DNA of 38,485 nt from Mycobacterium sp. (lineage in GTDB: Bacteria > Actinomycetota > Actinomycetes > Mycobacteriales > Mycobacteriaceae): positions 1 through 38,485 of the forward strand of contig JAGQTQ010000136.1 in the NCBI GenBank assembly GCA_020438905.1, written 5' to 3'. Shown here piece after piece: positions 1 to 38,485 of the stretch. The notes beneath the pieces were generated by a model. It had not been told where the DNA came from. It saw nothing but the letters and a program-made list of their open reading frames with translations, and ran no database searches. Numbering within the stretch: position 1 is the first letter of the stretch; every line of letters begins with the position of its first letter. A program made the translations under genes and the position numbers.

Positions 1-804
1 GCCGACGGCGTCGCTCTCGTCGACGAAGACGATGGCCGGGGCATTTGCCTTGGCATGTTCGAACAGGTCACGACCCCGTGAGGCACCGTCACCGTCGAAC
101 ATCTCGACGAAGTCCGAGCCGGAGATGGTGAAGAAGGGCACACCGGCTTCGCCTGCCACCGCCCTGGCCAGCAGGGTCTTGCCGGTACCGGGCGGCCCGT
201 AGAGCAGCACGCCTTTGGGGATCTTCGCGCCGAGGGCCTGGTAGCGCCCGGGATTCTGCAGGAAGTCCTTGATCTCGTAGAGCTCCTCGACCGCCTCGTC
301 GGCGCCGGCGACGTCGGCGAAAGTGGTCTGGGGCATGTCCTTGGTCAGCTGTTTGGCACGGGACTTGCCGAAGCCGAATCCCATCCGTCCGCCGGTCTGC
401 ATCCGCGAGAACAGCACGAACAGCGCGATCAGCAGCAGCAGGGGAAGCATGTAGACCAGCAGCGATCCCAGCATGCTGGGCTGGTTGACCGTGGTGTTGG
501 TCTTGATGCCCTTGCCGTTGAGCGAATCGAACAGTGGCACCGCGTAGCCCGTCGGGTACTTGGCGATGACCTTGGCGGAATCGCCGGTGTCGTCATTGGC
601 GCTCTTCAGCTCCAGCCGCAACTGCTGTTCGCGGTCGTCGATCTGTGCGGTGTTGACGTTGTCGGCGTTGATCTGGGCCACCGCGACCGAGGTGTCCACC
701 GGTTTGAAGCCGCGGGTGTCGTCATTGAAGTAGAAGAACAACCAGCCCAGCAGCAGCACGGCGGCGATCACCGTCAAGGTGCGGATAACGTTTTTGCGAT
801 TCAT
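1..804 (-). CDS. ftsH: FtsH membrane AAA+ zinc protease, N-terminal 268 residues (gene runs off the window)
   Basis: N-terminal part of the membrane-anchored, ATP-dependent metalloprotease that removes misfolded or short-lived membrane and cytosolic proteins. The start is the ATG opening MNRKNV. TM1 covers about residues 7-26, an extracytoplasmic domain follows to about 110, and TM2 lies near 112-135. The AAA+ domain begins before the Walker A motif GPPGTGKT (203-210). The Walker B and pore regions are at the window edge; the zinc HExxH and protease domain lie outside. The N-terminal half is close to mycobacterial FtsH, but four positions in the second half differ sharply from the near-invariant family sequence: D237 and D239 in the pore loop (usually FVGVGA), G244 (usually SRVRD) and S264 (usually DEID). 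Identity is certain; whether this copy is fully active, or the bases are correct, is open. Confidence 0.95.
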
Positions 805-971
805 CGAGCATCGGCCCGCAGGGGCCCCGTCCTTCCCATCACTGCCTGAAGTCTCTCAGGCTACCGCTACCCCAACGTCGGGCGGGGTCCCCAGGGTTTC
901 CAGCGCATGATCAGCCGGTCGGATCCGGGCGACTCCGGCCACCCTGATCCGGCTGTGCTTGGCTGAACACC

Positions 972-1937
972 ATGGTCGCACCGACCGAGAGGCTAATCCG
1001 GGTCAACGGGGTCCGGCTGCGGGTGATCGAGGCGGGCCGCCGGGGCGCACCGTTGGTGATCCTGGCCCACGGCTTCCCGGAACTCGCCCACTCCTGGCGC
1101 CACCAGATCCCCGCCCTGGCCGCGGCCGGCTATCACGTCATGGCACCCGACCAGCGCGGTTACGGCGGCTCGTCGCGCCCGGAGGCCGTGGAGTCCTACG
1201 ACATCATCGCCCTGACCGGCGATCTGGTGGGGCTGATCGACGCCGCCGGCGCCGAACGCGCGACGCTGGTCGGCCACGACTGGGGGGCAGTGGTCGCCTG
1301 GAGCACGCCACTGCTGCACCCCGACCGGGTGGCGGCGGTGGCCGGCTTGAGCGTTCCACCGGTACCCCGGCCGCTCACCCCGCCGACCGCGGCGTTCCGG
1401 CGGATCTTCGGGGAGAACTTCTTCTACATCCTCTATTTCCAGCCACCCGGTGTCGCCGACGCCGAGATGGCCGCCGACCCGCGGCGCGCGATGCGGCGGA
1501 TGCTGGGCGGGATGCGACTGCCCCGGAGCGGCGATAGCGCACAGCGGATGCTGGCACCCGGCCCCGAGGGGTTCATCGAACGGCTTCCCGAACCGGACCG
1601 GCTGCCGGACTGGCTCAGCCCCGCCGACCTGGACCGCTACGTCGCCGAGTTCAGCCGCACCGGCTTCACCGGCGCCCTGAACTGGTACCGCAACTTCGAC
1701 CGCAATTGGCACATCATGGGGCGTGCGGCGGCCCGGACCATCGACGTTCCCGCCCTGTTCGTCGGCGGCACCGCGGACCCGGTGCTGGGTTTCACCAAGA
1801 CCGATCGCGCCACCGAGGTTGTCACCGGCCCCTACCGGCGGGTGATGCTCGACGGCGCCGGGCACTGGATCACCCAGGAACGCCCGCAGGAGGTCAACGC
1901 CGAGTTGCTGAGTTTCCTGTCCGAGGTGAACGCCTGA
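972..1937 (+). CDS. ephA: Epoxide hydrolase, alpha/beta-hydrolase fold (EphA-like)
   Basis: A 321-residue soluble epoxide hydrolase that would open epoxides to vicinal diols through an alkyl-enzyme intermediate; mycobacteria carry several, linked to lipid and xenobiotic detoxification. Visible features are the oxyanion-hole HGFPE (33-37), the nucleophile D103 in GHDWGA, a lid region from about 130 to 240 with candidate ring-opening tyrosines (FFYILYF and NWYRN), the acidic residue in GTADPV and the catalytic histidine in GAGHW near the C-terminus. Length matches EphA (Rv3617, about 322 aa), and lpqG follows downstream on the same strand. The ATG start gives the family N-terminus, with no clear ribosome binding site. 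The gene is divergent from ftsH; the esp genes that separate ftsH and ephA in M. tuberculosis are missing here. Confidence 0.88.
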   Translation: MVAPTERLIRVNGVRLRVIEAGRRGAPLVILAHGFPELAHSWRHQIPALAAAGYHVMAPDQRGYGGSSRPEAVESYDIIALTGDLVGLIDAAGAERATLVGHDWGAVVAWSTPLLHPDRVAAVAGLSVPPVPRPLTPPTAAFRRIFGENFFYILYFQPPGVADAEMAADPRRAMRRMLGGMRLPRSGDSAQRMLAPGPEGFIERLPEPDRLPDWLSPADLDRYVAEFSRTGFTGALNWYRNFDRNWHIMGRAAARTIDVPALFVGGTADPVLGFTKTDRATEVVTGPYRRVMLDGAGHWITQERPQEVNAELLSFLSEVNA

Positions 1938-1962
1938 GGCCTGCGGCGACCCGACCGCACGC

Positions 1963-1968
1963 TACGGT
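1963..1968 (+). promoter_or_regulatory. Candidate -10 box (TACGGT) for a leaderless lpqG transcript
   Basis: TACGGT matches TANNNT and lies 7 nt before the GTG at 1976, the spacing expected if transcription starts on the start codon. No Shine-Dalgarno sequence precedes the gene, and no -35 box is evident, which is common in mycobacteria. Confidence 0.45.
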
Positions 1969-1975
1969 GTGGCTC

Positions 1976-2707
1976 GTGCCGATCACCCCGAATCCCCTGT
2001 CGTCCCGCTCCGTCTTGGCCTGCGCCGCAGCGGCATTGGCCGTGACCGCTCTGTCGGGGTGCGATGCGGCACCGGCCGCCGACACCGGCACCCGGCAGGT
2101 GACCGTGGTGGGCTCCGGCGAGGTTCAGGGGACGCCGGACACGCTGACCGCCGATATCGGTGTCGAGGTGGTGGCCCCTGATGTCAACGCCGCGATGAAT
2201 CAGGCCGGCGAACGCCAGACGGCGGTGATCGACGCCCTGAGCGCCCGGGGAATCGACGCCGAAGACATCAGCACGGCCGCGGTGAGCGTGCAGCCCCAAT
2301 ACGGGGAGAATTCGTTGATAGCCGGCTACCGGGCGGGCAACTCGATAAAGGTCGTCCTCCGCGAACTCGACGCCGCCGCCACGACACTGGCCACCGCGGT
2401 GGCCGCCGGCGGCAACGCCGCCCGGATCAACTCGGTGAGTTTCTCGATCCAGGACGACTCGGCACTGCTCACCGACGCCCGGGCGCGCGCCTTCGACGAC
2501 GCCAGGAACCGCGCCGAGCAGTACGCGGAACTGTCGGGCCTGCCGCTGGGAAAGGTGGTCTCGATCTCCGAGGCGCCGGCCGGATCGCAGCCCCCCGCCC
2601 CGGCGCCGATGCCGGCCCCGACGGGTGCGATGGCTCAGGCTGTTCCGTTGCAGCCCGGCAAGCAGACCGTCGGCTTCGCGGTGACGGTGGTCTGGGAACT
2701 CGGCTGA
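1976..2707 (+). CDS. lpqG: LpqG-like lipoprotein with SIMPL (DUF541) domain
   Basis: A 243-residue exported lipoprotein. The N-terminus has a short hydrophobic signal peptide ending in the lipobox LSGC, so the mature protein should be lipidated at that cysteine and anchored outside the membrane. The rest is a SIMPL/DUF541 domain: it begins RQVTVVGSGEVQGTPD and shows the family's alternating sheet-helix pattern, with ISTAAVSVQPQY and a proline/alanine-rich stretch before the terminal strand QTVGFAVTVVWELG. The biochemical function of SIMPL proteins is not settled. GTG 1976 is preferred because it gives a standard signal peptide and sits under a TANNNT box; GTG 1967 is an in-frame alternative. 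The 3' end converges on hpt 7 bp away. Confidence 0.85.
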   Translation: MPITPNPLSSRSVLACAAAALAVTALSGCDAAPAADTGTRQVTVVGSGEVQGTPDTLTADIGVEVVAPDVNAAMNQAGERQTAVIDALSARGIDAEDISTAAVSVQPQYGENSLIAGYRAGNSIKVVLRELDAAATTLATAVAAGGNAARINSVSFSIQDDSALLTDARARAFDDARNRAEQYAELSGLPLGKVVSISEAPAGSQPPAPAPMPAPTGAMAQAVPLQPGKQTVGFAVTVVWELG

Positions 2708-2714
2708 CCCGCCG

Positions 2715-3290
2715 TCAGGGCGTGTAGACCTTCGGCTCCAGGGTGCCGATGTAAGGCAGGTCGCGGTAGCGCTCGGCGTAGTCCAGGCCGTAACCCACGA
2801 CGAACTCGTTCGGGATGTCGAACCCGACGTAAGTGATGTCGACATCGGCGCGCACAGCTTCGGGTTTTCGCAGCAACGTGCACACCCGCAGCGATTTCGG
2901 CTGCCGGGTGGCGAGGTTGCGCAACAACCAGGACAGCGTCAGGCCGGAGTCGACGATGTCCTCCACGATCAGCACGTCGCGGTCGGCGATGTCCCGGTCG
3001 AGGTCCTTGAGGATGCGCACCACCCCCGAGGATGAGGTCGACGACCCGTAGGAGCTCACCGCCATGAACTCCAACTGGGTGGGCAGCGGGATCGCGCGGG
3101 CCAGGTCGGTGACGAACATCACCGCTCCCTTGAGGACCGTCACCAGCAGCAGGTCCCGGCCGTTCAGGTTGGATGCGTAATCCCTGGCGACGTCGGCGGC
3201 CAACTCGTTGGTCCGGGTTCGAATCTGGTCTTCGGACAACAGAACCGACTTGATGTCCCCGGAATACAGCCCATCCGCCGCCACGCCCAC
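2715..3290 (-). CDS. hpt: Hypoxanthine-guanine phosphoribosyltransferase
   Basis: Purine-salvage enzyme that joins hypoxanthine or guanine to PRPP, giving IMP or GMP in the cytosol. The PRPP-binding loop is [15 protein letters not shown], the flexible-loop region includes [11 protein letters not shown], and [18 protein letters not shown] is the base-binding segment. The sequence is highly similar to mycobacterial Hpt (Rv3624c). The frame stays open far upstream, but homology begins just after GTG 3290 (191 aa) or GTG 3284; I use 3290. It lies 29 bp downstream of tilS on the same strand, an order found across actinobacteria, so the two are probably co-transcribed. Confidence 0.93.
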
Positions 3291-3319
3291 AGCGTGCCAT
3301 GCCGCCGTCGGCCAGACAA

Positions 3320-4282
3320 TCAGACCGGCTCGCTGCGCAGCGTCAGAACGCCCTCCCGACGCTCGACGAACAGCCGGGTGCTCGGCACGTTCCAGCCGAC
3401 CGCCACCCCGCCCTGGCCCCGCCACCGGGTCACCAGCGCGTCGACCGCCCGGATCTGGTGGTCGGTGAGGCCAGCGGCACCGCCGCCGAGCAACCAGCCG
3501 CGGATGACCCGGCGGCGCAGCGACCCGGGAAGCGTCGTCAGGGCGCCGACGGCCAGGTCCGGTCCGGACCGCGCGGCCGCAAGCTCCCCGTCGGCCAGCG
3601 AATCCAGAACGTCGGTGTCCTCCCGCAGGGCCGAGGCGGTGCGGGCCAGCGCCTCGGCCACCCCCCGGCCCAGCACGTCCTCCATCAGCGGGAGCACCTC
3701 GGTGCGAAGCCGCACCCGGGTGAAGCGGCGGTCGGAATTGTGCGGGTCGTCCCAGGCGGTCAGACCCAGTTCCGCGCAGACGGCGTGGGTGGTGGCCCGC
3801 CGCACCCCCAGCAGCGGCCGATACCAGGGCGGGTCGCAGTCCCGCATCCCGGCGATCGACCGCGGGCCGGATCCCCGGCCCAACCCCAACAGCACCGTCT
3901 CGGCCTGATCGTCGAGGGTGTGGGCCAACAGGACCGGGGCACCGTCGCGCGCCGCCTCCAGAGCGACGTAGCGGGCCGAGCGGGCGGCGGCTTCCGGGCC
4001 GCCGCGGGAGCCCACCTGAACCCGCAGCACCCGCGCCGCCGCACAACCGAGGTCCATCGCCTGGCTCCGCGCGCTCTGCGCGACGGCGTCGGACCCGGTT
4101 TGCAGACCGTGATCGACGATCAGGGCCGTGGTCGGGCGGACGGCGGCGGCCACCGCGGTCAACGCCAGCGAGTCCGGTCCGCCGGACAGCGCCACGCACC
4201 AGCGCGGCGCGTCGGCGAGCCGGCTCGCGGCGAAATCCGACAGCCTCGCGCGCAGCCCGGCTACAGCACCCGGTCGATCCAC
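3320..4282 (-). CDS. tilS: tRNA(Ile)-lysidine synthase
   Basis: TilS (MesJ, Rv3625c-like), 320 aa, converts C34 of tRNA-Ile(CAU) to lysidine using ATP and lysine, so that the tRNA reads AUA. The PP-loop motif SGGPDS is at residues 33-38, followed by VDHGL and [22 protein letters not shown], the conserved N-terminal synthetase core; a helical segment and a short C-terminal domain follow. GTG 4282 gives [12 protein letters not shown], matching the mycobacterial N-terminus. The start overlaps the 3' end of the upstream metalloprotease by 22 bp, so translation is likely coupled. A longer frame reaches to 4336 but would extend into the neighbour without homology. Confidence 0.92.
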
Positions 4283-5346
4283 CGCTGCGGATTCTCGATC
4301 TCGGCGGGAAGTGGCAACGTCTCCGGACCCGACCACACGCTGTTGAAGCGCGTCATCCCCACGCGGTCGACGACATGGTCGACGAAAGCCCGGCCGCGGG
4401 TGTACTGGCTGAGTTTGGCATCGACACCCAGCAACGCACGCAGCAGCCGCTGCAGCGGCGGTTGTTTGCGGTGACGCCGTTCATCGAAACGGCTCCGGAT
4501 CAGGTGAACCGACGGCACCACCGCCGGTCCCACGGCATCCATGACGTAGTCGGCGTGGCCCTCCAGCAAAGTGCCCAGGACCAGAAGCCGATCGAGGGCG
4601 GCGCGCTGGGGCTCCGATTGCACCGCACGCAGCAATCCCACGATTCCGCCCGGCTCGGAGGAGTGGCCGGGCGACCGTTTTCGAACGAAGTCAGCGAGTC
4701 CGCCGAGCATGTGGGCGACGTCGTCGTCACGCTCGGAGGTCAGCACAGACAACGCATTCGACATGTGTCCGGCCAACCACGGATTGGCGGTGAATTGGAC
4801 CCGATGGGTCACTTCGTGCAGGCACACCCAGAGCCGGAAGTCCTTCGGCGTCAGCCGCAGCTGCCGTTCGACGGCGATCACGTTCGGATAGACCAGCAGT
4901 AACGCGCCCTGCCCGTCTGGCCGCCCAGAGGCGAACGGGTCGTATTGTCCCAGAATGCCGGAGGAGATGAAGGCCAGCACCGCGCCGGTCTGCGCGCCGG
5001 CGATGCGAGCCGCCAACCGGCCGCTCGGAGTCGGCGCCCCGCCCGTCATCACGCGCATGGAGTCCGAGGCCGACCGTATCCATTGCTCGCGGTCGACGAT
5101 GAGCGCCTCATCCACCGGCGCGTCATCGGCCAGCTGGGTCACCTCGCGCACCGGCGCCTCAGCGGCCCGCGCCGCTCCGGCGAGCTCGTCGATGGCCTGC
5201 CTGCGGGTGTAGTCGGTGGCGGGCGGGCCGGGACGGGCCAGGCGGGCACCCACGGTGCCGGCGAACCGCCAGTCGACGGCTCGGCCCAGATTAGGTCCGG
5301 ACCCGGTCACCGGCCCGGGTGCGCGGCGGAGGGGTTCACGAACCAC
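4261..5346 (-). CDS. DUF2342-type zinc-dependent metalloprotease (Rv3626c-like)
   Basis: A 361-residue cytosolic protein of the actinobacterial family annotated as zinc-dependent metalloprotease or 'coenzyme F420 biosynthesis-associated'. The zinc motif HEVTH is at residues 177-181, and a candidate third ligand is E262 in [11 protein letters not shown]. The N-terminal part includes a conserved helical region and [17 protein letters not shown] ahead of the HExxH. No signal peptide or TM is seen. The GTG start lies 11 bp inside the end of the upstream carboxypeptidase gene, and the 3' end overlaps tilS, so the run Rv3627c-Rv3626c-tilS-hpt reads as one operon. The substrate is unknown to me; the F420 label is a database inheritance I cannot support from sequence. 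Confidence 0.82.
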
Positions 5347-6715
5347 AGCCGCAGGTTCGCAGAACGCCGGCCAGCGCGTCCAGTGCGGTGCGGCCCTCCA
5401 TCCCGGCGTTGTTGGAGATGAACGCGAAGGTCAGTACCCGGCCGCCGGCATCGGTGACGATCCCGGCCAGGGAATTGGTCTTGGTCAGCGAACCGGTCTT
5501 GGCCCGCAGCCATCCGGCCGAGGAGTTCACCGGATCCCCGCCAAGGAAACGCCCCGACAGGGTGCCGCTGCCTCCGGCCACCGGCAGCATGTCCACCATC
5601 GGCCTCAGTTGCGGGTGGTCGGGTCCGGCGGCGGCACCGACCGCGGAATTCAGGGTGCGCGCGGTGAGCAGATTGGCCACCGACAGCCCACTGCAGTCGA
5701 CCAGCGACGCCCCGGCCATATCGATCCCGTTCGACGCCAACTTGCTGATCACCGCATCGACGGCCCCGGCGAAACTGGCCGGATGGCCGGTCGCCCTGGC
5801 CACCTCGCGCCCGATGGTCTCGGCCATCACATTGTCCGAGGCGGTCATCATCTGGCGCAGCCGTTCGATCAGCGGCGCGGACTGGACCGAAGCCAGTTGC
5901 CGCCCGCCGGCCGGGCCCGGAGCGAAGGTGACAGTGGCCGGGTCCAACCCGAGCGCCACCGCCAGCGCGCGTCCGGCATCCAGCGCCGGTGTCGGCGAGC
6001 GTCTCGATTCGAAGGTCGTCGGCTGGATACGTCCGGCGTCGAGCATCACCGACTGGATCGGGGAGATGTCGCCGCCGGCGATATCGGCCGGATCCCAGCC
6101 CGGGGCCATATCGGGCCCGGTGAACAGCGAGTTGTCCACCTGGACGGCCGTCGGCGTTATCCCGCTCTTACGGACCTGGTCGGCGAGGTCGGAGATGCGG
6201 GCCGCGTCCCGGTACCAGGTGTCCTCATCGGGTGGCGCCGCGGAGAGAACCGGGTCTCCCCCGCCGACGAGAACCACCACACCGGGCATCCGGGTCTGGT
6301 CGGCAGCCTGTACGACGGTGGTCAGCCGCGCATCGCGGTCGAGGGTGAGCAGTGCGGCCGCCGTCGTCAGGATCTTGTTGGTCGACGCGGGTTGCATGGG
6401 GACGTCGGCACGCTGTTCCCAGATCTGAGTTCCGGTGCGCGCGTCGGATACCTCGCCGGTGAGATTGCCGAGGTTGGGATCGGCAACCGCGGCGGCCAGG
6501 GCCGCGGTCATCCCCTGGGTGGTCGGGACGGCCGCCGAATCGGCCAGCGGAACCAGAGCCGGCCGGGACGCCGCCGGGGGACGCGGAGCCGGAGCCGAGG
6601 CATTGCTCCTGCCTCCGGAACCGAGCAGAGCCGCGGCCGCCACAACCGCGGCGACCAGCGCGATCACCGCCACGGCGAGCACCACGTGGCCGCGGTGCCG
6701 AGGTTTCCCAAGCAT
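5336..6715 (-). CDS. dacB: D-alanyl-D-alanine carboxypeptidase/endopeptidase, PBP4 (DacB) family
   Basis: A 459-residue penicillin-binding protein of class C type 4 (Rv3627c-like) that trims or cleaves peptidoglycan stem peptides outside the membrane. After [10 protein letters not shown] comes one N-terminal TM or signal anchor (about residues 11-32). All three active-site motifs are present: STNK with S111 and K114, SDN at 293-295 and KTG at 406-408. The segment between the first two motifs is long, as expected for PBP4 enzymes. The ATG at 6715 is chosen because it opens directly onto the TM segment; the frame is open further upstream but without such a start. It is divergent from ppa and overlaps the next gene in its operon by 11 bp. 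Confidence 0.9.
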
Positions 6716-6833
6716 GGCTCTCCTACACTTTTGCCTTTCATTGTGCCCAACGATGCGGTGCCGACGCGAATCCCTCGTTAGGGTTATGCACCGTCGCCAG
6801 CGGGCGGCCCGAGGAGCAAGAAGGAGTCGCGCG

Positions 6834-7322
6834 GTGCAGTTCGACGTCATGATCGAAATCCCGAAGGGCCAGCGCAACAAATACGAGGTCGACCACAAGA
6901 CCGGTCGGCTGCGCTTGGATCGCTACCTGTACACGCCGATGGGCTACCCGGCCGACTACGGATACATCGAGGACACCCTCGGGGAGGACGGCGACCCGCT
7001 GGACGCCCTGGTGCTGCTGCCGGAATCGGTGCATCCCGGCGTGACCGTGGAAGCCCGGCCGGTGGCGATGTTCAAGATGGTCGACGACGCCGGCGGCGAC
7101 GACAAGGTGATCTGCGTGCCGGCCGGCGATCCGCGCTGGGACCATATCGGCGATCTCGCCGACGTGCCGCATTTCGAGCTCGAGGCGATCAAGCACTTCT
7201 TCATGCACTACAAGGACCTCGAGCCCGGCAAGTTCGTCGAAGCCGCGAGCTTCGTCGGCCGCGCCGAGGCAGAAGAAGAGGTGGAGCGCTCGCGTCAGCG
7301 CTTCGTCTCCGAAGGGCACTGA
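6834..7322 (+). CDS. ppa: Inorganic pyrophosphatase, family I
   Basis: A 162-residue soluble, Mg-dependent pyrophosphatase (Rv3628-like) that hydrolyses PPi to drive biosynthesis. The family I signature is the metal-binding acidic run DGDPLD in the segment [30 protein letters not shown] and VPAGDPRWD are also typical. The start is GTG 6834, giving the known N-terminus [24 protein letters not shown] at 6821-6826 is a good ribosome binding site 7 nt before it. Length equals that of the M. tuberculosis enzyme. A TAGGGT box at 6779-6784 could be its promoter. Confidence 0.96.
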
Positions 7323-7414
7323 CCCGCAGCATCCCCCCGGGGGTGAGAGTTTTCCTGGCCGTAACGTGCGGTAACCCGGCTGTGTCGTCGGTCTCCGATG
7401 CTTGGAGAATGTTG

Positions 7415-7936
7415 ATGCATCAGGGCATCGGGCTTGACGCCTTCAACGAGTTGCCGACCCGCAAGGCGGTTCATGCGCTCTATGAGTGCTGCAACAGCGT
7501 GACGATGGCATCCGATCTGGCCGGGGGGCGTCCGTATCCGTGCCACGACGCGCTGTTCCGGCGGGCCGACTCGCTGCTGTTCGCGCTTCCGGAGCCGGCC
7601 ATCGACGACATCCTGGAGTCCTACCCCAAAGTGGGCAGCAGGCCGGGCAGCGCCCGTTCACACGCCGAACAGTGCGCGCTGTGGGACGACCATCCCGGTG
7701 TGATGCAGCTTCTGGACAGTTCGGCCCGCGGCTACGCCGAGAAGTTCGGCTTCGATTTCGTCATGCATCTCGGGGACGGATCCACGGCGTCGGCGGTGAT
7801 CACCGCGATCGCCGACCGGATGCACAACGACACCGAGACCGAGCGCAAGGTCGTCCGCAACGAGATCGCCCGGCTCAACCGCAGCAGGCTCGAGCGCATG
7901 CTCGGACCCGAGGCCGGCTACGACAACTGGGTTTGA
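7415..7936 (+). CDS. OHCU decarboxylase-like protein (UraD family)
   Basis: A 173-residue all-helical protein of the 2-oxo-4-hydroxy-4-carboxy-5-ureidoimidazoline decarboxylase family. In the uric-acid route this enzyme turns OHCU into S-allantoin. Recognisable segments are FNELPTRKAVHALYECC, the SHAEQ motif carrying the conserved glutamate, YAEKFGFDFVM and a C-terminal ERKVVRNEIARLNRSRLERML. The in-frame ATG at 7415 follows GGAGA (7404-7408) by 6 nt; ATG 7409 and an upstream GTG 7343 are less convincing. No uricase, HIU hydrolase or allantoinase is nearby, so a role in urate breakdown is uncertain here. Many actinobacteria keep such an orphan copy, and an unrelated substrate is possible. Confidence 0.75.
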   Translation: MHQGIGLDAFNELPTRKAVHALYECCNSVTMASDLAGGRPYPCHDALFRRADSLLFALPEPAIDDILESYPKVGSRPGSARSHAEQCALWDDHPGVMQLLDSSARGYAEKFGFDFVMHLGDGSTASAVITAIADRMHNDTETERKVVRNEIARLNRSRLERMLGPEAGYDNWV

Positions 7937-7952
7937 GCTGTAACCGGCCGGA

Positions 7953-8921
7953 TCAGCGCGAGTCGCTGAATCTGGTCTTGATCAGGCTGGCAACCATGGT
8001 CAGGAACAAGGTGAGCACGATCACCGCCAGACTCAGCAGGGTGGGAATCTCGGGTACCGCGACGGCCCGACCGCCGTTGATGAAGGGCACCTCGTTGTCG
8101 TGCAGGGCGTGCAGCAGCAGCTTGACGCCGATGAAGAACAGGATGAACGCCAGGCCCTGGGACAGGTAGACCAGGCGGCCGAGCAGATCCCCCAGCAGGA
8201 AGTACAGCTGGCGCAAGCCCATCAGCGCGAACACGTTGGCCGCGAACACCAGGTACGGCTCCTTGGTCAACCCGTAGATCGCCGGGATCGAATCGAAGGC
8301 GAACAGCAGGTCGGTGGTGGCGAGGGCGACGATCACCAGGAACATCGGGGTCATCACCCGTTTGCTGCCCCGTTTGACGTAGAGCTTCAGGCCGTGCCAG
8401 GTGTGGGTGGAGTTCAGGTAGGTCTTGGCGAACCTGACCACCGCGTTGTCCGCGTCGTCGCTGTGTTCGGTGTCGCGGGCCAGCTTGACCGCGGTGAAGA
8501 CCAGGAACGCCCCGAACAGGTAGAAGATCCAGGAGAACTGCTGGATGGCAACGGCGCCCAGTGCGATGAACACCCCGCGGAACACCAACGCCAGCACGAT
8601 CCCTACCAGCAGCGCCTGCTGCTGGTAGATCCTGGGGACCTTGAAACTGGCCATGATGATGATGAAGATGAACAGGTTGTCGACCGACAGGCTGTACTCG
8701 GTGAGCCAGCCCGCGTAGAACTCCAGGCCGAACTGGCTGCCGTGGTAATGCCACAGCCAGAACCCGAACAGCAGCGCCAATCCGACATAGATGCTGAGCG
8801 CGGTCACACATTCGCGCCGGCTCGGTTCGTGCGGGCGACGGGCGAACACGACGACGTCCACGACCAGGACCGCCAGCGTCACCGCCATGGTGATGGCCCA
8901 TTCCAGCCCGGATACGTTCAC
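7953..8921 (-). CDS. TerC-family integral membrane protein, probable manganese exporter
   Basis: A 322-residue polytopic membrane protein with about eight or nine hydrophobic segments. TerC/Alx proteins export Mn2+ (known for Alx/MntP-class systems) or are linked to tellurite and metal resistance. The two TerC acidic motifs are present: SVDNLFIF (first repeat) and FAFDSIPAIYG (second repeat), expected to form the metal path. The start is GTG 8921, placed by the strong Shine-Dalgarno GGAGGT (plus-strand 8930-8935), 8 nt upstream. That Shine-Dalgarno lies in a hairpin belonging to a candidate yybP-ykoY manganese riboswitch, which strongly supports a manganese role. It is convergent with the UraD-like gene and divergent from the Pls-like synthetase. 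Confidence 0.85.
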   Translation of the reverse strand: MNVSGLEWAITMAVTLAVLVVDVVVFARRPHEPSRRECVTALSIYVGLALLFGFWLWHYHGSQFGLEFYAGWLTEYSLSVDNLFIFIIIMASFKVPRIYQQQALLVGIVLALVFRGVFIALGAVAIQQFSWIFYLFGAFLVFTAVKLARDTEHSDDADNAVVRFAKTYLNSTHTWHGLKLYVKRGSKRVMTPMFLVIVALATTDLLFAFDSIPAIYGLTKEPYLVFAANVFALMGLRQLYFLLGDLLGRLVYLSQGLAFILFFIGVKLLLHALHDNEVPFINGGRAVAVPEIPTLLSLAVIVLTLFLTMVASLIKTRFSDSR

Positions 8922-8927
8922 GCGGTA

Positions 8928-9055
8928 AGACCTCCGGCCGTTTCCAACACGCCCGAGGTCTCTTCCGCCGCCCAGGCGGCCCGCGGAACCGGACGGCCGA
9001 TGGACGGCCGACGTGGTGACGACACCGCGACGAAGGAATACTCCCCTCTGCGAGA
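8928..9055 (-). promoter_or_regulatory. Candidate yybP-ykoY manganese riboswitch with Shine-Dalgarno-sequestering switch, upstream of terC
   Basis: On the minus strand the leader carries GAGGGGAGTA (plus-strand 9039-9048), the hallmark 5' segment of the yybP-ykoY aptamer, then a helical GC-rich core, then AGACCTC (plus-strand 8955-8961), the usual 3' closing segment. GAGG and CCTC can form the base of the aptamer. The same AGACCTC is perfectly complementary (7 bp) to GAGGTCT at plus-strand 8928-8934, which contains the terC Shine-Dalgarno. The two pairings exclude each other: when Mn2+ stabilises the aptamer, the ribosome site is freed. This is an ON-switch reading from sequence and family knowledge; no covariance model was run. 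Confidence 0.75.
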
Positions 9056-9133
9056 GGCAAGTGTGGCAGGCCCAGTTCGCTTCGGCGACACCGGGTCAGC
9101 GCCGAGCACCCCCCGCGCCGCGTTCCTTGACCC

Positions 9134-9139
9134 TAGGAT
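9134..9139 (+). promoter_or_regulatory. Candidate -10 box (TAGGAT) for the Pls-like gene
   Basis: TAGGAT lies 8 nt before GTG 9148, consistent with a leaderless or nearly leaderless transcript. It supports 9148 over the in-frame GTG at 9013, which would put the N-terminus inside the divergent terC riboswitch. Confidence 0.5.
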
Positions 9140-9147
9140 TCACAGAC

Positions 9148-12100
9148 GTGGCGCCGCCTGCGATTCCCGCTCAGTACCTGTTGTCGGGGCGGGCACCGTC
9201 CCCGCGAACACTCGTCGACATCCTGCAGGACACCGCGGCCCGTTACCCGGATGCCGCGGCGATCGACGACGGCGAGGTCCAGCTGACCTATGCCGAGGTG
9301 GTCACCGACATCCGGGCGGGGGCCCGGTGGCTGTCGACGCACGGGATCGGCAGGGGCGACCGGGTCGGCATCCGGATGCCCTCGGGCAGCTATTCGCTGT
9401 ACCTGGCGATCCTGTCGGTGCTGGCGGCCGGTGCGGCCTACGTCCCAGTGGACGCCGACGACCCGGAGGAGCGGGCGGCGCTGGTGTTCTCCGAGGCCGG
9501 AGTCGTCGGAATCCTCACCGAGGGGGGGATCCTGCCCGGCTCGGGCACCTCACGCGGCCGGGCCGCCGAGGCGCCCCGGGTCGGCGACGACGCCTGGATC
9601 ATCTTCACCTCCGGCTCGACCGGAACCCCGAAGGGCGTGGCGGTCAGCCACCGTAACGCCGCGGCCTTCGTCGATGCCGAGGCGCGGATGTTCCTGCGGG
9701 ACAACCCGATCGGACCCGGCGACCGGGTTCTCGCGGGTTTGTCGGTCGGTTTCGACGCGTCCTGCGAGGAGATGTGGCTGGCCTGGCGGCACGGCGCCGC
9801 CCTGGTACCGGCCCCCCGGGCGCTGGTGCGCAGTGGCATGGACCTGGGGCCCTGGCTGGTCGCCCGGGACATCACCGTGGTCTCGACGGTCCCGACCCTG
9901 GCGGCGCTGTGGCCGGCGGAAGCACTGGAGGCGGTGCGGCTGCTGATCTTCGGCGGGGAGGCCTGCCCGCCGGACCTGGCGGACCGGTTGGCCGTGGACG
10001 GCCGCGAGGTGTGGAACACCTACGGCCCCACCGAGGCGACCGTGGTGGCCTGCGGCGCGCAGGTCCACCCCGGCACGCCGGTCAGCATCGGATTGCCACT
10101 GCCGGGCTGGGATCTGGCGGTGGTGGATGCCACCGGCACCCCGGTCGGGTTGGGTGAGGTCGGAGAGTTGGTGATCGGGGGCGTCGGATTGGCCCGCTAC
10201 CTGGATCCGGAGAAGGACGCCGAGAAGTACGCGCCGATGCCGACGCTGGGGTGGGCGCGCGCCTATCGCAGCGGGGATCTGGTGCGGCTGGAATCCGACG
10301 GCCTCTACTTCCAGGGCCGTGCCGATGATCAGGTCAAGGTCGGCGGGCGCCGGATCGAACTGGGCGAGGTGGATTCCGCTCTGGTTCACCTTCCCGGAGT
10401 CAGCGGTGGAGCCGCGGCGGTGCGCAAGACCGCCAGCGGCACACCGGTGCTCGTCGGCTATATCGCCTCCGCCGACCCGAACTTCGACCTGGCGGCCGCC
10501 CGGGCGCACCTGGCCGAGTCGTTGCCCGCGGCGCTGGTGCCGCGCCTGGTCCTGGTCGAGGGCGAACTGCCCACCCGCACCTCGGGAAAGGTCGACCGCA
10601 ACGCGTTGCCGTGGCCCCCACCGGGTGATGTCCCCGATGTCGGATCTCAGCTGGGCGGCACCATGGGCTGGCTCGCCGGGCTGTGGCAGGACGTCCTGGG
10701 CACCGTCGTCGACGGGCCTGAGGCGGATTTCTTCGCCCTCGGCGGCGGTTCGTTGTCCGCGGCGCAACTGGTGGTGCTGCTGCGCGAGCGGTTCGCCGGG
10801 ATGACGGTGGCCCACCTTTACGATCACCCCCGGCTCGGGTCACTTGCCGGTTTCATCGACGAGACGGCCGCCGAGCAGACCGAACAGGTCGCCGTCGAGC
10901 CGCGGACGGTCGCACCCACGCCGGTCGCGGCGCGGCTGGCCCAGGTCGCACTCACCGTGCCGCTGGCCACCCTGACCGCCCTGCAGTGGCTGACCTGGTT
11001 GGCGCTGATCAACAACGTCGCGGCGGCAGTGCACCCACTGCCGTGGCTGTTCACCACACCGTGGTGGCTGATTGCCGTCGCGTTCGTCGCCTTCATCACC
11101 CCGCTGGGCCGGATGGGCATCGCGGTCGCCGGCGCGCGGATTCTGCTGCGCGGACTCCAACCGGGCACCTATCCGCGCGGCGGATCCGAACATCTGCGGG
11201 TGTGGCTGGCCGAACGGCTCACCGAGGCCAGCGGCGCCGAGAACCTGGGCGGCGCGCCGTGGCTGGTCTACTACGCACGCGCACTGGGCAATTCGGTCGG
11301 CAAGGGCGTGGACTTGCATTCGGCCCCGCCGGTCACGGGCATGCTGACCCTCGGCCACCGCTGTTCGGTCGAGCCCGAGGTCGACCTGACCGGACACTGG
11401 ATCGACGGCGACCTGTTCCACGTCGGGCCCATCACGGTCGACAACGACGCCACCATCGGGGCACGAACCACCCTGCTGCCGGGTGCGGTGGTCGGCAAGG
11501 ACGCCGACGTGGCGGCCGGCTCGTGTGTGGTGCACAAGGTGAAGGCCAGGCAGTATTGGAAGGGCTCGCCGGCGGTCAAGTCCGGCAAGGCCCGCCACCC
11601 GTGGCCCGACCACCGCCCGCCGCGTGCCGTGCACTGGGTGGTGATCTACGGAATCTCCTCACTGTTGCTCGGCGCCCTGCCGCTGACCTCTCTCGGGATC
11701 GGGCTTGCCCTGTTGGCCTGGGCCGGCCGGGACGAAGCGACCCTGACCGGGGCACTGCTGGCTTCCGCCCCGTGGATTCCGCCGGCCACCTTGCTCGCCG
11801 CGGTGGTCTACGCGGGGATCACGGTGCTCGGTGTGCGGATCCTGGCACTGGGCCTGCGGGAGGGCTACCACCCGGTCCGAAGCCGGGTCGGCTGGCAGTT
11901 GTGGGCCACCGAACGGCTGATGGACGCCGCACGCAACTACCTGTTCCCGCTCTACGCGAGCATGCTCACCCCGGTGTGGCTGCGGATCCTGGGCGCGAAG
12001 GTCGGCCGCGACACCGAGATCTCGACCGCCCTGCTCACACCGAAGTTCACCGTCATCGAGGATGGCGCATTCCTGGCCGACGACACCATGGTGGCCTCCT

Positions 12101-13065
12101 ACGAACTGGGCGGCGGCTGGATCCACATCGCCAAGACCACGGTGGGACGGCGGGCCTTCCTCGGCAACTCCGGTATCACCCAGCCTGGCCGGCGCGTTCC
12201 CGACGACGGTCTGGTGGCGGTGCTGTCCGCCACCCCGCCAAAGGCCAAGAAGGGGTCGTCCTGGCTGGGCAGCCCGCCGATCAGGCTCCGGCGAAACGCC
12301 GACACCGCCGAGGCGTCGCTGACCTACTCTCCGCCGGCCCGGCTGAAGGCCATGCGCGGGGCCGTCGAGACCTGCCGACTGCTGCCGATGATCGTGACGT
12401 TCGCGATCGGAGTGGGAACCCTGGCGGCCCTGCAGGCGCTCGCCGTGCGGGGCGGCTACTGGCTGGCCGCTCTGGCCGGCGGTGTCGTGCTGTTGATCGC
12501 CGGGGCCGTGGCCGGGGGCACCGCGGTAGCGGCGAAATGGCTTGTTGTTGGGCGAATCCGAACCGGTGAGCAACCGCTGTGGTCGTCGTTCGTCTGGCGC
12601 AATGAAGTGGCCGACGCCTTCGTCGAGACCGTGGCCGCACCGTGGTTCGCCCGGGCCGCCACCGGCACTCCGGTGATGAACCTGTGGCTGCGGGGTCTGG
12701 GGGCGAAGATCGGCCGCGGAGTGTGGTGTGAAACCTACTGGCTGCCCGAGGCGGACCTGGTCACCCTGGGCGCCGGCAGCACGGTCAACCGAGGCTGCGT
12801 GGTGCAGACCCATCTGTTCCATGACCGGATCATGCGGATGGACAGCGTCACCTTGGACCCCGGGGCGACCCTGGGACCCCATTGCGTGGCACTGCCCGCC
12901 TCGCGAATCGGCACGGGGGCGACGATCGGACCCGCCTCGCTGGTGATGCGAGGTGATGAAGTGCCGTCCTCGACACGCTGGCAGGGCAATCCCATCGCGC
13001 CCTGGCAGGAGCGCCGGAAGCGGGGCAAGGCCACAAAGAAGGAGGCGGCCCAGGCCGACACATGA
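9148..13065 (+). CDS. Pls-like single-module peptide synthetase (A-T-membrane-C1-C2-C3), probable omega-poly-amino-acid synthetase
   Basis: A 1305-residue membrane peptide synthetase with the layout and size of Streptomyces epsilon-poly-L-lysine synthetase. Residues ~20-490 form an adenylation domain with FTSGSTGTPKG (153-163), NTYGPTEAT (290-298), YRSGDL and the A10 lysine K481. A carrier domain follows, with phosphopantetheine serine S535 in GGGSL. Then come three cycles of two TM helices plus a soluble domain: TM ~600-660/C1 ~670-820, TM ~828-895/C2 ~910-1060, TM ~1078-1130/C3 ~1140-1290. The C domains show hexapeptide-like turns (e.g. LGAGSTVNRGCVV) as in the tandem acetyltransferase-like domains of Pls. 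No thioesterase or classical condensation domain is seen. Aligned by eye to GrsA, the specificity residues are D203 A204 E207 S246 I267 G269 T291 V299 V300 K481; the acidic E207 suits a basic amino acid and the set resembles the lysine code. It is coupled to the M1 peptidase by a 4-bp ATGA overlap. Confidence 0.88.
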   Translation: MAPPAIPAQYLLSGRAPSPRTLVDILQDTAARYPDAAAIDDGEVQLTYAEVVTDIRAGARWLSTHGIGRGDRVGIRMPSGSYSLYLAILSVLAAGAAYVPVDADDPEERAALVFSEAGVVGILTEGGILPGSGTSRGRAAEAPRVGDDAWIIFTSGSTGTPKGVAVSHRNAAAFVDAEARMFLRDNPIGPGDRVLAGLSVGFDASCEEMWLAWRHGAALVPAPRALVRSGMDLGPWLVARDITVVSTVPTLAALWPAEALEAVRLLIFGGEACPPDLADRLAVDGREVWNTYGPTEATVVACGAQVHPGTPVSIGLPLPGWDLAVVDATGTPVGLGEVGELVIGGVGLARYLDPEKDAEKYAPMPTLGWARAYRSGDLVRLESDGLYFQGRADDQVKVGGRRIELGEVDSALVHLPGVSGGAAAVRKTASGTPVLVGYIASADPNFDLAAARAHLAESLPAALVPRLVLVEGELPTRTSGKVDRNALPWPPPGDVPDVGSQLGGTMGWLAGLWQDVLGTVVDGPEADFFALGGGSLSAAQLVVLLRERFAGMTVAHLYDHPRLGSLAGFIDETAAEQTEQVAVEPRTVAPTPVAARLAQVALTVPLATLTALQWLTWLALINNVAAAVHPLPWLFTTPWWLIAVAFVAFITPLGRMGIAVAGARILLRGLQPGTYPRGGSEHLRVWLAERLTEASGAENLGGAPWLVYYARALGNSVGKGVDLHSAPPVTGMLTLGHRCSVEPEVDLTGHWIDGDLFHVGPITVDNDATIGARTTLLPGAVVGKDADVAAGSCVVHKVKARQYWKGSPAVKSGKARHPWPDHRPPRAVHWVVIYGISSLLLGALPLTSLGIGLALLAWAGRDEATLTGALLASAPWIPPATLLAAVVYAGITVLGVRILALGLREGYHPVRSRVGWQLWATERLMDAARNYLFPLYASMLTPVWLRILGAKVGRDTEISTALLTPKFTVIEDGAFLADDTMVASYELGGGWIHIAKTTVGRRAFLGNSGITQPGRRVPDDGLVAVLSATPPKAKKGSSWLGSPPIRLRRNADTAEASLTYSPPARLKAMRGAVETCRLLPMIVTFAIGVGTLAALQALAVRGGYWLAALAGGVVLLIAGAVAGGTAVAAKWLVVGRIRTGEQPLWSSFVWRNEVADAFVETVAAPWFARAATGTPVMNLWLRGLGAKIGRGVWCETYWLPEADLVTLGAGSTVNRGCVVQTHLFHDRIMRMDSVTLDPGATLGPHCVALPASRIGTGATIGPASLVMRGDEVPSSTRWQGNPIAPWQERRKRGKATKKEAAQADT

Positions 13066-14390
13066 AGAACAGCGCCAAGAAGTCCAGCACCCCGCCGGTC
13101 ATCGACCCCTACCTACCGAACAACGGGAACTTCGGCTACCGGGTGTCCCGCTACGAACTGGATCTGCAGTACAAGGTCAACAGCCATCGGCTGGCAGGAA
13201 CCGCGACGATCACCGCGGTCACGCTGGCTTCGTTGCAGACGTTCACCCTGGATCTGTCGGAAGCCCTGGGCGTCACCAAGGTCACCGTGAACGGCCGCCG
13301 CCCCGCCGGCTTCGCCACCTCGGGGGGAAAGCTGCGAATCCGGCTGGCCGAAGCCCTGCCGACCGGATCGGCGATGTCGATCGCGGTGCGCTACGGCGGT
13401 TCTCCGAAACCGATCCGGACGCTGTGGGGCGAGGTGGGTTTCGAGGAACTGTCCAACGGCGCACTGGTCGCCGGACAGCCCAACGGCTCGCCGTCCTGGT
13501 TCCCGTGCGACGACCATCCCAGTTCCAAGGCCAGCTACCGGATCCAGATCAGCACCGACAGCCCGTATTACGCGGTGGCTCCCGGCGAGCTGGTGGGCCG
13601 GCGGGTCCGTGCCGGACAGACGGTGTGGACCTACGAGCAGCCCGAGCCCACCTCGAGCTACCTGACCACGCTGCAGATCGGGATGTACGGCCTGCACCGC
13701 ATTGCGAAGGCCCCGGTGGCGATGCAGGCCGTCATCCCCGACCGGCTGCGGGCCAATTTCAATCACGACTTCGGCCGTCAGCCGCAGATGCTGAAGCTGT
13801 TCGTCAAGTTGTTCGGCCCCTATCCCCTGAGCAGCGGTTACACGGTCGTGGTGACCGAGGACGATCTGGAGATACCGCTCGAAGCGCAGGGGGTTTCGAT
13901 CTTCGGCGCCAACCACTGCGACGGTGCGCGGGGGTCCGAGCGCCTCATCGCCCACGAACTGGCACACCAATGGTTCGGCAACAGCGTGACCGCCCGGCGC
14001 TGGCGGGACATCTGGCTGCACGAAGGTTTCGCCTGCTACGCCGAATGGCTGTGGTCGGAACACTCCGGCGGCCGCAGCGCCGGGGATCTCGCGGCCGATT
14101 ACCACCAACGACTGCTGGCCGCCCCACAGGATCTGCTGTTGGCCGACCCCGGCCCACGCGACATGTTCGACGACCGCGTCTACAAACGCGGCGCCCTGAC
14201 CCTTCACGCCCTGCGCGGTGTCGTCGGAGACGACAGATTCTTCGCGTTGTTGCGCGACTGGACTACCCGTTACCGGCACGGGACGGTCGTCACCGACGAT
14301 TTCACCGGCCTGGCCGCCAACTACGCCGACGTTTCGCTACGGCCGCTGTGGGAGTCCTGGCTCTATTCGACTGAAGTGCCTGGCCTGTGA
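13062..14390 (+). CDS. M1-family zinc metallopeptidase coupled to the Pls-like synthetase
   Basis: A 442-residue gluzincin peptidase with the zinc site H298-E299-L-A-H302 and third ligand E321 (WLHEGFACY), plus the catalytic-type tyrosine Y374 in VYKRG. The N-terminal half is the M1 beta-sandwich domain. The exopeptidase motif GxMEN is replaced by PLEAQG (272-277): the glutamate that grips the free amino terminus is kept, the asparagine is not, as in several short actinobacterial M1 enzymes. The long C-terminal HEAT-like domain of large aminopeptidases is missing. No signal peptide or TM is visible, so it should be cytosolic. The start overlaps the synthetase stop by 4 bp and its own stop overlaps the next gene by 4 bp. 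From memory, the epsilon-poly-lysine-degrading enzyme of S. albulus is a zinc aminopeptidase of this family, so product processing or self-protection is an attractive but unproven role. Confidence 0.88.
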   Translation: MKNSAKKSSTPPVIDPYLPNNGNFGYRVSRYELDLQYKVNSHRLAGTATITAVTLASLQTFTLDLSEALGVTKVTVNGRRPAGFATSGGKLRIRLAEALPTGSAMSIAVRYGGSPKPIRTLWGEVGFEELSNGALVAGQPNGSPSWFPCDDHPSSKASYRIQISTDSPYYAVAPGELVGRRVRAGQTVWTYEQPEPTSSYLTTLQIGMYGLHRIAKAPVAMQAVIPDRLRANFNHDFGRQPQMLKLFVKLFGPYPLSSGYTVVVTEDDLEIPLEAQGVSIFGANHCDGARGSERLIAHELAHQWFGNSVTARRWRDIWLHEGFACYAEWLWSEHSGGRSAGDLAADYHQRLLAAPQDLLLADPGPRDMFDDRVYKRGALTLHALRGVVGDDRFFALLRDWTTRYRHGTVVTDDFTGLAANYADVSLRPLWESWLYSTEVPGL

Positions 14391-15661
14391 CCGATGCCGG
14401 CGCGGCGTTCGACGCGGTCGGCGCCGCCGCCGGGCCGGCCGCCCGGGGCAGCGTCGCGCGGGTCGGCATCGCCACCGCGATCACCGCCGTATGCGGATAC
14501 GCGGTGCTGTATCTGGCCGCCAGGAAGCTCGAACCGGCCGGATTCTCGGTGTTCGGGGTTTTCTGGGGTGCCTTCGGACTGGTGACGGGGGCGGCCAACG
14601 GACTCCTCCAGGAATCCACCCGGGAGGTCCGCGCAACCTTGCGTCACCCGCCCGGGCCCAAACCCCGGGATTGGGGCCCGCACACCCGGCCGATGTGGGT
14701 CGCCGCCGGCGTGGGACTCGGCGCCGGGATCGTCATCGCCGGGACCTCGCCGCTGTGGTCGGCGCGGGTATTCGCCGAGGCGCGGCCGCTGTCGGTGGCA
14801 TTGCTTTCCCTCGGACTCGCCGGATTCTGTCTGCACGCCACGCTTTTGGGCATGCTGGCCGGAACCGACCGCTGGTCGCACTACGGCTCGCTGATGGTGA
14901 CGGACGCCGTGACCCGTGTGGCCGTCGCCGCGGCCGCATTCGCCCTCGGCTGGGGTCTGGCCGGATTCCTCTGGGCCACCGTCGCCGGCGCACTGGCCTG
15001 GCTTCTGCTGCTCGCCGCCTCGCCGGCGGCCCGATCGGCGGGCGGCTTGCGCACCGCCGGAGAGGTGTCCGGATTTCTTCGCGGGGCAGCGCACTCGATC
15101 GCGGCGGCGGGCGCGAGCGCGGTCCTGGTGATGGGCTTCCCAGTGCTGCTGAAAGCGACCTCCGGCGAACTCGGCGCCGCGGGGGGCGTGGTGATCCTTG
15201 CGGTGACGCTGACCCGGGCACCGCTGCTGGTGCCCCTGACCGCCATGCAGGGCAATCTGATCGCCTACTTCGTCGACCACCGCAGCACGCGGTTCCGGGC
15301 CTTGCTCACCCCGGCGGGGATCGTCGTGAGCGTCGGCGCGATCGGGGTGGTGGGCGCCGCGCTGTTCGGCCCCTGGCTGATGCGGGTGGCCTTCGGCCCG
15401 GAGTACCGCACCAGTGGTGTGCTGCTGGCCTGGCTGACAGTCGCAGCGGTGTCGATCGCACTGCTCACCCTGACCGGCGCGGCGACGGTCGCCTCCGCCC
15501 TGCACCGGGCCTACTCGATCGGCTGGGTGGGGGCGACGGTGGCGGCCACGCTGTTGCTCACCCTTCCGCTATCCCTGGAATCGCGCACGGTGATCGCCCT
15601 GTTGTGCGGTCCCCTGGTCGGGATCGCGGTGCACCTGACGGCGCTGACGCGGGCTCAGTAG
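14387..15661 (+). CDS. Polytopic membrane protein, polysaccharide-export/flippase-like (Rv3630-like)
   Basis: A 424-residue protein made almost entirely of hydrophobic helices (about 12), resembling MATE/Wzx-type oligosaccharide-lipid flippases and the mycobacterial Rv3630. The start GTG overlaps the M1 peptidase stop by 4 bp (GTGA), so the peptidase and this gene are translationally linked even though in M. tuberculosis Rv3630 follows other genes. Downstream is the polyprenyl-phosphate sugar transferase with its DUF2304 partner, so a natural guess is translocation of a polyprenyl-linked sugar such as decaprenyl-phospho-GalNAc across the membrane. That is inference from position; no substrate-defining residues are visible. 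Export of a poly-amino acid is a less likely alternative. Confidence 0.72.
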   Translation: MTDAGAAFDAVGAAAGPAARGSVARVGIATAITAVCGYAVLYLAARKLEPAGFSVFGVFWGAFGLVTGAANGLLQESTREVRATLRHPPGPKPRDWGPHTRPMWVAAGVGLGAGIVIAGTSPLWSARVFAEARPLSVALLSLGLAGFCLHATLLGMLAGTDRWSHYGSLMVTDAVTRVAVAAAAFALGWGLAGFLWATVAGALAWLLLLAASPAARSAGGLRTAGEVSGFLRGAAHSIAAAGASAVLVMGFPVLLKATSGELGAAGGVVILAVTLTRAPLLVPLTAMQGNLIAYFVDHRSTRFRALLTPAGIVVSVGAIGVVGAALFGPWLMRVAFGPEYRTSGVLLAWLTVAAVSIALLTLTGAATVASALHRAYSIGWVGATVAATLLLTLPLSLESRTVIALLCGPLVGIAVHLTALTRAQ

Positions 15662-15685
15662 CGACGGGGCAACACCCTGTAGGTT

Positions 15686-16377
15686 GTGGTCATCGAGCAA
15701 TCCGCCGTCTGGATCATCGTTCCAGCATTCAACGAGGCACGGGTCGTCGGCGAGGTCGTCACGACCCTGCGGTCGTCGTTTCCCCACGTGGTGTGCGTGG
15801 ACGACGGAAGTCGCGACGACACCGCGCAGATCGCCCTGCGGGCGGGCGCGCACGTGCTGTCTCATCCGGTCAACCTGGGCCAGGGCGCTGCCATTCAGAC
15901 CGGGGTGGAGTATGCCCGCCGGCAGCCGGGGGCGCTGGCCTTCGCCACCTTCGACGCCGACGGCCAGCACCGGGTCAGGGACGTCGCGGCGATGCTGAAC
16001 CGGCTGGGCCGTGGTGACGTCGACATCGTCATCGGAACCCGGTTCGCGGGGTCGGCCGTCAACCGCACACCGCGCCTGAAACGCCTCGTGCTGCGGACGG
16101 CGGCACGGCTGAGCCCGAGCAGCCACCGACTCGGACTCACCGATGCGCACAACGGGCTGCGGGTGTTCAACCGGCGGGTGGCCGACCACCTCGAGCTGAC
16201 CATGAACGGAATGAGTCATGCCGGCGAGTTCGTGAAGCTGATCGACGAGAACGGTTGGCGGGCGGCCGAGGAACCGGTGGAGATCCTCTACACCGAATAC
16301 TCGCTGACCAAGGGCCAACCGCTGCTCAACGGGATCAACATCGTCTTCGACGGGTTCCTGCGCGGGAGGATGCGCCG

Positions 16378-16381
<4 letters not shown>
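15686..16381 (+). CDS. ppgS: GT2 polyprenyl-phosphate glycosyltransferase, PpgS-like (Rv3631)
   Basis: A 231-residue GT-A-fold glycosyltransferase of family 2. The nucleotide site VCVDDGSRDDT is near residue 35 and the metal-binding FDADGQH near residue 91; RVFNRR and MSHAGEFVKLI follow as in dolichyl-phosphate-mannose-synthase-like enzymes. It lacks TM segments. The M. tuberculosis homologue Rv3631 (PpgS) makes polyprenyl-phospho-N-acetylgalactosamine, the donor for the galactosamine on arabinogalactan, and works with the small membrane protein Rv3632. The same partner follows here with a 4-bp ATGA overlap. The start at GTG 15686 directly abuts a TAGGTT sequence (15680-15685) that could be a -10 box, so the exact start is uncertain. 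Confidence 0.82.
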
Positions 16382-19499
<3,118 letters not shown>

Positions 19500-19502
19500 C
19501 CG

Positions 19503-20018
19503 CTACTGCTCCTCGGCAACGCGGCCCCCGTCGACCGACCGGGTCTCGGCGATGATCTCGAGAAGCCCCGTCCGCACCTCCCGGGCCGCCATCGTCGTCG
19601 CCACGGCGGCCATCTGGATGGCGGCGTCACGGTCATCGCTGAGCAGATAGCTCGCGGCGGTCCCGACGACATCGGCGAACCGGGCGCGCAGCAGGACCTC
19701 GACGCGGGACAGCGCGAACTCGGCATGGGAGAGCGGCACGGCCACGGCCATCAGCCGGAACACGTCGACGTCGATGGCGCGGTAGAGCCATTGGGCCAGC
19801 CGGCGCCGGTCCAATTCGATGCCACCCGGTTTGCGCAGGGCCACCTCGTTTCGGGCCAGCCGCGCCACCACCGGCTCCGTCTGGCCCATGCACAGCCGGA
19901 TGAACCGGGCGGTCAACTCCGCGGCGACCACCCCGGCGGTCGGGTCGTCCAGTTCGGCGAGGTCGATACTCTCGGGCTGCGGAGGGAGGTCGGAGCGGGG
20001 CGGAGTTGTCTCGGACAT
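19503..20018 (-). CDS. Unrecognised soluble helical protein, 171 aa
   Basis: I do not recognise this protein. It starts with a proline- and acid-rich segment (SETTPPRSDLPPQPESIDLAELDDP) and continues as a helical, leucine/alanine-rich domain with many charged residues, including RFIRLCMGQTEPVVARLARNE and LSRVEVLLRARFADVVGTAASYLL. No TM, signal peptide or catalytic motif is evident. Codon use and GC look native. It ends 3 bp from the stop of the convergent Rv3635-like gene. ATG 20018 is preferred over GTG 20024. It stands where M. tuberculosis has the IS-containing Rv3636-3643 stretch. Confidence 0.6.
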   Translation of the reverse strand: MSETTPPRSDLPPQPESIDLAELDDPTAGVVAAELTARFIRLCMGQTEPVVARLARNEVALRKPGGIELDRRRLAQWLYRAIDVDVFRLMAVAVPLSHAEFALSRVEVLLRARFADVVGTAASYLLSDDRDAAIQMAAVATTMAAREVRTGLLEIIAETRSVDGGRVAEEQ

Positions 20019-20127
20019 GACCACATCGTCCCCGGGGGGTGTGACAGAAACCGGCCTCTGGTGCGCTGTGGCGGGGGGATGAACGGGTTTCCCGATACGG
20101 CCGCCCTGAGCGCATCGGCCTGAGCGG

Positions 20128-20502
20128 TCAGGTTCCGTCGCGCAGGGGGCGGCCCGCCGGGTCGCGCACCTTGTCGGTGAGGATCAGGACCGCATCGACG
20201 ATGCCCCAGATGATGGCGCCGATGCCGCAGGTCACCAGGCCGACAATCAACTGCGCAATTCCCAGCCCGGTGTAGCCGAGATAGATTCGGCCTATTCCGA
20301 CGATCCCGAGAAGCCCGAGCAGCTGCAACAGGCCGGCCACGACCTTGGACTTGTCCGACAGCGGCTCTCCGGTCTGCGGATGCCGGCCGTAGGGTGCCGT
20401 GGGGTCGCGATAAGGGCCCGGCGGCGGGTACGGATACTGCCCGGGCGGCGGATACGGCGGGGGCATGCCGTCTTCGATACCTCCGAACCGCGGCTCAGTC
20501 AT
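20128..20502 (-). CDS. TM2-domain small membrane protein
   Basis: A 124-residue protein. The first ~50 residues are rich in proline, tyrosine and glycine (PPPYPPPGQYPYPPPGPY-type), a common disordered, cytoplasmic leader on actinobacterial membrane proteins. The TM2 domain follows: a first TM with GLLQLLGLLGIVGIGRIYLGYTGLGIAQ and a second with LVTCGIGAIIWGIVDAVLILTDKVRDPAGRPL, showing the G-x-x-x-x-Y and DxxxIL signatures of the family. Its function is unknown. ATG start at 20502. Confidence 0.78.
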   Translation of the reverse strand: MTEPRFGGIEDGMPPPYPPPGQYPYPPPGPYRDPTAPYGRHPQTGEPLSDKSKVVAGLLQLLGLLGIVGIGRIYLGYTGLGIAQLIVGLVTCGIGAIIWGIVDAVLILTDKVRDPAGRPLRDGT

Positions 20503-20579
20503 GCGTCCAGCATGCCACCGACTTCGAGTACGGGTTCGCCGGGCCGAGCCGGTCAGCGATGACCTGGCTGAAACGATGG

Positions 20580-20652
20580 AGCCGCCTGGGGGAATCGAAC
20601 CCCCGACCTATTCATTACGAGTGAATCGCTCTGCCGACTGAGCTAAGGCGGC
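20580..20652 (-). tRNA. thrV: tRNA-Thr (anticodon CGT)
   Basis: A complete 73-nt cloverleaf on the minus strand. The acceptor stem GCCGCCT pairs with AGGCGGC, the D arm is GCTCAGTCGGCAGAGC, the anticodon stem ATTCA/TGAAT encloses the loop CTCGTAA with anticodon CGT (reads ACG), and the T arm is GGGGGTTCGATTCCCCC. No CCA is encoded; the discriminator is T. Its position just before the holB gene matches the M. tuberculosis thrV location. Confidence 0.96.
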
Positions 20653-20672
20653 GTGGCTCCACAGCCGAGCGG

Positions 20673-21893
20673 TCAGTCTACCCCGGGTGACCGCAGCGCC
20701 TGACCCACGGTCGCGACCATGGCGTCGATGGCGAACTTCGGCTTGACGTTGCCGGCCAGGGCCTCCCGGCAGTCCAGCACCGCCTCGACACAGCGCAACA
20801 ACCGGCCCCTCGGAGCGTGCGCGGCCAGTGCGGCGGCCCGGTCGGCCATATCCGGGTGGCTGGCCGTGACGTCACCGGCTCCGCTGGCGATCATCAGGGC
20901 GTCGCGGAAGTAGGTCGCCAGGTCGATCAGTGCGCGGTCCAGGGCGTCCCTAACGGCGCGGGTGTGCCGTGATTTCTGCCGTTTCTCTAGGTCTTTGAGC
21001 GCACCGGCCGCACCACGCAGCGCCCCGGCGGCGCCCTTGCCCGTGCCGCCCGCGCCCAACGCGACGCGCAACTCCTCGGTCTCGGTCTCGTCGCGTCCGG
21101 CGGTAAGCGCACGCGCCTCCTCCTCGGCGGCGGCCAGCAGCGCCTCGACCGCCGCGTACGCCCGGGCGGGGGTCGCGGCGTCGCGCGCCATGCCCAGAGC
21201 CCGTTCGCGCCGGGCCCGGGCTTCGGCGTCGGTGGCCAACCGTCGCGCCCGGCCGACATGCCCGCCGCTGATCGCCGCAGCCCAGTGCGCCGCACGCTCG
21301 TCGAGTCCGTCGCGCTCGACCAGAACCCGGGCGATGTCCTCGGCTGACGGGGTGAGCAGGGCAACATGCCGACAGCGCGAGCGCAGCGTGATCGCAATGT
21401 CCTCGGGATCCACCGACGGAGCGCACAGCAGGAACACCGTCGAGGGCGGCGGTTCCTCCACCACCTTCAGCAGCGCGTTGGCGGCGCCCTCGGTGAGCCG
21501 GTCGGCGTCTTCGATCACGACGACCTGCCATCGGCCCGTGGTGGGCCGCCGGGATGCCGCTGCCACGATCGCGCGCATCTCGTAGACCCCGATCGACAGC
21601 CCTTCGGGAACAACGCGGCGGACGTCGGCGTGGGTGCCCGCCATCACCGTGGTGCAGGCTCGACACCGTCCGCATCCGGGTACGCCGTCGGAGGTGCACT
21701 GTAGGGCCGCGGCGAAGCACAGCGCCGCAACCGAACGGCCGGACCCCGGCGGCCCGGTGAACAGCCAGGCGTGCGTCATCGACCCGGTTTCGGCGGCGCC
21801 GTGAGCGGAATCACTGCGAGCGGCCCGTGCGGCGGCCACCAACTCCGCCTCAACCGCACTCTGGCCGATCAGCCTTGTGAACACCCCGGACAT
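20673..21893 (-). CDS. holB: DNA polymerase III delta-prime subunit (clamp loader)
   Basis: A 406-residue AAA+ family clamp-loader subunit (Rv3644c-like) that helps load the sliding clamp. The N-terminus MSGVFTRLIGQSAVEAEL is the family start. A zinc-finger cysteine set is present in CTSDGVPGCGRCRACTTV, and SRC with the sensor region occurs in ITLRSRCRHVALL. The P-loop reads GPPGSGRS, with arginine in place of the catalytic lysine, consistent with delta-prime subunits that do not hydrolyse ATP. The C-terminal third contains charged helices (EEEARALTAGRDETETEEL, KDLEKRQKSRHTRAVRDALDRAL) and the collar domain. ATG 21893; an open frame continues upstream to 22514 without support. Confidence 0.9.
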   Translation of the reverse strand: MSGVFTRLIGQSAVEAELVAAARAARSDSAHGAAETGSMTHAWLFTGPPGSGRSVAALCFAAALQCTSDGVPGCGRCRACTTVMAGTHADVRRVVPEGLSIGVYEMRAIVAAASRRPTTGRWQVVVIEDADRLTEGAANALLKVVEEPPPSTVFLLCAPSVDPEDIAITLRSRCRHVALLTPSAEDIARVLVERDGLDERAAHWAAAISGGHVGRARRLATDAEARARRERALGMARDAATPARAYAAVEALLAAAEEEARALTAGRDETETEELRVALGAGGTGKGAAGALRGAAGALKDLEKRQKSRHTRAVRDALDRALIDLATYFRDALMIASGAGDVTASHPDMADRAAALAAHAPRGRLLRCVEAVLDCREALAGNVKPKFAIDAMVATVGQALRSPGVD

Positions 21894-21992
21894 CGCCTGC
21901 CAACAGTAGTCGAGCCGCCGGCTTCGTCCGGCTCCCGCGCGGCCGGAGGCCCGGCGGCCGGCAACGGGCCGGAACCGGGCGGCACCGGGGGC

Positions 21993-21998
21993 TACGGT
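21993..21998 (+). promoter_or_regulatory. Candidate -10 box (TACGGT) for a leaderless adenylate-cyclase transcript
   Basis: TACGGT is followed by exactly 6 nt and then GTG 22005, the canonical leaderless spacing. Two further GTG codons (21999 and 22002) lie in the spacer, so this box helps choose the start. Confidence 0.5.
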
Positions 21999-22004
21999 GT
22001 GGTG

Positions 22005-23603
22005 GTGAACAGCGCGCCGGCCACGCCGGGACGGATTCGTGAGTTCGTCCGCTGGGTGGTTCGCACACCATGGCCGGTGTTCTCGCTGGGGTTGCTGCAG
22101 GCCGACATCATCGGCGCGCTGCTGGTGCTGGGCTTCCTGAGGTTCGGGCTGCCGCCGGCCGACCGGATCAAGCTCCAAGATCTGCCGGGTATCAATCTGG
22201 CGGTCTTCATCGGGTATCTGCTCGTGTCGTTCCTGGTCGGCGCGTCGGTCAGTTTCAGCCTGCTGCGACCGGTGTTCCGCTGGCAGCGGCGGGACACGAT
22301 GCTCACCGAAGACGACCCCGCCGAGACCGAACAGGCGAGGCTCCGCGCGCTGCGGATGCCGGCCTACCGGTCCATGATCAGCATGACGCTGTGGCTGGTG
22401 GGGGCCGCGGTCTTCATCGCCGCGAGTTGGCCGGTGGCCAGCCAGGCCGCGCCGGTGATCGCGGTGGCCACCCTCTTGGGTGCCATCGCCACGGCGATCA
22501 TCGGCTATCTGCAATCCGAACGGGTGCTTCGGCCGGTGGCCGTCGCAGCCCTGCGCGGCGGTGTGCCGGAGAACTTCCGCCGGCCCGGAGTGGTACTGCG
22601 ACTGGTGTTGCCCTGGTTGCTCTCCACCGGGGTACCACTGCTGATGATCATCCTGTCCGTCGCCGCCAGCGAGTTCGCCCTGCTGAACTCCTCCCCCGAC
22701 AGCCTGTCCATCCCGATCATGTTGATGGCGGCCGCAGCGCTGGTGATCGGCCTGGTCGGCAACATCCTCTCAGCGATGGCGATCTCCGATCCGCTGCGCC
22801 AATTGCGCTGGTCCCTCGGCGAGGTGCAGCGCGGAAACTACAACGCGCACATGCAGATCTACGACGCCAGTGAACTCGGACTGCTCCAAGCCGGATTCAA
22901 CGACATGGTGCGCGAACTCAGTGAGCGGCAACGGATGCGGGATCTTTTCGGCCGCTACGTCGGAGAGGACGTCGCCCGCCGCGCGCTGGAGCGCGGAACC
23001 GAACTCGGCGGCCAGGAGCGCGACGTCGCCGTGCTGTTCATCGACCTCGTCGGCTCCACGCAGCTGGCGGCTACCCGGCCGCCGGTGGAGGTGGTAGGAC
23101 TGCTCAACGAGTTCTTCCGCGTCGTCGTCGACACCGTCCAGAACCACGGCGGTTTCGTCAACAAGTTCCAGGGCGACGCCGCGCTGTGCATCTTCGGCGC
23201 GCCGATCGAACACCCCGACGCCCCCGGGGCCGCGCTGGCGGCCTCGCGCGAGCTGCACGACGAACTCGTCGCGGTGCTCGATCAGATCGAGTTCGGCATC
23301 GGGGTGTCGGCGGGACGCGCGATCGCCGGCCATATCGGCGCCCAGGCCAGATTCGAGTACACCGTGATCGGCGACCCGGTGAACGAGGCCGCCCGGTTGA
23401 CCGAACTGGCCAAACTCGAGGAGGGACGCGTGCTGGCTTCGGCGATCGCGGTCAGCGGCGCCGCCGACGCGGAGGCGCTGTGCTGGAGCGTCGGCGAGAT
23501 CGTGGAGTTGCGGGGACGCACGGCTCCGACCCAGTTGGCACGGCCGGTCAGACAGCCGGTTGCCGACGAATCCCGGGAACCGGTCGGCGGCATCGCCGGC
23601 TGA
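22005..23603 (+). CDS. Membrane adenylate cyclase with HAMP and class III catalytic domain (Rv3645-like)
   Basis: A 532-residue cyclase that makes cAMP from ATP at the inner face of the membrane. About six TM helices span residues ~20-255, a HAMP linker begins near 259 (ISDPLRQLRWSLGEVQRGNY) and the class III cyclase domain covers ~340-510. Catalytic residues are complete: metal-binding D347 (VLFIDLVGST) and D391 (KFQGD), adenine-selecting K387 and D457, transition-state N460 and R464 (IGDPVNEAARL). The HAMP and catalytic parts are nearly identical to Rv3645, whose cAMP is reported to matter for fatty-acid use and intrinsic drug tolerance in M. tuberculosis. The N-terminus is shorter than the annotated Rv3645 start. 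The gene ends 10 bp from convergent topA. Confidence 0.92.
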   Translation: MNSAPATPGRIREFVRWVVRTPWPVFSLGLLQADIIGALLVLGFLRFGLPPADRIKLQDLPGINLAVFIGYLLVSFLVGASVSFSLLRPVFRWQRRDTMLTEDDPAETEQARLRALRMPAYRSMISMTLWLVGAAVFIAASWPVASQAAPVIAVATLLGAIATAIIGYLQSERVLRPVAVAALRGGVPENFRRPGVVLRLVLPWLLSTGVPLLMIILSVAASEFALLNSSPDSLSIPIMLMAAAALVIGLVGNILSAMAISDPLRQLRWSLGEVQRGNYNAHMQIYDASELGLLQAGFNDMVRELSERQRMRDLFGRYVGEDVARRALERGTELGGQERDVAVLFIDLVGSTQLAATRPPVEVVGLLNEFFRVVVDTVQNHGGFVNKFQGDAALCIFGAPIEHPDAPGAALAASRELHDELVAVLDQIEFGIGVSAGRAIAGHIGAQARFEYTVIGDPVNEAARLTELAKLEEGRVLASAIAVSGAADAEALCWSVGEIVELRGRTAPTQLARPVRQPVADESREPVGGIAG

Positions 23604-23613
23604 TTGGAGTAGA

Positions 23614-26445
23614 TCACGCCTTCTTCGCGGCGGCCCTCTTAGCCGGGGCCTTCTTCGCGGGCGCCTTCTTGGCGGGCACCTTCTTCACGGGAGCCTTCTT
23701 GCCGGCCGCCTTCTTGACCGGCCCGCGGGCCCTGCGGTCGGCCAGCAACTCCGAGGCGCGCTCGTCGGTGATGCTGAGCACGTCGTCACCCTTGCGCAGG
23801 CTGGCGTTCGTCTCGCCGTCGGTCACGTACGGCCCGAACCGGCCGTCCTTGATCACCATCGGCTTACCGGAGGCGGGATCGGTCCCCAGTTCGCGCAGCG
23901 GCGGGGTCGCCGCACCCTGACGGCCCCGCCGTTTGGGCTCGGCGTAGATCTTCAGCGCCTCGTCGAGGGTGATTCCGAAAATCTGATCCTCGGAGGCCAG
24001 CGAGCGGGAGTCGGTGCCGCGCTTGAGATACGGGCCGTAGCGCCCGTTCTGTGCGGTGATCTCCTCGCCGCTCTGCGGGTCCGCCCCGACCAGCCGCGGC
24101 AGCGAGAGCAGCTTCAGCGCGTCTTCGAGGGTCACCGTCTGCAGATCCATCGAACGGAACAGCGATCCGGTCCGCGGCTTCGGCCCGGTCGGCTTCTTGG
24201 CTTTCTTGGCGCCGGCGCCGCCCTCGTCATCCGGAGGGGGCGGCAGCACCTCGGTCACATACGGCCCGTACCGGCCGTCGCGGGCGATGATCTCGTGCCC
24301 GGTCTCCGGATCGACGCCGAGCACCCGGCCCTCCTGGGGCGTGGCGAACAGGGTTTCGGCGAGTTCCAGAGTCAGTTCGTCGGGGGTGATCTCATCGCTG
24401 AGGTTGGCCCGCTGCGGGGTGGGCTCACCGTCGTCCCCGGTGATCATCCGCTCCAGGTACGGCCCGTAATTGCCCACCCGGACATATATCGGGCGGCCGT
24501 GCTCGTCGTCGAACAACGCGATGGAGTTGACCCCGCGGGCGTCGATGCCCTCCAGGTTCACTCCGACCAGTTTCTTCAGGCCCCCGGCCCGCGCGATCGA
24601 ATGCGGAACCCCGTGCTCTCCACCGAAGTAAAAATTGTTCAACCAGTTCGTACGCCGCTCGTGCCCGGCGGCGATCTGGTCGAGTTCGTCCTCCATGGCG
24701 GCGGTGAAGTCGTAGTCCACCAGCCGGCTGAAGTGCTGCTCGAGCAGTCCGGTCACCGCGAAGGCCACCCAGGACGGGACCAGGGCACTGCCCTTCTTGT
24801 GCACGTAGCCGCGATCCTGGATGGTCTTGATGATCGAGGAATACGTCGAGGGACGGCCGATTCCGAGCTCTTCGAGCGCCTTGACCAGCGAGGCCTCGGT
24901 ATAGCGCGCGGGCGGATTGGTGGTGTGTCCGTCGGCGGTCAGCCTGGTGGCGTCGACCCGCTGCCCCTGCCGCAGGTTGGGCAGCCGGCTCTCGGCGTCG
25001 TCGGCCTCGCCACCGGCGAGCTCGTCGACGGTCTCCACGTAAGCCTTCAGGAAGCCGGGGAAGGTGATGGTCCGGCCGCTGGCCGCGAACGTCGCCTGAC
25101 GGCCGTCGGCGGCGGCACCGGAGATCCGCAGGCTCAGCGTGGTTCCACGCGCGTCAGCCATCTGCGATGCCACCGTGCGCTGCCAGATCAACTCATAGAG
25201 CCGGAAACCGTCGGAGTCCAGTTCGGCGTGCAGTGCGCCCGGCGTGGCGAAGGTGTCGCCGGCGGGACGAATGGCCTCGTGCGCCTCCTGGGCGTTCTTG
25301 ACCTTGCGGGTGTACTGCCGCGGCGAGGGATGAACGTATTCATCGCCGTAGAGCTGGCGAGCCTGGTTGCGGGCGGCGTCGATGGCGCTGGCCGACAGAT
25401 TCGTCGAGTCGGTGCGCATGTAGGTGATGTAGCCGTTCTCGTAAAGCTTCTGGGCCACACTCATCGTGCGTTCGGCGCTGAACCGGAGTTTGCGGCCCGC
25501 CTCCTGCTGCAACGTCGAGGTCATGAACGGCGGATAGGGCCGGCGCGTGTAGGGCTTCTCCTCCACCGAGGCGACGGTCAGCGTCGTACCGCGCAGCCCG
25601 TCGGACAGCGACGAGGCCGACACCTCGTCGAGCACCAGCACCTCGCCGGGTTTGCGCAGCGCGCCGAGGGAGTCGAAATCCCGCCCGGTGGCCACCCGCT
25701 TGCCGTCGATGGCGACGAGCCGCGCGGTGAACCGGGGTGGGGTGGCGTTCGGATCCGACACGCTCGCGTCGAGTTCGGCCGCGATGTCCCAGTAGGACGC
25801 GCTGCGGAACGCCATCCGCTCCCGCTCGCGCTGCACGATGATGCGGGTCGCCACCGACTGCACCCGCCCGGCCGACAACCCACGGCCGACCTTCTTCCAC
25901 AGCACGGGGCTGACCTCGTACCCGTAGAGCCGGTCGAGGATGCGCCGGGTCTCCTGGGCGTCGACCAGATCGATGTCCAGGTCGCGGGGATGTTCGGCGG
26001 CGTCCCGGATGGCCGGCTCGGTGATCTCATGGAACACCATCCTGCGGACCGGCACACGAGGCTTCAGGGTCTCCAGGAGGTGCCAGGCGATGGCCTCACC
26101 CTCCCGGTCGCCGTCGGTGGCCAGATACAACTCGTCGACGTCCTTGAGCAGGCTCTTGAGCTCGGAGACGACGGCTTTCTTGTCCGGGTTGATCACATAG
26201 AGCGGCTCGAAGTCGTTGTCGACGTCGACGCCGGTCCTCGCCCACTTCTTGTCCTTGTACCTCGCCGGCACGTCGGCGGCGTTTTTGGGCAGGTCGCGGA
26301 TATGCCCCCGAGAGGACTCGACCACGTAGTTGCGGCCCAGGTAACCCGCGATTTTGCGCGCTTTGGTCGGCGACTCGACAATCACGAGCCGCCGAACGTT
26401 GCCGTTCCCGCTGCCCCGCGAGCCGGGCCGGTCGTCGTCAGCCAA
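23614..26445 (-). CDS. topA: DNA topoisomerase I (type IA)
   Basis: A 943-residue essential enzyme that relaxes negative supercoils by single-strand passage. The TOPRIM domain begins RRLVIVESPTKARKIAGYLG and has ATDGDREGEAIAWHLL (metal-binding DxD/E). The active-site tyrosine is Y342 in YITYMRTDST. The C-terminal region is the mycobacterial type with no zinc fingers but repeated topo-C domains (NGRYGPYLKRG, DGRFGPYVTDG), ending in a lysine/alanine/proline-rich basic tail of about 30 residues with repeated KKAPAKKA-type units that binds DNA. The start codon is TTG 26445, giving MADDDRPGSRG just before the TOPRIM domain, as in other mycobacteria. No strong Shine-Dalgarno is seen. Confidence 0.97.
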   Translation of the reverse strand: MADDDRPGSRGSGNGNVRRLVIVESPTKARKIAGYLGRNYVVESSRGHIRDLPKNAADVPARYKDKKWARTGVDVDNDFEPLYVINPDKKAVVSELKSLLKDVDELYLATDGDREGEAIAWHLLETLKPRVPVRRMVFHEITEPAIRDAAEHPRDLDIDLVDAQETRRILDRLYGYEVSPVLWKKVGRGLSAGRVQSVATRIIVQRERERMAFRSASYWDIAAELDASVSDPNATPPRFTARLVAIDGKRVATGRDFDSLGALRKPGEVLVLDEVSASSLSDGLRGTTLTVASVEEKPYTRRPYPPFMTSTLQQEAGRKLRFSAERTMSVAQKLYENGYITYMRTDSTNLSASAIDAARNQARQLYGDEYVHPSPRQYTRKVKNAQEAHEAIRPAGDTFATPGALHAELDSDGFRLYELIWQRTVASQMADARGTTLSLRISGAAADGRQATFAASGRTITFPGFLKAYVETVDELAGGEADDAESRLPNLRQGQRVDATRLTADGHTTNPPARYTEASLVKALEELGIGRPSTYSSIIKTIQDRGYVHKKGSALVPSWVAFAVTGLLEQHFSRLVDYDFTAAMEDELDQIAAGHERRTNWLNNFYFGGEHGVPHSIARAGGLKKLVGVNLEGIDARGVNSIALFDDEHGRPIYVRVGNYGPYLERMITGDDGEPTPQRANLSDEITPDELTLELAETLFATPQEGRVLGVDPETGHEIIARDGRYGPYVTEVLPPPPDDEGGAGAKKAKKPTGPKPRTGSLFRSMDLQTVTLEDALKLLSLPRLVGADPQSGEEITAQNGRYGPYLKRGTDSRSLASEDQIFGITLDEALKIYAEPKRRGRQGAATPPLRELGTDPASGKPMVIKDGRFGPYVTDGETNASLRKGDDVLSITDERASELLADRRARGPVKKAAGKKAPVKKVPAKKAPAKKAPAKRAAAKKA

Positions 26446-26562
26446 CTCCGCTTACGCTCCACTTCCTGTAGTGCGGCAATGCCCCCATAGGCACCCCCGG
26501 ACACTTGACAATTTCGCACCCCCGGTCACGCGGACGCAAACCGCCCCCCAACCGGTAGCCTC

Positions 26563-27141
26563 TCAGACTCGCGGCCAGGCTGCCAACGCCTCAGGGCCTT
26601 CCGGAGGTTCCCCCACCGTCTCCACCAGGCGTAACAGCCTTCTGCGTCCGCTGACCCGCAACGCCGGGCGCGCCCCCCGGGTCCCGATCAGCGTCGGTGC
26701 GATACCGATGCGCATCAACGCCGAGGCGAGCGGCGAATGGGTGTCCGGGGCGTGCTGATCCAGTCCGAGCAGGTAGCGGTCGGCCTCGGGGTAGCCGGCG
26801 GCCAACACCCAGGCCCGTAGCTCCCGGGGCCCGGGAAGCCAGCGCGACGGGACGGTCTTGACCGCGCCGCGGGTCCATTCCGCGGCAACGCCCAGCAGGC
26901 GCGAGTCGACCGCCGTGCGGACCAGGGGGCTGTTCTCCTCGGTGCGGGTGATTTCGGCCTGCAGACCGGCGGCGACCATCATCTCGGCCAGTTCGCCGGC
27001 CCGCCAGACGGCGTCGACGACGACCGACAGACGCGCGCCGGTTCCGACCGTCACCACCTGGCCGGCCGCCGCGAGCACCCCGGTCAGGTCGGTCACCTCG
27101 GGGGGCACCGACTCTGCCGAGAAGAACGACAACTGGCTCAC
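26563..27141 (-). CDS. Conserved mycobacterial protein of unknown function (Rv3647c-like)
   Basis: A 192-residue soluble protein with the length and position of Rv3647c, between topA and cspA. The start is GTG 27141 (MSQLSFFSAESVPPEVTDLTGVL). It has an alpha/beta N-terminal half and a basic C-terminal half with RGARPALRVSGRRRLLRLVE. I see no catalytic motif, TM or signal peptide. A nucleic-acid link is only a guess from the basic tail and the topA/cspA context. Confidence 0.78.
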   Translation of the reverse strand: MSQLSFFSAESVPPEVTDLTGVLAAAGQVVTVGTGARLSVVVDAVWRAGELAEMMVAAGLQAEITRTEENSPLVRTAVDSRLLGVAAEWTRGAVKTVPSRWLPGPRELRAWVLAAGYPEADRYLLGLDQHAPDTHSPLASALMRIGIAPTLIGTRGARPALRVSGRRRLLRLVETVGEPPEGPEALAAWPRV

Positions 27142-27222
27142 GACTCGACATTAAGCCAGTCGGGCCTGCACACCGCGCCGCCAAGCTGAAACGGGGACGG
27201 TTAAGACGGGCCGGGAGAAACC

Positions 27223-27261
27223 AACGGGCAGGGCGAACGGGCAGGGCGAACGGGCAGGGCG
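27223..27261. repeat. Three perfect tandem copies of a 13-bp unit
   Basis: The unit AACGGGCAGGGCG occurs three times head to tail at 27223-27235, 27236-27248 and 27249-27261, with no mismatches. It lies just past the cspA terminator's T-tract and before the Rv3647c gene. The perfect identity suggests recent expansion (a VNTR-like locus). Confidence 0.9.
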
Positions 27262-27304
27262 AAAAAGAAACACCCCCGCGATGCCCGTGGGCTCGCGGGG
27301 GTGT
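27261..27304 (-). terminator. Intrinsic terminator of cspA
   Basis: A perfect 12-bp stem (ACACCCCCGCGA at 27270-27281 with TCGCGGGGGTGT at 27293-27304) encloses an 11-nt loop. On the minus strand it is followed by TTTCTTTTTC (plus-strand 27261-27270). This is a textbook rho-independent terminator 18 bp after the cspA stop. Confidence 0.92.
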
Positions 27305-27322
27305 CTCGTGGATCGTTGTCGG

Positions 27323-27526
27323 TCAGACGGCGCGCACGCCGGTGGCCTGCGGACCCTTGGGGCTCTGCCCCACCTCGAACTCAACCCGCTGGTTCTCCTC
27401 CAAGGTGCGGAACCCCGATCCCTGGATTTCCGTGTAGTGGACAAACACATCGGCGGAGCCGTCCTCCGGGGCGATGAAGCCGAAGCCCTTCTCCGCGTTG
27501 AACCACTTCACAGTTCCCTGTGGCAT
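27323..27526 (-). CDS. cspA: Cold-shock-domain RNA chaperone CspA
   Basis: A 67-residue single cold-shock domain protein that binds single-stranded nucleic acids. RNP1 is KGFGFIAP and RNP2 is VFVHYTEI; the N-terminal [14 protein letters not shown] and the C-terminal [13 protein letters not shown] are those of mycobacterial CspA (Rv3648c). The ATG at 27526 is preceded on the minus strand by AAGGAA and, further up, GGAGGAAG. A long leader of up to about 270 nt separates it from the divergent helicase gene and contains a stable hairpin at 27557-27583, which may be part of temperature-dependent control. Confidence 0.97.
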
Positions 27527-27556
27527 TTTTCGTACTTTCCTTACTTCCTCCGGGTG

Positions 27557-27583
27557 CGGTCCACCGATGTTCGGAGTGGACCG
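27557..27583 (-). promoter_or_regulatory. Stem-loop in the cspA 5' leader
   Basis: An 8-bp perfect inverted repeat (CGGTCCAC at 27557-27564 with GTGGACCG at 27576-27583) encloses an 11-nt loop, just upstream of the GGAGGAAG sequence before cspA. A smaller one, GTCGGT/ACCGAC, lies at 27616-27630. Structured leaders are typical of cold-shock genes; the transcription start is not known to me. Confidence 0.5.
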
Positions 27584-27800
27584 GGCCGGTTCCGACCGCC
27601 ATCCTTCGTGGATTCGTCGGTTTCACCGACTGCAAGACCCTCGCAGGAACCGCGACCGCAACAAAGATCCTGCGAAGTGCCAGACACGAACACAGAAGCT
27701 GCGACCGCGTTCATCCAATCACGTTCGGCACGGATAGGACAGTCTCGGCGACAATTCGTCGGTGGACCATCCGGGGAACCGGCACGCGAAGGGGCGGCAG

Positions 27801-30131
27801 ATGAGCGGTTTCGGCGGCGATCTACTGACCGCGGTCTGCGGCGGGGCCACGGCCGCACCCAGCGCTCCGCTTCTCCACGTCGCGGAGATCCCGGCCCGCG
27901 GCGGCGAGGCGGTCGGGTGGCCGGACTGGGTACATCCCGACCTGCGCGCAGCCCTGGCCGACCGGGGCATCGCCGCCCCGTGGTCGCACCAGGCCCAGGC
28001 CGCCGATCTGGCGCACGCCGGACGCGATGTCGTGATCAGCACCGGAACGGCCTCGGGAAAGTCATTGGCGTTTCAGTTGCCCGTTCTCGACGCCCTGGCC
28101 CGCGATCCCCGGGCCCGGGCCTTGTACTTGTCACCGACCAAGGCTCTGGGGCACGACCAGTTGCGCTCCATCACCGAACTGACCGCAAAGACCCCGATCC
28201 TCGGTGACGTAGCACCCACGTCCTATGACGGCGACACCTCGTCGCAGATCCGCCGCTTCGCACGCGAACGTTCGCGGTGGCTGTTCTCCAACCCCGACAT
28301 GGTTCATCTGTCGCTGGTGCGCAACCATGCCCGCTGGGCGGTGTTCCTGCGCAATCTGCGGTACGTGGTCGTCGACGAATGCCATTACTACCGTGGCATC
28401 TTCGGCTCCAACGTCGCGATGGTGCTGCGCCGTTTGCTGCGGCTGTGCCGCCGGTACGCCGCGGCGGGGTCACCCGCGCCGACGGTGATCTTCGCCAGTG
28501 CGACCACCGCCGCGCCGGGGGCGACGGCCGCCGAGTTGATCGGCCGGCCCGTCGCCGAGGTCACCCGGGACGGATCCCCGCACGGGGCCCGCACCATCGC
28601 CTTGTGGGAGCCCGAGCTGCGCCATGACCTGAAGGGCGAGAACGGTGCGCCGGTTCGCCGCGCGGCGGGGACCGAGGCCGCCCGGATGCTGGCCGACCTG
28701 ACGGCCGAAGGGGCCAGGACACTTTGTTTCGTGCGGTCCCGGAGAGGCGCGGAATTGACCGCGCTGGGGGCACGGTCCCGGCTCGAGGACATCGCCCCGC
28801 ACCTGCGCGACACGGTGGCCTCCTACCGGGCCGGCTATCTCGCCGAGGACCGACGGGCGATCGAACGGGCGCTGGCCGACGGCGAGTTGCGGGGACTGGC
28901 GACCACCAACGCCCTGGAATTGGGCATCGACATCTCCGGGCTGGACGCCGTGGTCATGGCCGGCTTCCCCGGAACGGTCGCCTCGTTCTGGCAGCAAGCC
29001 GGCCGGTGCGGACGACGTGGCCAGAGTGCGCTCGTGGTGCTGATCGCCCGCGACGACCCACTGGACACCTATCTGGTGCACCACCCCGAGGCGCTGCTCG
29101 GCAAACCGGTGGAGCGGGTGGTGATCGACCCGGGCAACCCCTATGTCCTTGGTCCGCAACTACTCTGCGCGGCAACGGAGATGCCACTGGAGCAGGCCGA
29201 GTTGGATGCCTGGCGGGCGGGATCGGTGGCCCGCGAGTTGGTGGATGACGGTTTGTTGCGACAGCGCTCGGACAGGTTTTTTCCGGCGGCCGGACTCGAT
29301 CCGCACGCTTCGGTCGACATCCGCGGCGGCGGCCCCGGAAGCGTAGCCATCCTCGAGTTCGGCACCGGGCGACTGCTGGGCAGTGCCGAAGTCGGGCGGG
29401 CTCCGGCCACCGTGCATCCCGGCGCGGTGTACATCCACCAGGGCGAGACCTATCTGGTGGACTCCCTGGATCTCGACGCCGGGCTGGCGTTCGTACACGC
29501 CGAGGATCCCGGCTACGGAACCCATCCACGGGAGGTCACCGACATCAGCGTCACCGGAACCGGGGAACGGATCGACTACGGCGAGATGACCCTCGGTCTG
29601 GTCCCGGTCTCTGTCACCCAACGGGTGACCGGCTACCTGCGCCGCACCGCCTCCGGCGAGGTGATCGACTTCGTCGAACTCGACATGCCCGAACAGAGCC
29701 TTGCCACCACGGCCGTGATGTACACCGTGACCCCGGAGGCCCTACAGGCCGGCGGGATCGAACCCGCGTCGATACCCGGCGCCCTGCACGCGGCCGAACA
29801 CGCGGCCATCGGTCTGCTTCCGTTGGTGGCCAGTTGTGACCGCTGGGACATCGGCGGACTGTCGACGGCGGCCGGCGAATGCGGATTGCCCACGGTGTTC
29901 GTCTACGACGGGCATCCGGGGGGCGCGGGATTCGCCGAACGCGGCTACCGACTGGCCACCACCTGGCTCGGCGCCACCCTGGAGGCCATCGAGGCCTGCG
30001 ATTGCCCGCAGGGCTGCCCTTCCTGCGTTCAATCGCCCAAATGCGGCAACGGCAACGACCCGCTGGACAAATCAGGAGCAGTCCGCGTTCTGCGGATTGT
30101 GCTGGGCAGCCTGACGGCGGGTAGCCGCTGA
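27801..30131 (+). CDS. SF2 DNA helicase of the SftH/Hrq1/MrfA type with DUF1998 domain
   Basis: A 776-residue ATP-dependent DNA helicase (Rv3649-like; the M. smegmatis homologue is SftH). Walker A is STGTASGKS near residues 80-90, the DEAH-box equivalent is D192-E-C-H195, ASATT is motif III, and the second RecA domain carries TTNALELGIDISGLD and QQAGRCGRRGQ. The C-terminal DUF1998 region has the four-cysteine cluster C735, C739, C742 and C748, which binds metal in MrfA. Related MrfA proteins take part in repair of mitomycin C damage. ATG 27801 follows a purine-rich GAAGGGG (27788-27794) and gives the family length; GTG 27762 is an alternative. It is divergent from cspA. Confidence 0.88.
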   Translation: MSGFGGDLLTAVCGGATAAPSAPLLHVAEIPARGGEAVGWPDWVHPDLRAALADRGIAAPWSHQAQAADLAHAGRDVVISTGTASGKSLAFQLPVLDALARDPRARALYLSPTKALGHDQLRSITELTAKTPILGDVAPTSYDGDTSSQIRRFARERSRWLFSNPDMVHLSLVRNHARWAVFLRNLRYVVVDECHYYRGIFGSNVAMVLRRLLRLCRRYAAAGSPAPTVIFASATTAAPGATAAELIGRPVAEVTRDGSPHGARTIALWEPELRHDLKGENGAPVRRAAGTEAARMLADLTAEGARTLCFVRSRRGAELTALGARSRLEDIAPHLRDTVASYRAGYLAEDRRAIERALADGELRGLATTNALELGIDISGLDAVVMAGFPGTVASFWQQAGRCGRRGQSALVVLIARDDPLDTYLVHHPEALLGKPVERVVIDPGNPYVLGPQLLCAATEMPLEQAELDAWRAGSVARELVDDGLLRQRSDRFFPAAGLDPHASVDIRGGGPGSVAILEFGTGRLLGSAEVGRAPATVHPGAVYIHQGETYLVDSLDLDAGLAFVHAEDPGYGTHPREVTDISVTGTGERIDYGEMTLGLVPVSVTQRVTGYLRRTASGEVIDFVELDMPEQSLATTAVMYTVTPEALQAGGIEPASIPGALHAAEHAAIGLLPLVASCDRWDIGGLSTAAGECGLPTVFVYDGHPGGAGFAERGYRLATTWLGATLEAIEACDCPQGCPSCVQSPKCGNGNDPLDKSGAVRVLRIVLGSLTAGSR

Positions 30132-30456
30132 TAACCGCGGCCGCCGACCGACCCCTCGACGCGGTCGACCGCCGCGGTCGGGCGTACCCGGCCCTGCGAA
30201 CAACCTGCGGGCAAAATTCAGCCCGGGGTGGATCGCGGGCACGGCAGCACCAGCGGCCAGAGCAACGAACGGTCGGACATCACGAGCCGTCGGCAGGTCC
30301 GCGAACGGACGACTGCCAAAGCTACTGAGGAGTGTGGTTTTCCGCAACATCGCGGCGCTTTCCGGGGCTGGCCATCGATCGACGGAACAGTTTTTTGCCT
30401 GCGGATTCCAGCGTACCCGGCAAATGATGGGCCGTAACCGCCGTTAGGCTGACCCC
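30132..30456. other. Intergenic stretch without a recognisable gene; possible helicase terminator and Rv3651 promoter
   Basis: This 325-bp gap is where M. tuberculosis has PE33. I see no PE-like N-terminus or other credible small gene on either strand. Just after the helicase stop, CCGCGG and CGACCG near 30136-30150 can pair with CGGTCG and CCGCGG near 30162-30178 to make a GC-rich hairpin without a T-tract. The last 15 bp hold the candidate Rv3651 promoter. Confidence 0.4.
30445..30450 (+). promoter_or_regulatory. Candidate -10 box (TAGGCT) for a leaderless Rv3651-like transcript
   Basis: TAGGCT lies 6 nt before ATG 30457, the expected leaderless spacing; no Shine-Dalgarno is present. Confidence 0.5.
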
Positions 30457-31485
30457 ATGACCCAGGATTGGCTGCTGGTGGAAACACTCGGTGATCAGCC
30501 CGTGGTCGTCGCCCATGGCCGGCAGATGAAGAACTTCGTTCCGCTGGCGGTCTTCTTGCGACGCAACCCGAGTCTGTCGGCGATCCAGACCGCGATCGCC
30601 GAGACCGTGAGCACTGGGAGCCCGCTCGCCAGCATCACGCCCAAGAAAAGCCGAGTCATCCGCACCGTGCCGGTACAGATGTCGGACGGGAGGATGCACG
30701 GGGTTCACGTCTGGAGCGGCCCGCCCGAGGTCGACCCACCCGAACGGCCCGTCCCGGGTCCACTCAAGTGGGACCTGACGCTCGGCGTGGCCACCGACAC
30801 CGCCGAATCCCTGATCAACATGGGCATGAACCCCGATGCCGAGCCCCTGGAGAACCGGGCACTGGTGGACGACTACCCGGCCCGCGATTTCAACCCCGAC
30901 GAAACAGCCGCCCTGGCCATGCGGGTCGACTTCGCGCCCGGGAACCTGTTCTGCTCAACCTGGGAGTTCACCGACAAACAGGGAGACAACCGCCGGGTCG
31001 GCTTCGCCGCCCGCAGCGCCGCCGAGCCCGTCGACGACGACGGCACCGAGCACGTGATCGCTCGGATCATGAACCTCGAAGTCGAGGTCCGGCCGGCCGT
31101 GCCGGAATCGAACCCGCTGATCCAGCGAATCCTCGACCGCCTAGAGCAACCCGGCGAGTACCGGCTGATCGTCGACCTGGAGAACTGGCGCCCCCTGAAG
31201 TGGATCGATCAACCCTGCCCACTGGTCGATTGGCGGGGTTCGGAGCGGATCCATCCGAATGACCACGAGCGACTCCGCCAGGCGATACCCGCAGAACCGC
31301 AGGCTGAGTCCGGCGGCACGGTGGTGCGGCTGCCCGGCAGCGACGGCGGCTGGGTGCCGCTGCACGCGACGATCAGCCGGATGGAACTGGAGAAGGGTGT
31401 CCATGCCGGCCTGACGATCCTGCGCTTGCCCACCGACGAGGAACTTGCCGAAGCCGCCCTGGACTCGGCCCCGGACAACAACTAA
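30457..31485 (+). CDS. Rv3651-like protein, tandem PAS-type fold
   Basis: A 342-residue soluble protein (MTQDWLLVETLG start) conserved in mycobacteria. The structure of Rv3651 was reported to contain tandem PAS-like domains, small-molecule- or protein-sensing folds; I see no catalytic motif or TM here that would add an enzymatic role. The C-terminal half holds the longest conserved stretches (EYRLIVDLENWRPLKWIDQP and WVPLHATISRMEL). The gene's order with the Rv3645-type cyclase nearby is the same as in M. tuberculosis, and a signalling link is plausible but is inference. Its TAA overlaps the TAG of the convergent Tad-locus gene at 31482-31485. Confidence 0.82.
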   Translation: MTQDWLLVETLGDQPVVVAHGRQMKNFVPLAVFLRRNPSLSAIQTAIAETVSTGSPLASITPKKSRVIRTVPVQMSDGRMHGVHVWSGPPEVDPPERPVPGPLKWDLTLGVATDTAESLINMGMNPDAEPLENRALVDDYPARDFNPDETAALAMRVDFAPGNLFCSTWEFTDKQGDNRRVGFAARSAAEPVDDDGTEHVIARIMNLEVEVRPAVPESNPLIQRILDRLEQPGEYRLIVDLENWRPLKWIDQPCPLVDWRGSERIHPNDHERLRQAIPAEPQAESGGTVVRLPGSDGGWVPLHATISRMELEKGVHAGLTILRLPTDEELAEAALDSAPDNN

Positions 31486-31808
31486 CCGCCCACGGCCGGT
31501 CCCGCCCGGGCCGCGGCGCTCGCCTGCCAAACCAGTCGGACATCGGCCTGGGCTGTCACAGTCACCACGACGTCGAGTCCCACGACATCGCAAGCCTGCA
31601 CCGTTGCCCTCATCACGCCGGCGACCGCCACCGCCTCCCGGCACGCCGCGGCCGAGCCGGCCGGCAGCCGCACCGCGGCGGCCAGCGCCGCCAGGTCGGC
31701 CGCCGCCTGCGCGCGGTGCCGGGCCACCACCGCCGCACCCAGCCAGACCCCCGCCAGCCCCAGCGCCAGCATCGCAGCGATCAGAGCCGCTGCCAGCGCC
31801 GTTGCCAC
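31482..31808 (-). CDS. TadG/TadE-like pseudopilin, last gene of the Tad locus (Rv3654c-like)
   Basis: A 108-residue protein with one N-terminal TM (VATALAAALIAAMLALGLAGVWLGAAVVA) followed by a helical, alanine-rich domain, ARHRAQAAADLAALAAAVRL, typical of TadG-like minor pilins ('Rv3654c family'). The nearest clean start is GTG 31808, 11 bp after the Rv3655c stop (31819). The conserved DDAG preceding the hydrophobic segment in this family is encoded just upstream of that GTG, so translation might begin earlier, for example at ATG 31910 inside the neighbour. The M. tuberculosis protein has been reported as secreted. It is the distal gene of the operon from 35975. Confidence 0.68.
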   Translation of the reverse strand: MATALAAALIAAMLALGLAGVWLGAAVVARHRAQAAADLAALAAAVRLPAGSAAACREAVAVAGVMRATVQACDVVGLDVVVTVTAQADVRLVWQASAAARAGPAVGG

Positions 31809-31818
31809 GCCCGCGTCG

Positions 31819-32145
31819 TCACCGACCGGGTTCGGCCGCGGAGACGGCTTCCGCGACGATGACGATCCCGGGCAACATCGGCGAACTGCCGCTGACCCGG
31901 GCGACCACATAGGCACCGTCCCTGCGCAGTTCCACCGAGGCTCCCGCCGGAGCCAGCGCAGTTGCCGCACCGACGCCCGATCCGTCGCCCCGCGCGGCAA
32001 GCCGGGCGGCTTCCCGCGCCGCGTCGACACAGCGAATCTGCGTGATGACCGCTCCGATGCCCGCGACGCACAGCAGGACCACAGCGACCAGACTGGCGAT
32101 GGCCAGCGCGGCCTCGACGGTGCTGAACCCGCCATCGGCGGCTAC
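31819..32145 (-). CDS. TadE-like pseudopilin without a canonical start codon (Rv3655c-like)
   Basis: About 108 residues in the frame that follows the Flp pilin. The N-terminal ADGGFSTVEAALAIASLVAVVLLCVAGIG-type segment has the pseudopilin processing pattern (G before F, glutamate at +5) and one TM; the rest includes RCVDAAREAARLAARGD. It should be inserted and processed like a minor pilin of the Tad machine. No ATG, GTG or TTG occurs in frame at the expected position: the codon overlapping the pilin stop is GTA (32145), and the first in-frame canonical codon is a GTG inside the TM. The only upstream in-frame ATG (32391) would read across the whole pilin gene in another frame. The start given is therefore a placeholder. 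Confidence 0.65.
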   Translation of the reverse strand, partial: VAADGGFSTVEAALAIASLVAVVLLCVAGIGAVITQIRCVDAAREAARLAARGDGSGVGAATALAPAGASVELRRDGAYVVARVSGSSPMLPGIVIVAEAVSAAEPGR

Positions 32146-32345
32146 ACCCGGGTGCTCAGTGCACGACTGATGAGGTTGGTCAGAGCGCCGACAACCGAAT
32201 CCCCGGTCACGACGCTGTACAGGATGGCCCCGAAGGCCGCCGCGGCGATGGTGCCGATCGCGTACTCGACCGTCGACATGCCCGCCTCGTCGGCCAACAG
32301 CATGTTCATCCGACTCCGCAGCGCACCAATTGCCTCGCGCATCAT
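32142..32345 (-). CDS. Flp-type major pilin precursor (Rv3656c-like)
   Basis: A 67-residue prepilin. A short basic leader is followed by the type IV/Flp processing site, G22 before M23 with the conserved E27-Y28 pair (GMSTVEYAIGT), then a single hydrophobic helix (IAAAAFGAILYSVV) and a short C-terminal tail. A purine-rich GGAGGAGAGGAG lies 5 nt before ATG 32345, the strongest ribosome binding site in the locus, fitting high expression of a major subunit. Prepilin peptidase (TadV) is not in this window, so processing must rely on an enzyme encoded elsewhere. Confidence 0.88.
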   Translation of the reverse strand: MMREAIGALRSRMNMLLADEAGMSTVEYAIGTIAAAAFGAILYSVVTGDSVVGALTNLISRALSTRV

Positions 32346-32387
32346 GGTTTCTCCTCTCCTCCGAATCGACAACAGCTCCGATCGCGG

Positions 32388-32966
32388 TCATCTCAGGACC
32401 GCCCCGAAGATCTCACCGGCCAGCCCTGCCACCACCGGGACGAGTCCCAGACAGATGAAGGCGGGCAGGAAGCACAGTCCCAACGGGCCGGCGATGAGAA
32501 CCCCGGCCCGTTCCGCCGCCGCGGTCGCAGCATGGCCCACCTCGCCGCGCTGACGCTCGGCAAGCGCTGCGACATCGTGGGCCAGCGCGCTGCCGGAGGA
32601 GGCAGTCCGCCGGGCCAACCGAACCAGCGCCTCACAATCCTGCTCAGCAACCCCTTCCGGCACCTGCCAGGCCTCGTCCGGGCCTGCGCCCAGCGCCAGC
32701 AGATCCGAGGCTCGGCGCAATACCGCCCGCAGACCCGGCGGCGCGAATCCCGCGGTCGCCGAGGCCGCGGCCGCCACCGTCATCCCCGCCGCGAGGCAGA
32801 CGGACAGCACGTCCAGAGCCGAGGCGCCAGCGAAAGGATCCCGGCCGGAGAGGGTTTCGCGGAACCTTCGGTCCCGATGCGGGCCGGGGACGACTCGTTG
32901 CCGGCCCCTGGTCGCCCCCGGTCCGATGAGAACGGCGGCTGCCAGCAGCAGTGCGGCCATGCTCAT
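32388..32966 (-). CDS. TadC-like inner-membrane platform protein (T2SSF family, Rv3657c-like)
   Basis: A 192-residue membrane protein with TM segments at the N-terminus (MSMAALLLAAAVLIGPG), near residues 50-70 and at the C-terminus (AGVLIAGPLGLCFLPAFICLGLVPVVAGLAGEIFG). The last segment is the hallmark of T2SSF/TadC platform proteins, including G-x-L-x-L-C-F-L-P-A-F. It would form the inner-membrane platform with TadB, through which the pilus is assembled. The ATG overlaps the upstream TadB-like stop by 4 bp. It is shorter than proteobacterial TadC, as in other actinobacteria. Confidence 0.82.
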   Translation of the reverse strand: MSMAALLLAAAVLIGPGATRGRQRVVPGPHRDRRFRETLSGRDPFAGASALDVLSVCLAAGMTVAAAASATAGFAPPGLRAVLRRASDLLALGAGPDEAWQVPEGVAEQDCEALVRLARRTASSGSALAHDVAALAERQRGEVGHAATAAAERAGVLIAGPLGLCFLPAFICLGLVPVVAGLAGEIFGAVLR

Positions 32967-33750
32967 GTCGCGGCGCTATCGACGATGCGGTCCGACCAGA
33001 GCAGCCCGGCGCAGATCAGCGCCACCCCGATGACCAGAAGCCAGCCCCCCAAGCCCCCGCCCAGCAGAAAGCCCACGGGATCCGCCCCGACCAATTCACC
33101 GAGCACGACCCCGAAGACCGGCAGCAGCGCCAGGATGGCCGAGGTGGCGCGGGCACCCGCCAGCGCGGCGTGCATGCGCTCTGAAAACCTCTGGCGCTCA
33201 GCGATATCGCGCTGCGCGGCACCCATCAGGGTTGACAACGCCAACCCGTGGTCACCGGCCAACTGCCAGAACACGCCGAGCCGTTCCCAATGGGCCGGCA
33301 CCGACGAAGTCGCCGCAACCGAGCGGATACCGGCGGGGACGTCGGCGCCCAGCTGCGCGCGAGCGGCGACTGAGCGCAATGCCTCACCCACCTCCCCCGC
33401 GGACTCGGCTCCCGCAATGGTGAATGCGCGCAACGGATGTGCGCCGACCCGGAGTTCGCCGATCATGACCGTCAGGGCGGTGGCCATCGCCCGGCCCTCC
33501 GCTCGGCGCCGCCGGCCGGCTTCCCGGCGACGCCTGCGCACGGCGATGACCGCCGTGCCCGCAAGGATCGTGGTTGACAAAGTGACCGGCGCCAGGACGA
33601 CGACGATCCCCGCAGCGAGCAGAAGCGGTGCCGCGATGGGCGTTCGGCCCCCGCGCCGAACGCGGCCGGTCGGCATTCTCAGCTGCCGGTGGAACGGCGG
33701 TGCGACCACCGTTGCCGCCGCCAGCAGCAACGCCGCAGTCACGATCGGGC

Positions 33751-33754
<4 letters not shown>
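32963..33754 (-). CDS. TadB-like inner-membrane platform protein (T2SSF family, Rv3658c-like)
   Basis: A 263-residue membrane protein. Two N-terminal hydrophobic helices (SPIVTAALLLAAATVVAPP and PIAAPLLLAAGIVVVLAPVT) are followed by a cytoplasmic T2SSF domain (RAMATALTVMIGELRVGAHPLRAF onward, with helices rich in A, R and E) and two C-terminal TM helices (ATSAILALLPVFGVVLGELVGADP and GGWLLVIGVALICAGLLW). GTG 33754 overlaps the TadA stop by 4 bp. It pairs with TadC to form the platform that couples to the TadA motor. Confidence 0.85.
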
Positions 33755-34910
<1,156 letters not shown>

Positions 34911-34914
<4 letters not shown>

Positions 34915-35975
34915 GCCGCCCGACCTCCGGCGCTGCGCTGCACAACCTCCAGGACCGCCGATGCGCCGCGGGCCAGTGGCGAGCGACGGCGCAGCCGCAA
35001 ACCGCCCCGCTCGATCCGCCTCGCCAGCCCAGGTTCTGGGCGCATCGCCGCCAGCAGTGGCACGGCGACGATCTCGGCCGCCTCCGTGGCTTGCAGTCCA
35101 CCCGGCGCCGGGCCCCGAACGACCAGCCCGATGGCCGGGTTCAGGGTGCGCAAGACCGTGACGGCCGCCGCCGTGGCAGCGACACCGCGCACGTCACAGC
35201 TGGTCACGATCACCACCAGATCCGCGCTCTGCACTGCACACAACGCCGCCGGTGTCAGCTGGCGCGGGATGTCACAGAGCACCGTGGTACCGCCGCGACG
35301 TCCCGCATCCACCACCGCACCGACCGCTCCGGGGTCGATGTCGTGGAACGTCCGGGCGCCGGAGAGGAACCTCAGGCCGAGCTGGTGCGGAAGCACCTCC
35401 TTCAGCGCTGTCCAACTCAACCGACCGCTCTGCAGACTCAGATCCGGCCAGCGCAGACCCGGCGCCGATTCGCCCCCCAACAACAGGTCGATCCCGCCGC
35501 CGCACGGGTCGAGGTCCACCAGCAGGGCATCCCCCGCGCACCGCCCCAGCGCGGCGGCGAACACCGATGCCCCGCCGCCGCCGGGCCCTGCGGCAACCGC
35601 GATAACCCGACCGCGCCGGATTCCCACGGCTGCGGACTCGGTGCTCTCGGCGAGGTGACGAATCAGTTCGGACTCCTGGGCGGGCAGCGCGCAAACACAT
35701 TGAGCGCCAACGTCTACCGCTGCCGACCACGCAGTTCCCGCAGGCTGTTCCGGACCGATCAGCGCCACCCCGTCGCGGCGGGGCATGCCGGCCTCCACGC
35801 AGCGGCGGGCCGCGGCCTCGTCCACCACCACGGCCGCAGCGGCCAGCCAGCTTTGCCGACCCGGAGCCTGCGCCCTGACCGCCCGCGCACCGACCGCCGC
35901 CACGATGCGCTCGGCACTCGCGGCCAACTCGGCGTCGTCGACCACCGTCAGGACTGTGGGCGGGGTGGAAGTCAT
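34911..35975 (-). CDS. ssd: Ssd / TadZ(CpaE)-like MinD-family protein (Rv3660c-like)
   Basis: A 354-residue protein with a receiver-like N-terminal domain (TVLTVVDDAELAASAERIVAAVGAR) and a C-terminal MinD/ParA-like domain. The deviant P-loop is GPGGGGAS, without the lysine of KGGxGKT, so ATP hydrolysis is doubtful. LLVDLDPCGGGIDLLLG is the Walker A' region of CpaE/MinD relatives. In Tad systems TadZ/CpaE localises the machine; in M. tuberculosis, Rv3660c is described as a septum-site-determining protein whose overproduction affects cell division. The ATG at 35975 heads the seven-gene minus-strand operon, and the 6C sRNA ends about 110 bp upstream. Confidence 0.85.
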
Positions 35976-36055
35976 GGCGCAACCCTGACCGTGCCGCCCG
36001 GGCGGGGCGAGTCACCCTGCGAGCGTCTGTGGATGGGGCCGGAAAAGTGCACAAC

Positions 36056-36091
36056 TTACTGGGCCCACAACAGTTACTTGGCCCACAAAAG
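36056..36091. repeat. Two tandem 18-bp imperfect direct repeats
   Basis: TTACTGGGCCCACAACAG (36056-36073) is followed directly by TTACTTGGCCCACAAAAG (36074-36091), 16 of 18 bases identical. The block lies between the 6C RNA terminator and the ssd start, in the presumed leader or promoter region of the Tad operon. It could be a paired binding site; no known regulator motif is recognised. Confidence 0.75.
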
Positions 36092-36182
36092 GGACGACCC
36101 TCGCCAGGGGGGGAGGAGGCGAGGGCCGTCATACATCAGCCCCGGGGGGTCGGGCTGATGCATGCTCGGCATAAGCCGAGTG
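36086..36182 (-). ncRNA. 6C small RNA (B11 / ncRv13660c homologue)
   Basis: About 97 nt on the minus strand with three consecutive hairpins: CTCGGC/GCCGAG (plus-strand 36165-36180), CATCAGCCC/GGGCTGATG (36134-36160) and CCCTCGCC/GGCGAGGG extended by GACG/CGTC (36093-36130). The last two loops each hold a run of six or more cytosines on the minus strand, the defining feature of the 6C RNA family of actinobacteria. The position next to the Rv3660c homologue is that of B11 in M. tuberculosis. A TATAGT box sits 7 nt upstream, and the RNA ends in a hairpin followed by a short U-run. 6C is reported to regulate mRNAs through its C-rich loops. Confidence 0.9.
36087..36130 (-). terminator. Terminator hairpin of the 6C RNA
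   Basis: The 3'-most hairpin of 6C (stem 36093-36105 with 36118-36130, one mismatch) is followed on the minus strand by CCTTTT (plus-strand 36087-36092). It doubles as the second C-loop hairpin of the RNA. Confidence 0.75.
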
Positions 36183-36188
36183 ATGCTC

Positions 36189-36219
36189 ACTATACACACG
36201 CGGACGCGGTCCGGCGCAA
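36189..36219 (-). promoter_or_regulatory. Promoter of the 6C RNA
   Basis: On the minus strand, -10 TATAGT (plus-strand 36189-36194) is a near-consensus box and TTGCGC (36214-36219) a possible -35 with a 19-nt spacer. The predicted start is near 36182, which gives an RNA of the known B11 size. Confidence 0.65.
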
Positions 36220-36495
36220 GCGCAACACGAAACTGAAAACCAGGTTTTTCCTGTGAACCTGCAGCCTCGGTCAGGTGTCCTGAACTGCCATTTTCCGCCG
36301 ATCGAGCCCCGAAGCCCGGAACGCTCGCGACACCCCCCATGACCTCGGTGTTATTTGATCCCGACAAGACCGGCAGCGCCGGATCGACGGTGGCGCCGCG
36401 CATAGCCCCGGCGCGCCAGAGGGCTCGGCATCGGCCCTCATCGGCGTTGTGCCGCTTCACTTTTTGAGATTGTCCGATCTGTTGCCGTTTTCCCC
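36220..36495. other. Gene-free stretch between 6C and Ms1, where Rv3661 would lie
   Basis: M. tuberculosis has the HAD-family gene Rv3661 (about 860 bp) between the two sRNAs. Here only about 350 bp separates the RNA start sites, and no frame carries the HAD motif DLDKT or other Rv3661 segments. A small hairpin CAGGTT/AACCTG lies at 36241-36261, and the stretch becomes T-rich just before the Ms1 promoter. Confidence 0.55.
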
Positions 36496-36524
36496 TTGCT
36501 GTGATGGTCGTCACGTAGTACAAA
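36496..36524 (+). promoter_or_regulatory. SigA-like promoter of Ms1
   Basis: -35 TTGCTG (36496-36501), a 17-nt spacer and -10 TACAAA (36519-36524), a standard housekeeping arrangement. The start is expected near 36531. A T-rich segment (CACTTTTTGAG) lies upstream. Confidence 0.7.
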
Positions 36525-36530
36525 TGGAGG

Positions 36531-36830
36531 CACGGAAGCTTGGCAAGGCCAAGATAGGACCGGAAGAGAAGGTTTTATCTCCCGATCCAAGCGTCCCAGC
36601 ACGGTTACGGGCACCCACGCGGAGCACGCCGCGAATGGCAGAAGTGTTGTGGGCCTGCGTACTTGAGCAGAGCGATCGGATTTGCGGTTCTTTGGGCAGA
36701 GTCGCATCCGAAGCGCGGCGCAAGATCGCCGAGGCCGACCCACACAACCCACCCAGCACGCTTGGTAACCCGATAACCGTGCTAGCGGGCGGCGAGCCGA
36801 ACACGTTTCGGAGCGCCGCCCGCTTCGTAT
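36531..36830 (+). ncRNA. Ms1 small RNA (MTS2823 homologue), RNA-polymerase-core-binding
   Basis: A gene-free, purine-rich interval of about 300 nt between a good SigA-like promoter and a strong hairpin terminator, directly upstream (tail to tail) of the Rv3662c homologue. Both size and position are those of MTS2823 in M. tuberculosis and Ms1 in M. smegmatis (about 300 nt), abundant stationary-phase RNAs that bind core RNA polymerase in place of 6S RNA. The 5' part can fold as CTTGGC/GCCAAG (around 36539-36555). Open frames across it are not protein-like. The call rests on position, size, promoter and terminator, not on a sequence alignment. Confidence 0.85.
36785..36830 (+). terminator. Ms1 terminator hairpin
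   Basis: A perfect 10-bp stem GCGGGCGGCG (36785-36794) with CGCCGCCCGC (36814-36823), and an inner CCGAA/TTCGG stem (36797-36811), followed by the weak T-tract TTCGTAT. The minus-strand Rv3662c-like gene ends at 36865, 35 bp further on. Confidence 0.85.
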
Positions 36831-36864
36831 CTCAGCGAAAAAGCAACTGTCAGCGGGAAAAACG

Positions 36865-37623
36865 TCAGCCCGAAGCCGATTCGGCGATCGAGAGCGCCTC
36901 TCGCGCACCGTCTTCCAACCCACGGCAGCACAGCAGGACCCACGCGCCGACCCCCTCGGGTTCGCCGGTCGCGAAGGCCGCCGCCGCCGAGCGGTACTCC
37001 TCCGCCCTCCGCATCCAGTAGACCTCTGGCACCCCGAGCCCGTGCGGATCCAGGCCCGACGCCATAGAGACCAGCCGCGAAACACCGCGGGCGACAACGC
37101 CGTCGGCGCTGCCGAAAGGCGCCAGGGTCAGAAGTTCGCCGTGCCCGACGGCCGCCAACAGCGGCGCGGGAACCGAACTTGCTCCGGTCACCAGCCGGGT
37201 CATGAGGTCCAGGCGAGCCACCACCTCGGGAAGCTGGCGGGGCCGGCCGAGCCGCTCGTCGTCCACGAGATCGGCGGCGGCGAGGGCGTGCAGCCGCGCC
37301 AGGGCCTGCAGCGGAGCGCGCTGCCACACCCCGACGATGCTGGTGGCACCGCCCTCGAGCGCCTGCCCGACCCGCAAGGCACCGGCCAATACCGGATCAT
37401 CCGGCCCGGAATCGTCGCCGAGGTCCACCCCGCCGCCGTCGAGCACCGAAGAGGACCTGGCACCGCGGACCGCCGACTCCGCCGCCGTCACCGGCCAGTT
37501 GCGCAGGTTGGAGCGATGGCGGTGAGCCTTGCCGAGTGCCACCCGCGCCGCCTCGGCCGCATCGGCCACCCCGGGCAGGTCCAGCAGTGGCGCGAGCAGG
37601 TCGCGCGGGCCACCGTTGTTCAC
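36865..37623 (-). CDS. Conserved protein of unknown function (Rv3662c-like)
   Basis: A 252-residue soluble, mostly helical protein at the Rv3662c position. The start is GTG 37623 (MNNGGPRDLLAPLLDLPGV). The segment KAHRHRSNLRNWPVTAAESAVRGARSSSVLDGG recalls the N-terminal helix of Fic proteins only vaguely, and no HPFxxGNGR Fic motif occurs, so I do not assign that function. A cysteine pair is present in VLLCCRGLEDG near the C-terminus. It is divergent from acs and tail to tail with Ms1. Function unknown. Confidence 0.78.
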   Translation of the reverse strand: MNNGGPRDLLAPLLDLPGVADAAEAARVALGKAHRHRSNLRNWPVTAAESAVRGARSSSVLDGGGVDLGDDSGPDDPVLAGALRVGQALEGGATSIVGVWQRAPLQALARLHALAAADLVDDERLGRPRQLPEVVARLDLMTRLVTGASSVPAPLLAAVGHGELLTLAPFGSADGVVARGVSRLVSMASGLDPHGLGVPEVYWMRRAEEYRSAAAAFATGEPEGVGAWVLLCCRGLEDGAREALSIAESASG

Positions 37624-37678
37624 GAGCCGTCACGCTAACCGGGCCCGCGACCGGCCTCCGAGGCGGGTGTGAAATGAC

Positions 37679-37684
37679 TACGCT
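37679..37684 (+). promoter_or_regulatory. Candidate -10 box (TACGCT) for a leaderless acs transcript
   Basis: TACGCT is followed by exactly 6 nt and ATG 37691. No Shine-Dalgarno sequence is present. Confidence 0.5.
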
Positions 37685-37690
37685 TCCCCT

Positions 37691-38485
37691 ATGACCGAGG
37701 AGCACGCCGACGTTCCGACCCACTACCCGCCGTCTGCGGCATTCGCCGCCACCGCCAACGCGACAGCGGATCTCTACGACGCCGCCGAGGCCGACCGGCT
37801 GGCGTTCTGGGCCGCACAGGCCGAACGGCTGCACTGGGACACCCCGTTCAACGAGGTGCTCGACTGGTCCGAGGCGCCGGTCGCCAAGTGGTTCGTCGGG
37901 GGCCGGCTCAATGTCGCCTACAACTGCGTCGACCGCCATGTCGAGGCCGGCAACGGGGACCGGGTCGCCATCCACTGGGAGGGCGAGCCGGTCGGGGACG
38001 AGCGGACCATCACCTACGCCCAACTCAAGGACGAGGTGTGCAGGGCGGCCAACACGCTGACCGAGCTCGGCCTGATCGCGGGCGACCGAGTGGCCATCTA
38101 TATGCCGATGGTTCCCGAGGCGATCGTGGCCATGCTGGCCTGCGCGCGGCTGGGCATCATGCACTCGGTGGTTTTCGGCGGTTTCTCGGCATCGGCACTG
38201 CGGGCCCGGGTGGAGGACGCCCAGGCCAAGCTGGTAATCACCACCGACGGGCAGTACCGGCGCGGAAAGGCGGTCTCGTTGAAGGCCGCCGTCGACGAGG
38301 CGGTCGCCAACCAGCCCTCGGTGGGTAACGTGCTGGTGGTTCGCCGCACCGGCATCGAGGTGGACTGGACCGACGGCCGCGACCTCTGGTGGCACGAGAC
38401 CGTCCAGAACGCATCCCCGGAGCACACTCCCGAGGCCTTCGACGCCGAGCAGCCGCTGTTTCTGCTCTACACCTCGGGCACCACC
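37691..38485 (+). CDS. acs: Acetyl-CoA synthetase, N-terminal 265 residues (gene runs off the window)
   Basis: N-terminal part of the AMP-forming acetyl-CoA synthetase that activates acetate in the cytosol (Rv3667-like). Characteristic segments are RLAFWAAQAERLHWDTPFNEVLDW, KWFVGGRLNVAYNCVDRHVE, AIYMPMVPEA and VFGGFSASALRARVEDAQAKLVITTDGQYRRGK. The window ends inside the P-loop-like phosphate-binding motif LYTSGTT. The regulatory lysine and the C-terminal domain lie outside. The ATG is directly preceded by a TANNNT box at leaderless spacing. Confidence 0.96.
   Translation, partial: MTEEHADVPTHYPPSAAFAATANATADLYDAAEADRLAFWAAQAERLHWDTPFNEVLDWSEAPVAKWFVGGRLNVAYNCVDRHVEAGNGDRVAIHWEGEPVGDERTITYAQLKDEVCRAANTLTELGLIAGDRVAIYMPMVPEAIVAMLACARLGIMHSVVFGGFSASALRARVEDAQAKLVITTDGQYRRGKAVSLKAAVDEAVANQPSVGNVLVVRRTGIEVDWTDGRDLWWHETVQNASPEHTPEAFDAEQPLFLLYTSGTT

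Follow-up and report, generated by a model that had tools for sequence, protein, structure and literature searches.

The epsilon-poly-L-lysine (epsilon-PL) synthetase Pls of Streptomyces albulus combines an adenylation (A) domain and a thiolation (T) domain with three domains, each consisting of a TM pair and an acetyltransferase-like part, and carries a ten-residue pocket code. The code recurs, and the architecture appears to recur, in the enzyme described here, encoded in a 38,485-nucleotide stretch of DNA from Mycobacterium sp. (contig JAGQTQ010000136.1; hereafter referred to as the window); the A domains of the two proteins are 66% identical. In S. albulus, pls overlaps by 4 nt with the downstream peptidase gene pldII, which encodes a degrading enzyme, an arrangement like that of the gene pair in the window (PMC4361855). 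The pls gene of S. albulus ZPM was assigned to a 42.7-kb secondary-metabolite cluster (PMC4361855), whereas the neighbourhood of the window pair is kept across mycobacteria. PldII has been described as located outside the membrane (PMC9223678).

The Pls of Corynebacterium variabile DSM 44702 resembles the window enzyme in its architecture and in the operon that its gene forms with a peptidase gene (PMC8117764). It makes epsilon-PL in S. coelicolor, as ordinary 26-35-mers (PMC8117764), whereas the window gene is known from sequence alone. According to the same report, the polymer was undetectable in cultures of C. variabile itself, despite its working gene, and in C. glutamicum expressing the C. 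variabile gene; Jiang et al. also described the pls-peptidase context as unlike those in which the genes for the three other actinobacterial synthetases lie (PMC8117764). A poly-lysine synthetase has been predicted in Nocardia, nfa3790 being one example (PMC4035055); genes of this type belong to another, related genus and, like the window gene, are predicted only. The Nocardia loci fetched here, among the best 80 of 585, have the same code as the window enzyme and a peptidase homologue downstream. The single-module A-T layout is also found in PosA from Acinetobacter baumannii, which makes delta-poly-L-ornithine and has a six-helix C-terminal region, modelled as a membrane bundle of six helices carrying three left-handed beta-helices, but PosA differs from the window enzyme in its substrate, ornithine, and in its code, D M E H N G T V S K (PMC10522769). 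The Pls/PosA family as a whole makes several cationic polymers, with codes that differ among its members (PMC10522769).

The synthetase gene of the window (9148..13065, forward strand) has a GTG start codon, a TGA stop codon and no internal stop, and its translation yields the 1305 aa given in an earlier sequence-only reading of this DNA. The same frame is also open from an upstream GTG at 9013, which would extend the protein to 1350 aa, so the position of the synthetase start is uncertain. GC content at codon positions 1, 2 and 3 across 9013-13065 was 0.71, 0.54 and 0.87. At E ≤ 0.001, the Pfam content of the protein consisted of AMP-binding (residues 27-350), PP-binding (residues 508-570) and a hexapeptide stretch, and nothing else; no ordinary condensation or thioesterase domain was found in the synthetase at this threshold. 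The A domain, delimited to residues 8-492 (9169..10623, forward strand), aligned with the S. albulus Pls A domain, 7wew, with 319 of 482 aligned residues identical. This was the closest solved structure, at 648 bits, with a runner-up at 380 bits (best 60 of 183 matches). An ordinary NRPS was ruled out, because Pfam identified no condensation domain in the synthetase and other NRPS structures covered the A-T part only, with at most 380 bits versus 648 for Pls (among the same best 60 of 183). The T domain (residues 508-570; 10669..10857, forward strand; PF00550, 45.1 bits) contains the phosphopantetheine serine S535 (10750-10752, forward strand), a position occupied by Ser in 81 of the 82 rows aligned (loci from the best 80 of 585), the single gap in this column being consistent with the 7wew row corresponding to the A domain alone. 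The A-domain lysine K481 (10588..10590, forward strand), which we take to be code position 517, the code positions having been assigned by motif against classical numbering, was conserved in all 82 rows of the same alignment. Both residues lie where the sequence-only reading had placed them.

The ten pocket residues of the window enzyme, D A E S I G T V V K, were the same as those of 7wew at all ten positions, and this identity points to L-lysine as the likely monomer. The same code was found in 77 of the 80 loci (best 80 of 585) and, where readable, in the three loci cut at the front; every fetched mycobacterial locus with a complete code had the lysine code. The 80 loci were ranked by similarity to the window, however, so the uniformity of the code gives no independent evidence on the family as a whole. 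Published codes are consistent with this assignment: lysine-activating members of the Pls/PosA family have Ala as the second code residue, the diaminopropionate enzyme has Phe at this position and the beta-lysine enzyme has the code D G E S I S V V N K (PMC10522769). Ornithine was rejected as the likely monomer, because the PosA code departs from that of the window enzyme at four of the ten positions (PMC10522769), and diaminopropionate and beta-lysine were rejected because their published codes differ (PMC10522769), the window code being that of the lysine Pls at ten of ten positions.

The C-terminal polymerisation region (residues 598-1283; 10939..12996, forward strand) contains three acetyltransferase-like domains, C1-C3, with a hydrophobic pair ahead of each. 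It matched TIGR02353 from end to end (profile positions 2-695 of 695), with 742.5 bits for a cut-off of 423.1 and an E-value of 4.6e-223; a failure to align with the C1-C3 tandem of Pls, which would have spoken against a Pls-type enzyme, did not occur. Together with the AMP-binding and PP-binding domains, this full-length match bears out the proposal of a single-module A-T synthetase of the Pls type, and the encoded enzyme is very probably an epsilon-PL synthetase of the known kind. The soluble repeats C1, C2 and C3 were mutually homologous, with hhalign probabilities of 98.7, 98.6 and 95.5%. Mean hydropathy over 29 aligned rows (the window and 28 of the best 80 of 585 loci) gave seven peaks above 1.1, five of which, at 651, 848, 887, 1087 and 1118, were strong, with values of 1.93-2.24, while those at 609 (1.33) and 941 (1.19) were weaker. 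Six of the peaks fit three pairs (609/651, 848/887 and 1087/1118), with a weak first helix and a surplus peak at 941; in the window protein alone, at a threshold of 1.6, the first helix was missed and an A-domain stretch (83-102) was picked up. The three TM-pair/soluble-domain cycles of the sequence-only reading thus stand as regards the soluble repeats, and the pairs fit the hydropathy profile, but with a weak first helix and one extra peak.

The stop codon of the synthetase gene overlaps the start codon of a second gene by 4 nt (ATGA, 13062..13065, forward strand, from the gene coordinates), suggesting translational coupling. This second gene (13062..14390, forward strand) encodes an M1-family metallopeptidase of 442 aa (PF01433, 92 bits), a candidate PldII-type polymer-degrading enzyme that may cut the polymer. 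The M1 zinc motif HEXXH-X18-E is present, and the usual GXMEN site reads PLEAQ; across the 80 peptidase rows (loci from the best 80 of 585), HELAH was found in 79 and HELSH in one, and the E was kept in each. No hydrophobic stretch above 1.6 was found in the peptidase by hydropathy analysis, which may count against a PldII-like role, given the location outside the membrane described for PldII (PMC9223678). In all 79 loci reaching that far (best 80 of 585), a peptidase homologue lay downstream of the synthetase and on its strand. A start codon was located at a 4-nt overlap in 54 of these loci; in 14 the overlap was 1 nt, and in the remaining 11 the start codon came 3 to 2106 nt after the synthetase stop. 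The next gene (14387-15661) encodes a polytopic membrane protein to which Pfam assigned no domain. A tie between this gene and the synthetase was rejected, because 194 of the 198 genus genomes contain the former, compared with 150 for the latter.

The presence of a Pls-type gene in a mycobacterium had been thought unexpected, a view at odds with its distribution. In even draws from larger groups, the Pls-type domain was detected in 150 of the 198 genomes that represent this genus and in 184 of the 201 that represent the family, covering 28 of 31 genera; the gene is ordinary for its own lineage. In a control set of 14 well-known genomes, the domain was found at E ≤ 1e-50 in one, that of Corynebacterium glutamicum. 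Corynebacterium is a related mycolic-acid genus. The peptidase was likewise present in 150 of the 198 genus genomes, of which 149 had both genes, one the synthetase alone, one the peptidase alone and 47 neither, the pair being present or absent at one fixed chromosomal site. A quick midpoint-rooted gene tree was inferred from 78 of the 82 rows (loci from the best 80 of 585), after the removal of 7wew and three loci of less than 1150 aa. The window fell within a clade of 37 rows with 100% SH-aLRT support, its 36 clade mates comprising 31 sequences titled Mycobacterium, Mycolicibacterium or Mycolicibacter, four from actinobacterial bins to which no genus name is attached, and one titled Bifidobacterium breve. 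The descent of the synthetase looks vertical on this tree, and recent horizontal acquisition was rejected as unlikely, given the position of the window inside this strongly supported, mostly mycobacterial clade.

We are confident in interpreting the locus as encoding a mycobacterial epsilon-PL synthetase with a paired degrading peptidase. The sequence-only reading had proposed a basic amino-acid homopolymer as the product class; this class is retained and can be narrowed to lysine on the basis of the identical code and the synthetase-peptidase pair, making epsilon-PL the best-supported product. In the chemistry taken from work on Streptomyces and Corynebacterium (PMC9205021, PMC8117764), the A domain would adenylate L-lysine with ATP and attach it, through a thioester bond, to the phosphopantetheine carried by S535. 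The C1-C3 region, embedded in the membrane, would then link this loaded carboxyl, cycle after cycle, to the epsilon-amine either of a free lysine or of the chain being built, and the resulting short cationic isopeptide would be exported or retained on the cell surface. Trimming or degradation by the coupled M1 peptidase might provide length control or protect the producer. The domain anatomy, the identical code, the gene pair and its distribution come from the present sequence analysis; production of the polymer by this organism, with its timing and purpose, is inferred. The absence of detectable polymer from C. variabile and C. glutamicum (PMC8117764) suggests that the mycobacterial gene, too, may be silent in its host.

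Several other readings were weighed against this one. The synthetase might make another cationic isopeptide, from ornithine, diaminobutyrate, diaminopropionate or beta-lysine, or a mixed chain, since the family yields several polymers with varying codes (PMC10522769) and the prediction of a substrate from a code is indirect. We consider this quite improbable, because all ten pocket positions are those of S. albulus Pls, whereas PosA differs at four of the ten (PMC10522769), and because the gene context fits that of pls-peptidase loci rather than those of the other three actinobacterial synthetases distinguished by Jiang et al. (PMC8117764). A decayed or non-functional pls remnant, for which the incomplete genome assembly (84.9% completeness) leaves some room, is extremely improbable for a full-length gene with zero internal stops, conserved motif residues and an intact partner.

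A further reading concerns the fate of the product and is compatible with the epsilon-PL explanation: a short lysine oligomer or lysine-modified acceptor, intracellular or attached to the envelope and recycled by the peptidase, rather than a secreted antimicrobial. Occurrence of the gene in most of the genus and family genomes sampled, with a neighbourhood kept throughout the genus, is unlike that of a sporadic antibiotic cluster, and the peptidase has no evident hydrophobic segment. Nevertheless, this fate seems unlikely, as the C. variabile enzyme yields chains of ordinary length in S. coelicolor (PMC8117764) and the pair comes with no linked gene for an acceptor or for attachment, the adjacent membrane-protein gene being distributed differently from the synthetase (194 versus 150 of 198 genomes).

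The kind of synthetase, its prediction in Nocardia (PMC4035055) and the heterologous synthesis of the Corynebacterium product (PMC8117764) were already known. Among the papers that our literature searches listed, we found no report of epsilon-PL from a mycobacterium, although a genome-mining paper listing such clusters may have been missed. With the domain and the peptidase each present in 150 of 198 genomes, a lysine code in every fetched mycobacterial locus with a complete code, and no reported product found, polymer production in mycobacteria is a simple question to ask, and the natural presence or absence of the pair at one fixed site offers ready-made comparisons. We tentatively raise the possibility that most species of the genus make an envelope epsilon-PL turned over by a dedicated M1 peptidase, the pair having been cleanly lost from its fixed site in some lineages. 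If this were true, the biology of the mycobacterial envelope would include a surface polycation that varies between lineages and has so far gone undescribed.

The frame at 9148–13065 (plus strand) is open over 1305 aa, and its GC content by codon position follows the pattern of coding DNA; the start is inexact, because a further in-frame GTG lies upstream, at 9013. The sequence-only reading had identified the product as a Pls-type synthetase, and this assignment was correct. The protein is of an already known kind, as the NCBIfam naming model TIGR02353 (“Pls/PosA family non-ribosomal peptide synthetase”) matched it with 742.5 bits, far over the cut-off of 423.1, with profile positions 2–695 of 695 covered. 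The Pfam matches comprised AMP-binding, PP-binding and a hexapeptide stretch. The single A-T layout was thus confirmed, K481 and S535 were found at the residues originally proposed, and the profile search covered the adenylation and carrier domains together with the Pls/PosA C-terminal model. The C1–C3 tandem was also supported, both by the coverage of the TIGR02353 profile and by the mutual homology of the three C-terminal repeats. The mean hydropathy of this region (29 rows) was compatible with the three predicted pairs of transmembrane segments, but the first helix was weak and there was an additional weak peak at 941.

Among the matches listed (best 60 of 183), the closest solved structure was 7wew, the A domain of the Streptomyces albulus Pls, with 648 bits, against 380 for the runner-up, and 319 of 482 aligned residues were identical. 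Pocket positions were assigned by motif, against the classical A-domain numbering, and the resulting code, D A E S I G T V V K (residues 203, 204, 207, 246, 267, 269, 291, 299, 300 and 481), was also that of 7wew and of 77 of the 80 synthetase loci retrieved (best 80 of 585 by similarity to the window). The remaining three loci are front-truncated, and the code agrees at the readable positions. By contrast, four of the ten positions differ from the code D M E H N G T V S K given for the ornithine enzyme PosA in PMC10522769, where the second residue is stated to be alanine in lysine-activating members but phenylalanine in the diaminopropionate enzyme. Given this identity with the 7wew code, unlike the PosA and diaminopropionate codes, lysine is the likely monomer. 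The polymerisation chemistry is described in PMC9205021.

The next gene (13062–14390), assigned by Pfam to the M1 metallopeptidases, has an ATG overlapping the synthetase stop by 4 nt. In 79 of the 80 loci, a homologue of this peptidase was encoded downstream on the synthetase strand; in the other locus (L032), the stretch ends with the synthetase. A start codon at a 4-nt overlap was present in 54 of these 79 loci and one at a 1-nt overlap in 14, and the nearest start codon in the other 11 was 3 to 2106 nt beyond the synthetase stop. HEXXH-X18-E was present in all 80 peptidase rows. GXMEN is the usual motif of M1 aminopeptidases; all twelve variants listed (70 of 80 rows) have (L/I/V)EAQ in its place, which may be compatible with an unusual amine substrate and perhaps marks a polymer-degrading subfamily of M1. 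The S. albulus genes pls and pldII, which belong to one operon, also overlap by 4 nt, and PldII is presented as the main enzyme degrading epsilon-poly-L-lysine (epsilon-PL) (PMC4361855). However, PldII, an aminopeptidase said to act endo-wise, is described as outside the membrane (PMC9223678), whereas no segment of the window peptidase passes the hydropathy threshold. The likeness to PldII is one of gene arrangement, M1 membership being known here for the window peptidase only.

The surprise expressed at finding such an enzyme in a mycobacterium was not justified by its distribution. TIGR02353 was matched at E ≤ 1e-50 in 150 of 198 same-genus genomes (the window's own included), 149 exceeding the cut-off, and in 184 of 201 genomes of the family sample (28 of 31 genera), with one match among 14 controls, in Corynebacterium glutamicum. 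The window genome (84.9% complete, incomplete assembly) has a single match over the cut-off. The peptidase was also found in 150 of the 198 genomes, and comparison of the two genome lists placed both genes in 149, the synthetase only in G182, the peptidase only in G126 (63% complete) and neither in 47. The G182 match is more divergent (592 bits), with no peptidase homologue at E ≤ 1e-40, and possibly represents a different branch of the family.

In a quick, midpoint-rooted tree of 78 rows, the window synthetase fell within a 37-row clade (100% support), where 31 of the other rows carry the title Mycobacterium, Mycolicibacterium or Mycolicibacter, four are actinobacterial bins lacking a genus name and one is a bin labelled Bifidobacterium breve. 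The latter (L027), with the gene order of the window, is probably mislabelled or mixed. From the tree alone, descent looks mostly vertical. Several mycobacterial loci (L017, L021, L026 and, partly, L031) carry the pair with few or no window neighbours within the fetched stretch, suggesting that synthetase and peptidase move as a unit.

Ten of the 48 genus members lacking the synthetase (L085–L094), taken on the criterion of a neighbouring gene on a usable contig, retained the gene order of the window from 1706–2707 (nine of ten stretches) to Ppa, followed by 14387–15661, the glycosyltransferase, the epimerase and one further gene beyond the epimerase. Synthetase and peptidase homologues (E ≤ 1e-8) were absent from all ten, including the interval between Ppa and the 14387–15661 homologue. 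At the same threshold, UraD was found in none and TerC was missing from nine; in L094, TerC directly adjoins the 14387–15661 homologue, and the site is empty for the pair alone. Even at E 1, Pfam gave no match for the 424-aa polytopic membrane protein encoded at 14387–15661. Its gene, which precedes a family 2 glycosyltransferase, is present in 194 of the 198 genomes and is therefore not tied to the synthetase. Elsewhere in the window, a tRNA-Thr (anticodon CGT; 20577–20652, minus strand) lies beside a frame matching DNA polymerase III delta-prime-type Pfam models (20673–22514, minus strand).

A Nocardia Pls was predicted in 2014 (PMC4035055). The Pls of Corynebacterium variabile yielded epsilon-PL when expressed in Streptomyces coelicolor, although the polymer was detected neither from C. 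variabile itself nor from C. glutamicum carrying its gene (PMC8117764). Our literature search found no report of epsilon-PL from mycobacteria, although passing mention of such clusters may have been missed. The synthetase gene is common among the sampled genomes of mycobacteria and their relatives, and 9148–13065 probably encodes an epsilon-poly-L-lysine synthetase, to which the peptidase gene is coupled.
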